Shown here: one piece after another, positions 1 through 64,000 of the stretch | How positions within the stretch are numbered: position 1 is the first letter of the stretch | Layout of the letters: each line of letters begins with the position of its first letter | NCBI RefSeq assembly: GCF_900109455.1 | Contig: NZ_FOAG01000001.1 | Location: 62,001-126,000 of the forward strand | Reading direction: 5' to 3' | Source of the DNA: Roseovarius azorensis | GTDB lineage: Bacteria; Pseudomonadota; Alphaproteobacteria; Rhodobacterales; Rhodobacteraceae | DNA length: 64,000 nucleotides | Translations under genes and position numbers: made by a program | Notes under the pieces: generated by a model | Told to the model about the DNA's origin: nothing | Databases searched by the model: none | What the model saw: only the letters and a program-made list of their open reading frames with translations

Positions 1-2
1 TG

Positions 3-542
3 GGTGTCGTCGTCGTGATGGGCGGCCTCGCTTGGGGCGCGGTGCCGTTCTACGACTGGTTCTGCCGCGTGACCGGCTTTGGCGGAACCCCTGGCGTGGC
101 CCAGGCTGCTAGTGAGGGCGTGCTGGAGGAAACCATCACGGTGCGCTTTGACGCCAGCAAGGAGCGCGGCATGCCTTGGGTATTCCGCCCCGTCGAACGG
201 CAGATGAAACTGCGGATAGGCGAGACCGGCCTGGCCTTCTACGAAGCCTATAATCCGACCGACCGACCCGTGGCCGGATCCGCCAGCTTCAACGTGACGC
301 CCTATGAGGCGGGGGGGTTCTTTGTCAAGATCGACTGTTTCTGCTTTACCGAGCAGGTGTTGCAACCGGGTGAGCGGGTGCAGATGCCTGTTACCTTCTA
401 CGTGGACCCCGAGATCGTAACTGACCGGGACGCAAAATACGTGCATACGATCACCCTGTCCTATACGTTCCACGAGATCGACCTGCCTGAGGCCTATGCC
501 GCGCTTGAGCCGGTCGTAAAGCCCGATGAAAAACTGAACTGA
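3..542 (+). CDS. ctaG: cytochrome c oxidase assembly protein CtaG/Cox11 (5' truncated)
   Basis: This is a copper chaperone that inserts CuB into subunit I of the aa3-type oxidase, anchored in the inner membrane with its copper domain in the periplasm. The reading frame is open to the left edge, so the true start lies outside the window; 179 residues are visible. They begin inside the single membrane helix ([22 protein letters not shown]). The Cox11 signature follows, with the FCFTEQ copper-binding segment near the middle (CFCF cysteines) and a beta-sandwich ending in LSYTFHEID. It sits 16 bp upstream of oxidase subunit III, the usual alphaproteobacterial order. Identification is secure; only the N-terminus is missing. 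Confidence 0.95.
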
Positions 543-558
543 GCCTCCGACGAGGGAA

Positions 559-1368
559 ATGACAAAGATGGCACACGAAAAAAATCACGATTACCACATT
601 CTGCCCCCCTCCATCTGGCCGCTGCTGGGCGCGCTGGCGGGGTTCGTCATGCTCTTCGGGGCGGTTCTGTTCTTTCACGATCATGGGCCATGGATGCTTC
701 TGGCGGGTCTTGTCGGCGTGATTTACGTCATGTTCGGCTGGTGGGCCGATGTGGTGAACGAGGGCGAGACCGGCGATCACACGCCGGTGGTACGGATCGG
801 CCTGCGCTACGGCTTCATCATGTTCATCATGTCCGAGGTGATGTTCTTTGCCGCCTGGTTCTGGAGCTTTTTCAAGCATGCAATGTATCCGATGGGCGAA
901 AACTCTCCGATGGTCGATGGCGTCTGGCCGCCGGTCGGGATCGAGACCTTCGATCCATGGCACCTGCCACTGATCAATACGCTGATCCTACTGTGCTCGG
1001 GCTGTGCCGCGACATGGGCGCACCACGCGCTGGTGCATGAAAACAACCGCAAGGATGTAAAATGGGGGCTGATCATAGCGATTGCGCTTGGTGCGATCTT
1101 CACGGTCTTTCAGGCCTATGAATACAGCCACGCCGCTTTCGGTTTCTCGGGCAACATCTATGGCGCCAATTTCTTCATGGCGACGGGTTTCCACGGCGCC
1201 CATGTGGTGATCGGCACGATCTTTCTCTTTGTCTGCCTGCTGCGCGTACTCAAGGGGCATTTCACGCCCGAGCAGCATGTGGGCTTTGAGGCTGCCGCGT
1301 GGTACTGGCACTTTGTCGATGTGGTCTGGCTGTTTCTCTTTGCTGCGGTCTATATCTGGGGCAGTTGA
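559..1368 (+). CDS. ctaE: cytochrome c oxidase subunit III
   Basis: This is subunit III of the aa3-type terminal oxidase, a 269-residue inner membrane protein of seven helices that stabilises subunit I and the proton uptake path. Visible family features are the N-terminal [15 protein letters not shown] segment, the conserved [23 protein letters not shown] helix with its buried Glu, and the C-terminal [20 protein letters not shown] helix. The start used has GAGGGAAA upstream; an in-frame ATG nine bases later is also possible. It follows ctaG directly. A hairpin with a T-rich tail lies about 56 bp after the stop. Confidence 0.97.
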
Positions 1369-1402
1369 CGGTTTTTCTGCGAAAAATCGATGCCTGCTGC
1401 GC

Positions 1403-1424
1403 GGGTATTTGAACCAGGAAGAAG
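1403..1424 (+). repeat. copy 1 of a short post-stop intergenic motif (GGTATTT..CCAGGAAGAAG)
   Basis: This about 22-base motif begins 34 bases after the ctaE stop. It resembles three others in the window (16639-16660, 30545-30567, and 33137-33160 on the minus strand), with core GGTATTT, then a short spacer ending in CCA, then GA(A/T)GAAG. All four lie just 3' of a gene and read in that gene's direction. Function unknown; possibly part of mRNA 3' ends. Confidence 0.5.
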
Positions 1425-1459
1425 ATGCGGGGGGATTTCCCTTCCCGCATTTTCCTTTT
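1425..1459 (+). terminator. putative Rho-independent terminator after ctaE
   Basis: Arms ATGCGGG (1425-1431) and CCCGCAT (1444-1450) form a perfect 7-bp stem with a 12-nt loop. The run TTTCCTTTT follows. It lies only 9 bp before the SURF1 start, so it may attenuate rather than fully stop transcription into the next gene. Confidence 0.55.
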
Positions 1460-1467
1460 GAGAGTGG

Positions 1468-2154
1468 ATGATGCGAAAGAGAGTGCTGTTTCCCCTGATC
1501 TTTGGCGTGGCCGGTGTGGCGGTGCTGCTGTCGCTTGGGTGGTGGCAGGTGGAGCGGCTGGCGTGGAAAGAGGGTATTCTTGCCGACATCGGGGCGAGAA
1601 TTTCGGCGGCACCCGTGGAGGTGCCCGCCAAAGTATCGCCCGAAGTGGATCGTTACTTGCCGGTCGAGGTCACCGGACGGATCGGCCAAGAGGCGCTGCG
1701 CGTACTGGTGAGCCAGAAACAGGCAGGCGCGGGGTATCGCCTGATTTCGGCGCTGGATACGGGCGCGCGGCGGGTGCTGCTGGATCGGGGTTTCATCAAT
1801 GTGGCGGGCGATGTTCCTGCACCGCCCGAGGGGCCTGTTATGGTTACAGGCAACTTGCACTGGCCCGACGAGCGGCTGAGTTCGACACCCGAGAATGACG
1901 TGGCAGGCAATATGTGGTTTGCCCGCGACATCGCGCAGATGGCCGGGGTGCTGGACACCGAGCCGGTTCTGGTAGTGACGCGGGAGCTGTCGGAACCGGA
2001 ACGGGGGGTGACGCCGCTGCCGGTAGACACGGGCGGCATTCCCAACGATCACCTCAGTTACGCGATTACATGGTTCTCGCTGGCTGCGATCTGGGCGGCG
2101 ATGACCGGGGTTTTCATCAGGCGCATGCGGCAGGCAGAGAAAGGCAAGACGTGA
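1468..2154 (+). CDS. SURF1 family cytochrome oxidase biogenesis protein
   Basis: This inner membrane protein of 228 residues assists heme a insertion or assembly of the aa3 oxidase. It has the SURF1 architecture: an N-terminal membrane helix (PLIFGVAGVAVLLSLGWWQ) ending in the conserved GWWQxxR-like motif, a central periplasmic domain (VLLDRGFIN), and a C-terminal helix (YAITWFSLAAIWAAMTGVF). Two adjacent ATG codons compete for the start. It is in the oxidase assembly operon and its stop overlaps the GTG start of threonine synthase by 4 bp, so the two are translationally coupled. Confidence 0.92.
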   Translation: MMRKRVLFPLIFGVAGVAVLLSLGWWQVERLAWKEGILADIGARISAAPVEVPAKVSPEVDRYLPVEVTGRIGQEALRVLVSQKQAGAGYRLISALDTGARRVLLDRGFINVAGDVPAPPEGPVMVTGNLHWPDERLSSTPENDVAGNMWFARDIAQMAGVLDTEPVLVVTRELSEPERGVTPLPVDTGGIPNDHLSYAITWFSLAAIWAAMTGVFIRRMRQAEKGKT

Positions 2155-3539
2155 AATACATCTCGACACGGGGCCAGGCGCCCACGCTCAGTTTTGAAGA
2201 GGCGATGCTGACGGGGCTGGCGCGCGACGGCGGACTTTATCTGCCTGAGAGCATCCCGCAAATGAATACCGACGATATCCGCGCGCTGGGGGGCGTGAGC
2301 TATGAGGAGGCGGCGTTCCGGGTGATGCGGCCGTTCATCGGCGATGCGTTCAGCGACGACGAATTTCACGGCATCATCGCGCGGGCGTATGAGGGGTTTG
2401 GCCATGCTGCCCGCGCGCCGTTGAAGCAGCTCGCTTCGGGACATTTCCTGCTGGAATTGTTCCACGGGCCGACGCTGGCGTTCAAGGATTTCGCCATGCA
2501 GCTCATCGGGCAGATGTTCGAACTTTCGCTCAGGCGCTCGGGCAATCGGGTGAGCATCGTGGGGGCGACCTCGGGCGATACCGGCTCGGCGGCGATTGAG
2601 GCGTTTCGGGGGCTTGATGCGGTGGATGTGTTCATCCTCTATCCGCATGGGCGCGTGAGTGAGGTGCAGCGGCGGCAGATGACGACGCCGATCGAGGCCA
2701 ATGTGCATGCGTTGGCGATTGACGGGCATTTCGACGATGCGCAGGCGCGTGTGAAGGACATGTTCAATGATATCGCTTTCCGCGACGGTGTGCGCCTTGC
2801 CGGAGTCAACTCGATCAACTGGGCGCGGGTGCTGGCGCAGGTGGTGTATTATTTCACCTCTGCTGTCAGTCTCGGCGCGCCCGACCGCAAGGTCAGTTTC
2901 ACGGTGCCCACGGGCAATTTCGGCGATGTCTTTGCAGGTTATATCGCCAAGCGGATGGGTCTTCCGATCGAGCGGCTGGTGGTGGCGACCAATCAGAATG
3001 ACATTCTGCATCGCTGTCTGAGTACGGGTGAGTATCGCCCCGACGGGGTGATCTCCTCGATCAGCCCGTCGATGGATATTCAGGTGAGTTCGAATTTCGA
3101 GCGCGCGCTCTATTATGCCTATGGGCAGGATGGTGGCGCTGTGGCGCAGGTGATGGACGAACTGAAGGCGGGTGGATTCTCGATCAACCAAGGCGCGCTG
3201 GAAAGCCTGCGTGAGACGTTTGACAGCGGGCGCTGTGGCGAGGAAGAAACCCGCGCCACGATCCGGCAAACATGGGCGACGAGTGGCGAATTGCTTTGTC
3301 CGCATAGTGCGGTGGGCGTGCATGTGGCGGAGGCGTATCGCAAGGAAGGTGTGCCGATGATCACGCTGGCCACGGCGCATCCGGCCAAGTTTCCGGCGGC
3401 GGTCGAGGAAGCCAGCGGAATTCACCCCCCCTTGCCCGAACGTATGGCGGACCTGTATGAGCGGGACGAGCGCATGACGCGCGTGGCCAATGATCTTGGC
3501 CAGATCGAAACCCTGATCAAGGAACGGATCGCCAATTGA
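2151..3539 (+). CDS. thrC: threonine synthase
   Basis: This PLP enzyme converts O-phospho-L-homoserine to threonine in the cytoplasm. The 462-residue protein starts at a GTG inside the SURF1 stop (GTGA overlap), giving VKYISTRGQAPTLSFEEAML, the normal N-terminus of the family. The PLP lysine is in LAFKDFAMQ, followed by the phosphate-binding region VGATSGDTGSAA. Length matches the long proteobacterial/yeast-type ThrC. The open frame extends further upstream, but that extension lies inside SURF1 and has no family similarity. It is coupled to the following peptidase by another overlap. Confidence 0.96.
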   Translation: MKYISTRGQAPTLSFEEAMLTGLARDGGLYLPESIPQMNTDDIRALGGVSYEEAAFRVMRPFIGDAFSDDEFHGIIARAYEGFGHAARAPLKQLASGHFLLELFHGPTLAFKDFAMQLIGQMFELSLRRSGNRVSIVGATSGDTGSAAIEAFRGLDAVDVFILYPHGRVSEVQRRQMTTPIEANVHALAIDGHFDDAQARVKDMFNDIAFRDGVRLAGVNSINWARVLAQVVYYFTSAVSLGAPDRKVSFTVPTGNFGDVFAGYIAKRMGLPIERLVVATNQNDILHRCLSTGEYRPDGVISSISPSMDIQVSSNFERALYYAYGQDGGAVAQVMDELKAGGFSINQGALESLRETFDSGRCGEEETRATIRQTWATSGELLCPHSAVGVHVAEAYRKEGVPMITLATAHPAKFPAAVEEASGIHPPLPERMADLYERDERMTRVANDLGQIETLIKERIAN

Positions 3540-4798
3540 CCGTCAATCTGACCACTCTGCCCAACGGTTTTCGGATCGTGACCGAGAATATGCCGGGTTT
3601 GCAATCGGCGGCTATCGGTGTCTGGGTGCTGGCCGGTGCGCGCCACGAACGCGCCGAGCAGAACGGCATCGCGCATTTTCTGGAACATATGGCGTTCAAG
3701 GGCACCACGCGCCGCTCAGCCTTGCAGATCGCCGAGGCGATCGAGGATGTGGGCGGCTATATCAATGCCTATACCAGCCGCGAGGCCACGGCCTATTACG
3801 CACGCGTGCTCAAGGAGGATGTGCCGCTTGCGCTGGATGTGGTGGCGGATATCCTGCGCGGCTCGGTGCTTGATCCACGCGAGATCGAGATCGAGCGCGG
3901 CGTGATTCTGCAAGAGATCGGACAGGCCGCCGATACGCCTGACGATATCATTTTCGACTGGTTGCAGGAAAGCGCCTATCCGGATCATCCGCTGGGACGC
4001 ACCATCCTGGGGGCCGAAGAGCGCGTGCGCGGTTTCGTCCGGCGGGATCTGGAGGGTTTTGTCGATCAGTATTACCGGCCCGGGCAGATGGTGCTCGCCG
4101 CAGCAGGCGCCGTCGATCACGGCAGCCTTGTGCGTATGGCCGAGGACATGTTCGGCGACATGATCCCGTGCGGTACGACAGAGCCGCCGAGGGCGCATTT
4201 CAAGGGTGGCGAAACGCGCCATGTCAAGGATCTGGAGCAGGCGCATTTCGCGCTGGCCTTCGAGGGGCCTGACTATGCACATCCTGACATCTATACGGCG
4301 CAGATCTATGCGTCTGCGCTGGGTGGGTCGATGTCATCGCGGCTCTTTCAGGAGATCCGTGAGCGGCGCGGGTTGTGTTACACGATCTATGCGCAGACCG
4401 GGGCCTATGCCGATACCGGCATGCTGACCATCTATGCAGGCACCTCCGGGGGGCAGATGGGCGATCTTGCGGGCATCACCATCGACGAGATGAAGCGCGC
4501 CGCAGAGGATATGAGCGCGGCCGAGGTCGAGCGCGCCCGCGCGCAAATGAAGGCAGGGTTGCTGATGGGACTCGAAAGCCCCTCGAACCGAGCTGAACGG
4601 CTGGCGCGGATGTTGCAGATTTGGGGTAGGGTGCCCGAGCTTTCAGAGGTGGTCGAGCGGATCGATGCGGTGACGCTCGCCGATGTGCGCCGTCTGGCGG
4701 AGGGCACCGTGGCGCGCGCGCCCGCCGCGCTGGCGCTTTATGGTCCGGTGGCGGATGCCCCCACGCTAGCCAGTCTTGATGCGAGGCGTGCCGCCTGA
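3536..4798 (+). CDS. M16 family zinc peptidase (processing peptidase-like)
   Basis: This is a 420-residue member of the pitrilysin/mitochondrial processing peptidase family. The inverted zinc motif HxxEH is present as HFLEH (His47, Glu50, His51), with a downstream acidic ligand region ERGVILQEIGQ. Two M16 domains are visible: the catalytic N-terminal one and a C-terminal one containing the SSRLFQEIRERRGLCYTIYA segment typical of the family. The start is a TTG overlapping the thrC stop (TTGA). The natural substrate in alphaproteobacteria is not settled. The thrC-M16-acetyltransferase order is common in Rhodobacteraceae. Confidence 0.92.
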   Translation: MTVNLTTLPNGFRIVTENMPGLQSAAIGVWVLAGARHERAEQNGIAHFLEHMAFKGTTRRSALQIAEAIEDVGGYINAYTSREATAYYARVLKEDVPLALDVVADILRGSVLDPREIEIERGVILQEIGQAADTPDDIIFDWLQESAYPDHPLGRTILGAEERVRGFVRRDLEGFVDQYYRPGQMVLAAAGAVDHGSLVRMAEDMFGDMIPCGTTEPPRAHFKGGETRHVKDLEQAHFALAFEGPDYAHPDIYTAQIYASALGGSMSSRLFQEIRERRGLCYTIYAQTGAYADTGMLTIYAGTSGGQMGDLAGITIDEMKRAAEDMSAAEVERARAQMKAGLLMGLESPSNRAERLARMLQIWGRVPELSEVVERIDAVTLADVRRLAEGTVARAPAALALYGPVADAPTLASLDARRAA

Positions 4799-5385
4799 TG
4801 CTGCTCCTGCCACGCCGGAAGCTCAGGATCGAGACCGAGCGTCTCACCCTGCGCCAACCGGTGATCGGCGATTTCCGCGACTGGAGCAGCCTGCGTGCCC
4901 AGAGCGCCGAGTTTCTCACCCCGTGGGAGCCGCTCTGGGCGACTGACCATCTGTCGCGCAAGGGATTTTCCAACCGGGTCTGGTGGGCGCAGCGTTCGAT
5001 CGCCAATGGCAGCGCCGTGCCGCTCTTTCTGATCCGGCGCGAGGATCAGGAACTGCTGGGGGCGATCACTTTGGACAATATCCGGCGCGGTCCGGCGCAG
5101 GCGGGCACGCTGGGTTACTGGATCGGCCAGCCTTACGCACGGCAGGGCTATATGCAGGAGGCCATCGCGGGTATGGTGCATTACGCCTTCGGCCGGCTCA
5201 ATCTCAGCCGGATCGAGGCGGCCTGCCTGCCGGAAAACCACGCTTCGCGCGGCTTGCTGGAAAAATGCGGCTTCAAGTACGAAGGCGTCGCGCAGAGTTA
5301 TCTGCAGATCAACGGCCGCTGGCGCACACATGTGCTATATGCCGCGCTTCGGGCGGACCGAAGGGGGCGGACGGATGTGGGGTGA
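4798..5385 (+). CDS. GNAT family N-acetyltransferase, RimJ-like
   Basis: This is a 195-residue acetyl-CoA-dependent N-acetyltransferase of the RimJ/RimL type, which acetylates protein N-termini or small amines. The family pattern is visible: RIETERLTLRQPVIGDF at the N-terminus, GAITLDNIRRG in the middle, LGYWIGQPYARQGYMQEA as the acetyl-CoA binding loop, and ENHASRGLLEKCGFKYEG near the end. Its ATG overlaps the peptidase stop by one base (TGATG). It is the last gene of the oxidase/thrC operon. The specific substrate cannot be read from sequence. Confidence 0.88.
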   Translation: MLLLPRRKLRIETERLTLRQPVIGDFRDWSSLRAQSAEFLTPWEPLWATDHLSRKGFSNRVWWAQRSIANGSAVPLFLIRREDQELLGAITLDNIRRGPAQAGTLGYWIGQPYARQGYMQEAIAGMVHYAFGRLNLSRIEAACLPENHASRGLLEKCGFKYEGVAQSYLQINGRWRTHVLYAALRADRRGRTDVG

Positions 5386-5473
5386 CATCTGCTTGTGTAA
5401 TTGAGGTGACCTGTCGGGGCTGACGAAGCATCGGATCGTGCTACCCTTTCCTTGACAAAAAGGAGGACTGCCG

Positions 5474-6286
5474 ATGATCCGGCTTGCCGTTTTGATGTTG
5501 ATGCTGGCCACTTCCGCGTTTGCGCAGGAGCGTCGCCCCAGCCACTGCATCGCGTTGGCGCAATCGACGCCGGGGCTGGAATACCTGCACAAGGTCAGTT
5601 TCCGCGCCCCTCTGCCCGAGCATACCGTGCGTATACGCTATATCGCGCATGCGTCGTTTCTCATCCAGGCAGGGGAATATGATGCGGTGACGGATTTCAC
5701 CGGCTTTATCGGCAGTGCCGATCTGATCCCGGATATCGTCACAATGAACCACGCCCATTCGACTCACTGGACCGCCAGTCCCGATCCGGCAATTCCGCAC
5801 GTGCTGCCGGGCTGGGGAGATTACGGGCAGGGGATAGAGCATCATCTCGATCTGGGCAGCCTCGTGGTGCGCAATGTTTCGACCGATATCCGCTCCGGCG
5901 GCGGGGTGGAACCCAAGGGCAATTCGATCTTCGTTTTCGAGGCCGAGGGGTTGTGCATCGCCCATCTGGGCCATTTGCATCACGAACCGACGGACGATCA
6001 ATACGCGGCGCTCGGGCGGATGGATGTTGTCATGGCGCCAGTCGATGGCGGCTATACGATGGCGATCGAGAACATGATGAACGTGTTGCGGAGGGTGAAG
6101 GCCAGCATCGTAATCCCCATGCACTGGTTCGCTGATGCCTCGCTGGGCCGGTTTCTAGCTGGAATGGAAGAGGATTTCGCAATCGAGCGACCCGGATCGA
6201 GTGAAATCGAGGTCTCGCTGAGAACGCTTCCGGACCGGCCCACGATCATCGTGCTGCAACCCGCCTGGCTGCGCGACAATGAATGA
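5474..6286 (+). CDS. exported metallo-beta-lactamase-fold protein (UlaG-like)
   Basis: This 270-residue protein has a Sec signal peptide (MIRLAVLMLMLATSAFA, cleavage likely at AFA-QE) and a UlaG-like MBL-fold hydrolase domain. Two features support the fold: the hydrophobic VRIRYIAHASFLIQAG strand and late His clusters (HLGHLHHEP, PMHWF). The metal motif reads HAHSTH where HxHxDH is expected, so the second-metal aspartate is a threonine. Metal content and activity are therefore uncertain. AGGAGG lies 9 bp before the ATG, a strong ribosome site that supports this start. It stands alone between two operons. Confidence 0.8.
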   Translation: MIRLAVLMLMLATSAFAQERRPSHCIALAQSTPGLEYLHKVSFRAPLPEHTVRIRYIAHASFLIQAGEYDAVTDFTGFIGSADLIPDIVTMNHAHSTHWTASPDPAIPHVLPGWGDYGQGIEHHLDLGSLVVRNVSTDIRSGGGVEPKGNSIFVFEAEGLCIAHLGHLHHEPTDDQYAALGRMDVVMAPVDGGYTMAIENMMNVLRRVKASIVIPMHWFADASLGRFLAGMEEDFAIERPGSSEIEVSLRTLPDRPTIIVLQPAWLRDNE

Positions 6287-6357
6287 GTCACAGGTCCACC
6301 GCTGCCCACGTGAATGAAAGGGCTGGAACCGGGCGGGGGACGTGATAGCTAGGGGTC

Positions 6358-7785
6358 ATGACGCTCAGGTCCGCCAGCCCCGATTTCATTACCGCCCTGC
6401 GCGAGCGGTTGCCTGCACACTCCTTTCGCGACGCCACGCCCGCCTATCTGGAGGAGCCGCGCGGGCGCTGGGCGGGGCAGGGGGTGGTCATCGCCCCCGA
6501 CAGCACCGATGACGTGGCCGAGGTGGTGCGCGCCTGCACGCAGGCGCGGGTGCCGGTCGTGCCCTATGGCGGTGGCACCGGGCTTGTCGGCGGACAGATC
6601 AGCCCCGATGGCCCGCTGCCGGTAATCCTGAGCCTGGAGCGGATGCGCGCGGTGCGCGGTATCTGGCCTGAAGAGAATGTGATCGTCGTCGAGGCGGGTG
6701 CGATCCTGCAGGATGTCCACACGGCGGCGGCAGAGGTGGACCGGCTCTTTCCGCTGTCGATCGCGGCCAAGGGATCGGCACGTATCGGTGGCAATCTTGC
6801 CACCAATGCGGGGGGCGTGAACGTGCTGCGCTACGGCAATGCGCGCGATCTCTGTCTGGGGTTGGAGGCGGTGCTGCCCGATGGACAGATCTGGCATGGG
6901 CTGAAACGTCTGCGCAAGGACAACACGGGCTATGACCTGCGCAATCTGCTGATCGGGTCCGAGGGCACGCTGGGCGTCATCACCGCGGCGGCGCTCAAGC
7001 TCTTTGCTCGTCCGGCGGGCGAGGGCACCGCGCTGATGGTGGTGCAGAGTCCGCGTGCTGCACTCGACCTTCTGGCGCTGGCGCGCGCGCAGATGGGCGA
7101 GGGAGTGAGCGCTTTCGAGATCATGCACGGTCAGGGGTTGGAATTCCTGGCCGAGACCTTGCCTGATATCCGTCAGCCCTTTGCCGATCCGCCGGAGTGG
7201 TTCGTGCTGATCGACGTAGGGCTCGCGCTTGGTCTTGATCCGACGTCGGCGCTTGAGACGCTGTTTTCAGACGCGCTGGAGGCGGGACTGGTGAGTGACG
7301 GGATGATCGCGCAATCAGAGGCGCAGCGGCACCAGTTCTGGGAGGTGCGCGAGCAGATTCCCGAGGCCAACCGGCGGATCGGATCGGTCAGTTCTCACGA
7401 CATTTCCCTGCCGATGTCCGAAATACCGGAGTTCATCATCAGGGGACAGGAGGTGGTCGCGCGCATCGGCGCGTTCAGGATCAACTGTTTCGGCCATCTG
7501 GGCGATGGTAACCTGCATTACAATGTCTTTCCCATACCGGGGCGCACGCGCGCCGATCATCTGGCCGAGCGTGACGATATCAAGCGGGCACTGCATGATC
7601 TGGTACATGAGATGGGTGGGTCCGTCAGCGCGGAACATGGTATCGGGCGGCTCAAGGTGGGGGATCTTGAGCGCTATGGCGATCCGGCAAAGTTGTCAGC
7701 CATGCGCGCGATCAAGGAGGCGCTCGATCCGCTGGGCGTCATGAATCCGGGGGTGGTGTTGCGGGATCAGCCCCAGGTCGGGTGA
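6358..7785 (+). CDS. FAD-binding oxidoreductase, GlcD/D-lactate dehydrogenase type
   Basis: This is a 475-residue single-chain flavoprotein of the glycolate oxidase GlcD / D-lactate / D-2-hydroxyglutarate dehydrogenase family. The PCMH-type FAD domain includes VPVVPYGGGTGLVGGQ, GSARIGGNLATNAGG and LLIGSEGTLGVIT. The C-terminal FAD-linked oxidase domain ends with HLGDGNLHYN and SAEHGIGRLK, the metal/substrate motif of the family. No glcE or glcF is adjacent, so it is unlikely to be a three-subunit glycolate dehydrogenase. If it oxidises glycolate it would feed the bhc operon in this window, but that is only inference. Its 3' end overlaps map by 19 bp, convergently. Confidence 0.88.
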   Translation: MTLRSASPDFITALRERLPAHSFRDATPAYLEEPRGRWAGQGVVIAPDSTDDVAEVVRACTQARVPVVPYGGGTGLVGGQISPDGPLPVILSLERMRAVRGIWPEENVIVVEAGAILQDVHTAAAEVDRLFPLSIAAKGSARIGGNLATNAGGVNVLRYGNARDLCLGLEAVLPDGQIWHGLKRLRKDNTGYDLRNLLIGSEGTLGVITAAALKLFARPAGEGTALMVVQSPRAALDLLALARAQMGEGVSAFEIMHGQGLEFLAETLPDIRQPFADPPEWFVLIDVGLALGLDPTSALETLFSDALEAGLVSDGMIAQSEAQRHQFWEVREQIPEANRRIGSVSSHDISLPMSEIPEFIIRGQEVVARIGAFRINCFGHLGDGNLHYNVFPIPGRTRADHLAERDDIKRALHDLVHEMGGSVSAEHGIGRLKVGDLERYGDPAKLSAMRAIKEALDPLGVMNPGVVLRDQPQVG

Positions 7786-8591
7786 AACCGCCCGGCAGGC
7801 GAAAGCGTGAATACCTCTGCCCCTGCCGCCGTCACGCCAATCGAGTGCTCGAATTGCGCCGACAGCGATCTGTCGCGTGTCACGGCGGTCCAGTCGTCGG
7901 GCAAAACCTTGGTCTCGGGGCGGCCCAGATTGACCATCGGCTCGATGGTAAAGAACATGCCCTCTTCCAGCACCGGCCCGGTGCCCGCGCGTCCGTAATG
8001 CAGCACATTGGGCGGAGCATGGAACACCCGTCCCAGGCCATGACCGCAGAAATCGCGCACCACCGACATGCGATGCGCCTCGACATAGGCCTGAATGGCG
8101 TGACCGATATCGCCAAAGGTATTGCCGGGACGCACGGCCTCGATCCCCTTCATCAGCGCATCATGGGTGACCTGAATGAGCCGTTCGGCCTTGCGGCTGA
8201 GACGTCCGGCCACATACATCCGGCTGGTGTCGCCGAACCAGCCATCCACAATCACCGTCACGTCGACATTCAGGATATCGCCATCTTTGAGCACCTTGTC
8301 GCCGGGTATTCCGTGGCAGACCACGTGATTGACGCTGATACAGCTGGCGTGCTGATAGCCCTTGTAGCCGATGGTGGCGGATCTGGCACCCGCAGCTGTC
8401 ACTTTTTTCTCGATCAACCTGTCGATCACCCCGGTGGTCTGCCCGACAAAGACATGGTCGGCGATCTCATCAAGGATAGCCGCCGCCAGAGCCCCGGCCC
8501 TGTGCATGCCCGCGAAATCCGCCGCCTCATGGATGCGGATACCCTCGCGTGTCAGTCGGCCTCGGTGTTTTTCGCTCACGTCTCGCCTCAC
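7767..8591 (-). CDS. map: methionine aminopeptidase, type I
   Basis: This cytoplasmic enzyme removes the initiator methionine from nascent proteins. The 274-residue protein has the type I fold and metal ligands: the two Asp in NVDVTVIVDGWFGDTSR, His in GHGLGRVFH, and the Glu in FTIEPMVNLG with a second near EHSIGV. The start MRRDVSEKHRGRLTREGIRIHEAADFAG is normal length for alphaproteobacteria. It is transcribed leftward next to sfsA, 38 bp away in the same direction, so the two are probably cotranscribed. Confidence 0.97.
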   Translation of the reverse strand: MRRDVSEKHRGRLTREGIRIHEAADFAGMHRAGALAAAILDEIADHVFVGQTTGVIDRLIEKKVTAAGARSATIGYKGYQHASCISVNHVVCHGIPGDKVLKDGDILNVDVTVIVDGWFGDTSRMYVAGRLSRKAERLIQVTHDALMKGIEAVRPGNTFGDIGHAIQAYVEAHRMSVVRDFCGHGLGRVFHAPPNVLHYGRAGTGPVLEEGMFFTIEPMVNLGRPETKVLPDDWTAVTRDRSLSAQFEHSIGVTAAGAEVFTLSPAGRFHPTWG

Positions 8592-8629
8592 GGTATTTTT
8601 CGTTTTTCCTTTATTTAGGACTATTTGCG

Positions 8630-9352
8630 TCAGAGAGCCAGAGGATGTGTCTCGTCAGGGAAGAGTCTGTGACCGATTGTGATCACCTGCGGGCTGATAT
8701 CCGCGCGATATGACAGCATGGTGACTCCCGCCGCGCGCGCCGCCGCATGGGCGTCTGCGTAGGCGGGGTCGATATCGCGGGCGACCGAAACGGCCTGTGC
8801 ATCGGTGCGTTGCACCAGGTAAAAGAGCACCGCGCTATGCCCGTTCCGTGCCATTTCGGCCAGATCCCGCAGATGCCGCGTGCCGCGTTCGGTTACGCTG
8901 TCAGGGAATTCCACCAGCCCCGGCTGTCGCGACAGCGTGACGGATTTCACCTCGACATAGGCGTCAGGCAGGTTCGCGCTGCGCAGCAGGAAATCAACCC
9001 GGCTCTTCTCGCCATATTTCTGCTCGGGCAACACGGTGTCATAGATGGCAAGTTCGGGGATCTGTCGGGCCCTGAGCGCATCCCCGAGCACCCGGTTCGG
9101 CAGGCCGGTATCAATGCCGGTGAAATGGCCGTTTGCATGTTCGACCAGCCGCCATCCGAATTTCAGCTTCTTGCGGGGGTCGTCATTCGGTTCGACCCAG
9201 ATGCGCGTGCCCGGCTCGGCCAACCCCTGCATCGCGCCGGGATTGGCACAATGCGCGGTCACCTCGCGCCCGTCCATCAGTCGGATATCAGCCAGAAACC
9301 GCTTGTAGCGTCGGATGAGCACGGCAGGCACAAGAGGGGTTTGAAAGCGCAT
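8630..9352 (-). CDS. sfsA: SfsA family DNA-binding/nuclease protein
   Basis: This 240-residue SfsA homologue is named for sugar fermentation stimulation in E. coli and is now regarded as a DNA/RNA-binding nuclease-like protein. Conserved segments are the OB-like N-terminus (RRYKRFLADIRL, CANPGAMQGL), the GIDTGLPNRVL loop, KSRVDFLL, and the nuclease-like YVEVKSVTL core with its Glu and Lys. It lies upstream of map in the same direction and is divergent from the molybdopterin-binding-domain gene, with only 46 bp between the two starts. Confidence 0.94.
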   Translation of the reverse strand: MRFQTPLVPAVLIRRYKRFLADIRLMDGREVTAHCANPGAMQGLAEPGTRIWVEPNDDPRKKLKFGWRLVEHANGHFTGIDTGLPNRVLGDALRARQIPELAIYDTVLPEQKYGEKSRVDFLLRSANLPDAYVEVKSVTLSRQPGLVEFPDSVTERGTRHLRDLAEMARNGHSAVLFYLVQRTDAQAVSVARDIDPAYADAHAAARAAGVTMLSYRADISPQVITIGHRLFPDETHPLAL

Positions 9353-9398
9353 GACCTGCGCCTATACCGGGAATGATCGCACTTCAAGGAGGACAGCC

Positions 9399-10121
9399 AT
9401 GCCCAACCCCACCGCCGCCATGCTGGTGATCGGCGACGAGATCCTGTCCGGGCGCACGCGGGATGCCAACATGCATTTTCTTGCCGGCGAACTGACCAAG
9501 GCGGGTATCGACCTGCGCGAGGTGCGCGTGGTCCGCGACGATCCGGATGCGATCGTTGCGGCGGTGCGCGCGCTCAGCGCCGCCTATGACACGGTGTTTA
9601 CCTCGGGCGGTATCGGTCCGACCCATGATGACATCACTGCTGAAAATGTGGCGCGTGCTTTTGGCCGGCCAATTGCGGTGCGCGAGGATGCCCGCGCCAT
9701 TCTGGTGGCGCATTACGCGGGCCGCGATCAGGAGCTGAACGAGGCCCGTCTGCGCATGGCGCGCATTCCCGAGGGGGCTTTACTTATTGACAACCCGATC
9801 AGCGCCGCGCCCGGGTTCAGCATCGAGAACGTGCATGTCATGGCGGGGGTACCTGCGATATTTCAGGCGATGCTGGCATCTGTTTTGCCGACACTCACGG
9901 GTGGTGCGCCGCTGCTGTCCCAGACGCTGGAAATCCGGCGTGGCGAGGGCGATATCGCCGGGCCGCTGTCGGATCTGGCGGAGCGGTATCCGGACCTGTC
10001 GATCGGATCCTATCCGTTCATCCGCGATGGCTGTTACGGGGCGCATATCGTGATCCGGGGCAGTGATGGCGGGCGGGTCGATGCCGCGATGACGGAACTC
10101 TCGGGACTGTTTCCGGCATGA
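9399..10121 (+). CDS. molybdopterin-binding domain protein (CinA N-terminal/MoaB-like)
   Basis: This 240-residue protein consists of a MoCF_biosynth domain as in the N-terminal half of CinA. Motifs are MLVIGDEILSGRTRD at the start and VFTSGGIGPTHDDITAENVARAFGRP, the pterin-binding loop. It lacks the C-terminal CinA amidase domain. AAGGAGGAC lies about 8 bp before this ATG, which fixes the start; a longer open frame upstream has no ribosome site. Function is unproven: a competence/damage label is historical, and nucleotide or molybdopterin metabolism is more plausible. It overlaps the next gene by 4 bp (ATGA). Confidence 0.85.
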   Translation: MPNPTAAMLVIGDEILSGRTRDANMHFLAGELTKAGIDLREVRVVRDDPDAIVAAVRALSAAYDTVFTSGGIGPTHDDITAENVARAFGRPIAVREDARAILVAHYAGRDQELNEARLRMARIPEGALLIDNPISAAPGFSIENVHVMAGVPAIFQAMLASVLPTLTGGAPLLSQTLEIRRGEGDIAGPLSDLAERYPDLSIGSYPFIRDGCYGAHIVIRGSDGGRVDAAMTELSGLFPA

Positions 10122-10837
10122 GTCCCGACGTTCATACGCTCTATGCGGTGACAGAGGGCACCTGGCCACCTGCCGCCTGCCGGTCGCTGGGCGCGGTGGT
10201 GATCCGCGACGGGCAGGGCGGGGGCAAACGGGTCTCTGCCGCCACTGTCTGCGGGCCTGTCACCGCAGAGGATTTGCCGCGCGCCGAAGAGGCGATGCGC
10301 GCCCTGGGGCAGAGTCCGCTCTTTCAGATTCGCCAGGGCGACGAGGCGCTTGACGCGCTGCTCGCAGCGCAGGGGTATGGCGTTGTCGACCCGGTCAATC
10401 TCTATGCTGCGCCGGTCGCGGGTCTGATCTCGGAGACGACGCCAAAGGTCAGCACCTTCACCATCTGGGAGCCGCTGGAGATCATGCGCGAAATCTGGGC
10501 CGAGGGCGGTATCGGACCCGACCGGATTCGCGTTATGGAACGCGCGGCAAGCCCCAAGACGGGGCTTCTGGGGCGGCATGACAACCACCCTGCCGCGACC
10601 GGGTTTGTCGCCATCCACGGGGGTGTCGCCATGGTCCATGCTCTTGAGGTGCGCGCGGCCCATCGTCGCGCCGGAATGGGGCGGCTGCTAATGATTCAGG
10701 CCGCGCACTGGGCCGCCACAGAGGGGGCAAGCCACCTCGCGGTGATCTGCACACAGGCAAATACGGCTGCCAACGGACTTTATGTCGCGATGGGGTTTGC
10801 CCATATCGGACAGTATCATTACCGCCAGAAGGACTGA
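10118..10837 (+). CDS. GNAT family N-acetyltransferase
   Basis: This 239-residue protein has a C-terminal GNAT fold. The acetyl-CoA pocket is seen in MVHALEVRAAHRRAGMGRLLMIQAAHWA (RxxGxG/A type) and the final strand in NTAANGLYVAMGFAHIGQYHYR. The first 120 residues are a less conserved GNAT-like or substrate domain. It is translationally coupled to the molybdopterin-domain gene and precedes an AhpD-fold gene by 3 bp, forming an operon. The substrate is unknown. Confidence 0.85.
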   Translation: MSPDVHTLYAVTEGTWPPAACRSLGAVVIRDGQGGGKRVSAATVCGPVTAEDLPRAEEAMRALGQSPLFQIRQGDEALDALLAAQGYGVVDPVNLYAAPVAGLISETTPKVSTFTIWEPLEIMREIWAEGGIGPDRIRVMERAASPKTGLLGRHDNHPAATGFVAIHGGVAMVHALEVRAAHRRAGMGRLLMIQAAHWAATEGASHLAVICTQANTAANGLYVAMGFAHIGQYHYRQKD

Positions 10838-10840
10838 GCC

Positions 10841-11413
10841 ATGACCCATCCTGAACAGATCACCGCGCTTGACCTGCCAATGGTCGATCCGCTGCCTGAG
10901 GCGACGCAAAAATATTTCGACATCTGCGAGGAAAAGCTGGGCTTGATCCCCAATGTGCTCAAGGCGCATGCGTTCGATATCGACAAGCTCAACAGCTTTA
11001 CCGCGCTCTACAACAACCTGATGCTGGCCGACTCGGGGCTGTCGAAGCTGGAGCGTGAGATGATCGCTGTCGTGGTGAGCTCGATCAATCGCTGCTGGTA
11101 TTGTCAGGTGGCGCACGGTGCGGCCGTTCGCGCGCTCTCTGGGGACCCGGCATTGGGCGAGGCGATGGTGATGAATTACCGCGCGGCACCATTGTCGGCG
11201 CGGCACCGGGCGATGCTCGATTTCGCGGCGCTTGTCACGACCGCCAGCGCCGCCATCGGCGAGGCTGACCGCGCGACGTTGCGCGTGGCGGGATTCAGCG
11301 AGCGTGATATCTGGGATATCGCTAATGTGGCCGGGTTCTTCAACATGACCAACCGGGTTGCCTCGGCGACGGGAATGCAGCCCAACCCCGAGTATCACGC
11401 ACAGGCCCGTTGA
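10841..11413 (+). CDS. peroxidase-related AhpD-fold protein (carboxymuconolactone decarboxylase family)
   Basis: This 190-residue all-helical AhpD-like protein carries the redox motif CWYCQVAHG, in which the CxxC pair and following His match peroxidase-related enzymes with alkylhydroperoxidase activity. The N-terminal LPMVDPLPEATQKYFDICEEKLGLIPNVLKAHAF segment is typical of this subfamily. It is probably a cytoplasmic thiol peroxidase or disulphide carrier. It is the third gene of a tight operon starting at 9399; the following OmpA-domain gene starts within about 6 bp of its stop. Confidence 0.9.
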   Translation: MTHPEQITALDLPMVDPLPEATQKYFDICEEKLGLIPNVLKAHAFDIDKLNSFTALYNNLMLADSGLSKLEREMIAVVVSSINRCWYCQVAHGAAVRALSGDPALGEAMVMNYRAAPLSARHRAMLDFAALVTTASAAIGEADRATLRVAGFSERDIWDIANVAGFFNMTNRVASATGMQPNPEYHAQAR

Positions 11414-11418
11414 GAGCG

Positions 11419-12342
11419 ATGCGCACGGTCGGTATTCTCGGTCTGTTGCTAAGCCTGTCATGGCCCGTGCAGGCGCTCGATCTGCAGATGCCCGCAAATG
11501 CCACGCTGGCGCGCGAGGTAACGCGGGCCGCAGATACGATCCTCTTGCCAACCGGCCCTTTTGCGCAGGGCACGCTGCCGCGGCGGCGTCTTGCGGGGGA
11601 GATCACGCAGCGGGCCTGGCATCTGCCGACCAGCAGTCTCACCACCTTGCAGGTTCTGCTGCCGCTGCGTGCAGAGTTGGAGACATCTGGCTGGAGCGTC
11701 GATTTCGAGTGTGCCGACATGGAGTGTGGCGGGTTCGATTTCAGGTTCAACACGCCTGTCCTGCCCGCACCCGACATGTTCGTGGATCTGTTTGACTATC
11801 GCTATCTTTATGCGCGTCGCGGCGCGGGCGCGGAGGGTGAGCATGCAACCCTGCTGATCAGTCGCACCGGTCAGACGGGCTATGTTCAGATCACTCATGT
11901 GCGCCCGCTATCCGACAGCGGGACGACGGAACCGGTGCGCGCACTTGCGCCTGTGGAGCCGGAGCTGGAGCTGGGAGAGCGTTTGCTGGAGCAGGGGTAC
12001 GCGACGCTTGCCGATCTGGATTTCGGGTCGGGTGCCGGGCAGCTTGGGGTGGGGCCCTATGCGAGCCTCGCCGCGCTGGTGGCGTTTCTGCTGGCCGATT
12101 CCGGGCATCGGGTGGCGCTTGTCGGGCATTCCGACAGCGTGGGCGGGTTCGACAATAACGTTGCCCTGTCCCGCAGTCGTGCCGAGGCGGTGCGCGATCG
12201 GCTGGTCAACGAATACGGCGTTCCGCCAGCCCAGATCGAGGCGCATGGCATCGGCTATCTTGCTCCGGTTGCGAGCAATCGCACGGCGGGCGGGCGCGAG
12301 CGCAATCGCCGGGTCGAGGTGGTATTGCTGGATACGCAATAG
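11419..12342 (+). CDS. OmpA-domain outer membrane/periplasmic protein
   Basis: This 307-residue exported protein has a signal peptide (MRTVGILGLLLSLSWPVQAL) and an unassigned N-terminal domain with a likely disulphide pair (ECADMEC). A C-terminal OmpA peptidoglycan-binding domain covers about residues 205-305: VALVGHSDSVGGFDNNVALSRSRAEAVRDRL, then GHGIGYLAPVASNRTAGGRERNRRVEV. It probably links envelope layers. The ATG at 11419 is chosen; a TTG at 11410 overlapping the previous stop (TTGA) is an alternative. Its 3' end faces the hemolysin III gene, 12 bp away. Confidence 0.85.
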   Translation: MRTVGILGLLLSLSWPVQALDLQMPANATLAREVTRAADTILLPTGPFAQGTLPRRRLAGEITQRAWHLPTSSLTTLQVLLPLRAELETSGWSVDFECADMECGGFDFRFNTPVLPAPDMFVDLFDYRYLYARRGAGAEGEHATLLISRTGQTGYVQITHVRPLSDSGTTEPVRALAPVEPELELGERLLEQGYATLADLDFGSGAGQLGVGPYASLAALVAFLLADSGHRVALVGHSDSVGGFDNNVALSRSRAEAVRDRLVNEYGVPPAQIEAHGIGYLAPVASNRTAGGRERNRRVEVVLLDTQ

Positions 12343-12354
12343 CGCTGGTGGCGC

Positions 12355-12996
12355 TCAGAGTCTGGCCGCGAGCGCCGTCGTGATCCCGAGGAAAAAGCAG
12401 GCGGTGGCGATGGCCACGAAACCGTGCCAGATCGCATTGGCGAAGCGCAGGGTTTCCCAGGCATAGAAAATTACCCCGCCGGTATAGATCAGTCCGCCTG
12501 CCAGAAGCAGCGCAAGGCTGTTGCCGGGCAGGATATCCGTCAGCGGAATGAAAAGCGCGACACCGATCCAGCCGAGTGCCACGTAAGGCAACCAGCCAGT
12601 GGTCATTTGACCGCGTTTCGCCATCATCTTGGTCGCGGCTCCGAAAAGCGCCAGCGCCCAGACGAGAAACAGAATCACATAGCCAAAGGCGGTTCCAAGG
12701 AGCACGCTGAGCGGCGTGAAGGTGCCGGCGATCTTGACATAGATAGCGGCGTGATCGAGCCGCCGCAGAATCGGCCGCGCGGCGGTATGTGCGCCCATGT
12801 GATAGGCGGCAGAGGTCGCCAGCATCAGCAGCAGCGCGCCGGAATAGACAATGGTCGAGGCGAGCGTCACCCCGTCCATCCTGAGCGCCCACATGGCAAA
12901 GAGCACCGCGACCCCGGTAAAGGCCGCCAGAAGCCCGGCAATGTGCACCGCGCCATCGGCCACACGTTCGGCCCTTGTATAGTTGGGATAGGACAT
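12355..12996 (-). CDS. hemolysin III / TrhA family membrane protein
   Basis: This 213-residue protein has seven predicted membrane helices of the HlyIII/PAQR type. The conserved N-terminal ERVADGAVHIAG (His and Asp of the metal site) is present, with SAAYH and a DHAAIYVKIAGTFTP segment, and a final AIWHGFVAIATACFFLG helix carrying the C-terminal metal His. Family members influence membrane lipid homeostasis; true hemolysis is not expected. AAGGA lies 9 bp before the ATG for MSYPNYTRAER, so this start is preferred over the ATG at 13005, which sits directly on that site. Confidence 0.9.
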   Translation of the reverse strand: MSYPNYTRAERVADGAVHIAGLLAAFTGVAVLFAMWALRMDGVTLASTIVYSGALLLMLATSAAYHMGAHTAARPILRRLDHAAIYVKIAGTFTPLSVLLGTAFGYVILFLVWALALFGAATKMMAKRGQMTTGWLPYVALGWIGVALFIPLTDILPGNSLALLLAGGLIYTGGVIFYAWETLRFANAIWHGFVAIATACFFLGITTALAARL

Positions 12997-13160
12997 GTCG
13001 ATCATTCCTTCAGTGTGACCGCCATTCGTTAATACTTCAAGAATGCCCGGCATTTCCGGCATTCATAGGGTGATGCCGGGGCAATTGCGGCGCGGGCTGG
13101 TCAGGTGCCGGGTATGGGTGTCTTGCCGCGCGCGGAGGCTGTAGGGTAGGTGAAGCGCGC

Positions 13161-14549
13161 CTACCGGGAGCTTCTATCGCCTAACCGCCCCCACAGATCA
13201 TATTCCCCCGCCTCGTCCACGACAACGTGAACGATATCCCCTACCGACAACCCTTCCGTCCCCTCGTCGACAAACAGGTTCCCGTCGATCTCCGGCGCAT
13301 CCGCCCGCGTACGGCAGGTGGCGATGCCGTTGGCGTCGATCTCGTCGATGATCGCTTTTTGCACTGTGCCAACCTTGGCGGCCAGTTTGTCCTCAGAAAT
13401 TGCCTGCGCCTTTGCCATAAAGCGATCCCAGCGGTCCTGCTTGACCTCTGCGGGTACGTGATCTGGCAGGGCGTTGCTGCGGGCTCCTGCGACATTTTCG
13501 TACTGGAAACAGCCCACACGGTCCAGTTGTGCCTCGTCCAGCCAGTCCAGCAGCGCCTCGAATTCCGCCTCGGTCTCGCCCGGATAGCCCACGATGAAGG
13601 TCGAGCGCAGGGTCAGGTCGGGACAGATGGCGCGCCAGGCGGCGATCTCGTCCAGCGTTCGCGCCGCCGCGGCCGGGCGGGCCATGCGGCGCAACGTGTC
13701 GGGATGGGCATGCTGAAACGGAATGTCGAGATAGGGCAGGATGAGACCATCGGCCATCAGCGGAACGAGATCGCGCACATGCGGGTAGGGATAGACGTAA
13801 TGCAGCCGCACCCAGGCCCCGAGCGCCCCCAGATCCCGCGCCAGATCGGTGATATGGGCGCGGTGGCTATTCGCCTCGGCATGTCTGATATCGACGCCAT
13901 AGGCAGAAGTATCCTGAGAGATGACCAGCAGTTCGCGCACGCCGCTCTCGACCAGCTTTTCCGCCTCGCGCAAAACTGCATGGGCGGGGCGCGAGGCGAG
14001 ACGCCCGCGCATGTCTGGAATGATGCAGAATTTGCACTTGTGGTTACAGCCCTCGGAAATTTTGAGATAGCTGTAATGGCGCGGCGTGAGGCGGACACCC
14101 GAGGCGGGCAGCAGATCAATGAAGGGATCCGGGCTGGGTGGCACGGCGGCATGCACGGCATCCAGCACCTGTTCATACTGATGCGGTCCGGTCACCGCCA
14201 GAACGCGGGGATGCACGCCGGTGATATACTGCGGATCCGCCCCGAGACAGCCGGTGACGATCACCCGGCCATTCTCGGTCAGCGCCTCGCCAATGGCTTC
14301 GAGACTCTCAGCCTTGGCGCTGTCGAGAAAGCCGCAGGTGTTGACGATCACGGCATCCGCGCCGGCATAGTCGGCCGAGATGCCGTAACCCTCTGCGCGC
14401 AGCCGGGTCAGGATGCGTTCGCTGTCCACCAGCGCCTTGGGACAGCCCAGCGAGACCATGCCGATGGTCGGCTGGCCCTGGCGGGGAGTATCGGCAATGC
14501 GGGCGCGGGGCGCGAGATCCGGGCGCAGTTCGGGCAGGTTGGTGCTCAT
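13161..14549 (-). CDS. rimO: ribosomal protein S12 methylthiotransferase RimO
   Basis: This radical SAM methylthiotransferase modifies Asp88 (E. coli numbering) of ribosomal protein S12. The 462-residue protein contains the N-terminal UPF0004 domain with cluster cysteines Cys36, Cys72 and Cys101, the radical SAM motif CNHKCKFC (Cys168, Cys172, Cys175), and a C-terminal TRAM domain (about residues 390-460). The [15 protein letters not shown] start of domain 1 distinguishes RimO from MiaB. It is read alone, leftward, and is divergent from the AsmA gene. Confidence 0.97.
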
Positions 14550-14660
14550 GCGGCGCGATATAGCCTTTGCCTGCCCGCGCGGGAAGGGGCAAAAGCGGTT
14601 GCCCCGGCCTGCGGGGCGGGCCTAGACTGTGCATGAGTGAGCTGGACGAGGGCATGGGCG

Positions 14661-16622
14661 ATGCGTTGGGTCTTCAGGCTGATCGGTCTGGTCATCGTTG
14701 TGGCGGTGATCGTTGTGGGCGGACTCTTGCTGCTGCCGGGTGACCGGATCGCCAGAATCGCCGCAGAGCAGATCAGTAAGGCAACGGGCCGTCAGGTCAC
14801 CATGCAGGGCGAGACCAGGATCAGCTTTTATCCGATCCTCGGGGTGTCGACCGGCGCGGTCGAGGTTGCCAATGCCGACTGGTCCGATGCAGGACCGATG
14901 CTGCGCGCCGACAGTTTCAAGATCGGGGTGGAGCCAAAGGCGCTCTTTGGTGGCGATATCCGCATCACCGGGCTGGAGGCGGTGGGACCTGAGATCCGGC
15001 TGGAACGCGCGCGCGATGGGCGTGTCAACTGGGAATTGGGGGTCGAGGGCGTGGCCCCGTCCGGACAATCCAACAGCACGGCGCCGGCCACGTCGAACCG
15101 GCTGGCGCTGACGCTGGATCGGGCGCTGATTACCGAGGCCTCGCTGATCTATACCGACCACGGCAGCGGCGAGGTGTGGGAATTCCGCAACATGGATCTG
15201 GACGTGCGTTGGCCCGATTACGATGGCACCGCGACTTTCGAGGCAGTGCTGCGGCAGACCGGCGATCCGGTGACGATCTCTGGGCATCTGGACCGGGTGG
15301 GGCAGTTCATCGACGGTGCGGTCACCGGCGTTGCCGCCACGGTTCGTGGGCCGGGCGGATCTATCGGATTCAGAGGGCGTGCGGCTGTGCAGCCGCAGCT
15401 TGACGGGCTGCTCGAGATCGACCTCGCTAATACGCGCGCCTTTCTGAAGGCGTTGGGGCTTGGGGCGATGGAGCTGCCGCAGGGGTTCGGGCAGAGCGTC
15501 AAGGGATCGGCGCAGGTGACGCTGACGCAGGACATGCGCCTGTCGCTGCGTGAGATGGTTTTGGGACTGGACGGCAACAGCCTGTCAGGTGCGGCAGATA
15601 TCGTGCTGTCCGGGGATGTGCCGCGCATCAACGCGCAGCTCAATGCGGGTGCGCTCGATCTGTCGAAACTGGCCGGAGCCGATAGCAACGAGGGCGGTGG
15701 CAGCGCAGGAGGTGACGCCGGGACCGGCAGCGGCTGGTCCAGGACGCCGATTGATGCGAGCGTTCTAGGTCTTGCCAATGGCGAGGTGGCGCTGGTCGCC
15801 GACAGCATTGATCTGGGCGATCTGAAGCTGGGCAAGACGCGCACGCTGATGACGCTTGAGGCCTCGCGCGCGGTCTTTGAACTGCGCGAACTGCGCGCCT
15901 ATGACGGGCTTGTTACCGGCGAATTCGTGGCCAACAACCGCGCGGGCCTGTCGGTCGGCGGCACGATGAATGTGAATGGTATCAACCTTGTAACCTTCCT
16001 GCGGGATGCAATGGATATCAGCCGATTTTCCGCCAGTGCCGACGGCAATCTGACATTTCTTGGAACCGGGCAATCCATGCATGCGATCATGAATTCGCTG
16101 AGCGGCAACGGGGCGCTGCGCACCGGGCGCGGGGTGATCAGCGGATTTGATCTGGACCGGCTGATGCGGTCGGGTGACCTGACCGGCGGCACCACGGTGT
16201 TTGACGAGATGAGCGCCAGTTTCACCATGGACAAGGGCAATCTCTACAATCAGGATCTGGTGATGAATCTGCCGCTGGCCAAGGCAACGGGCAGGGGGCG
16301 CGTGGGGTTGGGCGCGCGCGATATCGACTATCTCTTCACGCCGGTGCTTCTGGAGGGTGAGACCCGGCATGGGCTGGCCATTCCAGTGCGGATCCGCGGG
16401 CCGTGGTCAAATCCGAGGATCACGCCCGATCTGGAAAAAGCGCTTGATGTCAATCTGAAGGAAGAGCGCGAGAAGCTGGAAGACAAGGCAGAGAGGGAAC
16501 TCAATCGTGCAGTGGAGAAGAAGTTGAACGTGATCCCGCAAGAGGGCCAGTCAACCGAGGATGCAATCAGGGACAAGCTGGAGGAGCGGGCCAGGCGTAG
16601 CCTGCGCAAGCTGTTCGATTGA
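14661..16622 (+). CDS. AsmA family envelope protein
   Basis: This 653-residue protein has one N-terminal membrane helix (GLVIVVAVIVVGGLLLLPG), a large periplasmic AsmA N-terminal domain (about 30-350), and the AsmA_2 C-terminal region (about 370-620; GLVTGEFVANNRAGLSVGGTMNVNGINL, LSGNGALRTGRGVISGFDLDRLM). AsmA-like proteins are beta-groove lipid-transfer or outer-membrane assembly proteins. A Gly/Ser-rich linker lies near residues 340-360, and a charged helical tail (KEEREKLEDKAERE) closes the protein. GAGGG upstream of the ATG at 14661 supports this start over a GTG 24 bases earlier. Confidence 0.88.
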   Translation: MRWVFRLIGLVIVVAVIVVGGLLLLPGDRIARIAAEQISKATGRQVTMQGETRISFYPILGVSTGAVEVANADWSDAGPMLRADSFKIGVEPKALFGGDIRITGLEAVGPEIRLERARDGRVNWELGVEGVAPSGQSNSTAPATSNRLALTLDRALITEASLIYTDHGSGEVWEFRNMDLDVRWPDYDGTATFEAVLRQTGDPVTISGHLDRVGQFIDGAVTGVAATVRGPGGSIGFRGRAAVQPQLDGLLEIDLANTRAFLKALGLGAMELPQGFGQSVKGSAQVTLTQDMRLSLREMVLGLDGNSLSGAADIVLSGDVPRINAQLNAGALDLSKLAGADSNEGGGSAGGDAGTGSGWSRTPIDASVLGLANGEVALVADSIDLGDLKLGKTRTLMTLEASRAVFELRELRAYDGLVTGEFVANNRAGLSVGGTMNVNGINLVTFLRDAMDISRFSASADGNLTFLGTGQSMHAIMNSLSGNGALRTGRGVISGFDLDRLMRSGDLTGGTTVFDEMSASFTMDKGNLYNQDLVMNLPLAKATGRGRVGLGARDIDYLFTPVLLEGETRHGLAIPVRIRGPWSNPRITPDLEKALDVNLKEEREKLEDKAERELNRAVEKKLNVIPQEGQSTEDAIRDKLEERARRSLRKLFD

Positions 16623-16638
16623 GGCAAGCGGGACAATT

Positions 16639-16660
16639 GGGTATTTTTGCCAAGAAGAAG
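16639..16660 (+). repeat. copy 2 of the post-stop intergenic motif
   Basis: GGGTATTTTTG followed by CCAAGAAGAAG begins 17 bases after the AsmA stop. It matches the motif at 1403-1424 almost base for base apart from a two-base length change in the T run. Confidence 0.5.
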
Positions 16661-16673
16661 CAAGGGGCGCGGC

Positions 16674-17873
16674 ATGAGTGACGTGCGGGCGCAATACGAG
16701 GCCTATCCCTATCCCGAGCGTGATCCGGGGGACGAGGTCAAGCGGCTCATCACCGGCTCGCCCTCGCATGTGCTGGAAATCGACCATTTCGTGTTCGAGG
16801 GGCGGCGTGATTGGTCGCGGGCGCTGCGCGTGCTGGTGGCCGGGGGCGGTACGGGCGACGGTCTGATCCAGCTGGCGCAGCAGATGAAGAATGCGGGGCG
16901 CGTCGCCGAGATCACCTATGTCGATCTCTCCACCGAGTCGCGGCGGGTGGCCGAGGAACGGGCGCGGGTGCGTGGACTGAGCGGTATCCGCTTTGTGACC
17001 GGCAGCCTGATGGACGCCGCCCAACTGGGGCAGTTCGACTATATCGACTGCTGCGGCGTTCTGCACCACCTGCCCGATCCGCAGGCGGGTTTCGAGGCGC
17101 TGCTGGCAGCGCTTGCGCCCGGTGGCGGGATGGGGTTCATGGTTTACGCGCCTTATGGACGGGCCGGGGTCTATCCGCTGCAGGAGGCGTTCGGCGCGCT
17201 CTATGCGGGAATGCCGCCCAAGGCGCGACTGGCGGCGGCGAAACAGGTCGTGGCCGCCTTGCCTGCGGGGCACCCGTTCCGGGCAAATCCCAACCTCGGC
17301 GATCACAAGGACAGTGATGCGGGATTCTACGACCTGCTGCTGCACAGTCAGGACCGCGCCTTTGACGTGAATGCGCTCTGCGATGTCTTGGCCGCCTCCG
17401 GTTGGGCGCTCAGCGGCTTTGCCATGCCCGCCCTTTACGATCTGGCGCGCATCACCGAGGTGCCGGACCATCTGGACACGGTTGCGCGCATGGCTGTGGC
17501 TGAGAAACTGCGCGGCACCATCAAGACCCATGTGGGCTATGCGATCCGTGCCTCCGAGGCACGCGCCCCTGCCGGGGGTGCGAACCGCGCGCTTGTTCCG
17601 CATCTCAAGGGGGTTCGCCCGGCAGAGCTTGCCCGCGCCGTTGCACAGGGACAGACGTCAAAGCTATCGTTCGCCGGGATAGAGGCGCGGCTGGTGCTGG
17701 CGAAACAGACCGCGCCGCTGATTGCTGCGGTGGACGGGCGGCGGTCCCTGGCCGGGATCGCCACCGCGACGGGGATCGATCCCATCGGCATGGCGGCGCT
17801 ATGGTCCCGGATCGAGCGGGAACTGGGGGATTGGGGGCTGCTGTTATACTCGGGCATCCTGCAGGGGCGCTGA
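16674..17873 (+). CDS. class I SAM-dependent methyltransferase
   Basis: This 399-residue protein starts with QYEAYPYPERDP, a signature of a Rhodobacteraceae/Alphaproteobacteria methyltransferase group. A Rossmann domain follows with SAM motif I (LVAGGGTGDG), acidic loop YVDLST and motif IV region YIDCCGVLHHLPDP. The last about 110 residues form a separate winged-helix-like domain of unknown role (SLAGIATATGIDPIGMAALWSRIERELGDWGLL). AAGGGG before the ATG at 16674 supports this start over an upstream one. The substrate is not known. It is followed by clpS. Confidence 0.82.
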   Translation: MSDVRAQYEAYPYPERDPGDEVKRLITGSPSHVLEIDHFVFEGRRDWSRALRVLVAGGGTGDGLIQLAQQMKNAGRVAEITYVDLSTESRRVAEERARVRGLSGIRFVTGSLMDAAQLGQFDYIDCCGVLHHLPDPQAGFEALLAALAPGGGMGFMVYAPYGRAGVYPLQEAFGALYAGMPPKARLAAAKQVVAALPAGHPFRANPNLGDHKDSDAGFYDLLLHSQDRAFDVNALCDVLAASGWALSGFAMPALYDLARITEVPDHLDTVARMAVAEKLRGTIKTHVGYAIRASEARAPAGGANRALVPHLKGVRPAELARAVAQGQTSKLSFAGIEARLVLAKQTAPLIAAVDGRRSLAGIATATGIDPIGMAALWSRIERELGDWGLLLYSGILQGR

Positions 17874-17978
17874 GCCGCTTCTTTCGTGTTGCCCCCTTTT
17901 CTAAACCGGGCCAAAAGTTATATAGACGTGTCAGAACAGCCAAGTATCACGCGATACTGCTCCGATAGCGCAAGAGAC

Positions 17979-18317
17979 ATGAATACGCATCTCATCCAAA
18001 TGACCGGACAGGGCGATGACGAGAGCGATACCAATGTCGTTGTCAAGACGCGTCCCAAGACCAAGCGCCCGCCGCTCTACAAGGTTCTGCTTCTGAATGA
18101 CGATTACACCCCGATGGAATTTGTCGTAGCGGTGCTAGAGCGATTTTTCGGCATGACCCATGCGCAGGCGTTCGAAATCATGCTGACCGTCCACAAGAAG
18201 GGCCTGGCCGTGGTGGGCGTGTTCAGCCATGAAATCGCGGAGACCAAGGTGGCGCAGGTGATGGATTTTGCGCGCCGCCATCAGCACCCGCTGCAATGCA
18301 CCATGGAAAAAGAGTAA
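17979..18317 (+). CDS. clpS: ATP-dependent Clp protease adaptor ClpS
   Basis: This adaptor delivers N-degron substrates to ClpAP. It has 112 residues, with a disordered acidic N-terminus and the ClpS fold: [58 protein letters not shown]. The [11 protein letters not shown] segment carries the N-end residue binding Asn-Asp pair and the Met gatekeeper. The ATG at 17979 is used; an in-frame ATG at 18000 is also reasonable, and further upstream codons lack family similarity. It is immediately followed by an RsmC-like methylase. Confidence 0.95.
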
Positions 18318-18318
18318 G

Positions 18319-19311
18319 GTGGGCGAGCGTGCGCGTCTGGCGCTGGCCCTGACGGGCGGTGATATCGCTCTGCCCGCGACGGGGCGGATTGCCGTTTTCG
18401 GACCGCGCGCCGGGGCTGATCTGTCGGCGCTGCCGGGGGAGCGCGTTCACGTCATCACCGGGTTCAAACCAGATTACGATCATTTCGCCGCAGCGGGTTA
18501 TGATTGCGCGGTCGCGCCCGAGGGGCGCTATGGGGCGTCGCTGGTCTGTCTGCCGCGCGCCAAGGCGCTGGCGCATGCACTGGTGGCGCAGGCCGCGGAG
18601 GTGACAGACGGGTTGGTGATTCTGGACGGCGCCAAGACCGATGGGATCGAATCGATTCTGCGGGACTGCCGCAAGCGCGTGACGGTAAGCGCACCGCTGT
18701 CCAAGGCGCATGGCAAGATTTTCGGCTTTGACGCAGGACAGGAATTTGCCGACTGGATGCAAGAGGCACCGCAGAACATAGAAGGCGGATTTGTCACCGC
18801 GCCGGGTGTGTTTTCCGCCGATGGGATTGATCCGGCGTCCCGGTTGCTGGGCGATGCCCTGCCGGCCAATTTGGGCGGGCATGTCGTAGACTTGGGCGCG
18901 GGCTGGGGTTATCTGAGCGCACGGGCGCTGGAACGCGACGGAATCGCGCGGCTCGATCTGGTAGAGGCCGATCACGCAGCGCTCGACTGTGCGCGGCGTA
19001 ACGTACCGGATCCGCGCGCGCGGTTCCACTGGGACGATGTGATCCGCTGGACGCCGGAGCCCCGCGTTGATGCTGTGATCATGAACCCCCCCTTTCACGA
19101 GGGACGCTCTGCCCAGCCGGATCTTGGCCGGGCCTTCATCCGCGCCGCGGCGGGTATGCTCAAACCTTCGGGCGCGCTCTGGCTTGTTGCCAACCGCCAC
19201 CTGTCCTATGAGGCCAATCTGGCGCAGCATTTTGCTCAGGTTGAGGAAACTGCGGGTGACACCCGCTTCAAAATTCTCCATGCCGCTCGCCCGGCGCGTC
19301 AGCCACGTTGA
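18319..19311 (+). CDS. RsmC-like class I methyltransferase (16S rRNA guanine-N2)
   Basis: This 330-residue protein has the two-domain RsmC/RlmG layout: a degenerate N-terminal methylase-like domain and a catalytic C-terminal Rossmann domain. The catalytic domain has VVDLGAGWGYLSARAL as the SAM motif and the N-methylase motif NPPF in VIMNPPFHEG. It probably forms m2G in 16S rRNA. The start is a GTG one base after the clpS TAA stop (VGERARLALAL), supporting coupling with clpS; a longer in-frame start would lie inside clpS. Confidence 0.85.
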   Translation: MGERARLALALTGGDIALPATGRIAVFGPRAGADLSALPGERVHVITGFKPDYDHFAAAGYDCAVAPEGRYGASLVCLPRAKALAHALVAQAAEVTDGLVILDGAKTDGIESILRDCRKRVTVSAPLSKAHGKIFGFDAGQEFADWMQEAPQNIEGGFVTAPGVFSADGIDPASRLLGDALPANLGGHVVDLGAGWGYLSARALERDGIARLDLVEADHAALDCARRNVPDPRARFHWDDVIRWTPEPRVDAVIMNPPFHEGRSAQPDLGRAFIRAAAGMLKPSGALWLVANRHLSYEANLAQHFAQVEETAGDTRFKILHAARPARQPR

Positions 19312-19358
19312 AACCGTCCCGGGTGCGCAGGGTAACCCCAGCTTGAAAGGTCACGCTC

Positions 19359-20159
19359 ATGTCATTTTCCATCTCGGGCAAGACTGCCATTATTACCGGC
19401 GCGGCAAACGGGATCGGCCTCGCCATCGGGCGGCATTTCGCGGACAAGGGGGCCAATGTCGTCTTTGCCGATATGGATGAGAGCCGGCTGGTCAAGGAGC
19501 TTGGCGAGAACGAGGATGGCAGCAATATCCGCTATTTCGCGGGTGATCTGCGCCAGAAACTGGCACAGGCCAATCTGCTCTCGGCGACGATAGATGCGTT
19601 CGAGACCGTCGATATTCTCGTCAACGCCAGCCGTCAGGTGGTGCCGTCAGAGGCGCTCAACCCCGATGACGACGCGGTCGAGATGCTGTTGCAGCAGAAC
19701 CTGATGACCGCGCTCAGGATGAGCCAGCAGGTCGCGCGGCGGATGATCAAGCAGTCCGAGGGTCAGCGCGAGGGATCGGCAGGCACGATTGTCAATCTTT
19801 CATCGATTGCCGCGCGGCGGACGCATCCCGATCTCATGGCCTATTCGATTTCCTCCGCCGCTCTGGACCAGATGACACGCAGCATGGCGGTGGCGCTGGC
19901 GCCGCACCGGATCCGCGTCAACGCGGTGGCCTTCGGCTCGGTGATGAGCGCCTCGCTCAAGGAGACGCTGCGCGAGCATACGGATTACCGCGAGGATATC
20001 GAATGCCACACGCCGCTGGGGCGCATCGCCTCGGCGACGGAACTGGCCGAAGCGGTGCAGTATCTTGCTTGCGACGGTTCGGGCTTCATGACCGGGCAGG
20101 TCATGACGGTGGACGGTGGACGCACGTTGCTTGATCCCTGCGCGGCCCCGGCGCATTGA
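19359..20159 (+). CDS. short-chain dehydrogenase/reductase
   Basis: This 266-residue classical SDR contains the NAD(P) motif TGAANGIG near residue 13, acidic FADMDE after strand 2 (which favours NAD), catalytic Ser in IVNLSSIAAR and YSISSAALDQ, where the YxxxK Tyr-Lys pair is replaced by YSISSA. The usual lysine is therefore absent, which may indicate altered activity. The C-terminal FMTGQVMTVDGGRTL segment is typical. Its stop overlaps the region upstream of hemF. The substrate is unknown. Confidence 0.82.
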   Translation: MSFSISGKTAIITGAANGIGLAIGRHFADKGANVVFADMDESRLVKELGENEDGSNIRYFAGDLRQKLAQANLLSATIDAFETVDILVNASRQVVPSEALNPDDDAVEMLLQQNLMTALRMSQQVARRMIKQSEGQREGSAGTIVNLSSIAARRTHPDLMAYSISSAALDQMTRSMAVALAPHRIRVNAVAFGSVMSASLKETLREHTDYREDIECHTPLGRIASATELAEAVQYLACDGSGFMTGQVMTVDGGRTLLDPCAAPAH

Positions 20160-20185
20160 GGGCCGAGGCCATTGAAAGGAAGAGC

Positions 20186-21076
20186 ATGACCGAGGATTTC
20201 ACAGAGCAAAAGGCCCGTGCTGCCGGATGGTTCCGGCAATTGCGCGATGAAATCGTCACGGCCTTTGAAATGCTGGAGCACAATCACGCCACGGGGCCCC
20301 TGTCGGATGCTGTGCCGGGGTGCTTTGAGGTGAAGGAAACCCGCCGCGCCAGTGACGACGGATTCGACACGGGGGGTGGACTGATGAGCGTGCTGCGTGG
20401 CGGTTGCGTGTTCGAGAAGGTGGGCGTCAACGTATCGGAGGTATACGGGACCCTGGGCGAGGTCGCGCAACGCGCGATGGCGGCGCGTGGTGTGCCCGGC
20501 ATGGCGGAGGATCCACGGTTCTGGGCCTCGGGAATCTCGCTGGTTGCGCATATGCAGAACCCGCATTGCCCCGCCGTTCACATGAACACGCGGATGTTCT
20601 GGACGCCGGACGCGTGGTGGTTCGGCGGCGGATCGGATCTCAACCCCTGTATCGAATATGCCGAGGACACGCGCCATTTCCACAGCACGCTCGAAACCCA
20701 TCTCGATCCGCACGGGGCCGATCTCTATCCCCGGTTCAAGGAATGGGCCGACGAGTATTTTCATATCCCGCACCGGCATCGTGCGCGCGGGGTGGGTGGA
20801 ATTTTCATGGATGACCGCAACTCGGGCGACTGGGAAGCGGATTTTGCGCTGACGCAGGACATCGGTCGCGCGTTCCTGCCCGCCTTTCTGCCGCTTGTGG
20901 AAAAGCGCCGGGTTCAGAATTGGTCCGAGGCAGAGAAGGAGGTGCAGCTCATCCATCGCGGGCTATATGCCGAATACAATCTCGTCTATGACCGGGGTAC
21001 CAAGTTCGGCCTCGCCACCGGCCATGACGCCGATGCCGTGTTGATGAGTCTGCCGCCCCTGGCGAAATGGATCTGA
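20186..21076 (+). CDS. hemF: oxygen-dependent coproporphyrinogen III oxidase
   Basis: This aerobic heme biosynthesis enzyme decarboxylates coproporphyrinogen III to protoporphyrinogen IX. The 296-residue protein contains the family motifs HMNTRMFW, WFGGGSDLNPC, HIPHRHRARGVGGIFMDD (catalytic His/Asp region) and YAEYNLVYDRGTKFGL near the end. AAAGGAAG precedes the ATG at 20186, so this start is preferred over a TTG overlapping the SDR stop. It is cotranscribed with the SDR gene. Confidence 0.97.
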   Translation: MTEDFTEQKARAAGWFRQLRDEIVTAFEMLEHNHATGPLSDAVPGCFEVKETRRASDDGFDTGGGLMSVLRGGCVFEKVGVNVSEVYGTLGEVAQRAMAARGVPGMAEDPRFWASGISLVAHMQNPHCPAVHMNTRMFWTPDAWWFGGGSDLNPCIEYAEDTRHFHSTLETHLDPHGADLYPRFKEWADEYFHIPHRHRARGVGGIFMDDRNSGDWEADFALTQDIGRAFLPAFLPLVEKRRVQNWSEAEKEVQLIHRGLYAEYNLVYDRGTKFGLATGHDADAVLMSLPPLAKWI

Positions 21077-21136
21077 CGGCAGCGCAGTCCGGCTGCCTGT
21101 GGCAAGGGTATTTTCCGGCAAGTCGGCCTGACGGGT

Positions 21137-22075
21137 TCAGTCGCCCTTGCGCTCGGCGAGTTGTTGCGCGCCGCGTTCGGCAAGGGGGCCGGTGCCATCC
21201 TTCCAGCGACGGTGAATCCAGAACCATTGGTCCATGCGCTCGCGCACCTGGGCCTCGAGCCGGTCATTGACCTCTTGGGTCATGGTGACGGGGTCGGTGG
21301 GCGGCACCGGCTCTTCGACGAGGATCTCGAAATCCAGACCGTTCGACTTGCGGATGCCCCAGGTCGGGACCAGAGGCGCGTCGAATTTAAGCGCGAGTTC
21401 GGCTGTGGCCAGTGGCGACAGCGCCGGTTTGCCGAAAAAATCGAGTGGCACGCCGTCATGGGCGTTCAGATCGGTCAGGATCGCCAGCACGCCACCGCCG
21501 CGCAGATGCTTGACCATCTGCATCATGCCGCGTCGGCCCTGTTCGAACATAGGTTGGCTCAGGGCGCCCATGGCCACGGTATAGCGCTTGTTGAACCAGC
21601 GATTATGCATGCGGCGATAGAAAACACCCATATCGAAACCCTGTTCGATCATGGCGATGCGCGCGGCGTTGAAGCTGCCGAAATGGCCGGTGACAAAGAT
21701 GATCGGGCGACCCTCGGCCTGGGCGGCACGGATCGCCTCTAGGCCGGGGCCGTAAACGCGGGACGGTCGCGTGCGGGCGATGAAATCGGCGGTGGAATAA
21801 AGCTCTGCCATGTTGCGCCCGGCATTGTCGGGCACGGCGCGCATGAGGCGCCTGACCTCTGGGCCGGGCAGATCCGGCAGGACATGGGCCAGGTTCTCGC
21901 GCACGCGTTTGTCATAGCCCGCGATCGGGGCCACAACATGAGCGGCCAGCCAGCCCATGAAGGGAATGCGCCAGCGGTAGGGTAGCAGTTTCGTCACCGC
22001 GATCGGCGCATACATCGCCATGCCGATACCGGTATCGCTCAGGCGGGACAGGAATGGAGGTTGTGCGTCGCTCAT
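21137..22075 (-). CDS. LpxL/HtrB-like lysophospholipid acyltransferase
   Basis: This 312-residue inner-membrane-associated protein belongs to the bacterial lipid A biosynthesis acyltransferase family, which adds secondary acyl chains to lipid A. Visible blocks are VRENLAHVLPDL, GRPIIFVTGHFGSFNAAR, GALSQPMFEQGRRG, ILTDLNAHDGVPLDFFGKPA and the terminal QWFWIHRRWKDG. The catalytic HX4E motif reads HFGSFN, with Asn in place of Glu, so catalysis or donor use may differ. The ATG at 22075 (MSDAQPPF) begins the conserved region. Confidence 0.85.
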   Translation of the reverse strand: MSDAQPPFLSRLSDTGIGMAMYAPIAVTKLLPYRWRIPFMGWLAAHVVAPIAGYDKRVRENLAHVLPDLPGPEVRRLMRAVPDNAGRNMAELYSTADFIARTRPSRVYGPGLEAIRAAQAEGRPIIFVTGHFGSFNAARIAMIEQGFDMGVFYRRMHNRWFNKRYTVAMGALSQPMFEQGRRGMMQMVKHLRGGGVLAILTDLNAHDGVPLDFFGKPALSPLATAELALKFDAPLVPTWGIRKSNGLDFEILVEEPVPPTDPVTMTQEVNDRLEAQVRERMDQWFWIHRRWKDGTGPLAERGAQQLAERKGD

Positions 22076-22135
22076 CGGGTCGCCTTGTTGTGGTCGGGGC
22101 ACAGATACGCGTCTCTGCACCTGTTCACAAGACTG

Positions 22136-22786
22136 TCAGGGCTGGCGCGGAAGGCCGGTACCGATCATGCTGTCGCGGGTGACCAGCGCCGCCAGCTCGG
22201 CCTCTGTCATGCCCTCGCTGCCCGCAGGGCGTAGGGGCAGGACGATATAGCGCATGTCGGCGGTGCTGTCATGGACGCGCACGGTGGTGGTTGCAGGCAG
22301 ATCAAGGCCGAACTCGCGCAAAACCGCGCGCGGTTCGCACACCGCGCGCGAGCGGTATTCGCGGGTCTTGTACCAATCCGGCGGAAGACCCAACAGATTG
22401 CGTGGATAGCATGAACAGAGCGTGCAGACGATCAGGTTATGGGTCTGGGCCGTGTTTTGCACCGCGATGAGGTTGAGCGGGCCGATGTCGAATCCCATCT
22501 CGCGGCTGGCCTCAGAGGCGTTTTCCAGTAGGCGGACCCTGAACGCCGGATTAGCCCAGGCACGGGCCACGACCGCCGCGCCGTTGGTCGGACTGCGGGA
22601 ATCCATCGCCTCGATCTGGGCGGCGATCTCGACGGGAGTCATTTGCCCCTTTTCGATCAGCAGTTCACGCACCGCGATTTCCATGCGCTGCCAATAGGTC
22701 AGCGGGCCGTCATTGTCGTCGCGGTAGGGGTGGCCCGAGGGACTCACGCCCTCGTGGTGAAAATGGTCCGGATGGTCATGGGGCAT
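22136..22786 (-). CDS. nitrile hydratase alpha-type subunit (cobalt site CTLCSC)
   Basis: This 216-residue metal-binding subunit is of the nitrile hydratase/thiocyanate hydrolase family. The metal claw reads VCTLCSC (Cys121, Cys124, Ser125, Cys126). Thr inside the motif is characteristic of the non-corrin cobalt class, whereas iron enzymes have Ser. The conserved PRNLLGLPPDWYKTREYRSRAV segment follows. A His-rich N-terminus (MPHDHPDHFHHEG) may help bind metal. GGAGG lies 9 bp before this ATG. It overlaps the preceding beta C-half gene by 11 bp, so it is the third gene of a coupled three-gene operon. No separate activator/metallochaperone gene is adjacent. Confidence 0.92.
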   Translation of the reverse strand: MPHDHPDHFHHEGVSPSGHPYRDDNDGPLTYWQRMEIAVRELLIEKGQMTPVEIAAQIEAMDSRSPTNGAAVVARAWANPAFRVRLLENASEASREMGFDIGPLNLIAVQNTAQTHNLIVCTLCSCYPRNLLGLPPDWYKTREYRSRAVCEPRAVLREFGLDLPATTTVRVHDSTADMRYIVLPLRPAGSEGMTEAELAALVTRDSMIGTGLPRQP

Positions 22787-23054
22787 GGGTATCCTCCGGC
22801 TCCAGCCAGTGCTCATAGATTTCGGCATCCAGCGTGTCAGTGACGTTTTCCGCCGCCTCACCCCAGATTTCGGCCATGCTGAAGCGCACCCGGTAGAGTC
22901 GTTTCTTCGCCGCAGGCAGGCCATAGGCCAGTTGTTCGGGATTGTGAAATTCGCCCAATGGCCGCTCGATCATGCCCGTCTTGCCACGCAGATACCATGG
23001 TGCGCGGACATGGCCGGGGGGCGTGATGGCCCGCACGCGCACCCGCTCAGCCAT
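22776..23054 (-). CDS. nitrile hydratase beta subunit, C-terminal half as a separate protein
   Basis: This 92-residue protein corresponds to the SH3-like C-terminal domain of nitrile hydratase beta. The segments RVRVRAITPPGHVRAPWYLRG and KRLYRVRFSMAEIWGE match the beta C-terminal consensus. Arg17 in PPGHVR aligns with the conserved beta Arg157 (Pseudonocardia numbering) that contacts the oxidised cysteines of the alpha subunit. It overlaps both neighbours (8 bp and 11 bp), so all three are coupled. Order N-half, C-half, alpha is the arrangement of thiocyanate hydrolase subunits beta, alpha, gamma. Confidence 0.88.
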   Translation of the reverse strand: MAERVRVRAITPPGHVRAPWYLRGKTGMIERPLGEFHNPEQLAYGLPAAKKRLYRVRFSMAEIWGEAAENVTDTLDAEIYEHWLEPEDTHAP

Positions 23055-23388
23055 TGCGCTGGGCCTCGGCGTAGGTCGGGCCGCGCGCGGCGATTTCGTT
23101 CATGCGAGTGGCCAGTTCCTCGAGCGAATAAACTCCGGCTTCGATCAGGTTCTGGTTCACGGCGGCGATCCAGCGTTCGTAATAGCTGTATCGTTCGAAT
23201 GCATCCTCTCCCATATCTTCGAGCGCGCGGCGCAGCCCGTCGACGGTAAAGAGGCCCTTTTTCCCGCAGACTACCATCAGCGCATCGACCCGCTTTTCCC
23301 AGAGCGCAAAGTCATGCCCCTCCATCGGCACAGGCCCCGCAGCCTGTCCGCCCATGTCATGCCACCGGCGTCCGTTCCAGTCACTCAT
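23047..23388 (-). CDS. nitrile hydratase beta subunit, N-terminal half as a separate protein
   Basis: This 113-residue protein matches the helical N-terminal domain of nitrile hydratase beta: HDMGGQ near residue 10, FALWEKRVDALM, VDGLRRALEDM and YSYYERWIAAVNQNLIEAGV. Arg53 aligns with the conserved beta Arg52 of cobalt nitrile hydratases. The HDxGG opening argues for a structural beta half rather than the P14K-type activator, which is also related to this domain. First gene of the three-gene operon. The substrate (nitrile, thiocyanate or other) cannot be decided from sequence. Confidence 0.85.
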   Translation of the reverse strand: MSDWNGRRWHDMGGQAAGPVPMEGHDFALWEKRVDALMVVCGKKGLFTVDGLRRALEDMGEDAFERYSYYERWIAAVNQNLIEAGVYSLEELATRMNEIAARGPTYAEAQRNG

Positions 23389-23427
23389 AAGCCAGAGCCT
23401 AGGCGAGCGGATTTGTCCTGTCCAGCC

Positions 23428-24501
23428 TCAAGCCTCGTCGTCGTCGGCCTCGTCCTCCGGGCGGATCAGGGTGATCTCGCCTGCCGCCTCGAGCATTCGA
23501 ACCGCGTTGACGACCGCGGTCATCGCCTCTTCGGCGTCGCGCAGGCGGATGCGACCGCGTTCCGTGATCTCCTCACGCATTGCCTCTGCCATGCGCTTGC
23601 CCATGTTTTCTAGGATGAATTCGGCTGCCGGGGCCAGATCGCCGCCAGCGGCGCCGGCCAGCGCCGTGACCAGAACCGCCTGATCTACCTCTCGTGTGAC
23701 GCGAGGGATGTCGGTGGGCTTCACCCGTTCGGGGATATGCTCGAAGGTAAAGATCGCGCGCCGCACCAGCGCGGCAAAATCCTGATCGGTTTCGTCAAGT
23801 CCCGTCAGCACATCATCGCGGGTCGCGGCAGGGGAATAGTTGAGGATCGCGCCCACGCGTTCCACCGCGCCCTCGGCAAAGGCCATCTCGGGCACATCGT
23901 GTAGTTGCGCCGCGAGCGCCAGACCGATGCGGTCAACCGCCGCGGGGCTGACGGTTCCGGTTTGCGACACGGCGTAGGTGATCCGGCGCGCGACTTCGCC
24001 GGGCAGCTTGCCCAGAAGTTCTGCGGCGCGTCCCACATCGAGTTTTGACAGCATTACCGCCGCAATCTCGGTGCTCTCGCGTTCGATCATCGGCAGAAGA
24101 GTTTTGACATCGGCCTTGCGCACCTGATTCCAGGGATCGCCATACTGGCGCACGCCCGCCTCCTTGCGCAGACGCGCGGCGGTTTGGGGACTGATCCGTC
24201 CGTCAAGAGCCGCGAGCGCGCCTGCCACGCCGCGCGGAAAGGTCAGGCCCATCCCCTCAAGTTCCTGCGCGAATTCGGCCACCACTTCGGCCAGTGTCTT
24301 GCGATCCACGTAGCGCATGGAACCCATCTGTGTGGTCAACTGCGCCTGCAGACCCTCGGGAAGGTCGGTAAGCGGCACATCCGCGCCTTCGTTGAGAAGA
24401 AACCGTACGATGATCGCCGCCTTCTGCACCCGTGTCAGATGCGCCGCCGCGCCCGCGCGTGCCGGTGCGTTCCGGCCGGTCAATGACGTTGAGTCCTGCA
24501 T
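23428..24501 (-). CDS. fliG: flagellar motor switch protein FliG
   Basis: This rotor component transmits torque from the stator and switches rotation. The 357-residue protein has the three FliG domains: N-terminal FliF-binding (about 30-120), middle FliM-binding (about 130-220; SPAAVDRIGLALAAQL), and C-terminal torque domain (about 225-350; IFTFEHIPERVKPTDIPRVTREVD, FILENMGKRMAEAMREEI). An acidic tail (EDEADDDEA) ends it. The ATG at 24501 (MQDSTSL) is preferred because GGGGA lies upstream; an ATG at 24534 lacks a ribosome site. No other flagellar gene is nearby; it lies beside gcrA. Confidence 0.92.
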   Translation of the reverse strand: MQDSTSLTGRNAPARAGAAAHLTRVQKAAIIVRFLLNEGADVPLTDLPEGLQAQLTTQMGSMRYVDRKTLAEVVAEFAQELEGMGLTFPRGVAGALAALDGRISPQTAARLRKEAGVRQYGDPWNQVRKADVKTLLPMIERESTEIAAVMLSKLDVGRAAELLGKLPGEVARRITYAVSQTGTVSPAAVDRIGLALAAQLHDVPEMAFAEGAVERVGAILNYSPAATRDDVLTGLDETDQDFAALVRRAIFTFEHIPERVKPTDIPRVTREVDQAVLVTALAGAAGGDLAPAAEFILENMGKRMAEAMREEITERGRIRLRDAEEAMTAVVNAVRMLEAAGEITLIRPEDEADDDEA

Positions 24502-24596
24502 ACAATCCCCTGATCCGACATTTTGCCGGATCATAGGGGTGCAAGTGTGAAGAAATATCTAAGCCCTGCGGGTTCTTCGTCGGATGCGGGCCGTGG

Positions 24597-25187
24597 TTAG
24601 CGTTTGCGGTCGCGGCGACTGGACATCGGCTGAAAGGCGACGCCGACATGTGCCTCGCAATAGGGTTTGCCGGATTGCACCGGCAGGCCGCAGAACCAGA
24701 AATTGGGTGTTGCCGGATCGCCCACCGGCCATTTGCAGGTGCGCTCGGTCAGTTCCATCAGCGTCAGCTTGCGGGCCTTTTTCTCGATTTCGTTCACTTT
24801 CGCCAGCGCCTCGGGGTCGATTTCATTGGCAGAGGGCTGTGGTGGCAACGGCTGTCCCGCCGGGATGATCGCCTTGATCCTGCTCGGCTGAGTCGCCGCC
24901 GGTGCGGGATCGCTGGTCATCTCGGGTTTGGGCGCAGGCTTGGGTGCGGATTTTGAAACGGTCTTCGTGGCCTTGGTCTCTGGCCTGACCTCGGATTTGG
25001 TGTCTGCGCTGCCCGCGCTCGTGGCAGGGCCGCCCGATCCGCTGCGGTTGGAGAGGCCCAGACGGTGCACCTTGCCGATGACCGCATTGCGCGTGACGCC
25101 GCCCAGTTCCTTGGCTATCTGGCTGGCAGACTGGCCCTCGCCCCACATCTTCTTCAACAGCTCTACGCGTTCGTCATTCCAGGGCAT
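24597..25187 (-). CDS. gcrA: GcrA family cell cycle regulator
   Basis: GcrA is an alphaproteobacterial sigma70 cofactor that binds promoters with methylated GANTC sites and controls cell cycle and, in relatives, motility genes. The 196-residue protein has the N-terminal DNA-binding motif MPWNDERVELLKKMWGEG then SASQIAKELGGVTRNAVIGKVHRLGLSNR, a disordered Ala/Pro/Lys linker (about 55-120), and the C-terminal domain CKWPVGDPATPNFWFCG with SGKPYCEAH (sigma-interacting, Cys-rich). GAGGAAAG precedes the ATG. A strong GC hairpin with four T lies in its leader. Confidence 0.94.
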   Translation of the reverse strand: MPWNDERVELLKKMWGEGQSASQIAKELGGVTRNAVIGKVHRLGLSNRSGSGGPATSAGSADTKSEVRPETKATKTVSKSAPKPAPKPEMTSDPAPAATQPSRIKAIIPAGQPLPPQPSANEIDPEALAKVNEIEKKARKLTLMELTERTCKWPVGDPATPNFWFCGLPVQSGKPYCEAHVGVAFQPMSSRRDRKR

Positions 25188-25208
25188 CGGGGCTTTCCTC
25201 TGGGTCAA

Positions 25209-25240
25209 AAGGCGGTCCGGGCCCCGGGGCCCGCCGCCTT
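25209..25240 (-). terminator. GC-rich hairpin in the gcrA leader (terminator/attenuator-like)
   Basis: Outer arms AAGGCGG and CCGCCTT enclose GGGCCC repeats. Read on the minus strand the hairpin is followed by a TTTT run and ends about 20 bp before the gcrA start. It could terminate upstream transcripts or attenuate gcrA. There is no clear leader peptide or ligand domain. Confidence 0.45.
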
Positions 25241-25361
25241 GCAAATCTGATCAAGGCCCTATTCTAATCACTGGCGACCGAGTTACAAGGCGTCGAATCG
25301 ACGGCCTGGCGTCAGGGCGCGTCAAAGACTGCGGGAATACCGGGAAAAACGGAGGCTGACG

Positions 25362-26192
25362 ATGACGGGGCAGGCGGCAAGGTTTGGATCGGGAAGCGCC
25401 CAAGCCATGGGCACACGCAGGTTCGGTCGTGTGAACGGTCTGGGTCTGATGACCCTGGCCGGACGTGAAATCCGCAGGTTTATGGTCGTCTGGACGCAGA
25501 CCCTTATGGCGCCCCTGATCACTGCGGGGTTGTTCCTGATGATCTTTTCCATCGCCATCGGGCCGCGCCGCGGCGAGGTGATGGGCGTGGATTTCACCAA
25601 CTTCATAGCACCAGGCATTCTGATGATGACGGTCATCCAGAACGCATTTGCCAACACATCGTCCTCGATCGTCATCTCCAAGGTGCAGGGCAACATCGTT
25701 GATACTCTGATGCCCCCACTCAGTGCTGGTGAGTTGCTGCTGGGCTATCTGGCGGGTGCCTTGGGACGCGGTTTTCTGGTGGCGCTGGCCATTGCGCTGG
25801 GTTTATATGTCGTGCTTGGTCTCGGGATACAGCACCCGCTCTGGGCATTGACCTTTGTTCTGCTCGGTTCGGCCTTCCTGGGTGGTCTGGGGATCGTGGC
25901 GGGTATTTACGCCAACAAGTTTGATCAGATGGCGGCGATCACCAATTTCATCGTGACGCCGCTGGCCTTTCTGTCGGGCACCTTTTATTCGGTCGAGGCA
26001 CTTCCGCCGGTGCTGAACACGATCACCCATTTCAACCCGATTTTCTACCTGATCGACGGGGCGAGATATGGCGTGATCGGGGTGTCGGACAGTGCCCCGA
26101 TGCTGGGTCTGACGGTGGGCATCGCATCAACCCTCCTGATATGCCTTCTGGCGTGGCGGATGCTGGCCACGGGGTACCGGCTCAAGGCGTGA
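25362..26192 (+). CDS. ABC-2 type transporter permease
   Basis: This 276-residue permease has six predicted membrane helices and the ABC2 signature near the C-terminus (FIVTPLAFLSGTFYSVEALPPVLNTITHFNPIFYLIDGAR), as in NodJ/YadH-type exporters of polysaccharides or drugs. GGAGG stands 7 bp before the ATG. The partner ATPase is not adjacent: the next genes are an opposite-strand lipoprotein and gcrA, so it must pair with an ATPase encoded elsewhere. The substrate is unknown. Confidence 0.88.
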   Translation: MTGQAARFGSGSAQAMGTRRFGRVNGLGLMTLAGREIRRFMVVWTQTLMAPLITAGLFLMIFSIAIGPRRGEVMGVDFTNFIAPGILMMTVIQNAFANTSSSIVISKVQGNIVDTLMPPLSAGELLLGYLAGALGRGFLVALAIALGLYVVLGLGIQHPLWALTFVLLGSAFLGGLGIVAGIYANKFDQMAAITNFIVTPLAFLSGTFYSVEALPPVLNTITHFNPIFYLIDGARYGVIGVSDSAPMLGLTVGIASTLLICLLAWRMLATGYRLKA

Positions 26193-26205
26193 TCTTCGGG
26201 CGTGA

Positions 26206-26556
26206 TCAGGTGCAGACCTGCTCGGCCCGGTCGCCATAGGCGCGATACGCCTGCCAGAAACGCTGGTCGGCCGGGCGACTGGACTGGCGGATGTCCTGAG
26301 CCATCTGCGGATCCTTGTAGAACTGAACGGCGCGGCGCTGTTCGGCACCGCTGAGGGTTTGATGCGCCACCGCCTGAATGCAGCCGCAGAGTGCGCGCGA
26401 GCGCGCCTTGCGATCCGATTGCAGACAGGCCGTGTTGATCGGTCCCGAAGCCATCGGCATGATCCCGGAGGCAGCGCGCGAATTCGGCTGGTGGCGATCT
26501 CCGCCGCCGCATCCCGCAAGCACCATCACCAAACCAAGGGTCAGCATCTGTTTCAT
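26206..26556 (-). CDS. small putative lipoprotein
   Basis: This 116-residue protein has a lipoprotein signal peptide MKQMLTLGLVMVLAGCGGG (lipobox LAGC, Cys16). The mature part has paired cysteines (NTACLQSDRKARSRALCGCIQ and a penultimate Cys) and helical content, resembling small uncharacterised Rhodobacteraceae lipoproteins. The ATG at 26556 is selected because it gives a complete signal peptide; the open frame extends upstream without sense. It is convergent with the ABC-2 permease, 13 bp away. No function can be assigned. Confidence 0.7.
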   Translation of the reverse strand: MKQMLTLGLVMVLAGCGGGDRHQPNSRAASGIMPMASGPINTACLQSDRKARSRALCGCIQAVAHQTLSGAEQRRAVQFYKDPQMAQDIRQSSRPADQRFWQAYRAYGDRAEQVCT

Positions 26557-26721
26557 CGCCCATGCCTCATGTATTGTCTCGCCGTCTGTTCCCGACGTGC
26601 TCTGTGTTTCCCTGTCCATGCCGTAACCGGGCGGATTTTTCAATTCACAACATTGTCCCGTCCTGCGACAGTTGGACGGCCCGCCCCGGACACCTGTCCG
26701 TGACAAAGGAGCGCCCGCGCC

Positions 26722-27549
26722 ATGGAATTCAATTTTTCGCATCTCTTGTTTCTGTTTTTTATTGTGTTGATCCTGCAACCGCTGCTAACGGGTCGGGTCT
26801 TTGCCTTTCGCCGCGAACAGGCGATCCGCGCCATCGAGCGGAGACGCAAGAGCAGGGTCATCACAATGATCCATCGGCAGGAAAAGCGCAGCCTTTTCGG
26901 TTTCGCCATGTCCAACATGATCGGTCTGGAGGATGCGCAGTCGATCATCTCTGCGATCAAGGCCACCCCGGATGATACGCCGATTGATCTGGTCCTGCAC
27001 ACGCCCGGCGGCCTTGTGCTGGCCGCCATGCAGATCGCGCGCGCGGTCGAGGCGCATCCGGCCAGGGTGACGGTGCTGGTGCCGATCTATGCCATGTCGG
27101 GTGGCACGCTGATTGCACTGGCCGCCGATGAGATCGTGATGGGGGAGTTTTCCATGCTGGGACCGATTGATCCGCAGATCATGGGCATTTCCGCGGCCTC
27201 GATCATCGCCGCGCGGGATGCCAAGCCGATCGAGCATGTCTCGGATCTGGCGCTGGTGCTGGCTGATGTGAGTGACAAGGCCACACGACAGGTCAAACGT
27301 GGCGCGATCGAGATCATGACGCCGCGCATGAATCAAGCCAAGGCAGAGGCGCTGGCCGAAACGCTGGCCTCGGGCACATGGACGCATGATTATGCGCTGA
27401 CACCCGCAGAGGCGACTGAACTTGGTCTGCCCATCACCGTGGGCATGCCGTCCGAGGTGCTGGCCCTGATGAAACTCTACCCCGCGCCGGTCAAGCAGTC
27501 GGCGGTCGAATTCCTGCCGTTCGATCCGCCGGGACGGCGGATGGGGTAG
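26722..27549 (+). CDS. Clp-fold serine protease of the SDH/SppA-like membrane family
   Basis: This 275-residue protein of the SDH_sah (serine dehydrogenase proteinase) group is related to ClpP/SppA. An N-terminal membrane helix (HLLFLFFIVLILQPLL) anchors a cytoplasmic ClpP-like domain. DLVLHTPGGLVLAAMQIARA forms the oxyanion/substrate strand, and the catalytic Ser lies in PIYAMSGGTLIALAADEIVMG. The region around GPIDPQIMG is also typical. AAAGGAG precedes the start. It likely acts in membrane protein quality control. It is a single-gene unit. Confidence 0.85.
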   Translation: MEFNFSHLLFLFFIVLILQPLLTGRVFAFRREQAIRAIERRRKSRVITMIHRQEKRSLFGFAMSNMIGLEDAQSIISAIKATPDDTPIDLVLHTPGGLVLAAMQIARAVEAHPARVTVLVPIYAMSGGTLIALAADEIVMGEFSMLGPIDPQIMGISAASIIAARDAKPIEHVSDLALVLADVSDKATRQVKRGAIEIMTPRMNQAKAEALAETLASGTWTHDYALTPAEATELGLPITVGMPSEVLALMKLYPAPVKQSAVEFLPFDPPGRRMG

Positions 27550-27682
27550 GGGTGGTTATATTGGGGTGCATTGGACCGCGTTTGCAGGAGAATCTGTCGT
27601 TGACTGATTTCGCGGCATCTGGAGCAATTCAAGAACATTCTGTCTTGATAAACCTGCCGCAAACGAGTTTGGAGGCCCGAAG

Positions 27683-27865
27683 ATGCTGAAGTATATCTAT
27701 CCTGACGGAACGCACTGCTATCGGGCAATTCATTCTGCCCATGCTGTTTTCCGGAACGCAGATGGCAAGCTGATCGCGAGGGCCGAGAAGGCTGATCGCT
27801 CGGGGATGTATGAGTTCGAGATAAAGAGCTTCGAAATACTGGAGCCGGGCGTGATCTACGATTGA
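27683..27865 (+). CDS. small hypothetical protein (60 aa)
   Basis: This short gene has a perfect GGAGG ribosome site 8 bp before ATG and clean Gram-negative codon use. The protein (MLKYIYPDGTHCYRAIHSAH start) looks like a compact beta-rich domain with no signal peptide or membrane segment. I do not recognise the family. It stands between the Clp-fold protease and an opposite-strand secreted protein, with 133 bp of upstream non-coding DNA that could hold its own promoter. Confidence 0.65.
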   Translation: MLKYIYPDGTHCYRAIHSAHAVFRNADGKLIARAEKADRSGMYEFEIKSFEILEPGVIYD

Positions 27866-27894
27866 TATAGGCTCAAAGCGCCCATCCCTTCCAT

Positions 27895-28812
27895 TCACGA
27901 CCCGAACCGGATCACCTGTTGCCCCTCCGGCGTTGTGCTGCGGTAGACGACCCCGGAGGGCAGGCGCAGGTCGAGCGGGGTCTGGGACTGCGCCGGGGTC
28001 CACGTTGCGCCGGTATCCAGGCAACTGGCATCCACGCCTGTGTATTCGCTGCGTGCCCGCACCCGGCGCAGACCGCTCAGGTTGTCCATAACGATCCGTC
28101 CCTTCTGCACGGCGCTGCTCCGTTCCAGTATTTCGCGCCCCAGCGGTTCCGTCATCGCCACCTGACCGGGCAGATCCGACCAGACCCCGCAGAGATGCGC
28201 GCGGCCATTGACCGATACCACCTCTGCCGCCAGCCGGATCCCTCCGCCCGAGGAATAGCGCCCCTCGATCATCCGTGCGGCGGGCGAGAGTCGCACGAGG
28301 CGGCTGTTGCGGACAAGGAAGGGCACCACCTCGAGCGCCTGCTCCATGGCACCCGCCCCGGTCTGGCGAAAGGTGATGTCGGGATTGCTGCCACCGCCAT
28401 TGGCCCGGCTGATCTGCTGGCGGGGCATGAAGACCTCGGGTATCCGGTTCGCGCGCCAGGGCAGGTCGGTCAGCCTGCACCGCGCCGGCGCTCCGGCGAA
28501 ATCCAGCCGCGGCGGAATCCGCGGCATGAACCGCAAATCCTGCGCGATCCGACGACCCTCGACATAAACGCTGGCCAGCCGGACAATGCGGCGCGCTTCG
28601 TCGGTCGTATAGCTCGATTGGCTGCGGCTTTCGGACCATGCCCCGCATAACGCGGTCCGGTCACCCGCGCGGCGCAATTCGGCCACGATAGTAAGGCCGC
28701 CGCCCGAGGAAAAACTGCCGTGGGCCAGCGTTACCCGCTCGCTGAGCATATTCTGCGCCTGCGCCGTGCCGCAAAGGCCAAGGATCAAGACAAGGTAAAG
28801 GGGCAGACGCAT
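27895..28812 (-). CDS. secreted protein with two tandem copies of an unknown domain
   Basis: This 305-residue protein has a Sec signal peptide (MRLPLYLVLILGLCGTAQAQ). The mature part is an internal duplication: GSFSSGGGLTIVAELRR..RTALCGAWSE near residues 32-60 repeats as GRYSSGGGIRLAAEV..RAHLCGVWSD near 186-215. A Cys and Arg-containing tail follows each copy (ARCRLTDLPWR; DASCLDTGATW). One Cys per GxW motif and one distal Cys suggest a disulphide in each copy. I do not recognise the family. It is probably periplasmic or surface-exposed. Confidence 0.7.
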   Translation of the reverse strand: MRLPLYLVLILGLCGTAQAQNMLSERVTLAHGSFSSGGGLTIVAELRRAGDRTALCGAWSESRSQSSYTTDEARRIVRLASVYVEGRRIAQDLRFMPRIPPRLDFAGAPARCRLTDLPWRANRIPEVFMPRQQISRANGGGSNPDITFRQTGAGAMEQALEVVPFLVRNSRLVRLSPAARMIEGRYSSGGGIRLAAEVVSVNGRAHLCGVWSDLPGQVAMTEPLGREILERSSAVQKGRIVMDNLSGLRRVRARSEYTGVDASCLDTGATWTPAQSQTPLDLRLPSGVVYRSTTPEGQQVIRFGS

Positions 28813-28892
28813 CGCAGAGCCTCCGTCGGGTTTTTCACCCCAAACTAGCAGGTCCGGCGATGCGGCTCAATTCAAGCCTGAGCGCGGCGGCG

Positions 28893-29939
28893 TCAGACCG
28901 CGGTTTGCAGCAGCTCATCCTCGACCATCCGGTCGGCGATGAGCGCAGGGCTGACACCCTCGCCTTTCGCACGGGTCAGGATATGCGTCATCCGGGCCTG
29001 CATTGCAGTCAGACGTTCCTCGACCCAGGGGGCGCGATCGTCGATTTGCAGGATCTCTGCCGCCACGTTGATGATCCCGCCGCCGTTGGCGACGTAATCG
29101 GGCAGATAGAGGATGCCGCGCTCTTGCAGAGCCTGCGCATCGCCGCTGCCGGACAACTGGTTGTTGGCCGCGCCACAGATCATCCGGGCCCGGATTTCGG
29201 GGATCGAGCGGGGGTTGAGAATTCCGCCGATGGCGCAGGGGGCGAAGATATCCGTTTCGGCGGCATGGATGGCGCGCGGATCGACGGCGGTCACGCCGAA
29301 TTCCTTGACCGTGCCGGCGACGCGTGCGGGATCCATATCCGCCACGCTCAGTCGCGCCCTTGCCTCGTGCAGCAGGAGGCAGAGATGCCAGCCGACATGA
29401 CCCAACCCCTGCACTGCCACGTGACGGCCCGCGAGGTCCGTGGTGCCAAAGACCTGCGCCGCACCCGCGCGCATCGCGTTGAACACGCCGCGCGCCGTCA
29501 CCGGCGAGGGGTCGCCGCTGGCATGTCTGCCGCTGTCGAGCCCGGCCACGAAGCGTGTCTCGCGGGCGATCTCGGCCATGTCCTCGGGACTCATCCCCAT
29601 GTCTTCGGCGGTCCAGTAGCGGCCTTGAAGCGCATTGATCGCCCGGCCCATGGCGCGCAGTAAACCGGATGTCTTGTCGGCAGCCGGATCGCCCATGATC
29701 ACCGCCTTGCCGCCACCCAGCGGCAGGCCCGCGGCCGCGTTCTTGTAGCTCATGCCGCGCGACAGGTTCAGCACATCCTCGATCGCCGCATCGTCGCCGT
29801 CGTAAACGCGCATCCTGAGGCCCCCGGCGGCGGGTCCGAGGCGTGTGGAGTGCAATGCGATGAACCCACGCAGGCCACTTTCGCGGTCCTCGACGCGGTA
29901 GAGTTCTTCGTGAGTGGGTATAGCCAGACGTGTGAGCAT
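28893..29939 (-). CDS. Leu/Phe/Val/Glu dehydrogenase family amino acid dehydrogenase
   Basis: This NAD-dependent oxidative deaminase of 348 residues is of the leucine/phenylalanine dehydrogenase type. Lys66 and Lys78 in MSYKNAAAGLPLGGGKAV match the substrate and catalytic lysines, the GGLRM motif is at about 39-43, and the Rossmann motif is VAVQGLGHVGWHLC. The branched or aromatic substrate cannot be separated by eye. AAGGAGG before the ATG at 29939 fixes the start. It is divergent from an Lrp/AsnC regulator with 119 bp between start codons, a classic regulator-target pair. Confidence 0.9.
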   Translation of the reverse strand: MLTRLAIPTHEELYRVEDRESGLRGFIALHSTRLGPAAGGLRMRVYDGDDAAIEDVLNLSRGMSYKNAAAGLPLGGGKAVIMGDPAADKTSGLLRAMGRAINALQGRYWTAEDMGMSPEDMAEIARETRFVAGLDSGRHASGDPSPVTARGVFNAMRAGAAQVFGTTDLAGRHVAVQGLGHVGWHLCLLLHEARARLSVADMDPARVAGTVKEFGVTAVDPRAIHAAETDIFAPCAIGGILNPRSIPEIRARMICGAANNQLSGSGDAQALQERGILYLPDYVANGGGIINVAAEILQIDDRAPWVEERLTAMQARMTHILTRAKGEGVSPALIADRMVEDELLQTAV

Positions 29940-30058
29940 GGTGGAATCCTCCTTGGCTCTAAGGTAAGAGCTGTGAGGCGCGAAAAAACAGCAAACATCG
30001 CTCAATTGCGCGTGACGAATGGGTGATATCTCCAGGGAAGCGGGAGAATTTAGGGAAA

Positions 30059-30514
30059 ATGGACAGAATCGACCGTCAGATCATCGCCGCCCTGCAATGC
30101 GACGGGCGTCAGAAACTGGCCGATCTCTCGGCGATCGTCGGGCTATCGCCCACACCGCTGGCGCGCCGCATCGCACGGCTGGAGTCCTCGGGCGTGATCA
30201 CCGGCTATGCCGCGCGCGTCGATCAGGAGAAACTCGGCCTGCCGCTCAATGCGTTTGTCTTTGTCGAGCTGGAGCACCACACGCGCGATGCGATAACTGC
30301 CTTCGAGACCCGGCTCAGACGCTTTGACGAGGTCATGGAATGTTATCTCATGACCGGCACGCGCGATGTCCTGATTCGCGTTGTGGCCGCAGACCTGGCC
30401 GGATTCGACCGGTTTCTCGAAGAGGGGCTGATGCAGACGCCGGGTATTCGGGCGATGCGGTCAAGTTTTGCGCTGCGCACGATGATCCGGCGTGATGCAC
30501 TGCCCGAGAGGTGA
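30059..30514 (+). CDS. Lrp/AsnC family transcriptional regulator
   Basis: This 151-residue feast/famine regulator has an N-terminal winged helix-turn-helix (MDRIDRQIIAALQCDGRQKLADLSAIVGLSPTPLARRIARLESSGVI) and a C-terminal RAM ligand-binding domain (about 65-148). The ATG at 30059 is preceded by AGGGA. The divergent neighbour is an amino acid dehydrogenase, so an amino acid is the likely effector and that gene the likely target. Confidence 0.92.
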   Translation: MDRIDRQIIAALQCDGRQKLADLSAIVGLSPTPLARRIARLESSGVITGYAARVDQEKLGLPLNAFVFVELEHHTRDAITAFETRLRRFDEVMECYLMTGTRDVLIRVVAADLAGFDRFLEEGLMQTPGIRAMRSSFALRTMIRRDALPER

Positions 30515-30517
30515 GGA

Positions 30518-30536
30518 TGGGGGACGCTGTCCCCCA
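30518..30536. terminator. strong hairpin between convergent genes
   Basis: Arms TGGGGGAC and GTCCCCCA are perfect complements with a 3-nt loop, 4 bp after the Lrp stop. A second weaker repeat (CCTGA..TCAGG) follows. No strong T run is present on either side, but the position between convergent stops suits a bidirectional terminator. Confidence 0.5.
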
Positions 30537-30544
30537 AACCCCCT

Positions 30545-30567
30545 GAGGTATTTCAGGCCAGATGAAG
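30545..30567 (+). repeat. copy 3 of the post-stop intergenic motif
   Basis: GAGGTATTTCAGGCCAGATGAAG lies 30 bases after the Lrp stop, directly behind the hairpin. It is the closest relative of the minus-strand copy at 33137-33160. Confidence 0.45.
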
Positions 30568-30580
30568 GCCGGGCCGGTTT

Positions 30581-31726
30581 CTAGAGCGCGGCTTCGAAGA
30601 GTGCGGTCAGGTTGTTCCTAGTTAGTGGCACCGGATTGCCGCCACAGCTGGGATCGGTCAGTGCGTCGCGGACAAGATCGGGGATCGCCTCTGCCGTCAC
30701 GCCCAGATCGGATAGTTTGCGCGGGATGCCGAGGCTGTCGTTGAACTCCTGCACGAAGGCCCGAAAGCCGTCGAAGCCTCCCTTGAGGCCGAGATAGCCC
30801 GCGGCGCGGTCGAATCGGTCGCGGATCGCATCTGCGTTCAGGTCCAGCACCGCAGGCATGCAGACCGCATTGGTGGTGCCGTGATGGGTGTTGAAATAGG
30901 CGCCCACCGGGTGGCTCATGGCATGGATCGCGCCAAGGCCCTTCTGAAACGCCGTGGCCCCCATCGCCGCCGCGCTCATCATCTGGGCGCGCGCCTCAAT
31001 GTCGTTGCCATCGACATAGGCGCGCGGCAGGTATTCGATCATCAGCCGCATGCCCTCAAGCGCGATGCCCTGGGACATCGGGTGATAATGCGGGCTGCTG
31101 AAGGCCTCGACACAATGGGCAAAGGCGTCAAGCCCGGTGCCTGCGGTGATGAATTTCGGCATGCCAACCGTCAGTTCGGGATCGCAGATCACCACGGTCG
31201 GCAGCACCTTGGGGTGAAAGATGATCTTTTTCGCGTGTGTTTCGGAGTTGGTGATCACGCTGGCGCGCCCCACCTCCGAGCCGGTCCCGGCCGTGGTCGG
31301 CACGGCGATGATCGGCGCGATGGCATCGGCATCGGCGCGCGTCCACCAGTCGCCAATATCCTCGAAATCCCAGAGAGGTCGGATTTGCCCAGCCATGAAG
31401 GCCACCATCTTGCCCAGGTCGAGCCCCGAGCCGCCGCCAAAGGCGATGACCCCGTCATGTTTTCCCGCCTTGTAGGCGGCGACACCGGCGGCAAGGTTGA
31501 TCTCGTTAGGGTTGGGATCGACCTCCGAGAACATCGCCCGGCCAAGACCCGCGGCGTCGAGAATATCGAGCGTCTGCGCCGTGACCGGCAGGCCTGCAAG
31601 CCCCTTGTCGGTGACCAGAAGCGGGCGCTTGATCCCGGCCTGCGCACAGGCAGCGGGTAGCTCGGCAATCCGGCCAGCGCCGAATTTGATCGCGGTCGGA
31701 TAGGACCAGTTGGCAGTCAGGGTCAT
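30581..31726 (-). CDS. iron-containing alcohol dehydrogenase
   Basis: This group III Fe-dependent NAD(P) alcohol dehydrogenase has 381 residues. Nucleotide region GVIAFGGGSGLDLGK and PTTAGTGSEVGRASVI are typical, and metal ligands lie in GTGLDAFAHCVEAF and AMSHPVGAYFNTHHG (Asp and three His). It is the last gene of the leftward operon beginning at 38397 and overlaps the aldehyde dehydrogenase stop by 4 bp (ATGA). In this context it could oxidise the hydroxyl of a gamma-glutamyl amino alcohol, but that is inference. Confidence 0.92.
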   Translation of the reverse strand: MTLTANWSYPTAIKFGAGRIAELPAACAQAGIKRPLLVTDKGLAGLPVTAQTLDILDAAGLGRAMFSEVDPNPNEINLAAGVAAYKAGKHDGVIAFGGGSGLDLGKMVAFMAGQIRPLWDFEDIGDWWTRADADAIAPIIAVPTTAGTGSEVGRASVITNSETHAKKIIFHPKVLPTVVICDPELTVGMPKFITAGTGLDAFAHCVEAFSSPHYHPMSQGIALEGMRLMIEYLPRAYVDGNDIEARAQMMSAAAMGATAFQKGLGAIHAMSHPVGAYFNTHHGTTNAVCMPAVLDLNADAIRDRFDRAAGYLGLKGGFDGFRAFVQEFNDSLGIPRKLSDLGVTAEAIPDLVRDALTDPSCGGNPVPLTRNNLTALFEAAL

Positions 31727-33102
31727 TGCGTCACCTTCTTGAGATGGTAGGATTTGGGGCGGGTGAGGTTGTGATAGCCGATCACCGAGAGGCCGCCGCC
31801 TCGCCCGGTGTTCTTGCAGCCGGTCCAGCAGAGGCCGGGATCGAGGTAATCGGCGCGGTTGAGAAAAACCGTGCCGGTCTCGATCCGGTCGCCCACCGCC
31901 TGCGCGCGCGCCACGTCGGTGGTCCAGAGGCTAGCGGTCAGGCCAAACTCGCTGTCGTTCATGAGCGCGATGGCCTCGTCGTCGGAGGCCACCGGCATGA
32001 TGCCCACGACTGGGCCAAAACTCTCGTCGCGCATGACGCGCATGTCATGGGTGACATTGGTGAGGATCTGCGGTGTGAGATAGGCCGCGCCGTCATCCTC
32101 GGGCATGGTCGTGATATGCGCCTTGGCACCCATGTCCAGCGCCTCGGCCACCTGCGCACGCACCTCAGCGGCAAAGCGCAGATTGGCCATCGGTCCTATG
32201 GTGGTCTCGGCGTTCAGCGGATTGCCCAGCCTATAGGAATTCACCAGCGTCACGGATTTCTCGACAAAGGCGTCAAACAGGCTCTCGTGCACATAAATTC
32301 GCTCGATCCCGCAGCAGCATTGGCCGGAGTTGAACATCGCCCCGTCAATCAGCGTCTCGACAGCGGCGTCCAGATCGGCATCTTCCATCACATAGCCCGG
32401 ATCCTTGCCGCCCAGTTCCAGCCCCAGCCCGGTGAATGTGCCCGCCGCCGCACGCTCCATCGCGCGCCCGCCGCCTACGGATCCGGTGAAATTGACGAAG
32501 TTAAAGGCACCGCCTGCGATTAATGCAGATGTCGTGTCGTGATCCAGAAACACGTTTTGAAACACATCCTCGGGCACGCCTGCCGCGTGAAACGCCTTTG
32601 CCATGCGCTCGCCCACGAGAAGCGTTTGCGTTGCATGTTTCAACACCACGGTATTGCCCGCGATGAGCGCAGGCGCCACGGTATTGATCGCTGTCATGTA
32701 GGGGTAGTTCCATGGTGCCACGACAAGGACCACGCCATGCGGGATCCGCCGGACATAACGCATGAACGTCGCGTCCTCACCCACGGCGATATCCGCCAAC
32801 GCCCCTTCGGCAATCGCCGCCATATGGCTTGCGCGTTCGTTGAAGCCGCGGAATTCACCGCCATAGCGCACCGGGCGGCCCATCATATGCGCCAGTTCCG
32901 GTACGATTGCGTCGTTCATCGCGCCCACGGCGGCGACGCCGGCCATCACCAGCCGCGTTCGTTCCTGCAAGGGGCGCGCAGCCCAGTCCGCCTGTGCCGC
33001 ACGCGCCCGTCCGACCGCCGCCTGTGCCGCCGCAAGCGTCAGCGCCGGGCGTTCGGCATAGACCGATCCGTCGATGGGGGAGATACATTTCAGTGTCTGC
33101 AT
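31723..33102 (-). CDS. NAD(P)-dependent aldehyde dehydrogenase
   Basis: This 459-residue ALDH superfamily member has catalytic Cys in FNSGQCCCGIERIYV and the general-base Glu in LELGGKDPGYV. The substrate could be an aldehyde formed by the neighbouring alcohol dehydrogenase. AAGGA seven bases before the ATG at 33102 supports the MQTLKCISPIDGS start over a longer one. It is downstream of the glutamine synthetase-like gene, with about 76 bp between, and coupled to the alcohol dehydrogenase. Confidence 0.93.
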   Translation of the reverse strand: MQTLKCISPIDGSVYAERPALTLAAAQAAVGRARAAQADWAARPLQERTRLVMAGVAAVGAMNDAIVPELAHMMGRPVRYGGEFRGFNERASHMAAIAEGALADIAVGEDATFMRYVRRIPHGVVLVVAPWNYPYMTAINTVAPALIAGNTVVLKHATQTLLVGERMAKAFHAAGVPEDVFQNVFLDHDTTSALIAGGAFNFVNFTGSVGGGRAMERAAAGTFTGLGLELGGKDPGYVMEDADLDAAVETLIDGAMFNSGQCCCGIERIYVHESLFDAFVEKSVTLVNSYRLGNPLNAETTIGPMANLRFAAEVRAQVAEALDMGAKAHITTMPEDDGAAYLTPQILTNVTHDMRVMRDESFGPVVGIMPVASDDEAIALMNDSEFGLTASLWTTDVARAQAVGDRIETGTVFLNRADYLDPGLCWTGCKNTGRGGGLSVIGYHNLTRPKSYHLKKVTQ

Positions 33103-33136
33103 GATCGCATCCTTGATAGCGGGCATTCCGCCCGCC

Positions 33137-33160
33137 CTTTCATCCTGTCAGAAATACTCA
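33137..33160 (-). repeat. copy 4 of the post-stop intergenic motif (minus strand)
   Basis: Read on the minus strand it is GAGTATTTCTGACAGGATGAAAG, beginning 18 bases after the stop of the glutamine synthetase-like gene. It shares GTATTTC and GATGAAG with copy 3. Confidence 0.45.
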
Positions 33161-33178
33161 ATTCCGCCGACGCGGCGC

Positions 33179-34540
33179 TCAGGCCCGTTCGAATCCGCGC
33201 GCAACCTCATAATCGGTGACCACGCGGTCGAAATCCTCTATTTCGATCTCGGCGGCGCGGGCGTAATGGTCGACCACCTCGTCGCCAAAGGTCTCGCGCA
33301 GGAAGGCCGAGATCTTGAATACCTCATAGGCGTCGCGCAGCGTTTGCGGAATGCGCCCCGTGTCGCCCGCATAGGCATCGCCGACGGTGGGCGGCGGCAG
33401 TTCCAGCTTGTCCTCGATCCCCTTGATCCCGGCAGCCAGCATCGCGGCCATTGCGAGATAGGGGTTGAGGTCGGACCCGCCCACGCGGCATTCGACGCGC
33501 ACCGCCTTGGTGCCCTCGCCGCACAGGCGGAACCCAGCGGTGCGGTTGTCCACTGACCAGATCGTGCGGGTGGGGGCAAAGGTGGCCTTCTGGAAACGCT
33601 TGTAGCTGTTGATGTAGGGCGCGAGGAAATAGGTGTAATCGGGGGCATATTTCAGCAGACCCGCCATGTAATGTTTCATCAGCGCACTCATGCCCAGCTT
33701 GTCCTCGGGGTCAAAGAACGCCGGTTTGCCGTCTTTCCACAGCGATTGGTGGACATGGGATGACGATCCCACCCGCTTGTGGCTCCATTTCGGCAAAAAG
33801 CTGGCGGCGTGGCCCCGTTGCCATGCGATCTCCTTGATCGCATGCTTTGCGATGGTGTGGTAGTCGGCGGTATCGAGCGCGGGGGCGTATTTGATGTTCA
33901 GTTCCTCCTGACCGGCCTCGGCCTCGCCCTTGGTGTTCTCGATGGGCAGGCCCGCCGCGTGCAGGTGGTTGCGGATGGGGCGCATCACATGCTCTTCCTT
34001 GGTGGTCTGGAAGATGTTGTAATCCTCGTTATAGCCCGAAATCGGTGTCAGATCGCGATAGCCGGATTTGCGGATATCATCATAGCTTTTTTCGAACAGG
34101 AAGAATTCCAGTTCCGTTGCCATCATCGCGTCAAAGCCCATGGCATCGAGCCGCGCCAGTTGGGATTTGAGCATGGCGCGCGGCGAATGCGGCACCGGCG
34201 CGTGGGTGTGGTGGTCGAGTACGTCGCACAGCACCATCACCGTGCCATCGAGCCAGGGCATTCGGCGCAGGGTCGAGAGGTCCGGCTTCATGATGTAGTC
34301 GCCATAGCCCCGTTCCCAGCTGGTGGCGGCAAAGCCTTCGGGTGTGGTCATTTCAAGGTCAGTGGCCAGCAGGTAGTTGCAGCAGTGGGTTTCCTCCCAA
34401 GCGCTGGCGACGAAATGGCCCGCATGAAAGCGTTTGCCCATCAGGCGCCCCTGCATATCCACAAAGCAGACCAGAACGGTGTCCACCGTGCCGGATGCGG
34501 CCTCGGCCTTGAGGGCGTCAAAAGTAAGATTGGCTGGCAT
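33179..34540 (-). CDS. glutamine synthetase-like gamma-glutamyl amine ligase
   Basis: This 453-residue type I GS-fold enzyme belongs to the group that ligates glutamate to amines rather than ammonia (PuuA, IpuC, GlnA4-like). Core motifs are LATDLEMTTPEGFAATSWERGYGDYIMKPD, the metal site ATELEFFLFE, EAEAGQEELNIKY, GSSSHVHQSLW (ATP/glutamate) and AGFRLCGEGTKAVRVECRVGGSDLNPYLA. It lacks the GlnA adenylylation Tyr motif. It is surrounded by TRAP transporter, ALDH, Fe-ADH and N-formylglutamate amidohydrolase genes, so a gamma-glutamylation pathway is likely. The amine is unknown; ethanolamine-like amino alcohol is my best guess. Confidence 0.85.
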   Translation of the reverse strand: MPANLTFDALKAEAASGTVDTVLVCFVDMQGRLMGKRFHAGHFVASAWEETHCCNYLLATDLEMTTPEGFAATSWERGYGDYIMKPDLSTLRRMPWLDGTVMVLCDVLDHHTHAPVPHSPRAMLKSQLARLDAMGFDAMMATELEFFLFEKSYDDIRKSGYRDLTPISGYNEDYNIFQTTKEEHVMRPIRNHLHAAGLPIENTKGEAEAGQEELNIKYAPALDTADYHTIAKHAIKEIAWQRGHAASFLPKWSHKRVGSSSHVHQSLWKDGKPAFFDPEDKLGMSALMKHYMAGLLKYAPDYTYFLAPYINSYKRFQKATFAPTRTIWSVDNRTAGFRLCGEGTKAVRVECRVGGSDLNPYLAMAAMLAAGIKGIEDKLELPPPTVGDAYAGDTGRIPQTLRDAYEVFKISAFLRETFGDEVVDHYARAAEIEIEDFDRVVTDYEVARGFERA

Positions 34541-34566
34541 GTCTCAGATCCTGTTCGTGTGAGCGC

Positions 34567-34595
34567 CCCGGCGCGGGGTTGTGCCGCGCGCCGGG
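34567..34595 (-). other. intercistronic hairpin 3' of dctP
   Basis: Arms CCCGGCGCGG and CCGCGCGCCGGG (two extra bases) fold 11 bp after the dctP stop, before the GS-like gene. Such hairpins behind binding-protein genes usually protect the mRNA 3' end so that the binding protein is made in excess. The other two exported binding-protein genes here have one too. Confidence 0.5.
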
Positions 34596-34605
34596 ACAGG
34601 GTGGT

Positions 34606-35640
34606 TCAGGTATAGCGATAGGGCCGTCCGGCCTTGGCCATGTCGGCATTGTATTTCTTGAAGATCTCGACAACCTTTGCCTTGGTCGGGCTCTCGGCTG
34701 CAATTTCGTCCCAGAATACCAGTGCCGCGTCCTCGACCTGCTGCCACTCGGCATCGGGGATCGTGGTCAACTGCATCTTGGTGCCATTGACGCGCAGGGA
34801 CGCTTCGCCGCCCCAGTACCACCACTGGCGATAGTAATGCGACTGGTCGCAACACACCCGGAAGAGCGTCTGCAAATCCTCGGGCAATTCGTTCCAGCGG
34901 TCCATGTTGGCAAAGAACGACCCGGCCCAGGCGCCGGAGATGTTGTTGGTCAGGAAATAGTTGGTCACATCGGCCCAGCCCACCGTGTAATCTTCGGTGA
35001 TGCCTGACCATGCGATACCGTCCAGTTCACCCGTCTGTACGGCGACTTCGATATCTTCCCACGGCAGTGTCACCGGCACCACGCCGAACTGCGTCAGGAA
35101 GCGGCCTGCAGTCGGGAAGGTAAAGACGCGCTTGCCCTTGAGATCCTCAAGGCTGTGGATCGGATCCTTGGTGGCGAAATGACAGGGATCCCACGCACCC
35201 GCGCTGATATGCTTGACGCCGACCTTGGAATATTCCTCGTCCCATATCTCGTTGAGGCCGTATTGATTGAACAGCACCGGCACATCAAGGCTGTAGCGCG
35301 AGGCAAAGGGGAAATAGCCACCAAACACGGTCACTTCGGTGGGTGACGCCATGCTGTCGTCATCCGATTGCACCGCATCAATCGTGCCGCGCTGCATGGC
35401 CCGGAACAATTCGCCGGTCGGTACCAACTGATCGGCAAAGAACAGCTCGATCTGCATCCGGTCGCCTGCGATCTTGTTGAACATGTCCACCGCGGGTTTG
35501 ATCACATGTTCGGCCAGCGCGGCCCCGGCATAGGTCTGCATGCGCCAGGTGATCGTTGATTGTGCCAGTGCCGGTGTGGCCAGCGGCGCTGCGAGGGCAC
35601 CCGCCCCGGCAGAGGTCAGAAACTTGCGTCTGGTGGTCAT
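34606..35640 (-). CDS. TRAP transporter solute-binding protein DctP
   Basis: This 344-residue periplasmic binding protein is exported by the Tat system (MTTRRKFLTSAGAGALAAPLATPALAQ, twin-Arg motif TRRKFL). The DctP/TakP-like domain carries the conserved Arg region for a carboxylate-type ligand near FTFPTAGRFLTQFGVVPV, although TRAP ligands vary. The dctQ and dctM genes lie upstream in the same operon, so a complete TRAP system is present. The ligand is presumably the substrate of the downstream ligase/dehydrogenase pathway. Confidence 0.93.
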   Translation of the reverse strand: MTTRRKFLTSAGAGALAAPLATPALAQSTITWRMQTYAGAALAEHVIKPAVDMFNKIAGDRMQIELFFADQLVPTGELFRAMQRGTIDAVQSDDDSMASPTEVTVFGGYFPFASRYSLDVPVLFNQYGLNEIWDEEYSKVGVKHISAGAWDPCHFATKDPIHSLEDLKGKRVFTFPTAGRFLTQFGVVPVTLPWEDIEVAVQTGELDGIAWSGITEDYTVGWADVTNYFLTNNISGAWAGSFFANMDRWNELPEDLQTLFRVCCDQSHYYRQWWYWGGEASLRVNGTKMQLTTIPDAEWQQVEDAALVFWDEIAAESPTKAKVVEIFKKYNADMAKAGRPYRYT

Positions 35641-35668
35641 CGTCTTCTCTCCTTGTTATAAAATTCCG

Positions 35669-35683
35669 GCCCCTGTCCGGGGC
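35669..35683 (-). other. small hairpin between dctM and dctP
   Basis: Arms GCCCC and GGGGC with a 5-nt spacer lie in the 54 bp between the dctM stop and the dctP start. It may mark an mRNA processing point that separates the permease and binding-protein parts of the operon. Confidence 0.35.
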
Positions 35684-35694
35684 TCTTCTCGGGA

Positions 35695-37017
35695 TTATTT
35701 TCCGTATACATGATCCGGCAGCCAGAGTGCGATCTGCGGGAACACCATCACCAATGCCAGCGCCAGCACCATCACGCCCACGAATGGGATGATCGACCAA
35801 TAGATATCGCGCAGCCCGATTTCGGGCGGGGCCATGGCGCGCATGAGAAAGAGATTATAGCCAAAGGGCGGCGTCATGTAGGCAATTTGCGTGGTAATGG
35901 TGTAGAGTACGCCGTACCAGATCAGATCAAAGCCAAGCGCGCCGACCAGTGGCACATAGAGTGGAGCCACGATGACCAGCATCGCTGTATCGTCCAGAAA
36001 TGTGCCCATCAGGATGAACGAGAGTTGCATCAGGATCAGGATCATCCAGGGGCTGAGGTGCAACTGTTCGGTAAAGAGATACTCTATCGCCTTGACCGCC
36101 CCCAGCCCGTCGAACACCGCGCCAAAGCCCAATGCGGCTAGGATGATCCACATGAACATGCAGGATATGGCCAGCGTGTTGCGCACCGACGTCTCGAACA
36201 CCAGCCGTGTCATCCGGCGTTTCAGCACCGCCGCCACGAACGCCGCCATCGCGCCAATAGCCGAGCTTTCCACAAGGCTCGTCCAGCCTTTGACAAAGGG
36301 CACCATCATTGCGGCAAAGATGAACAGCGGCAAGAGACCGGCCCGCAGAAGACGCAACTTCTCGGCCAGTGACACATTACGCTCTTCTTCGGACAGGACC
36401 GGACCCAGATGCGGCTGAATCCGGCAGCGCACATAGATGTAGATGATGAACATCGTGGCCATCATCAGGCCGGGAATGACGCCCGCGAGCCACAATTGCC
36501 CGACCGGTTGCCGCGCGATCATCGCATAGAGCACCAGCACCACCGAGGGCGGCACGAGAATACCCAGCGACGATCCAGCCTGAATGACACCCGTCACCAT
36601 GATCTTGTCATAACCCCGGCGCAGCAGTTCCGGCAGCGCGATTGTCGCGCCGATCGCCATGCCCGCCACGCTGAGGCCGTTCATCGCCGAAATCAGCACC
36701 ATGAGTCCGATCGTGCCGATCGCTAGGCCGCCGCGCACCGGTCCCATCCAGACATGAAACATGCGATAGAGATCATCGGCGATCTTCGATTCCGACAGCA
36801 CATAACCCATGAAGATGAACATCGGCAGGGTCAGCAGCGGATACCATTTCATCAGCTTCATCGCGGCGGAGAACGGCACATCCACTCCGCCCACGCCCCA
36901 GAGCAGCATTGCCGCCGCCGCGCCGACAAAGCCGATAGCGCCAAAAACCCGCTGTCCGGTCATTAGCATCAGCATCATTGACGAGAACATCAGGATGGCG
37001 ATCATTTCATAGGGCAT
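35695..37017 (-). CDS. TRAP transporter large permease DctM
   Basis: This 440-residue inner membrane protein has 12-13 predicted helices and the DctM signatures near GAGSSLGILVPPSVVLVLYA and the C-terminal PPFGYNLFLMRAMAPPEI. It forms the Na+-coupled translocation channel with DctQ. The ATG at 37017 is chosen because its ATG overlaps the dctQ stop (TGATG), the usual coupling; the frame is open further upstream but inside dctQ. Confidence 0.95.
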   Translation of the reverse strand: MPYEMIAILMFSSMMLMLMTGQRVFGAIGFVGAAAAMLLWGVGGVDVPFSAAMKLMKWYPLLTLPMFIFMGYVLSESKIADDLYRMFHVWMGPVRGGLAIGTIGLMVLISAMNGLSVAGMAIGATIALPELLRRGYDKIMVTGVIQAGSSLGILVPPSVVLVLYAMIARQPVGQLWLAGVIPGLMMATMFIIYIYVRCRIQPHLGPVLSEEERNVSLAEKLRLLRAGLLPLFIFAAMMVPFVKGWTSLVESSAIGAMAAFVAAVLKRRMTRLVFETSVRNTLAISCMFMWIILAALGFGAVFDGLGAVKAIEYLFTEQLHLSPWMILILMQLSFILMGTFLDDTAMLVIVAPLYVPLVGALGFDLIWYGVLYTITTQIAYMTPPFGYNLFLMRAMAPPEIGLRDIYWSIIPFVGVMVLALALVMVFPQIALWLPDHVYGK

Positions 37018-37613
37018 CAGAGCGCCTCGCCCCTGATCCGGCCGATGTCCCGGAAAAGTTCGGCCAATGCCTGCAGCAGCATCAGGAACAGACCGACGCA
37101 GAGAATTGTCTTCACCGGCCAGATGAAGGGCCGCCATGCGGTCGAAGAGCGCTCCATGAAGCCCAGCTCCTGAGCAGCGGCAGCCGGACCTTGGGTCACC
37201 AGCGTCTTGGTGAGATCCCAGAACCATGCAAACGGTTCTGTCCCGAAATACCCCAGCGAATAGGCGGTGGAACCGACCGCACCATAGAGTAGCACGCCGA
37301 GATAGAACATCAGGAAGAGGACCGTAAAGGCATCGACCCACGCCTTGGTCTTGATTGACCAGTTGCCATAGAACAGGTCCATCCGCACATTGCTGCCCAG
37401 TTGGATCGAATAGGGTCCGCCCAGCACGTAGTAGGCGACCATGACGAATTGTGCGGTCTCAAGCGTCCAGAGCGACGGGTTGAAAAGCGCCTTGGACAAA
37501 GAGGACCAGAGCAGCACGCCGATCAGCGCGAAAATCAGATACATCGTGATCCGTCCGATAAAGCGGTTCATTGAATCGATCGCGCGGATATAGGCAAGGA
37601 CGGGCCTAGGCAT
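37017..37613 (-). CDS. TRAP transporter small permease DctQ
   Basis: This is a 198-residue membrane protein with four main helices of the DctQ family (MYLIFALIGVLLWSSL, FVMVAYYVLGGPYSIQLGSNVRMD, FTVLFLMFYLGVLLYG, TILCVGLFLMLLQALAEL). The loop between helices, with the FAWFWDLTK segment, is longer than in short DctQ. GGGGAG precedes the ATG at 37613; it overlaps the amidohydrolase stop by 8 bp. An earlier ATG at 37640 lies deeper in that gene. Confidence 0.92.
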   Translation of the reverse strand: MPRPVLAYIRAIDSMNRFIGRITMYLIFALIGVLLWSSLSKALFNPSLWTLETAQFVMVAYYVLGGPYSIQLGSNVRMDLFYGNWSIKTKAWVDAFTVLFLMFYLGVLLYGAVGSTAYSLGYFGTEPFAWFWDLTKTLVTQGPAAAAQELGFMERSSTAWRPFIWPVKTILCVGLFLMLLQALAELFRDIGRIRGEAL

Positions 37614-38397
37614 GCGTGCTCCCCTCGGCCGTTTTGACACAAACGGCCAGCGCCGGGCGCAGCAAGGTCAGGATCTCTTCGGCCATCTGCGCCTGTGCCC
37701 TCGCGTCGGTCAGAAGATCATTACGGATCTCGATCATCACGTTGGGCAGGCCATGCGCCAGCCCGTGCAGTTTCAGCGAATGGGTCACGCCATCCTGCGG
37801 GCCGTAGGGATCGTTGCGGCGGATCACCCGGTGCGGCAGGTGGTGCGCCTCGGCCAGCATCGCATCCGCGAGCCGCGTGTCGTTGTCATGCAGGATTCCG
37901 ATTTCACAATCGCGTTGTGCGCCGAACCAGACCGGGGTGAAGCTGTGGATCGTGATCAGGGCCGTTGCCAGCCCTGCTGCCTTGCGTGCCGCGATCACCT
38001 CGGTGACCCTGGCGCAGAACGGTTCGTAAACGCTCGCTACCCGTTCGGCGCGCTGGGCCTCATTCAGCCCGCGATTGCCTGGCACCTCGATCTGCTCCGA
38101 GCGTTCCGGCATGGCGCTCGCCGCCTCGGGCGGCCGGTTGCAATCATAGACCAGCCGCGAGACCCGCGCCGCAACCATCGGCGCGTGCAGGGCCTCGGCC
38201 AGATGCACCGCCACCGTCCTTGCGCCCGGATCCCATGCTGCATGGCTCGCGCGCGCCGCATCGTCGAGTCCCAGGCCATCGTATCGCGCCGGAATATGGT
38301 TTGACGCATGTTCGCACAGGATCAGCGCCGGGCTCACCGCCCGCGCACCGATCACTTCGACCACGTCAGACTCATTTCTGTGCAGATCGCTTGGCAT
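37606..38397 (-). CDS. N-formylglutamate amidohydrolase-like protein
   Basis: This 263-residue metal-dependent hydrolase of the HutG2/FGase family includes CEHASNHIPARYDGLGL (zinc ligand Glu/His), VSRLVYDCNRPPE, and the later ITIHSFTPVW and VMIEIRNDLLTDA. Canonical members cleave N-formyl-Glu in histidine degradation, but no hut gene is near. Here it is first in an operon with a gamma-glutamyl ligase and dehydrogenases, so it may hydrolyse a gamma-glutamyl amide instead. The operon promoter must lie in the 130 bp shared with the divergent RpiR gene. Confidence 0.88.
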   Translation of the reverse strand: MPSDLHRNESDVVEVIGARAVSPALILCEHASNHIPARYDGLGLDDAARASHAAWDPGARTVAVHLAEALHAPMVAARVSRLVYDCNRPPEAASAMPERSEQIEVPGNRGLNEAQRAERVASVYEPFCARVTEVIAARKAAGLATALITIHSFTPVWFGAQRDCEIGILHDNDTRLADAMLAEAHHLPHRVIRRNDPYGPQDGVTHSLKLHGLAHGLPNVMIEIRNDLLTDARAQAQMAEEILTLLRPALAVCVKTAEGSTHA

Positions 38398-38423
38398 CTG
38401 CCTCTCCTAGGGTGCTTGTAAAA

Positions 38424-38462
38424 ATGTTTCCACATGGCATGATTTGTGTCAATATATTTCCA
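38424..38462. promoter_or_regulatory. direct repeats in the RpiR/amidohydrolase divergent promoter region
   Basis: ATGTTTCCA (38424-38432) recurs as ATATTTCCA (38454-38462), exactly 30 bp apart, about three DNA turns. They lie between the divergent starts at 38397 and 38528, so they are candidate operators for the RpiR-type regulator. No clear -10/-35 pair is visible. Confidence 0.4.
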
Positions 38463-38527
38463 GCAGGTGCTTGACGATTGTCTTGCCGCCTGCCTGTCCC
38501 GGCAGCAGTCAGACGAGGATGACCGAT

Positions 38528-39394
38528 GTGAGCAAGCTACCGCCAACCGTGCGTGATCTGATCCGAGAGCATTACAGCACCCTCACGCAATCCGAGCGCA
38601 AATTTGCGCAGGCGCTTCTGGACAGCTACCCGGCTGCGGGGCTGGCGTCGATCACCATCGTGGCGGCCAATGCGGGCGTTTCCACACCTACCGTGGCGCG
38701 GATGGTGCAAAAACTGGGCTTCAAGGGCTATCCGCAGTTTCATCAGGCCCTGCTGAAGGAACTGGAGGCCAAGGTGTCCGGGCCCACCCAACGCCGGGCC
38801 AACTGGGCGTCAGAGGCACCTGCCACGCATTCGCTCAATCGTTTCGCGCAGGCGGTGACTCAGAACATCGAACAGACCTTCGCCAATATCGACAGCGCGC
38901 GGTTCGACGCGGCGGCGCACCTTCTGGCCGATACCGACGGGCGGCTCTATCTGGTGGGCGGGCGCATCACCCGGGCGCTCGCAGATTATGCCTTTACCCA
39001 TTTTCAGGCGGTGCGCGAACGGGTCACTCATATGACCTCGTCCTCGGCCACATGGCCGCATTATGTGCTGGATATGATTGAAGGGGACACTCTGCTGATA
39101 TTCGACATCCGCCGCTATGAAACCAACCTGATGCGTCTGGCAGAAATCGCCACGGCGCGTGGCGTCCGGGTGGTGCTGATCACCGATCAGTGGATGAGCC
39201 CGATTTCCGATCTTGCCACCCACAGTTTCAACTGCTGGGTGGAAATCCCCTCGGCCTGGGATTCCAACATCTCGACCATGATGTTGCTAGAGGCGCTGAT
39301 TGCCGCCGTGCAGGAGGAACGCTGGCCCGCCACACGCGAGCGTTACGAGCGGTTGGACGAGTTGTTCAACGCGACGCGTCTGTTTCAGAAGTAA
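38528..39394 (+). CDS. MurR/RpiR family transcriptional regulator
   Basis: This 288-residue regulator has an N-terminal HTH_6 domain (TQSERKFAQALLDSYPAAGLASITIVAANAGVSTPTVARMVQKLGFKGYPQFHQAL) and a C-terminal SIS domain (about 125-260), which normally binds a phosphosugar or related effector. GACGAGG lies nine bases before this GTG, but directly abuts an upstream ATG at 38519, so the GTG is preferred. It is divergent from the TRAP/ligase operon and is its likely regulator. It ends 4 bp from bhcR, convergently. Confidence 0.88.
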   Translation: MSKLPPTVRDLIREHYSTLTQSERKFAQALLDSYPAAGLASITIVAANAGVSTPTVARMVQKLGFKGYPQFHQALLKELEAKVSGPTQRRANWASEAPATHSLNRFAQAVTQNIEQTFANIDSARFDAAAHLLADTDGRLYLVGGRITRALADYAFTHFQAVRERVTHMTSSSATWPHYVLDMIEGDTLLIFDIRRYETNLMRLAEIATARGVRVVLITDQWMSPISDLATHSFNCWVEIPSAWDSNISTMMLLEALIAAVQEERWPATRERYERLDELFNATRLFQK

Positions 39395-39398
39395 ACGA

Positions 39399-40211
39399 TC
39401 AGCTGCGCCCCGCAACCAGATGGGTGATCTGGGCCGCCGCCTGCGCCACGGCGCGGCCGAATTCGGCGATCTGCATGTCGGCGAACCGACTGCTGGGGCC
39501 AGAGATCGACACGCCCGCGCAGGGCTCGCCCCGGTCGTTGAAGATCGCCGCCCCGATGCAGGACATCCCGTCATAACGCTCGTTGCGGTCAAACGACCAG
39601 CCGCGCGCGCGGGTCTGCGCCAGATCGTCGAAGAGTGCTCTGGGGGTGACATGGGTCTTGTCGGTAAAGCCCTTTAGTCCCGCGCCCTTGAGCAGCGCGA
39701 GCAGCCGTTCCTCAGGCAATGCGGCCAGGATCGCCTTGCCCGTGCCCGAGGCATGCATTGGCGTGCGCGATCCGGGCGGAAAGAATGCGCGGATCGGGTT
39801 CTGCGTCTCGACCTGGCCGATGAACACCACCTCCGCCCCATCCGGTACGGCGAGATTGGCGGTCTCACCGGTCTGCTCCATCAACCGGCGCATCACCGGG
39901 CGTCCGGCGTCGGCGAGATTGGTCCGCTTGAGATAGGCCACGCCCGTGCGATAGGCCTCGATCCCGATGGTCCAGTCCTGGCGTTCCTCGTCAAAGCGGA
40001 CGAAATCCCGCTGTTGCAAGGTGGTCAGAATGCGGTGTGTGGTGGCGGTGGGAATCCCGAGGCTGAGCGACAGGTCGCTGAGGTTCACTCCTTCCTCGCG
40101 CGCAACGGCGGTCAGCACGCCAAGCGCGCGATCAAGTGCCTGCATCGTTCCGGCGCTGCTCTCGCTGAACTGCGATTTAGGGCGACCACGGGGACGCTTG
40201 GGTTGTGTCAT
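39399..40211 (-). CDS. bhcR: IclR family regulator of the bhc operon (BhcR-like)
   Basis: This 270-residue IclR regulator has a winged HTH at about 27-85 (ALGVLTAVAREEGVNLSDLSLSLGIPTATTHRILTTLQQ) and an effector domain with conserved AILAALPEERL, YDGMSCIGAAIFNDRG, and SISGPSSRF. It is divergent from bhcABCD, as in Paracoccus and roseobacters where BhcR controls the cycle and responds to glyoxylate. Palindromes resembling IclR operators lie in the shared 202-bp AT-rich gap, the nearest 36 bp from this start. Confidence 0.9.
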   Translation of the reverse strand: MTQPKRPRGRPKSQFSESSAGTMQALDRALGVLTAVAREEGVNLSDLSLSLGIPTATTHRILTTLQQRDFVRFDEERQDWTIGIEAYRTGVAYLKRTNLADAGRPVMRRLMEQTGETANLAVPDGAEVVFIGQVETQNPIRAFFPPGSRTPMHASGTGKAILAALPEERLLALLKGAGLKGFTDKTHVTPRALFDDLAQTRARGWSFDRNERYDGMSCIGAAIFNDRGEPCAGVSISGPSSRFADMQIAEFGRAVAQAAAQITHLVAGRS

Positions 40212-40246
40212 GACTGCGATTCCTCCAGGATGGCTTCCGGAATTAA

Positions 40247-40263
40247 ATGAAAATTATTTTCAT
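40247..40263. promoter_or_regulatory. 17-bp palindrome, candidate BhcR operator
   Basis: ATGAAAAT-T-ATTTTCAT is a perfect palindrome in the bhcR-bhcA gap, 36 bp upstream of the bhcR start. It resembles the IclR box pattern GAAA..TTTC, so it is a good candidate for autoregulation and control of bhcA. Confidence 0.55.
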
Positions 40264-40336
40264 AATGTCAATTATGATGATATTGGAAAATTAAAAATAT
40301 ATTAAAAACATAAGCATAAATAATTAAAATAAATAA

Positions 40337-40352
40337 TGGAAAATAATTTCAA
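40337..40352. promoter_or_regulatory. second IclR-like palindromic site before bhcA
   Basis: TGGAAA-ATAA-TTTCAA has five of six arm bases complementary and resembles the IclR consensus. It lies 62 bp upstream of the bhcA start. A further half-site (TTGGAAAATT) lies near 40280. Confidence 0.45.
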
Positions 40353-40413
40353 GAAAATTGCATATGACTCTGTGTTGAGGCATGATCAACCATCATCACA
40401 GGAGGATGGTGCG

Positions 40414-41607
40414 ATGTCAGATCAGAATCCGGTTTTCATTCCCGGCCCCACGAATATTCCCGACCGCCTGCGCCGTGCGATGCAGGTGCAGACGCAGGAT
40501 CACCGTTCTCCGGCCTTCGTGAACACGCTCGCCCCTGTGCTTGAGGGATGCAAGACGGTGTTCGGCACGACTGTCGGCCAGATCATCACCTTTCCGGCCA
40601 GCGGCACGGGCGGATGGGAGGCGGCGATCACCAACACGCTCTCGCCCGGCGACAAGGTTCTGGTGGCGCGCTACGGCATGTTCAGTCACCGCTGGATCGA
40701 CATGTGCCAGCGACACGGGCTGAGCGTTGAGATTATCGAATGCGCATGGGGTAGCGGCGCACCCGCGGACCGGTTCGAAGAAGCATTGAAGGCCGACAAC
40801 GGCCATGCCATCAAGGCAGTTCTGGTCACTCATAACGAGACCGCGACCGGCGTGCGCTCGGACATTGCCGCTGTACGGCGTGCGATCCAGGAAGCGGATC
40901 ACCCGGCGCTGCTGATGGTGGACTGCGTGAGTTCCCTGGCCTCGATGCCGTTCGAGATGGACAAATGGGGTGTCGATATCGCAGTCAGCGGCTCGCAAAA
41001 GGGGTTTATGCTGAATACGGGCATGGCGATTCTTGCAGTCAGCCCCAAGGCATTGGCGACGATGGAGCGCGCGCAATTGCCGCGCACCTTCTTCGATTTC
41101 CGTGATATGATGAGTGCGAATGGCAAGGGCGGATTTCCCTACACCCCGCCGCTGCAACTGATCTACGGCATGGCCGAAAGCCTCGACATGCTGTTCGAGG
41201 AGGGGCTGGATAATGTTTACGCCCGTCACACAAGGCTGGCTGAAGGTGTACGTCGCGCGGTTTCCGGCTGGGGGCTGAGGCTGGTTGCGCAGTCCCCGGA
41301 TCTCTACTCCGACACGGTGAGTGCTGTTTACGTGCCCGAAGGTTTTGACAGCAACGCGCTGACCGAGCATGCCTTTGCCAATTATGGTGTCAGCTTCGGC
41401 GTCGGTCTGGGCGAAATGAACGGTCGTGCGTTCCGCATCGGGCATCTGGGCAGTCTGACGGCCACGATGGTTCTGTCGGGGCTGGCGACGCTGGAAATGG
41501 CGATGGCGGATCTGAAGTATCCGGTCAGGTTGGGTAGTGGCGTGATCGCGGCGCAGGAATATTACCGCGCCACCGCCAAATCCACCCTGACCGAACGGGC
41601 TGCGTGA
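40414..41607 (+). CDS. bhcA: L-aspartate:glyoxylate aminotransferase (BhcA)
   Basis: This first enzyme of the beta-hydroxyaspartate cycle transaminates glyoxylate to glycine using aspartate, giving oxaloacetate. The 397-residue class V PLP aminotransferase has the PLP Lys at 196 in VSGSQKGFML, the N-terminal FIPGPTNIPDRLRRAM and the FPASGTGGWEAAI cofactor loop. GGAGG seven bases before ATG 40414 sets the start; a longer open frame upstream runs through AT-rich promoter DNA. It heads bhcABCD. Alternative alanine/serine-glyoxylate labels fit the fold but not the operon. Confidence 0.94.
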   Translation: MSDQNPVFIPGPTNIPDRLRRAMQVQTQDHRSPAFVNTLAPVLEGCKTVFGTTVGQIITFPASGTGGWEAAITNTLSPGDKVLVARYGMFSHRWIDMCQRHGLSVEIIECAWGSGAPADRFEEALKADNGHAIKAVLVTHNETATGVRSDIAAVRRAIQEADHPALLMVDCVSSLASMPFEMDKWGVDIAVSGSQKGFMLNTGMAILAVSPKALATMERAQLPRTFFDFRDMMSANGKGGFPYTPPLQLIYGMAESLDMLFEEGLDNVYARHTRLAEGVRRAVSGWGLRLVAQSPDLYSDTVSAVYVPEGFDSNALTEHAFANYGVSFGVGLGEMNGRAFRIGHLGSLTATMVLSGLATLEMAMADLKYPVRLGSGVIAAQEYYRATAKSTLTERAA

Positions 41608-41618
41608 AAGGAGTGACC

Positions 41619-42587
41619 ATGCTGGACCAGAGAACTGCAAGCGATCTGACGATCGAAGACATGCGCGCCGCGCATGAGAGAATCAAACCCTATATCCACC
41701 GCACGCCGGTCCTGACGTCATCCTTTCTCAATGATCTGACCGGGGCGCAATTGTTCTTCAAATGCGAGAATTTCCAGAAGGCGGGGGCGTTCAAGGTCCG
41801 GGGCGCGTCGAATGCGGTTTTCGGCCTGAGTGAAGAGATGGCGCGAAAGGGAGTGGCGACGCACAGTTCTGGCAATCACGCACTTTCGCTCAGCTATGCT
41901 GCCGGGCGGCGCGGGATCCCCTGTAACGTTGTCATGCCCCGAACCGCGCCGCAGGCCAAGAAGGACGCGGTGCGCGGCTACGGCGGGATCATTACCGAAT
42001 GCGAGCCCTCGACATCGAGCCGCGAAGAGGTATTTGCCCGTGTCGAGGCCGAGACGGGGGCGGAATTCGTGCATCCCTACAACGATCTGCGGGTGATCGC
42101 GGGGCAGGCGACCTGCTCTGCGGAACTGCTCGAACAGACCGACGGGCTGGACGCGGTGATCGCACCCATTGGCGGCGGCGGTATGGTGTCCGGCACATGT
42201 CTTACACTCTCGAATCTGGCGCCTCATGTCGAAATCTACGCCGCAGAGCCGGAGCAGGCGGACGACGCCTATCGCAGCTTCAAGGCGGGGCACATCATTG
42301 CCGATGACGCGCCCGACACGGTAGCCGACGGACTCAAGGTGCCGCTCAAGGAAAACACCTGGCATTTCGTTTCGCATCACGTCACCGACATCCTGACCGC
42401 GAGTGAGCAGGAAATCATCGACGCGATGAAGCTGACCTGGAAGCGCATGAAGATCGTCATAGAGGCAAGCTGTGCCGTGCCGCTCGCGACCATTCTGAAA
42501 AACCCCGAGGTGTTTGCCGGCAAACGGGTCGGCGTCATCATCACCGGCGGCAATGTCGATCTCGACACGCTGCCCTGGATCAAGTGA
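41619..42587 (+). CDS. bhcB: beta-hydroxyaspartate dehydratase (BhcB)
   Basis: This enzyme dehydrates erythro-beta-hydroxyaspartate to iminosuccinate in the cycle. The 322-residue PLP serine/threonine dehydratase-like protein has the PLP lysine at position 59 in QKAGAFKVRGA, the SSGNHALSLSYAA and PIGGGGMVSG phosphate-binding loops, and no C-terminal ACT domain. AAAGGAG precedes the ATG at 41619. It is 11 bp from bhcA and 12 bp from bhcC. By sequence alone it resembles threonine dehydratase/serine racemase; the operon sets the name. Confidence 0.93.
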   Translation: MLDQRTASDLTIEDMRAAHERIKPYIHRTPVLTSSFLNDLTGAQLFFKCENFQKAGAFKVRGASNAVFGLSEEMARKGVATHSSGNHALSLSYAAGRRGIPCNVVMPRTAPQAKKDAVRGYGGIITECEPSTSSREEVFARVEAETGAEFVHPYNDLRVIAGQATCSAELLEQTDGLDAVIAPIGGGGMVSGTCLTLSNLAPHVEIYAAEPEQADDAYRSFKAGHIIADDAPDTVADGLKVPLKENTWHFVSHHVTDILTASEQEIIDAMKLTWKRMKIVIEASCAVPLATILKNPEVFAGKRVGVIITGGNVDLDTLPWIK

Positions 42588-42599
42588 GGAGGAAAAGAG

Positions 42600-43763
42600 A
42601 TGAACAAACCGGTAACCTTTGAAGGCCTTGAGGTTGGCTATGACATACCCGCCCTGCCGGGCATGGATGAGGCCGATATTCAGACCCCTTGCCTGATCCT
42701 CGATCTCGATGCGCTTGAGCGAAACATCAGGAAGATGGGCGATTGGGCCAGGGAACACGGCGTGCGCCACCGGGTGCATGGCAAGATGCACAAATCCGTC
42801 GATGTTGCGAAATTGCAGGAAAGCCTCGGCGGTTCCTGCGGCGTCTGCTGTCAGAAGGTCAGCGAGGCAGAGGTCTTTGCCCGTGGCGGTATCAAGGATG
42901 TTCTGGTCTCGAACCAAGTCCGCGACCCTGCCAAGATCGACCGTCTGGCCCGCCTGCCGAAGCTTGGGGCGCGCACCATCTGCTGCGTCGATGATCTGGC
43001 CAATGTGGCCGACCTCTCGACCGCCGCGCAAAAGCATGGAACCGAGATCGAATGCCTCGTGGAAATCGACTGTGGCGCGGGGCGCTGCGGCGTGACGACC
43101 ACCCCCGCCGTGGTCGAGATTGCCAAGGCCATCGACGCAGCACCGGGCCTCAGATTCGCGGGCATTCAGGCCTATCAGGGTGCGATGCAGCACATGGACA
43201 AATATGAGGATCGCAAGGCCAAGATCGACATCGCCGTGGCTCAGGTCAGGGATGCCGTCGACACGCTCAAGACTGAAGGACTGGAGTGCGATATCGTCGG
43301 CGGCGGTGGCACTGGCAGCTATTATTTCGAGGGCAACTCGGGCGTCTATAACGAGCTTCAGTGCGGTTCCTATGCCTTCATGGATGCCGATTACGGGCGC
43401 ATCCTCGACAGGGATGGCAAGCGGATAGACCAGGGAGAGTGGGAAAACGCGCTCTTCATCCTGACCTCCGTGATGAGCCACGCCAAGGCTGACAAGGCCA
43501 TCGTGGATGCAGGTCTCAAGGCACAATCGGTTGATAGCGGTCTGCCGGTGGTGTTTGGCCGCGCGGACGTGCAGTATGTCAAATGCTCGGACGAGCATGG
43601 CGTGGTTGCCGACCCCGATGGCGTGCTCAAGGTCAACGAGAAACTGCGCCTCGTGCCCGGGCACTGCGATCCGACCTGCAACGTGCATGACTGGTATGTT
43701 GGCGTGCGCGGCGGCAAGGTTGAGACCGTCTGGCCGGTGTCCGCGCGCGGCAAAGCCTATTGA
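42600..43763 (+). CDS. bhcC: beta-hydroxyaspartate aldolase (BhcC)
   Basis: This enzyme condenses glycine and glyoxylate to erythro-beta-hydroxyaspartate. The 387-residue fold-III PLP enzyme is of the D-threonine aldolase type: PLP lysine at 62 in RVHGKMHKS, alanine racemase-like barrel, and the C-terminal metal site in PGHCDPTCNVHDWYV. GAGGAGGAAA precedes ATG. It is the central carbon-carbon bond-forming step of the operon. The bhcC stop lies 11 bp before the preferred bhcD start. Confidence 0.94.
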   Translation: MNKPVTFEGLEVGYDIPALPGMDEADIQTPCLILDLDALERNIRKMGDWAREHGVRHRVHGKMHKSVDVAKLQESLGGSCGVCCQKVSEAEVFARGGIKDVLVSNQVRDPAKIDRLARLPKLGARTICCVDDLANVADLSTAAQKHGTEIECLVEIDCGAGRCGVTTTPAVVEIAKAIDAAPGLRFAGIQAYQGAMQHMDKYEDRKAKIDIAVAQVRDAVDTLKTEGLECDIVGGGGTGSYYFEGNSGVYNELQCGSYAFMDADYGRILDRDGKRIDQGEWENALFILTSVMSHAKADKAIVDAGLKAQSVDSGLPVVFGRADVQYVKCSDEHGVVADPDGVLKVNEKLRLVPGHCDPTCNVHDWYVGVRGGKVETVWPVSARGKAY

Positions 43764-43774
43764 GGGGCGGCATG

Positions 43775-44773
43775 ATGAATACTCATGCGGAAGCGACCGC
43801 CGACGGCTTCGTGATCGTCGGCGAAGACATCTGCGAAAAGGTGATCAGCCGCGCGGATGCCTTTGACGCCGTAGAGGCGGTGTTTGCGGCAATGGCGCGG
43901 GGGGATGCCTATAATTTCCCTGTTGTCCGCGAGGCGATCGGTCATGCCGATGCGCTCTATGGTTTCAAGGGTGGGTTCGATCGCACTGGACTCTCGCTCG
44001 GGCTCAAGGCTGGCGGCTACTGGCCGGGCAATATGGCCAGGGGTCTGACCAACCATCAATCCACAGTGTTCCTGTTTGACCCCGATACCGGGCGTCTCTC
44101 GGCGCTGGTGGGTGGCAACTACCTGACCGCTCTGCGCACGGCGGCCTCCTCCTCGGTCTCCATCGCGCATCTGGCGCGCGAGGACTCGAAAGTGCTGGGC
44201 ATGGTGGGTGCGGGTCACCAATCCACCTTCCAGTTGCGCGCCGCCGTCGAGCAGCGCGATTTCGAGAAGGTCGTGGCATGGAATCCGCATCCCGAGATGC
44301 TGCCGCGTCTGGGTGCTGTGGCTGAGGAACTGGGGCTGGCGTTCGAGGCAGTCAGTCCCGAAGATCTTGGTGCGCAGGCGGATGTGATCATCACCATCAC
44401 CAGCGCGTTTGAGCCGCTGATCATGGCCGACTGGATCAGACCTGGCACGCATATCGCCTGCATGGGCACCGACACCAAAGGAAAGCAGGAGGTCGACCCG
44501 GCGCTGTTCTCCCGTGCCACCGTCTTTGCCGACGAGGTCGCGCAATCCATCAGCATCGGCGAGGCGCAGCATGCGGTGGGACAGGGCGTGATTGCCGAGA
44601 GCGACATCACGCCTGTCGGCGCCGTGATCAACGGCACCCATGGCGGGCGCGGCTCGGATGAGGAAATCACCCTTTTCGACGGCACGGGGGTGGGTCTTCA
44701 GGATCTGGCCGTGGCAGCGGTCGCCGCGCGACTGGCACGCGAACAGGGGCTGGTGACGCCGGTCACGTTTTAG
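43775..44773 (+). CDS. bhcD: iminosuccinate reductase (BhcD)
   Basis: This enzyme reduces iminosuccinate to L-aspartate, closing the cycle and regenerating the amino donor for BhcA. The 332-residue protein is of the ornithine cyclodeaminase/mu-crystallin family with the nucleotide loop GMVGAGHQS, substrate region GLKAGGYWP, NYLTALRTAASS, and a C-terminal FDGTGVGLQDLAVA. GAGGGG lies 7 bp before the ATG at 43775; an ATG at 43772 is a near alternative. Its stop overlaps the convergent LysR gene by 4 bp. Confidence 0.93.
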   Translation: MNTHAEATADGFVIVGEDICEKVISRADAFDAVEAVFAAMARGDAYNFPVVREAIGHADALYGFKGGFDRTGLSLGLKAGGYWPGNMARGLTNHQSTVFLFDPDTGRLSALVGGNYLTALRTAASSSVSIAHLAREDSKVLGMVGAGHQSTFQLRAAVEQRDFEKVVAWNPHPEMLPRLGAVAEELGLAFEAVSPEDLGAQADVIITITSAFEPLIMADWIRPGTHIACMGTDTKGKQEVDPALFSRATVFADEVAQSISIGEAQHAVGQGVIAESDITPVGAVINGTHGGRGSDEEITLFDGTGVGLQDLAVAAVAARLAREQGLVTPVTF

Positions 44774-45672
44774 CAGGCCTCAAAAGGACGCAGGCTGTCG
44801 CGGAATTCGTCCATGAATTCCAGCGTGATCATTGACGGATGTTTGTGGATTGGTCGGACAAGCGCCAGGCGATGCGGCACGGCAGGCGCGAAGGGACGGA
44901 ATTCCAGCCCCCTCGCGCCATAGCCCGCAGCGTCTAACTCGCTGATGATTGACAGGCCCACGCCGCGCAGCACCAACTCGCAGGCGGCGGTGAACTGGCG
45001 CGCCTCGACGATGGAATTCATCTCGACCCCGGCAGCGAGAAACTGCTCGTTCAACTCGCGGAAAAAGGCGCTGTCGCGACGGGTGTGGATCAACCGCTCT
45101 TCGGCCAGATTTTCGGGAGTGATCCGGGGCTTTGCAAGCAGGGGATGGCCCGTCGGAAGGATGCAGACCGAACGGATGAGAATCGTCTTGCTGTCTACTG
45201 CCGGATGGCCGTCGAAACTGTCGGTGATGCCACAGTCATATTGCTCTCCGACGATCCATTCAAGGATGCGTTCCGGCCTGTCGGGCTCGATCGTCGCGGT
45301 GACACCGGGGCGGTCGGCCAGAAACCGCGCCATGATGCCAGGGAGGTGCGAGGTGGCGAAGCCGGGCAGACAGGCGATGCGCAGATGCCCTGCCTTGCGG
45401 TCGTTGAGATGGCGACTGACCTCGCCGATATGGTCGAGCATCTCCAGAACCCGGTGAATATCCGGCAGCAGGAATCGCGCCTCCTGCGTCGGGGTGAGGC
45501 GCCCACCCTGCCTGTCAAACAACTGGAACCCGACCTCGGCCGAGAGGTCGGATAGCAGACGACTCACCGCTGGCTGCGATATTCCCAGGAGCTCGGCGGC
45601 GCGGGTCATTGAGCCTGTTTCGGCGACGCAGTCCAACGCTTCAAGCTGACGCAGGCGCAAACGGGTAGACAA
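44770..45672 (-). CDS. LysR family transcriptional regulator
   Basis: This 300-residue regulator has the N-terminal wHTH (LRLRQLEALDCVAETGSMTRAAELLGISQPAVSRLLSDLSAEVGFQLFDRQGGR) and an inducer-binding domain (about 90-295). It is divergent from ugpB with 167 bp between starts, including an AT-rich palindrome, so it probably controls the ugp operon. The more usual regulator of ugp systems is not LysR, so the effector is open. Confidence 0.9.
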   Translation of the reverse strand: MSTRLRLRQLEALDCVAETGSMTRAAELLGISQPAVSRLLSDLSAEVGFQLFDRQGGRLTPTQEARFLLPDIHRVLEMLDHIGEVSRHLNDRKAGHLRIACLPGFATSHLPGIMARFLADRPGVTATIEPDRPERILEWIVGEQYDCGITDSFDGHPAVDSKTILIRSVCILPTGHPLLAKPRITPENLAEERLIHTRRDSAFFRELNEQFLAAGVEMNSIVEARQFTAACELVLRGVGLSIISELDAAGYGARGLEFRPFAPAVPHRLALVRPIHKHPSMITLEFMDEFRDSLRPFEAC

Positions 45673-45707
45673 GACGATGATTTCCTTTTGGATCTCTCAA
45701 TATGACA

Positions 45708-45722
45708 ATAATATGATATTAT
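45708..45722. promoter_or_regulatory. 15-bp palindrome in the LysR/ugpB divergent region
   Basis: ATAATAT-G-ATATTAT is a perfect palindrome 36 bp upstream of the LysR start and about 118 bp from ugpB. It sits in an AT-rich stretch within GC-rich DNA and fits a LysR recognition site. It could also contain a -10 box. Confidence 0.4.
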
Positions 45723-45839
45723 ACTAATGCTCATAAATGCCCTGTTGTATTATGTCAATTTCCGTGTAGCGTGTGGCATGCTTGAATGCCGCCGCCAGCA
45801 CGGGATGTCCGGCTGCGCAGTTCACTGGGAGAGGATAAA

Positions 45840-47153
45840 ATGCAGAAAATCGCCTTGGGCGCATTGCTCGCCGCAATAACGTCACTCGCGCCGCTGGCCG
45901 CGATGGCGCAAACCGAAATTCAGTTCTGGCACGCCTTTACCGGGCGACTGGGAGAGTTGCTGGACGAGCAAGTGGCCAGCTTCAACGCGGATCAGGGCGA
46001 CTACAAGGTCACCGCTACCCACAAAGGCAACTATTCCGAGGCGCTCAATGCCGGGATTGCCGCCTTTCGTGCGGGCGAGCAGCCGCATATTCTCCAGGTT
46101 TTTGAGGTTGGCACCGCGACCATGATGGCCGCCAAAGGGGCGGTCAAGCCGGTCTATGAGGTGATGGAGCAATCGGGTCTGCCGTTTGATCCAAACGCCT
46201 ATCTTGCGGCGGTCACCGGCTATTATACCACCCCCGAAGGTCAGATGCTGTCCTTTCCCTACAATTCCTCGACGCAGGTTCTCTATGTAAACCGCGACGC
46301 CCTGACCGGGGCAGGAATCGACCCCGACACCGATCTCAGCACATGGCAAAAAGTCGATGAGGTGCTGGACCAGCTCAAGACGGCTGGCCATGCCTGCTCC
46401 TACACCACCTCCTGGCAGAGCTGGGTGCATCTCGAGAGCTTTTCGGCCTATCACAATGTGCCCTTCGCCACGCAGGAGAATGGCTTTGGCGGGCTCGATA
46501 CAGAGCTTGTGTTCAATGGGCCGGTTCAGGTGCAGCACATCGACAAGATGGGAGAATGGGCGCGGGATGGCAAATTCATCTATGCCGGACGTCGCAACGA
46601 GGCGGGCGCCAATTTCCGCAGCGGTAACTGCGCGCTCTTCACCGAAAGTTCGGCTGGCTATGCGGGCGTCAAGGCCGAGGCACAATTTGCCTTTGATATC
46701 CGCCCGCTGCCGTATTGGGAAGGCGTCGAAGGTGCGCCGCAGAACACGATCATCGGCGGCGCTTCGCTCTGGGTGATGGCAGGGCACGAGGCCGAGGAGT
46801 ACAAGGCCGTGGCTGCCTTTCTCAACTTTCTCTCCTCACCCGAGATTCAGGCAAAATGGCATCAGGACACCGGTTATCTGCCGATTACCTCAGCGGCGGG
46901 AGAGGTGACACGCGCCGCAGGCTTCTACGATGCCAATCCAGGCACCGATGTGGCGGTGATCCAGATGACCACCAAGGAGCCTACTGAGAATTCCAAGGGA
47001 CTGCGGCTCGGCTCCTTCGATCAGATCCGCGCCATTATCGACGAAGAGCTAGAGGCGGTCTGGTCCGGCGACAAGGATGCGCAGGCGGCGCTCGACAGTG
47101 CGGTGGAGCGGGGCAATCAATTGCTACGCCGGTTCGAACAGGCCAGCAACTGA
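45840..47153 (+). CDS. ugpB: sn-glycerol-3-phosphate ABC transporter substrate-binding protein UgpB
   Basis: This 437-residue periplasmic binding protein has a Sec signal (MQKIALGALLAAITSLAPLAAMAQ). UgpB-type segments are EIQFWHAFTGRLGELLDEQVASFN, PFPYNSSTQVLYVNRDAL and WQSWVHLESFSAYHNVPFATQENGFGGLD. It imports glycerol-3-phosphate or glycerophosphodiesters with UgpAEC. GGAGAGGA lies before the ATG at 45840. A perfect hairpin follows its stop, as for the other binding-protein genes here. First gene of ugpBAEC. Confidence 0.93.
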   Translation: MQKIALGALLAAITSLAPLAAMAQTEIQFWHAFTGRLGELLDEQVASFNADQGDYKVTATHKGNYSEALNAGIAAFRAGEQPHILQVFEVGTATMMAAKGAVKPVYEVMEQSGLPFDPNAYLAAVTGYYTTPEGQMLSFPYNSSTQVLYVNRDALTGAGIDPDTDLSTWQKVDEVLDQLKTAGHACSYTTSWQSWVHLESFSAYHNVPFATQENGFGGLDTELVFNGPVQVQHIDKMGEWARDGKFIYAGRRNEAGANFRSGNCALFTESSAGYAGVKAEAQFAFDIRPLPYWEGVEGAPQNTIIGGASLWVMAGHEAEEYKAVAAFLNFLSSPEIQAKWHQDTGYLPITSAAGEVTRAAGFYDANPGTDVAVIQMTTKEPTENSKGLRLGSFDQIRAIIDEELEAVWSGDKDAQAALDSAVERGNQLLRRFEQASN

Positions 47154-47163
47154 TTAAGGGATT

Positions 47164-47191
47164 GGGGCCGGACCTCAAGCGTCCCGGCCCC
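47164..47191 (+). other. intercistronic hairpin 3' of ugpB
   Basis: Arms GGGGCCGG and CCGGCCCC pair perfectly with a 12-nt loop, 10 bp after the ugpB stop and 17 bp before ugpA. It probably stabilises ugpB mRNA and lowers readthrough to ugpA. Confidence 0.55.
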
Positions 47192-47208
47192 GACTCTTGT
47201 GAGAGCCC

Positions 47209-48090
47209 ATGGAAAAACGCGTTACCTTCAAGGGCTGGCTCTTGCCGCTCTGCCTGATTGCACCGCAGGTTTTTATCTCTGCGGTATTCTTCTTCTATCC
47301 AGCCGGTCAGGCGATATGGCAGTCGCTCTTCATTCCAGACCCCTTTGGTCTGTCATCGCGATTTGTGGGATTGGGCAATTTCGAATACCTGCTCGGGGAC
47401 AGCTATTACCGCGCGTCTTTCATCACCACGGCAATCTTTTCAACCCTTGTGACCCTTGCGGCGATGATTCCCGCGCTGTTTCTTGCAGTGATGGCCGACC
47501 GGCTGGTTAAATCGGCCGGCGCCTACCGGACGCTGCTGATCTGGCCCTATGCGGTGGCTCCGGCGGTGGCGGGGGTGCTGTGGCTGTTCATGTTCAACAC
47601 CCGCGTGGGCGTGGTGGCGTGGTATCTGGGGCAGTTGGGCTATGACTGGAACCATGTGCTGAATCAGAACGAGGCGATGGGCCTTGTCGTCGTCGCCTCT
47701 GCATGGGGGCGGATCAGCTACAATTTCCTGTTCTTCTTGGCCGCGCTGCAGGCGGTGCCCCGTTCGATCATCGAGGCGGCGGCGATTGATGGCGCGCGCT
47801 TCTGGCGGCGGTTTTTTACCATCGTACTGCCGTTGCTGTCGCCCACCACGTTCTTTCTGCTGGTGGTGAACATCGTCTATGCCTTCTTCGAGACCTTCGG
47901 CGTCATCCATACGATCACCTCCGGTGGCCCGCAACAGGCCACGACGATCCTTGTCTACAAGGTCTTTTCCGACGGATTCGTGGGGCAAGACCTTGGGTCA
48001 TCCGCGGCGCAATCGGTGATCCTTCTTCTGGTCGTGGGGCTGCTCACGGTGTTGCAGTTCAAGTATATCGAGAAGCGGGTGCATTACTGA
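47209..48090 (+). CDS. ugpA: glycerol-3-phosphate ABC transporter permease UgpA
   Basis: This 293-residue permease has six membrane helices and the MalF-type EAA loop [27 protein letters not shown]. It pairs with UgpE as the heterodimeric channel. It overlaps ugpE by one base and follows ugpB after a hairpin. The gene order B-A-E-C matches enteric and rhizobial ugp operons. Confidence 0.94.
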
Positions 48091-48947
48091 TGGCGATCCA
48101 GATCTCAGGCATGGTCGAACGGCGCGGCGCGGGGCTGTGGCTCACGCATCTGGCGATGATCGCGGGAGTTCTGCTGATCTTCTTTCCGATCTGGCTGGCC
48201 TTTGTCGCCTCGACCGTGACCCAGCCGGAAATTGTGCGCCCGCCGATGCCGCTCTGGCCCGGCGACCAATTCGTCGAAAACTACACCGCCGCGCTGTTGT
48301 CAGGCGTCAACGTGCCGGTGGCGGTGATGCTGGGCAATTCACTGATCATGGCGGTGGGAATTGCGGTGGGCAAGATCATCATCTCGCTGCTGTCGGCCTT
48401 TGCCATCGTCTATTTCCGGTTTCCGGCGCGTAACCTCTTCTTCTGGCTGATTTTCCTGACCTTGATGCTGCCCGTCGAAGTGCGGATTGTGCCAACCTAT
48501 GAGGTGATCGCCGGTTTTGGCATGCTCAACAGCTATTCGGGTCTGATATTTCCGCTTATAGCCTCGGCCACGGCAACGTTTCTCTTTCGGCAGTTCTTTC
48601 TCACCGTGCCGGATGAGCTGGTCGAGGCGGCGCGGGTGGACGGCGCGCGTCCGATGCGGTTTTTCTGGGATATCATCCTGCCGATGAGCCGTACAAATAT
48701 CGCGGCGCTTTTCGTGATCCTGTTCATCTACGGCTGGAATCAATACCTCTGGCCGCTTCTTATCACCACGGACCCGTCGATGAACACGATCGTGATGGGC
48801 ATCAAGCAGATGTTCCCTTCGGGCGACGATGTGGCCAACTGGCCGGTGATCATGGCGACCTCGATCCTTGCGATGATCCCGCCGGTGGTGGTGGTGATCT
48901 CGATGCAGAAACTTTTTATCCGCGGCCTCGTGGACAGCGAGAAATAG
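48090..48947 (+). CDS. ugpE: glycerol-3-phosphate ABC transporter permease UgpE
   Basis: This 285-residue permease has six helices and the EAA loop [26 protein letters not shown]. The C-terminal [31 protein letters not shown] is typical of UgpE/MalG. The start overlaps the ugpA stop (ATG inside TGATGG). It forms the channel with UgpA. Confidence 0.94.
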
Positions 48948-48952
48948 GCGAT

Positions 48953-50002
48953 ATGGCAACTGTAACACTGGACAACATCACAAAGCGCTTTGGCCGCGAC
49001 GAGGTGATCAAGGGCGTGAGCCTTGATGTGGCGGATGGGGAGTTCATCGTGATTGTAGGCCCCTCGGGCTGTGGCAAGTCCACGCTCCTGCGCATGGTGG
49101 CAGGGTTGGAGACGATCACGTCAGGCGATCTGCGCATCGGGGGGGTGCGGGCCAATGACCGCGAACCGATGGACCGTGACATCGCCATGGTGTTCCAGAA
49201 TTACGCGCTCTATCCGCATATGAGCGTGGCGCAGAACATGGGTTACGGGCTGAAGATCGCGGGTCTGCCCAGGGCCGAGATCGCCGCCAAGGTGGCGGAC
49301 GCCGCGAGGCTCCTGCAACTGACGGAGTTGTTGGACCGCAAGCCCCGGCAGTTGTCAGGTGGCCAGCGCCAGCGCGTCGCCATGGGCCGCGCCATCGTGC
49401 GCGCGCCCTCGGTGTTTCTGTTCGACGAGCCGCTGTCCAATCTCGACGCCAAGCTGCGTGTGCAGATGCGGCTGGAAATTCGTGAATTGCAGGCCAAGCT
49501 GGGGATTACCGCGCTCTATGTCACACATGATCAGGTCGAGGCGATGACCATGGCCGACCGGATGATCGTGATGAACGCCGGTCGGGCCGAACAGATCGGC
49601 ACACCTCTGGATGTCTACGAGCGGCCCGCTACGCTTTTTGCCGCACAGTTCATCGGCAGTCCTTCGATGAATGTGGTGAATGCCGAGGGGCGGGACGGCG
49701 CACTTCATCTTGGCGAGGCGGCGCTGCCCAATTCCACGGGCCATGCGGGTCCGGTCAAGCTGGGTTTGCGGCCCGAACATCTGCGCCCCGATCCTGAGGG
49801 ACCGATCACGATGCAGGTGCAACTGGCAGAACCGCTGGGAGCCAATACGCTCTTGCATGGAAGGCTGGCGACAGGCGACAGCTTTACCGCGAGTCTCCCG
49901 GGGGTCCATACAGCCGGGCAGGGGAGTGGGGCGCTGCGCCTTTCGGTCGCGGCGGAGCATATGCATCTCTTCGACGCGCATAGCGGGGCAAGGCTGGGGT
50001 GA
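48953..50002 (+). CDS. ugpC: glycerol-3-phosphate ABC transporter ATPase UgpC
   Basis: This 349-residue MalK/UgpC-type ATPase has Walker [10 protein letters not shown], signature [12 protein letters not shown], Walker [17 protein letters not shown], and His of VTHDQVEAM. The C-terminal 110 residues are the TOBE regulatory domain ([10 protein letters not shown]). It begins 5 bp after ugpE and ends 18 bp from the opposite-strand mrpG stop. Completes a four-gene importer. Confidence 0.95.
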
Positions 50003-50020
50003 CGTGACCTGTAACAGGCA

Positions 50021-50419
50021 CTAGCGCGGGGTGTCGCCAGCCTCTGCCGCCGCTTCGATCCGTTGGCGTTCTGCATCGCTCTCGTAGCTGGCCCATGGCC
50101 GCTCCGTGCCGGTGGGTGGCAGGTCAGAGGGTTTGTGGTTGAGATGTAGATGCGTCTTGGCGATGAAATGCCCGGTGATGGGCGCGGTCAGAAACAGGAA
50201 CAGCGTGATCATCAACTCGTGAAACGAGAGTTGCCCGACCACGAAGTAGAAATAAAGCATCGAGGCGATGAGCGCGCCGCCGACGCCAAGCGTTGTCGCC
50301 TTGGTTGGCGCATGCAGCCGCATCATCGGATCGGGCAGCTTGATCATCCCGAATGAGCCGACAAGCCCGAAAATGCCACTGATCACCAGCGAAACCGAAA
50401 TGAGAATCTCCACGAGCAT
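50021..50419 (-). CDS. mrpG: Mrp Na+/H+ antiporter subunit G
   Basis: This 132-residue subunit has three membrane helices (ISVSLVISGIFGLVGSFGMI, GALIASMLYFYF, ITLFLFLTAPITGHF) and the family motif KLPDPMMRLHAPTKATTLG. The cytoplasmic C-tail is extended by about 40 residues. It is the last gene of the leftward mrp operon AB-C-D-E-F-G. Confidence 0.94.
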   Translation of the reverse strand: MLVEILISVSLVISGIFGLVGSFGMIKLPDPMMRLHAPTKATTLGVGGALIASMLYFYFVVGQLSFHELMITLFLFLTAPITGHFIAKTHLHLNHKPSDLPPTGTERPWASYESDAERQRIEAAAEAGDTPR

Positions 50420-50430
50420 GGTCTGCCTCC

Positions 50431-50700
50431 CTATTCGATGATGTCGCCGCGCAGCAGAAAGCGCGTGTAGGATACGGTCGAGATAAAGCCGGTCATGGCG
50501 ATGATCATCGAAACCTCGAAGTAGATCGTCGTTCCCTTGAGAATACCAAAGAGCGCCAGCAGCGCGATGGCATTGACCACCATGGTGTCGAGCGCCAGAA
50601 TGCGGTCGCCGGGGCCGGGGGACTGGACGATCCGGTAGATGTTCATCAGAAGCGCCAGACCGAAACAGGAGAAGGCGAAGAAGAGCGCGTATCCGATCAT
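50431..50700 (-). CDS. mrpF: Mrp antiporter subunit F
   Basis: This 89-residue protein has three helices and the conserved GPGDRILALDTMVVNAIALLAL. It overlaps mrpE by 4 bp. MrpF is essential for complex assembly in characterised Mrp systems. Confidence 0.94.
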   Translation of the reverse strand: MIGYALFFAFSCFGLALLMNIYRIVQSPGPGDRILALDTMVVNAIALLALFGILKGTTIYFEVSMIIAMTGFISTVSYTRFLLRGDIIE

Positions 50701-51188
50701 TCGAAAATCTCCTTCAACCGGCGTTCATAGCGCGCCTTGATCTGATCGCGGACCGCGTCCGGGTCGGGTGCATCGAGGCAATGCACCAACAGGCTGCGCC
50801 CGTCCGCCGAAACGTCGCTGGATATCGTTCCAGGCGTCATCGTGATCGTGCCCGCCAGCACGGTGATTGCCTCGGGAGTGCGCAGATCAAGGGGGATGGA
50901 GATCCAGGCCGGTCTGGTGTTGGCGTTGGTCTTGAACAGGATGACAAAGGCCACCTGCACATTGGCAACGCAGATATCCCACAACGCCACAAGCACATAT
51001 TCCACAATACGCGGCCAGCTGCGCAGGTGTGGGCGATTGGGCCAATAGGGTGAGGTGATGACCGGGATGATCAGGGCCAGGACCGTTCCCAGCAGCAGGT
51101 TGCCGAGGGTCAGTTTGTTGACCAGCATCTGCCAGACCACGATCAGGGTCAGGGTCAGAAAGGGATGGGGCAGAATCTTGCGCAACAT
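50697..51188 (-). CDS. mrpE: Mrp antiporter subunit E
   Basis: This 163-residue subunit has the N-terminal helices LTLTLIVVWQMLVNKLTLGNLLLG and a cytoplasmic domain with PAWISIPLDLRTPEAITVLAGTITMTPGTIS, the MrpE signature. It lies 12 bp downstream of mrpD and overlaps mrpF. Confidence 0.94.
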   Translation of the reverse strand: MLRKILPHPFLTLTLIVVWQMLVNKLTLGNLLLGTVLALIIPVITSPYWPNRPHLRSWPRIVEYVLVALWDICVANVQVAFVILFKTNANTRPAWISIPLDLRTPEAITVLAGTITMTPGTISSDVSADGRSLLVHCLDAPDPDAVRDQIKARYERRLKEIFE

Positions 51189-51200
51189 TCTCGATCTCCC

Positions 51201-52730
51201 TCAGCGTTGCCGAAGCACGGTGCTGATATAGTTCGCGGGATCGTGCAATTGGTCCGCCGTGGCCTCGATATAGCCCATGGCGGACCCTGCGAATACCGAA
51301 AGCGCGACGAGGCTCGCCAGCATCGCAAAGCAAGCCACCACTGGCAGAGTGGGTTGCGGTGGGGCGGTGTGTGTCGGTTCCGTCTCGTCGGGGGCAGGCT
51401 CTGGTGTCTCTGTCTTCCAGAAGATCACGCTGCCCGCCTGTGCAAAGCCCAGCATGGCCACCAGCGAGGTGATCAGGATCACCGACCAGACAAGCCAGAC
51501 CTCGGACATGTCGCGGACCGCATCAAGGATCAGCAGTTTGCCGATGAACCCCGATAGCGGAGGCATGCCCGCCGTAGCGATCGCGGCGCCGAAAAAGAGC
51601 GCGGTAATGAGGCCGTGCTGCGCCAGTTGCGGGCCGGGGCGCAGCGCGCCCGCAATTTCGCCGCGCTGTTCGCGCACCAGATCGACCACGATAAACAGGA
51701 GCGCACCCGCCAGCGTCGAATGCACCAAGTAATAGATCGCAGCCGATGTGGTGGCGACCGTAAAGCCCGAGAGTGCAATCAGCAACGTGCCCATCGAGGC
51801 AATGGCGGCAAAGGCCGCGAGCCGCCCCAGGCGTTTCGCCCCGAGAATGCCGATCATCCCCACCGCCAGCGTGAGCAGCGCGCCATAGAGCAGGATCTGG
51901 TCAATTAGATTGGCGGTTGTTGCAAGATCAGGGCCAAAGACCAGCGTATACATGCGCAGGATCGCATAGGCCCCAACCTTGGTCATGATGGCAAAAAGGG
52001 CGGCGACCGGCGCCGGAGCCTCGGCATAGGTTTCGGGCAGCCAGAAATGCAGGGGCAAGAGTGCGGCCTTGATGGCAAAGACCAGAAAGAGCAGCATCGC
52101 CCCCACGCGCAACAGCCCGCTGTCCTCTGGTGGAACCTCTGCGGCGCGCTGCGCAAGATCTGCCATGTTGAGCGTGCCGGTTACCGCATAGAGCGTGCCG
52201 AGGGCAAAGAGAAACAGCGTAGATCCAAGCAGATTGTAGATCACATATTGAACGCCCGCCCGGAACCTGCGTCGCCCGCCTGCATGGATCATCAGGCCGT
52301 AGGACGCGATAAGCAGCACCTCGAAAAAGACGAAGAGGTTGAACGCATCACCGGTCAGGAAAGCCCCGAAAATTCCCATCAGCTGGAACTGAAAGAGCGC
52401 GTGAAAACTGTTACCGCGCTGATCCCAGCCGGTGCCAACGGCATAAAGCAGGATGATGATCGCCAGCACGGCCGTCAGCAGCACCATCAGCGCAGACAAC
52501 CGGTCCAGCACCAGTACGATGCCGAATGGCGCGGGCCAGTTGCCCAGTTCATAGACCTCGATCGCGCCGGTTGCGGCATGGGTCATGAGGCTGATCGCGA
52601 TTGCCAGAACCGCGCCTGAGCCCGCCAGCGAGAACACGCGCTGCAGCGCCGGGTGATGGCGCATCGACAGGGTCAGGATCGCCGCCAGAACGGCGGGCAG
52701 GACGACCGGGGCAATGATCCAGTGACTCAT
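51201..52730 (-). CDS. mrpD: Mrp antiporter subunit D
   Basis: This 509-residue polytopic subunit is homologous to complex I NuoN/M, with about 14 helices. The proton-channel segment FAIKAALLPLHFWLPETYAEAPAPVAALFAIMTKVGAYA contains the key Lys and Pro residues, and Glu is present in LFVFFEVLLIASYG. An extra Pro/Glu/Thr-rich cytoplasmic insert lies near residues 430-455 (ETPEPAPDETEPTHT). It overlaps mrpC by 4 bp. Confidence 0.95.
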   Translation of the reverse strand: MSHWIIAPVVLPAVLAAILTLSMRHHPALQRVFSLAGSGAVLAIAISLMTHAATGAIEVYELGNWPAPFGIVLVLDRLSALMVLLTAVLAIIILLYAVGTGWDQRGNSFHALFQFQLMGIFGAFLTGDAFNLFVFFEVLLIASYGLMIHAGGRRRFRAGVQYVIYNLLGSTLFLFALGTLYAVTGTLNMADLAQRAAEVPPEDSGLLRVGAMLLFLVFAIKAALLPLHFWLPETYAEAPAPVAALFAIMTKVGAYAILRMYTLVFGPDLATTANLIDQILLYGALLTLAVGMIGILGAKRLGRLAAFAAIASMGTLLIALSGFTVATTSAAIYYLVHSTLAGALLFIVVDLVREQRGEIAGALRPGPQLAQHGLITALFFGAAIATAGMPPLSGFIGKLLILDAVRDMSEVWLVWSVILITSLVAMLGFAQAGSVIFWKTETPEPAPDETEPTHTAPPQPTLPVVACFAMLASLVALSVFAGSAMGYIEATADQLHDPANYISTVLRQR

Positions 52731-53083
52731 GCCTCGTTCTCCTGCTCGTCTGGCGGTGCCTTGGGGCCGATATTGACGCTGTCGTTGCGTGATGACAGGT
52801 AAGAGCCAAGCGCGAGGATCACCACCACCGCTGTCATCCCGAAGGAAATCACGATAGCCGTCAGCACCAGAGCCTGCGGTAGCGGGTCGGTGTAGATCTC
52901 CACCCCCTTGCGCAGGACCGGGGGCATGTTGATAGCCAGCCGTCCGCTGGCAAAGAGAAACAGGTTCACCGCATAGGTCAGCAGCGAAATCCCGATGATC
53001 ACGGGAAAGCTGCGCAACCGCAGCACCAGATAGAGCCCGGCGGCTGTCAAAAGGCCGATTGCGCTTGCCGTCAGCAGTTCCAC
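52727..53083 (-). CDS. mrpC: Mrp antiporter subunit C
   Basis: This 118-residue NuoK-like subunit has three helices (ASAIGLLTAAGLYLVL, FPVIIGISLLTYAVNLFLFASG, ALVLTAIVISFGMTAVVVILAL) and the PLPQALVLTAIVI motif. It starts 1-2 bp after the mrpAB stop and overlaps mrpD. Confidence 0.95.
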   Translation of the reverse strand: MELLTASAIGLLTAAGLYLVLRLRSFPVIIGISLLTYAVNLFLFASGRLAINMPPVLRKGVEIYTDPLPQALVLTAIVISFGMTAVVVILALGSYLSSRNDSVNIGPKAPPDEQENEA

Positions 53084-53084
53084 G

Positions 53085-55964
53085 TCACTTGCCCCCCTCG
53101 TCCTGATTCTCCGCAGTCACACGGGCCGGGTTGATATCCATCGGGAAAACGTTGACCGTCTCGCCCGTGCGTCGCGCCATGTTCGACAGGCTGTTGAGCG
53201 CCAGCATCACGGCACCGACCACGGTCAGGAACACACCAATGTCAAAGGCAATCGCCGTGGCCCATTCGAATTCCTCGATCGGGGGGAAATGCAGATAGCC
53301 GTAATCCGATGTCAGGAATGGTCGATCCGCCAGCCAGGCACCGATGCCGGTCACAGAGGCGACCAGAACACCGACGCCGATGGTCGCATGATATGTCACC
53401 CGCTGCCGCGCCTCGGCCCAGGCAAATCCCGAAGCCATGTATTGCATGAGGAACGCGATCGCCACGATAAGCCCGGCGATGAAACCGCCGCCGGGTTCAT
53501 TGTGACCGCGCAAGAAGATATAGGCCCCGACCATCAGCGCGATGGGCATCATCATGCGTGTGGCCACCACCATCATCAGCGGGTGACGGTCGCCTGCTTC
53601 GGGGCGGGCATTACGGTCCCAATTGGCCAGCCAGCGACCGCCCGATCCCTTGAGGACCGTTTCGGTCAGCGCATAGATCACCAGCGCGGCGATCCCCAGC
53701 ACGATGATTTCGCCATAGGTGTCAAAGCCCCGGAAATCCACGAGGATCACGTTGACCACATTGGTGCCGCCGCCGCCCTTGTAGGAATTGGCGAGGTGAT
53801 AGGCGGAAATGCTTTCAAAGGTGAAATCGCGGATCAGGATGGCGTAGGTCAACCCGGTGACAGCGACGCCACCTGTGACCGCAATCACCGCATCGCGCAT
53901 CCGGCGCGCCGGGCTGCTTTCGGCGGGCGTCGTGCGCGGCAGGAAGTTCAGCGCGAGCAGAAGCAGGATGATTGTCACGACCTCGACCGAGATCTGCGTC
54001 AGCGCAAGGTCAGGCGCCGAGAAATAGACAAAGCCGAGCGATACCATGAGACCGACGATCCCCATCAGCACCAACGCGAGAAATCTGTTGCGGTGAAAGG
54101 CTACCAGGCTGATCGTGGCCAGCACCAGCAAGAGCCAGCCAATTGCGGGCAGGGCGGTTACGGGCAGCGCTTCGCGGGTTGGAGGCAGGGCGCTGCCGCC
54201 AGACCAAGCCAGCCAGCCGGCCACCAACACAAACACCGATAAAACCGCGGCATTGCGCGTCAGGGCGCCATTATGGACCCCGTCGGTCAGGGCGGCGCTC
54301 GCCCGGGTTGCCGCGTCGGCGACGGCGTCAAACATCACCTTGGCCTCGGGGCGCGGCGTGGCCAGCCAGAACCGCATCAGGGGCGCGTGCAGCGCCAGCA
54401 GGATTGCGCCGCCCAGCAATGCGGCACCCGACATGTAAAGCGCCGGGGTCAGCCCGTGCCAGATCTTGAGGTGAAAATCGGGCAGCCTGCCCCCCGTCAC
54501 CGCCCCAGCAGTGACCTTGACCAGCGGTTCGGCCAGGAACGGGGCGATGCCGATCACCACCACAAGTACCACGAGAAACGCCGGGGCCGCCCACATGCCG
54601 AAACCGGGATCATGCGGGTGCGCGGGATAGTCGTCGCGTACCGGGCCGAGGAACACGTGGACGATATAGCGCAACGAATAGGCGACCGAAAAAAGCGCGC
54701 CCAGCGCGGCCAGCGCGGGCACCAGCCAGGGATTGCCCCACCAGACCGTATGAGACGCCTCTTCCAGCATCATTTCCTTGGACAGGAACCCGTTGAGAGG
54801 AATGACGCCCGCCATCGACAGGGCCGCAATGGTGGCGATCCCGAACGTGACGGGCATCAGCCGGCGCAGCCCCCCCAGGCGCTTGATATCGCGGCTGTGC
54901 GCCTCGTGATCGACGATGCCTGCGGTCATGAAGAGCGCGGCCTTGAACGTGGCGTGGTTGATGATGTGAAACACTGCCGCCACCGCCGCCATCTTGGTGC
55001 CAAAGCCGAGAAGCATGGTGATGAGACCCAGGTGGCTAACCGTGGAAAAGGCCAGCAGCGCCTTGAGGTCATCCTTGAAGAGCGCGATTTTCGCACCGAT
55101 GACCATGGTGATCAGCCCCGTGGTCGCGACGATATAGAACCATTCCGGCGTGCCCGACAGGACCGGCCACATCCGCGCCATCAGGAACAGTCCCGCCTTT
55201 ACCATCGTGGCCGAGTGAAGATAGGCCGACACGGGCGTCGGGGCCGCCATCGCATGTGGCAGCCAGAAATGGAACGGGAACTGCGCCGATTTGGTAAAGC
55301 ATCCCGCCAGGATCAGCAGTAGCGCGGGCAGATACATCGGGCTGGCCTGAATTGCGTCCTTCTGCGTCAGGATCACGTTCAGGTCATAGCTGCCTGCAAT
55401 CTGACCCAGGATCAGCATGCCCGCGATCATCGCAAGCCCCCCCATGCCGGTGACGGTCAGCGCCATGCGCGCGCCCTGCCGCCCTTCGGGCAGGTGTTTC
55501 CAATACCCGATCAGCAGAAAGGACGATAGCGAGGTCAGTTCCCAGAAGATCAGCAAAAGCAGGATGTTGTCGGACAGGACGATCCCCACCATCGCACCCT
55601 GAAAGAGCAGCAGGTAAGCATAGAACTGCCCCATCGGATCCTCGCGCGAGAGATAGAAGCGCGCATAGAGAATGATCAGCAAACCGATACCCAGGATCAG
55701 CCCGGCAAAAAGCAGGCCCAGTCCGTCGAGCATGAAATTGACATTGAGACCGAGACCGGGCAGCCAGTCGAGTCTGAACAGCAGCACTTCGCCGCGCATG
55801 ACTGCGGGTGCGCAGATCATCAGAAGGACCAATGCGAGGATCGTGGGGGCGGCGGTGAAAGCCGTGCAGGTGTTGCGCCCCGCCTGAATCATCAGTCCCG
55901 GCAGGAGCGCGCCGAGAAATGGTAGCGCCGCGATGATCGGCAAAAATCCTCCGGCGGTGTCCAT
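53085..55964 (-). CDS. mrpA: fused Mrp antiporter subunit A/B
   Basis: This 959-residue protein combines NuoL-like MrpA (about residues 1-780) with MrpB (about 800-950), the fusion that defines group 2 Mrp/Pha systems. Channel motif is FTKSAQFPFHFWLPHAMAAPTPVSAYLHSATMVKAG, with LFWELTSLSSFLLIGYW for the Glu/Trp region. The B part shows GAYIFLRGHNEPGGGFIAGLIVAIAFLMQYMASG. It imports H+ in exchange for Na+, giving sodium and alkaline tolerance and supplying the Na+ gradient used by the TRAP system here. First gene of the operon. Confidence 0.95.
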   Translation of the reverse strand: MDTAGGFLPIIAALPFLGALLPGLMIQAGRNTCTAFTAAPTILALVLLMICAPAVMRGEVLLFRLDWLPGLGLNVNFMLDGLGLLFAGLILGIGLLIILYARFYLSREDPMGQFYAYLLLFQGAMVGIVLSDNILLLLIFWELTSLSSFLLIGYWKHLPEGRQGARMALTVTGMGGLAMIAGMLILGQIAGSYDLNVILTQKDAIQASPMYLPALLLILAGCFTKSAQFPFHFWLPHAMAAPTPVSAYLHSATMVKAGLFLMARMWPVLSGTPEWFYIVATTGLITMVIGAKIALFKDDLKALLAFSTVSHLGLITMLLGFGTKMAAVAAVFHIINHATFKAALFMTAGIVDHEAHSRDIKRLGGLRRLMPVTFGIATIAALSMAGVIPLNGFLSKEMMLEEASHTVWWGNPWLVPALAALGALFSVAYSLRYIVHVFLGPVRDDYPAHPHDPGFGMWAAPAFLVVLVVVIGIAPFLAEPLVKVTAGAVTGGRLPDFHLKIWHGLTPALYMSGAALLGGAILLALHAPLMRFWLATPRPEAKVMFDAVADAATRASAALTDGVHNGALTRNAAVLSVFVLVAGWLAWSGGSALPPTREALPVTALPAIGWLLLVLATISLVAFHRNRFLALVLMGIVGLMVSLGFVYFSAPDLALTQISVEVVTIILLLLALNFLPRTTPAESSPARRMRDAVIAVTGGVAVTGLTYAILIRDFTFESISAYHLANSYKGGGGTNVVNVILVDFRGFDTYGEIIVLGIAALVIYALTETVLKGSGGRWLANWDRNARPEAGDRHPLMMVVATRMMMPIALMVGAYIFLRGHNEPGGGFIAGLIVAIAFLMQYMASGFAWAEARQRVTYHATIGVGVLVASVTGIGAWLADRPFLTSDYGYLHFPPIEEFEWATAIAFDIGVFLTVVGAVMLALNSLSNMARRTGETVNVFPMDINPARVTAENQDEGGK

Positions 55965-56184
55965 GGATGTCTTACCCCCCGTTTCCCGTCTCTGCAGGCT
56001 GCCTCGGCCCTTGCGCCACGTAGGGGCACATTTTCAGACCGTCTCAGTTGATTGGAGGTAATATACGGTGGCGACGGTCCGCGACAACCCGATTCCGACG
56101 GTTTCCTCGCATCACCGCTTCAGAGGCGAAGTGGCAAGGAGCGTGCGCGCAAACATAGCTCATTCGCACTGACGCCAGCGGGAT

Positions 56185-56220
56185 CAACCAACCGCGCCGC
56201 CGCGAGGTCGCGGTTGGTTG
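56185..56220. terminator. long perfect stem-loop 3' of tmm
   Basis: Arms CAACCAACCGCG (56185-56196) and CGCGGTTGGTTG (56209-56220) form a 12-bp perfect stem with a 12-nt loop, 15 bp after the tmm stop. There is no T run on the minus strand, so it may be an mRNA-stabilising or Rho-related end rather than a classic terminator. The arms contain AACCAA/TTGGTT, like the operator candidates at the other end of tmm. Confidence 0.5.
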
Positions 56221-56235
56221 GGCGGCATTCATTCG

Positions 56236-57579
56236 TCAGTTGCGCAGATATGCCTCCATCGTGTCGTCAAGCGCATCTTTCCAGGGCGTATGATGTACGG
56301 GGGCCATCGTGCCGGTGATGACCGATTTGTAGGAATTGTCGCGAAAGCCCATGATGTCCTTGATCTTGTGGTATTTCCACTCAAAGAAGGCCTCGCAGGC
56401 TCCGGCGACGTCGAAACTGGGATAATCGGTTTCGTCGATCAGTTCCTGAACGTAATCCCCCTGATACTGGATCGCGTATTTCGCATCCTCGCCCGCATCC
56501 TCGCGGTCCTGACGTTCTTTCACGTCGGCCAGCATTGTTTCGCGGTCGGGAATCGCGATCTTGCCCATGATCGCATCGCGAACCCACCACGCCTGCGCGT
56601 CGAACATGTTGAAGGTAAACCACTGATCCTGCATCCCGAGGTAAAAGAGCCTGGGATTGTTGACCCACACGACACCTTTGTAGAGATCGCTGGTGGCCAG
56701 ACGGTTGGTGGTTTTGAGGCGAAGGTCATCCGGGAGGAAGTTGAAGAAATGCTTGTAGCCGGTGCACAGGATGATTGCATCGACCTCGCGACTCGATCCA
56801 TCCTTGAAATAGGCGGTCTTGCCCTCCACGCGCACCAATGCGGGAACCTCTTGCCAGTTGTCGGGCCAGGCAAAGCCCATCGGTGCGTTGCGATAGGCAA
56901 CGGTGACGGATTTGCAGCCATACTTCCAGCATTGGGAACCAATATCCTCTGCCGAATAGGACGAGCCGAGGATCAGGATGTCCTTGTCCTTGAACTCGCG
57001 CGCGTCGCGGAAATCATGCGCATGCAGGACGCGACCGTTGAAGGTATCGAAGCCTTCGTAGAAGGGAACGTTCGGAGTCGAGAAATGGCCCGAAGCAACG
57101 ATTACGTGGTCGAATTGCTCGGTATAGGTGCGATCCTTTTCATGGTCGTGGATGGTCACGCTGAAAAGGCGGCTCTTTTCGTCATACTCGACCCAGCGCA
57201 CCACCGAGTTGAAGCGGATCCAGTCACGCACCCCGGCCTTGAGTACGCGGCCTTCGATATAGTCGAAGAGCACGGCGCGCGGCGGGTAGGACGCGATCTG
57301 CTTGCCAAAATGTTCCTCGAACGAGTAATCGGCAAATTCGAGACCCTCCTTGGGGCCGTTAGACCACAAATAGCGGTACATCGAGCAATGTACCGGCTCG
57401 CCGTTCTCATCCAGCCCTGTGCGCCATGTGTAATTCCAAAGGCCACCCCAGTTTGCCTGTTTTTCGAAGCAGACGATATCAGGTATGGCCTCGCCCTTCT
57501 GGGCGGCGGACTGGAATGCCCGCAATTGCGCAAGGCCCGAAGGGCCGGCCCCGATGATGGCTATCCGTTTCCTGGTCAT
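56236..57579 (-). CDS. tmm: trimethylamine monooxygenase (flavin-containing)
   Basis: This 447-residue class B flavin monooxygenase oxidises trimethylamine to its N-oxide with NADPH and O2. FAD motif GAGPSG is at 10-15, the FMO signature [13 protein letters not shown] in the middle, NADPH motif [13 protein letters not shown], and C-terminal [17 protein letters not shown]. The sequence follows bacterial Tmm closely ([36 protein letters not shown]). GAGGGAG sets the ATG at 57579. Roseobacters usually carry tdm next to tmm; here it is absent within the window. A TTGACA -35 box and inverted repeats lie upstream. Confidence 0.93.
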
Positions 57580-57600
57580 TGTAAACTCCCTCGTTGACTG

Positions 57601-57621
57601 AACCAGATGTAGCATCTGGTT
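57601..57621. promoter_or_regulatory. 21-bp palindrome just upstream of tmm
   Basis: Arms AACCAGATG and CATCTGGTT are perfect complements separated by TAG. The site ends 22 bp before the tmm start codon, in the 5' leader or near the transcription start, a typical place for repressor binding. Confidence 0.6.
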
Positions 57622-57625
57622 CCTT

Positions 57626-57661
57626 ATTGGTCTGGTCCAGATAGTCATTTGGCAGACCAAT
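57626..57661. promoter_or_regulatory. 36-bp inverted repeat overlapping the tmm promoter
   Basis: Arms ATTGGTCTG and CAGACCAAT are perfect complements separated by 18 bp. On the minus strand the outer edge abuts a perfect TTGACA (57663-57668), so the repeat sits between -35 and the start site of tmm. An inner CTGGTCCA (57632-57639) recurs in the repeat at 59993-60028, which has the same overall length. Confidence 0.6.
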
Positions 57662-57662
57662 C

Positions 57663-57668
57663 TGTCAA
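57663..57668 (-). promoter_or_regulatory. tmm -35 promoter element
   Basis: Read on the minus strand this is TTGACA, the sigma70 consensus, 84 bp from the tmm start. The -10 is less clear (ACTATC or TATCTG at 17-19 bp spacing). Confidence 0.45.
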
Positions 57669-57755
57669 CCAATTTTCATAACGTGAAACTAATTTTCTGC
57701 ATGCCCGGTTGGATTCGCTCTGCTATTGCCGAAAATTGCTGCTACATCTGGTGGC

Positions 57756-59054
57756 ATGCACAATTCGAGTTTTGCCCATAAGCTTGCGGTCACCAGCATC
57801 CTGCCACGGATGCGTGTGGGCATGGTCAAGCCAATCAATATCGGCTTTCTTGCGCCGTTGAGCGGGCCGGTGCAGTCTTGGGGGCTGCCGGGGCTGAATG
57901 GCTGCCGAATCTGGGAGGATTGGTTGAACCGCTCGGGCGGGTTGCTCATCCAGGGTCGTCGCTATCCAGTCTGCATTCACGAATACGACTGCGGCTATGA
58001 TGGCGCGCGGGCGGTGGCAGGGGCCGAGCATCTGGTGCGGACCCACGGCGTTGCCTTGATGATGATGCTGGGCGGCGACACGTTCACGCCGGTGCGTGAC
58101 TATCTGACCGCGCACAAGGTTCTGACCTCGACCCTGTTGCCAAGCGATCTGTCGCCAGACACGCCCTATCTGATCGCACCAAGCGAGTTGCACCCCATCT
58201 ACAACGTGACGGGCGTCGACTGGTTGGCACGCAATCGGCCGGACCTTCGCAAGGTGGCGATGTGCAGCCAGACTGATGCGCTTGGCACACCGTCGCTGGC
58301 CACCTACCGCGCGGCGTTCAACGCGACGGGATTCGAGGTGGTCAAGGAAATCCGTTATGACCCCGATGTGACGGATGCGGCATCATTGGTGCAGCCGATG
58401 CTGGATGCCGGGCCGGATCTGCTGTGCTGGTGCACGAGTTATGCGCCGATGGTGCATGCCATGACCGAATATGCCCATGCACAAGGCTATACTGGCGCGA
58501 TCCTGTCCTGCACGATGGACAATTACGATCGCCTCGTGGCGCGCACCTCGGTCGCGTTCATGGAGGGGGCCACTTTTCAGTTTCCGGATTTCGACGATCC
58601 CAAGCTGCGTCGCAAGGCGTTCTTTTTCAATCAGCCACATGTGTTTTTTGCCGAATACAATCGCCGCTTTCCCGACAGCTGGAGCGCGGTAAGCTGGGAG
58701 TATGCGGCGATCCTCGATATCTGGCATGCAGCGGTGGAGAAGGCGGGAAACGTCAATACCTTGTCTGTACTGGCGGCGATGAAACAGATCGGGGAGGTCA
58801 CGCATGCCTTTGGTGCGGCGCGTTGGTGGGGTGAGGAAATGTTTGGCATCGCAAACGCGCTGGTGGGTGACTGGCCGGTGGTCACCATCCAGAACGGCAA
58901 GGCGCGGATCGTCGAGTTTGGCTCTATCCCGGACTGGCTCTCCCGCCACGAGGCGTTGTTGAGGGCTGAAATGTCCGCGCTCGAGCAATTATGGCATCAG
59001 CGCGCCGCTGCCGGATCGGGTCTGTCGCTGAACGCGCGGTCGGTGCCTGTCTAG
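57756..59054 (+). CDS. cytoplasmic-looking homologue of an amide/urea-type ABC binding protein
   Basis: This 432-residue protein is about half identical by eye to the exported binding protein at 60165 across its full length (IGFLAPLSGPV, LGGDTF, STLLPSDLSPDTPYLIAP, HPIYNVTGV, FQFPDFDDPKLR, SWEYA, IANALVGDWPVV). It lacks any signal peptide: the first 28 residues are polar, without a hydrophobic core. It therefore resembles AmiC, a cytoplasmic sensor derived from a binding protein. Start uncertain (57756, 57810 or 57822). It is divergent from tmm and convergent (4 bp overlap) with a GntR regulator. It may sense the importer's ligand. Confidence 0.8.
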   Translation: MHNSSFAHKLAVTSILPRMRVGMVKPINIGFLAPLSGPVQSWGLPGLNGCRIWEDWLNRSGGLLIQGRRYPVCIHEYDCGYDGARAVAGAEHLVRTHGVALMMMLGGDTFTPVRDYLTAHKVLTSTLLPSDLSPDTPYLIAPSELHPIYNVTGVDWLARNRPDLRKVAMCSQTDALGTPSLATYRAAFNATGFEVVKEIRYDPDVTDAASLVQPMLDAGPDLLCWCTSYAPMVHAMTEYAHAQGYTGAILSCTMDNYDRLVARTSVAFMEGATFQFPDFDDPKLRRKAFFFNQPHVFFAEYNRRFPDSWSAVSWEYAAILDIWHAAVEKAGNVNTLSVLAAMKQIGEVTHAFGAARWWGEEMFGIANALVGDWPVVTIQNGKARIVEFGSIPDWLSRHEALLRAEMSALEQLWHQRAAAGSGLSLNARSVPV

Positions 59055-59770
59055 CCGTCCTGGAGAAGTAGCTTCTGTTCCTCGACCAGATGCAGTTTGA
59101 TGAATTCGACCGCCGCCTCCACGTCACGCGCGGCGATCGCATTGAAGAGTGTGTTGTAACGCTGTTGGTAATCCTGGATGCGCTTTGGGGTCAGGTGGCG
59201 ACGCATCAGCGGAGCCCGAAAGCTCTGCTGGCAGGCGTCGATGACCAGATCATAGCAGGAGGCGAGCAGAGGGTTCCGGGTGCCCTGTGCAATCTTGCGG
59301 TAAAGCTCTTCTTCGTATCTGACAAAGTCCGATATTTCGGTACGCACGCTTTCAATGTGAGTGATGGTCTTGCTCAGATCCTCGAGATCGCGCGGGGTCA
59401 TGTTGATCACCGCCAGCCGCACCATTTCGGGTTCGAGGATACCGCGCATCACGAGGTGGTCAAGCGGGCTGGTGCGTTCGGCGACGGTGCTGTCCGTACC
59501 ATTACGATCTGGGGCGGAACGGTAGGTGACGAAACTGCCACTGCCGGCCCGGCGACGGATGATCTCTCGATTCTCCAGTACGTCGAGCGCTTCGCGCACA
59601 GTATTGCGCGACACGCCGAGCTCTGACGCGAGGGTACGCTCCGAGGGCAGGCGGGTATCGGCGGGATACTCCTCGGATCGGATGCGGGCAAACAGTGCGT
59701 CGATCACCACTTGGACCGTCGCGCCGACGGATTGACCGGACAAAAGCTGATTGGTGAGGGTGTCGTTCAT
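59051..59770 (-). CDS. GntR family (FadR/FCD type) transcriptional regulator
   Basis: This 239-residue regulator has an N-terminal wHTH (ADTRLPSERTLASELGVSRNTVREALDVLENREIIRRRAGSGSFV) and a C-terminal FCD domain (about 85-230) of the type that binds a carboxylate/metal effector. It is divergent from the ABC importer and convergent with the cytoplasmic binding-protein homologue. TTGGT-containing inverted repeats upstream of tmm and of the importer are its likely targets, though this is inferred. No strong ribosome site precedes the start. Confidence 0.9.
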   Translation of the reverse strand: MNDTLTNQLLSGQSVGATVQVVIDALFARIRSEEYPADTRLPSERTLASELGVSRNTVREALDVLENREIIRRRAGSGSFVTYRSAPDRNGTDSTVAERTSPLDHLVMRGILEPEMVRLAVINMTPRDLEDLSKTITHIESVRTEISDFVRYEEELYRKIAQGTRNPLLASCYDLVIDACQQSFRAPLMRRHLTPKRIQDYQQRYNTLFNAIAARDVEAAVEFIKLHLVEEQKLLLQDG

Positions 59771-60164
59771 TCAGGGTGCCGTTCATGCAAAGTGGGTAGA
59801 ATGTTTATACGCAGTGACGGACGCAGGCGCAATTTTCCTGATAGTGACCCGGTTCGGTATCCCGCTTTCATGGACTCAGGCATGGTGTTTCCGAATTGGT
59901 ATGGAACCGGTCTGATCTGTCGGATCTTTGGGCGTTCTGCTAAGCATCTGATAAAATTTGATTTTCCGACGTGGAGGGAAGGTTTTCGGGACTTTGGTTG
60001 GAAAACTGGTCCAATATTAACAACCAAAATAAAGAAATTTTCTTTGCGGGAAACACTGAATCGGTTAGCGTTCTCTTAGAGTCACCTTTTCCGGCCGAAA
60101 TTGGCATGAAACTGGTTTTTGCAAAGACCGTCGCGAAACAGGCGGGCCAACACGGGAGACGACA
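59771..60164. promoter_or_regulatory. 394-bp regulatory gap between gntR and the ABC importer
   Basis: I see no supported gene here; short open frames lack ribosome sites. The base composition is AT-richer than flanks. Candidate sites are TTGGGC and TAAAAT 18 bp apart (59928-59957) as a promoter for the importer, an imperfect ATTGGTATG..ACCGGTCTG cluster (59895-59914), and the inverted repeat listed separately. A long leader of over 100 bases may precede the binding-protein gene. Confidence 0.45.
59993..60028. promoter_or_regulatory. 36-bp inverted repeat upstream of the ABC importer
   Basis: Arms TTTGGTTG and CAACCAAA are perfect complements with a 20-bp spacer containing CTGGTCCA (60006-60013). 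Length, TTGGT outer arms and inner 8-mer match the tmm upstream repeat at 57626-57661, so both may bind the adjacent GntR protein. Confidence 0.55.
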
Positions 60165-61442
60165 ATGATTTCCAGATTTACGCGCAGGACATTCCTCAAA
60201 TCCACCGCCGTGACCGCGGTCAGCGCCGGATTGCCTCGGTTCGCGGCGGCGCAGGGCAACACCATCAGGATCGGTTTTCTCGCGCCGCTGACCGGCCCGG
60301 TCGCAGCATGGGGCAAACCCGGCCTCGATGGTTGCATGATCTGGGCAGAGCGGATAAATGCGGCTGGCGGCATAAAGCTTGCCGATGGCAGCTACCAGGT
60401 CGAATTCGTGTCCTATGACAATGAATACGATCCGGCCAAGGCACGCACCGGGGCGACCAAGCTCATCCGCGAGGATGGCGCAAGTTTCATAATGATGCTG
60501 GGCGGTGATACTTGGCCAGGCGTGCAGCCGGTTGCGGACAGGACGGGGATGCTGTTCTCGACCCTTCTGCCGTCGGATCTATCGCCCGACACGACGACGC
60601 TGATCGCACCCGCCGAGGTGCATCCGATCTACAATGTCACCGGCGTCGAATGGCTGGCCGAAAACCGGCCTGAACTGCAGACTGCCGTAATCTGCGCGCA
60701 GGACGATGCCCTCGGCCTGCCGTCGATCGCGACCTATCTTGCCGCGTTCGAGGCAGCAGGTATCGAGATGCAGGACGACCCGCTGCTCTTTGACCCGGCG
60801 ACAACCGATTTTGCACCAGTTGTCACGCGCCTGATTTCGAAAAGCCCCGACATCGTGTGTCTGGACACCTGCTATTCGGATTACGTGCACCCGATCTGCG
60901 AGCAACTGTTCCAGCAAGGCTACAAGGGCCAGATCATTTCCTGCACTGCGGATTTCTATGACCAGATCATCGCCAAGACTTCTAGAGAATTCATGGAAGG
61001 CTTTGTATTCCAGTTCCCGGATTTCGACGACCCGGCGTTGAATGCAGATCACATAAACTTTGTCGATCCGAACGGGTTTTATGCTGAATACAACAAGCGG
61101 CATCCGGGGCAGTGGGGCGCGGTCAGCTGGGAATACGCGTCGATCATGGATCTGTGGAAAGCCGCCGCCGAAAAGGCCGGCTCGGCCGATCCCGATGCGG
61201 TGGCCGCAGCAATGAAGGAAGGCGGCAAGGGAGAGCACGCCTTTGGCACGGCAGACTGGTGGGGTACCGAACTCTTTGGCATCGACAACGCACTGGTTGG
61301 CGACTGGCCGGTTGTCGCGATCGAGGACGGCAAGGCGACGATCAAGGAATTCAGATCAATCCCGGCATGGTATGCCAAACATGGCGATTTGTTGATCAAG
61401 CACATGACGGCCTACGATCAGATGTGGAACCAGCGCGGTTGA
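60165..61442 (+). CDS. ABC transporter substrate-binding protein (amide/urea/branched-chain type)
   Basis: This 425-residue periplasmic binding protein is exported by Tat (MISRFTRRTFLKSTAVTAVSAGLPRFAAAQ, twin-Arg TRRTFLK). The type I binding fold shows IRIGFLAPLTGPVAAWG, FIMMLGGDTWPG, HPIYNVTGVEWL and FQFPDFDDPAL. It is related to UrtA/FmdD/AmiC proteins that bind urea or short amides rather than to true LivJ. GGGAG precedes the ATG. It begins the operon with two permeases and an ATPase. The ligand may be a small nitrogen compound linked to tmm, but is unknown. Confidence 0.88.
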   Translation: MISRFTRRTFLKSTAVTAVSAGLPRFAAAQGNTIRIGFLAPLTGPVAAWGKPGLDGCMIWAERINAAGGIKLADGSYQVEFVSYDNEYDPAKARTGATKLIREDGASFIMMLGGDTWPGVQPVADRTGMLFSTLLPSDLSPDTTTLIAPAEVHPIYNVTGVEWLAENRPELQTAVICAQDDALGLPSIATYLAAFEAAGIEMQDDPLLFDPATTDFAPVVTRLISKSPDIVCLDTCYSDYVHPICEQLFQQGYKGQIISCTADFYDQIIAKTSREFMEGFVFQFPDFDDPALNADHINFVDPNGFYAEYNKRHPGQWGAVSWEYASIMDLWKAAAEKAGSADPDAVAAAMKEGGKGEHAFGTADWWGTELFGIDNALVGDWPVVAIEDGKATIKEFRSIPAWYAKHGDLLIKHMTAYDQMWNQRG

Positions 61443-61452
61443 TACCCGCGCT

Positions 61453-61474
61453 CTTTCCCCTGACATCCGGAAAG
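61453..61474 (+). other. intercistronic hairpin 3' of the ABC binding-protein gene
   Basis: Arms CTTTCC and GGAAAG enclose a 10-nt loop between this stop and the LivH-type start. It is the third exported binding-protein gene in the window with such a hairpin. Confidence 0.4.
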
Positions 61475-61483
61475 ACATAGACC

Positions 61484-62353
61484 ATGCTGGATCTTCTGGC
61501 GCAAACCAGCCTCAATGCCGTGTATGCAGCGAGTTACATTTCCCTGATCGCCGTTGGCCTCGTGCTGATTTTCGGCGTGATGGGGGTGATAAACTTTGCC
61601 CATGGCGAGTTGTTCATGCTCGGGGCCTATGCGGTTGTCGCGCTTTATGCCGACATGCAGCTGCCTTTTCTGATGGCCGTGGCGGCGGGACTCTTGTTCG
61701 TGGGCCTGCTTGGCCTAGTCATGGAGCGTACGCTCTTTCGCCCGCTCAAGGATAATCCCCTGGGCGGGCTGGTCGCCTCGATCGGCCTTTTGATGATCCT
61801 TCAGGCGCTAGCGGTGCTGGGGTTTGGTGTGCGCATGGAGCATGTGCCGCCCGTGACGCAGGAGGTGATCGCCTTTTCGGACAAGGTGCGCCTGCCGCTT
61901 GCTCGGCTCTATGTGATTGTCGCGGCAGTCCTGCTGCTCACTGGCCTGTGGTATTTCCTCAAACGCACGCGTTTCGGCTGGGCGCTGCGCGCCTCGGCTC
62001 AGGATCCCGAGGCGGCTGCGCTTCAGGGTATTTCGATCACTCAGACCGCCCGCATCGCCATGTTCATCGGGGCGGCGCTGGCCGGGGTCGCGGGCGCGCT
62101 CACTGCACCGCTGGTATCGGTCAATCCGCATATGGGTCACTCGGTGATCGTGACCGCCTTTATCGTGATCATCGTGGGTGGCGTCGGTTCGCTCGAAGGG
62201 GCGGTAATTGCCTCGGTGGTCTATGCGTTTGTCCACACGTTTGTGACCACTCTTTATGACGGGGTGATCGCCGATATCGTTGGCTTGTCGCTGATGCTGC
62301 TCGTCCTGATTGTCAGGCCCACCGGCCTTTTCGGGAGTGCGGACCGTGCCTAG
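61484..62353 (+). CDS. LivH-type ABC transporter permease
   Basis: This 289-residue branched-chain-family permease has eight or so membrane helices, the N-terminal SLIAVGLVLIFGVMGVINFAHGELFMLGAY signature and the cytoplasmic loop ALRASAQDPEAAALQGISI (EAA-like). It partners with the LivM-type permease that follows, which starts inside its last codons. Confidence 0.93.
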   Translation: MLDLLAQTSLNAVYAASYISLIAVGLVLIFGVMGVINFAHGELFMLGAYAVVALYADMQLPFLMAVAAGLLFVGLLGLVMERTLFRPLKDNPLGGLVASIGLLMILQALAVLGFGVRMEHVPPVTQEVIAFSDKVRLPLARLYVIVAAVLLLTGLWYFLKRTRFGWALRASAQDPEAAALQGISITQTARIAMFIGAALAGVAGALTAPLVSVNPHMGHSVIVTAFIVIIVGGVGSLEGAVIASVVYAFVHTFVTTLYDGVIADIVGLSLMLLVLIVRPTGLFGSADRA

Positions 62354-63323
62354 AATCCTCTTCTTCGCGCTTGGCCTGATCGGTCTCGTTGCCTTGCCGC
62401 ACGCTCTCAGCTTTTCGCAGCAGGAAATCCTTGTGTTTCTGGTGATCAACGTGCTTCTGGTCGCCTCTTATCGCCTGCTCACGCTGACCGGCGAATGGTC
62501 TCTGGGGCATGTGGTGATCATGGGCGTCGGGGCCTATGCTTCGGCGCTTTTCAGCAAGAACCTAGGCATTTACGTGCCATTTGCGATGCTTCTGGGCGGC
62601 ATGACATCGGCGCTTCTTGCCGTGCTGCTCAGTTTTCCGCTGTTTCGGATGAAGGGATTCTATTTCCTGATTGGCAGTTTCGCGGCGGGTGAGATCATCC
62701 GCCTGCTCTGGAAACGGTTTCGCGATCCGTTCGGTGGTGCCAAGGGGATTAAAGGAATCGAGCCGATGCCGGATTTCAGCATCGGAGTCTACGAGTTCGA
62801 TTTTTTCGAACCGATCAGTTACTATTACATGTCCGGCGCGGTAGTGGTGTTCTGCCTGTGGATCCTGTGGCGGATCGAGCGAAGTCCGGTCGGCCTGACG
62901 TTTCACGCGGTACACTGGCAGGACAAACTGGCCGAGGCATCGGGGGTCAATCTGCGCGCTTACCGCACGCTGGCCTTTTCCATCGCCAGCGGTTTTGCGG
63001 GATTGAGCGGCGCGCTGCTGGCGCATTATGTAGGCACAATCAACCCAAACAGTTTCGATGTCGAGGTCATGGTCTTTGTTCTGACATGGGCAATCGTCGG
63101 CGGCACTGCGACGTTCTACGGTCCTATTCTGGGTTGTGTCGTGCTTACCATCCTGAACGAGATCGTGCTGCGCGAACTTGGCTTTGAACAGATGCGCCCG
63201 CTGATCTATGGCGCGATCATGATCCTGTCGATCCTGTTCATGCCGAAGGGTTTGGAAAGTATTGTTCAGAGACTGACCCGCCGCACGCCTGTTGCGGCCC
63301 CACGCGAAAAGGTGGCTGAATGA
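62346..63323 (+). CDS. LivM-type ABC transporter permease
   Basis: This 325-residue permease has about nine helices with LLTLTGEWSLGHVVIMGVGAYASALFSKNLG and the loop LTFHAVHWQDKLAEASGVNLRAYRTLAFSIASGFAGLSGALLAHY. The start is a GTG overlapping the LivH stop by 8 bp, with GGGAG upstream; a longer open frame starts inside livH. It overlaps the ATPase gene by 4 bp. Confidence 0.92.
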   Translation: MPRILFFALGLIGLVALPHALSFSQQEILVFLVINVLLVASYRLLTLTGEWSLGHVVIMGVGAYASALFSKNLGIYVPFAMLLGGMTSALLAVLLSFPLFRMKGFYFLIGSFAAGEIIRLLWKRFRDPFGGAKGIKGIEPMPDFSIGVYEFDFFEPISYYYMSGAVVVFCLWILWRIERSPVGLTFHAVHWQDKLAEASGVNLRAYRTLAFSIASGFAGLSGALLAHYVGTINPNSFDVEVMVFVLTWAIVGGTATFYGPILGCVVLTILNEIVLRELGFEQMRPLIYGAIMILSILFMPKGLESIVQRLTRRTPVAAPREKVAE

Positions 63324-64000
63324 CCAAGTTTCTGGAAATCAGAGGCCTGACCATGCGCTTTGGCGGGCTGTTGGCGGTGGACAATCTGAGCTTTACGGTC
63401 GAGCACGGCCAGATCCACGGATTGATTGGGCCGAATGGTGCGGGCAAGACGACGACGTTCAACATGATCTCGGGATTCTACAAACCGACCAGCGGCAAGG
63501 TGCTGTTGCGCGGCGAGGATATTTCCGGTCTCAAGACGCATGAGGTGGCGCGGCGCGGTGTGGTGCGGACCTTTCAGCATTCAACGCTCTTCGCCGAGTT
63601 GACGGTGCTGGAAAACGCCCTCGTGGGCACGCATATGCCGTTTCGACCCAATATATTTGCGGCGATCATCGGTTGGGACAAGGAAGATCGGATCGGTGCC
63701 GAAGCTCGGGCGCGCGAGGCGCTGGAGTTCTTTGGCCTTGAGCATCTTGCGCAGGAACGCGCCGGAGACCTCTCGCATGGCCATCAGCGCGCCCTCGGGA
63801 TGGCGGTGGCCTATGCGTCGCATCCCGATGTGATCCTGCTCGACGAGCCCTTTACCGGCATGAACCCCGAGGAAACCCGGCGAATGATGGGGCTGATGCG
63901 GGCCCTGCGCGACAACGGCATTACCCTTCTTCTGGTCGAGCACGACATGCAGGCGATCATGGGGTTGTGCGACACCATCACCTGCATGAGCTTTGGCAAG
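63320..64000 (+). CDS. LivG-type ABC transporter ATPase (3' truncated)
   Basis: 227 residues are visible before the window ends; family length is about 250. Walker A is GPNGAGKTT near residue 38, Walker B is VILLDEPF, and the H-loop is LVEHDM. The signature reads LSHGHQR rather than the usual LSYGQQR/LSGGQQ. The ATG overlaps the LivM stop (ATGA). A LivF-type partner ATPase would be expected just beyond the edge. Confidence 0.93.
   Translation, partial: MTKFLEIRGLTMRFGGLLAVDNLSFTVEHGQIHGLIGPNGAGKTTTFNMISGFYKPTSGKVLLRGEDISGLKTHEVARRGVVRTFQHSTLFAELTVLENALVGTHMPFRPNIFAAIIGWDKEDRIGAEARAREALEFFGLEHLAQERAGDLSHGHQRALGMAVAYASHPDVILLDEPFTGMNPEETRRMMGLMRALRDNGITLLLVEHDMQAIMGLCDTITCMSFGK

What the first reader, a model, noticed from the sequence alone, without database searches (positions are those of the whole stretch)
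57601..60028. Matching 36-bp inverted repeats suggest one regulon for tmm, a cytoplasmic binding protein and an ABC importer
Seen directly: the tmm upstream repeat (57626-57661) and the importer upstream repeat (59993-60028) are both exactly 36 bp long, have TTGGT..ACCAA outer arms, and share the inner 8-mer CTGGTCCA. The first one overlaps the tmm promoter beside a perfect TTGACA. A GntR/FadR regulator lies between them. Inference: this regulator represses tmm and the importer together, tying an amide/urea-type ABC system to methylated amine oxidation. I am not aware of this unit being described.
Basis: partly seen in the sequence, partly recalled or inferred. Interest (0 to 1): 0.72.

Follow-up and report, generated by a model that had tools for sequence, protein, structure and literature searches.

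The report
Shared switch for trimethylamine use genes
In a marine-type bacterium, the gene that oxidises trimethylamine, a nearby uptake system and a likely internal sensor protein appear to share one DNA switch (repeated TTGGT words read by a GntR-type regulator); the regulator and its control of the oxidase were already known, while the uptake system and the sensor partner look new.

Summary
The GntR/FCD gene is, by domains and position, TmoR, a published repressor of tmm (PMC13390433), so that part is not new. The operator is a phased array of TTGGT half-sites, not two isolated 36-bp repeats: 127 in 36 tmm promoters with TmoR (shuffles 21.9) against 11 (shuffles 11.5) in 28 from genomes without TmoR. 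Importer promoters of relatives carry the same half-sites (117 against 33.3 in 25 regions); in this window alone the importer signal is weak. The importer co-occurs with tmm in 10 of 11 family genomes (67 of 295 overall). The protein between tmm and TmoR lacks the importer protein's twin-arginine leader in 43 of 43 full-length orthologs and accompanies TmoR in 19 of 19 genomes; TmoR has a degraded FCD metal site. Best model: TmoR represses tmm and a methylated-amine ABC importer, with the cytoplasmic binding protein as probable sensor. Binding at the importer, ligand and relay are untested.

The parts
56236..57582 (-). tmm, trimethylamine monooxygenase
   Evidence: NCBIfam NF058570 trimeth_mono 838.7 bits against cut-off 675
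57600..57622 (.). perfect palindrome GAACCAGATG-TAG-CATCTGGTTC in the tmm 5' region, near the place where several relatives carry TTGGTATGGACCAA-like sites
   Evidence: read; relatives
   Evidence: 7 YTGGT/ACCAR in 173 nt, 0 of 1000 shuffles reach it; register relative to TTGACA
57627..57640 (.). 14-bp dyad TTGGTCTGGTCCAG, matching the family operator TTGGTNNNNACCAA with 2 mismatches
   Evidence: sites with at most 1 mismatch in 29 of 36 tmm promoters with TmoR and 1 of 28 without; the window's own site, at 2 mismatches, is not among the 29
57663..57668 (-). -35 box TTGACA of the tmm promoter; the -10 (about 57640-57645, ACTATC on the minus strand) is inferred
   Evidence: TTGAC[AC] found in 28 of 36 tmm promoters
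57756..59054 (+). SBP1: type I binding protein without the twin-arginine leader, proposed cytoplasmic sensor
   Evidence: Peripla_BP_6; leader absent in 43 of 43 full-length orthologs of at least 65% identity; model mean pLDDT 86.4; AmiC among fold matches, ranks 41-48
59051..59770 (-). TmoR ortholog by domains and position, GntR/FCD repressor
   Evidence: PF00392 and PF07729; next to tmm with one gene between, as published; degraded FCD metal site
   Evidence: offsets from the core promoter within 1 nt of those in L081
60038..60069 (+). importer core promoter: TTTTCTT 60038-60044 and -10-like GGTTAGC 60063-60069
   Evidence: pattern found in 24 of 25 importer regions
60101..60116 (+). importer downstream direct repeat TTGGCATGAAACTGGT (11-bp period)
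   Evidence: counterpart TTGGCCCGAAATTGGT in L056; direct repeat or everted pair downstream in 20 of 24 regions (pattern chosen after seeing the sequences)
60165..61442 (+). SBP2, importer substrate-binding protein with twin-arginine leader
   Evidence: PF13458 and PF10518; RR in the first 30 residues of 77 of 82 orthologs
61484..62353 (+). importer permease 1 (LivH/UrtB class)
   Evidence: UrtB 199.3 bits, below cut-off 250.3
62346..63323 (+). importer permease 2 (LivM/UrtC class); start codon not certain
   Evidence: UrtC 95.5 bits, below cut-off 296.2
63320..64000 (+). importer ATPase 1 (LivG class), runs beyond the window; the second ATPase follows at L004 8578-9285

Best explanation
The GntR/FCD protein is TmoR. 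It binds TTGGT half-sites arranged in phase over the tmm promoter (from inside the -35/-10 spacer to downstream of the start) and blocks transcription; related half-sites around the start of the importer operon put that ABC importer in the same regulon. The importer most likely takes up a methylated amine that feeds Tmm or its pathway (TMA, TMAO or DMA). The binding protein between tmm and TmoR, a paralogue of the importer's own binding protein without its leader, most likely stays in the cytoplasm and reports the ligand to TmoR, as AmiC does for AmiR. Shown by computation: the array, its conservation, its restriction to genomes with TmoR at tmm, the co-occurrences, the missing leader. Published for R. 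pomeroyi only: TmoR represses tmm. Inferred: TmoR binding here and at the importer, the substrate, the relay.
For: Half-sites in 36 tmm promoters with TmoR: 127 against 21.9 in shuffles; in 28 tmm promoters without TmoR: 11 against 11.5. TmoR-importer intergenic regions: 117 against 33.3 in 25. Upstream 400 nt of six other genes in the same loci: z -1.4 to 1.8 (4 to 6 regions each, except 50 for PermB, whose upstream is mostly SBP2 coding). Core promoter in 24 of 25 importer regions, half-site pairs downstream in 20 of 24. Recurrent half-site positions relative to TTGACA. Importer with tmm in 10 of 11 family genomes, 67 of 295 overall; TmoR with tmm 19 of 19; TmoR with SBP1 19 of 19 (relatedness of genomes not corrected for). 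Five genomes have importer and tmm on different contigs with a TmoR-like gene on the tmm contig; half-sites at the importer: L074 8 (0 of 1000 shuffles), L097 5 (1 of 1000), L089 6. Published: tmoR deletion raises tmm about 4.4-fold and the DNA-binding domain binds the tmm promoter.
Against: In this window the importer region alone is weak (3 exact half-sites, 120 of 1000 shuffles reach it; relaxed 5, 34 of 1000). The 14-bp dyad of tmm promoters is nearly absent at importers (3 of 25, shuffles 0.7), so the binding mode would have to differ. Importers with no tmm, SBP1 or GntR upstream in the fetched locus are also enriched (43 against 13.2 in 18 regions), so another regulator may read TTGGT there. 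Seven of 11 importer genomes in the family sample lack TmoR, and tmm promoters of six of them show little (4 against 1.9, dyad 0 of 6). Among unlinked importers, L065 has 1 half-site (413 of 1000) and L091 2 (115 of 1000). The published study found TmoR specific for tmm among the pathway genes tested.
Confidence: 0.68

Rival explanations
1. TmoR controls tmm (and perhaps SBP1) only; the importer's TTGGT sites belong to another GntR-type regulator, and adjacency in some Roseobacters is gene clustering without co-regulation.
For: Importers without tmm, SBP1 or GntR upstream in the fetched locus carry half-sites too; loci with tmm divergent from the importer carry direct repeats though no TmoR-level hit was found in the 7 such genomes checked (L100, L101, L114, L124, L125, L130, L133), and four such loci hold a GntR that keeps the metal residues; the 14-bp dyad is rare at importers; published work found TmoR specific for tmm among pathway genes tested.
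Against: L004, L038 and L081 importers show the 29-bp half-site spacing also seen at tmm promoters; L074 and L097 have strong arrays at importers on other contigs than tmm and TmoR.
Confidence: 0.25
2. SBP1 is an ordinary importer component, or a duplicate without a signalling role.
For: It is about 52-53% identical to SBP2; in print it, or the gene in its place, is listed as transporter or periplasmic protein; N-terminal hydrophobicity of SBP1 and SBP2 overlaps in a crude test; the best fold matches are exported binding proteins.
Against: No twin-arginine leader in 43 of 43, against 77 of 82 for SBP2; a conserved SSFAHRLAV..LPR-like start; present in all 19 TmoR genomes, 15 of which lack the importer.
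Confidence: 0.3
3. The two 36-bp repeats are chance or independent hairpins.
For: Only 2 of 25 importer regions have the exact spacing; 6 such spacings exist in the genome.
Against: Exact spacing in 10 of 36 tmm promoters against a shuffle mean of 0.0; half-sites in register.
Confidence: 0.07

Closest known systems
TmoR-tmm of Ruegeria pomeroyi DSS-3 (PMC13390433)
   Same: GntR repressor gene next to tmm, usually separated by one gene of unknown function; action at the tmm promoter
   Different: No operator sequence in its main text (word search); importer not part of its scheme in the sections read; intervening gene unexplained
AmiC/AmiR amide sensor of Pseudomonas aeruginosa
   Same: Type I binding protein acting as cytoplasmic sensor beside its regulator (AmiC 1qnl, 1qo0, 1pea among Foldseek matches, ranks 41-48)
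   Different: AmiR is an RNA-binding antiterminator (recalled); here the partner would be a DNA-binding GntR protein
UrtABCDE / LivFGHM (HAAT) importers
   Same: Domain families, two permeases and two ATPases
   Different: Below the curated urea cut-offs for UrtA, B, C and D; linked to tmm
Known methylated-amine transporters TmoXVW (TMAO) and TmaT (TMA, BCCT)
   Same: Proposed substrate class
   Different: Other transporter families

Membership tests
TmoR (GntR/FCD repressor of tmm) | GntR DNA-binding and FCD effector domains | tested here: met
   PF00392 65.1 bits, PF07729 75.9 bits
TmoR (GntR/FCD repressor of tmm) | Located next to tmm, one gene between | tested here: met
   window gene order; published arrangement
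TmoR (GntR/FCD repressor of tmm) | Represses tmm by promoter binding | not testable with these tools
   published for R. pomeroyi; here only the operator's dependence on TmoR presence
TmoR (GntR/FCD repressor of tmm) | Sequence orthology to SPO1553 | not tested
   the R. pomeroyi sequence was not fetched by name
FCD ligand-binding regulators with metal site | Asp-His-His-His metal site (residue roles recalled) | tested here: not met
   48 TmoR sequences: E 48; Y 42, H 5, L 1; Y 43, F 5; H 43 of 48 (aligned to 2di3)
AmiC-type cytoplasmic sensor | Type I binding-protein fold | tested here: met
AmiC-type cytoplasmic sensor | No export signal | tested here: inconclusive
   no twin-arginine leader in 43 of 43 full-length orthologs; no Sec leader seen by eye; no predictor run and crude hydrophobicity overlaps with SBP2
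AmiC-type cytoplasmic sensor | Direct contact with a regulator | not testable with these tools
   only co-occurrence with TmoR, 19 of 19
Urea ABC importer (Urt) | Scores above NCBIfam cut-offs | tested here: not met
   UrtA 30.8/492.75, UrtB 199.3/250.3, UrtC 95.5/296.2, UrtD 181.2/304.1, the last on a protein cut by the window end
Trimethylamine monooxygenase (Tmm) | NCBIfam equivalog cut-off | tested here: met
   838.7 against 675 bits

The most novel reading that the evidence does not exclude
A two-protein amine sensor: a leaderless paralogue of an importer's binding protein senses methylated amines in the cytoplasm and relays the signal to a GntR/FCD repressor that has lost its own metal-dependent ligand site. 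The pair occurs with and without tmm, and controls both the oxidase and a new (HAAT-class) ABC importer of methylated amines.
Probability: 0.35. Interest if true: 0.78.

Novelty: new variant of a known kind. Interest (0 to 1): 0.58.

Why it matters
Methylated amines are an important nitrogen source for marine bacteria. In the sections I read, TmoR effectors are inferred from transcript levels in mutants and only the DNA-binding domain of TmoR was purified; the gene between tmm and tmoR is called of unknown function. A concrete operator, a sensor candidate and an importer candidate make these open points directly testable. If the relay is right, this would be a GntR regulator that has handed its ligand sensing to a separate binding protein.

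Tried and rejected
Isolated 36-bp repeats as the whole operator: rejected, since half-sites are found in 36 of 36 tmm promoters with TmoR but this spacing in 10. Shared CTGGTCCA as the key word: rejected, different offsets and 6 copies in the window. Urea importer: cut-offs not met. Generic intergenic enrichment: disfavoured by upstream controls, which are small (4 to 6 regions each; PermB 50 but mostly coding); the direct-repeat count was 1 in the SoxB and in the XRE control (z 3.6 and 2.7 on 6 and 5 regions). Scan of the own genome for TTGGTNNNNWCCAR: 24 distinct places, not informative. Ammonium transporter as regulon member: exact dyad upstream of amt in 2 of 13 loci with a hit (L037, L040) and none within one mismatch in the other 11, so not general. 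Pocket reading for the ligand was not done: no coordinates were available. The 2016 paper on tmoR is not held.

Limits and dropped rows. The half-site was settled after viewing tmm-SBP1 regions, so counts on those regions are not independent of its choice; the importer, class II and no-TmoR sets were counted afterwards. Of 37 TmoR-importer regions, L090, L096, L104 and L117 (GntR about 40% identical) were set aside and near-identical regions thinned, leaving 25; class II 18 to 12; importers without tmm, SBP1 or GntR upstream 20 to 18. SBP1: 44 extracted at 65% identity or more, one (L064) cut by a contig end. One search fetched 20 of the 26 other genomes with an SBP1 match. The no-TmoR control used 28 of 48 tmm genomes without TmoR; six more have the importer and were counted apart, G275 (L186; 0 half-sites) was left out because a related GntR lies in that genome, and 13 were not examined. 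Some of the 28 upstream stretches of 200 nt include coding sequence of the gene before. The 18 genomes were chosen from the loci without tmm upstream, not all of them.
Full report
What is there. The window lies in a 3.86-Mb genome; the nearest named importer loci come from Rhodobacteraceae records such as Sedimentitalea, Leisingera and Roseovarius. Gene order is tmm (minus), SBP1 (plus), a GntR/FCD gene (minus), then an importer operon SBP2-permease-permease-ATPase-ATPase (plus). Beyond the importer lie sarcosine-oxidase-like genes, an AraC-type gene, an XRE-cupin gene and further oxidoreductase genes (translations); that these are mgd, tmaR and dmm genes of the methylamine pathway is my reading of sequence and position, with no family search run on them.

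The observation. Both repeats are at the stated coordinates and are 36 bp long. TTGGT-N24-ACCAA occurs at 6 places in the genome, two of them 2.4 kb apart in the two promoter regions. The shared CTGGTCCA sits at different offsets.

The regulator is not new. The GntR protein is, by domains and position, TmoR, reported as a direct repressor of tmm in R. pomeroyi: deletion raises tmm about 4.4-fold, the DNA-binding domain binds the tmm promoter, and effectors were inferred as DMA (main) and TMAO (minor) from transcript levels in mutants (PMC13390433; I read the abstract, the first part of the text to Methods, the TmoR, distribution and discussion sections). It states that tmoR is usually separated from tmm by a gene of unknown function, and that TmoR is specific for tmm among the pathway genes tested. 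The words motif, palindrom, inverted repeat, footprint and operator do not occur in its main text. R. pomeroyi sequence was not compared here by name.

The operator. In 20 fetched relatives, tmm, SBP1 and GntR are adjacent in 15 and all three lie in the locus in 17; L050 ends at a contig end, L052 and L053 lack tmm in the locus and carry a GntR of 37-39% identity. Most tmm-SBP1 intergenic regions of these share TTGGTNNNNACCAA about 20 or 50 nt from tmm. In thinned sets, TTGGT/ACCAA counts are 44 against 9.7 in shuffles (15 regions, no importer nearby) and 83 against 11.9 (21 regions with importer). The key control: 28 family genomes with tmm but no TmoR show 11 against 11.5, and the 14-bp dyad (at most 1 mismatch) in 1 of 28, while 36 with TmoR show 127 against 21.9 and the dyad in 29 of 36. 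Half-sites recur at set positions relative to TTGACA on the tmm strand: YTGGT at +8 (10 promoters), ACCAR at +37 (20) and +46 (19), YTGGT at +60/61 (19), ACCAR at +69/70 (13), among 28 promoters of 36 with a TTGAC[AC] box. The array spans spacer, -10 and start, as expected for a repressor.

The importer. Across 25 TmoR-importer regions half-sites number 117 against 33.3; upstream regions of six other genes in the same loci are not enriched (z -1.4 to 1.8, small sets). A core promoter pattern is found in 24 of 25, and 20 of these 24 have a direct or everted half-site pair downstream of it (pattern chosen by eye, no shuffle control). In the window this is TTGGCATGAAACTGGT at 60101-60116, matched by TTGGCCCGAAATTGGT in L056. 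In the window alone the importer region is not significant for exact half-sites (120 of 1000 shuffles), so the claim for this genome leans on relatives.

Linkage of importer and tmm. Among 295 family genomes, 11 have the importer (E at most 1e-170) and 10 of these have tmm (67 of 295 overall; Fisher p 1.9e-6, relatedness not corrected); TmoR (E at most 1e-60) is in 19, all with tmm and all with SBP1 (E at most 1e-150). Of 63 named loci with at least 7.8 kb upstream, 39 have tmm upstream and 24 do not. Of 18 chosen genomes whose importer locus lacks tmm upstream, 15 have tmm in the genome. In 18 loci, several from records not named Rhodobacteraceae, tmm is directly divergent from the importer with no SBP1 or TmoR between; of 12 thinned regions 8 carry direct repeats TTGGT-N5/6-TTGGT (15 against 0.3). 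Which protein reads those is open: two of these loci hold a GntR about 40% identical to TmoR (L110, L128) and four a GntR that keeps the metal residues (L118, L124, L126, L133).

Unlinked cases. In five genomes (L065, L074, L089, L091, L097) importer and tmm are on different contigs, with a TmoR-like gene on the tmm contig; these are draft assemblies. Half-sites at the importer are 8 in L074 (0 of 1000 shuffles), 5 in L097 (1 of 1000), 6 in 400 nt in L089 (no single-locus shuffle), 2 in L091 (115 of 1000) and 1 in L065 (413 of 1000). So the unlinked evidence is mixed. In L091 and L097 SBP1 sits next to the importer, not to tmm.

SBP1 and TmoR. SBP1 has no twin-arginine leader in 43 of 43 full-length orthologs, against RR near the start of 77 of 82 SBP2 orthologs, and has a conserved SSFAHRLAV..LPR-like start. 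That it has no Sec leader is judged by eye; no predictor was run, and a crude hydrophobicity test overlaps (12-residue maxima, SBP1 0.52-1.30, SBP2 0.77-2.02). In the model (mean pLDDT 86.4) residues 1-23 have low confidence; the best fold matches are exported binding proteins, and AmiC appears at ranks 41-48. Related leaderless proteins sit beside GntR proteins 37-41% identical to TmoR: with importer and tmm in L128, with importer and without tmm in L117, L096, L104 and L090, with neither in L052; L096, L104 and L090 would need a TTG or GTG start. In 48 TmoR sequences three of the four residues aligned with the FCD metal site of 2di3 are changed (E 48; Y 42, H 5, L 1; Y 43, F 5; H kept in 43); the metal role is recalled. 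The GntR proteins beside the related leaderless proteins lack the three His (most keep the Asp), while four GntR proteins from other positions keep all four. This fits sensing by SBP1 instead, but no contact or ligand was tested.

Literature limits. Ten library searches were run. SPO1552 is listed in a table as part of a 'trimethylamine transporter' (PMC9723723, passage); a legend names an uncharacterized HAAT periplasmic binding protein in the neighbourhoods of fhs, with tmm and tmoR (PMC4744692, passage); and a substrate-binding protein, fadR and amt are marked as recurrent in the cluster (PMC7574528, passages). TmaT (PMC11708041, passages) and TmoXVW (PMC8918994, passages) are known transporters of other families. 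PMC5520151 was seen in passages only. I found no report of this importer with tmm or of a TTGGT operator in these searches; most subscription papers, including the 2016 tmoR paper, are not held.

Noticed in passing
window 57600-57622 and 57740-57752: A perfect palindrome in the tmm 5' region and an exact 13-bp inverted copy of part of it (ACCAGATGTAGCA) just upstream of the SBP1 start.
   Followed up: partly
L037 5903-5916 and L040 46-59: Perfect TTGGTNNNNACCAA about 175 nt upstream of a gene read as an ammonium transporter in two genomes without an adjacent importer (no family search on the gene).
   Followed up: partly
L096, L104, L117, L090, L128, L052: Leaderless binding proteins (three with a likely TTG or GTG start) beside a GntR protein 37-41% identical to TmoR; importer next to five of the six, tmm only in L128.
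   Followed up: partly
18 loci between L100 and L134 (class II): tmm divergent from the importer without TmoR between; direct repeats of TTGGT in 8 of 12 thinned regions; reader of these sites unknown.
   Followed up: partly
upstream of SBP1, window about 57742-57755 and relatives: TGCTA, a possible -10 element, lies in the last 30 nt of 11 of 36 tmm-SBP1 regions, suggesting a very short leader for SBP1.
   Followed up: no
L093 (Oceanobacillus sp. HTM 045): A record named Oceanobacillus carries the importer at 81% identity; its tmm has the same coordinates as in family genome G004, so the name looks wrong.
   Followed up: no
L111 9001-10870: SBP2 of a Marivita MAG is longer than the others (605-residue frame) and its match is split, as if extra sequence lay in it.
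   Followed up: no
window 50021-55964: Genes read by me as a multi-subunit Mrp-type antiporter (translations, no family search) lie directly downstream of tmm.
   Followed up: no
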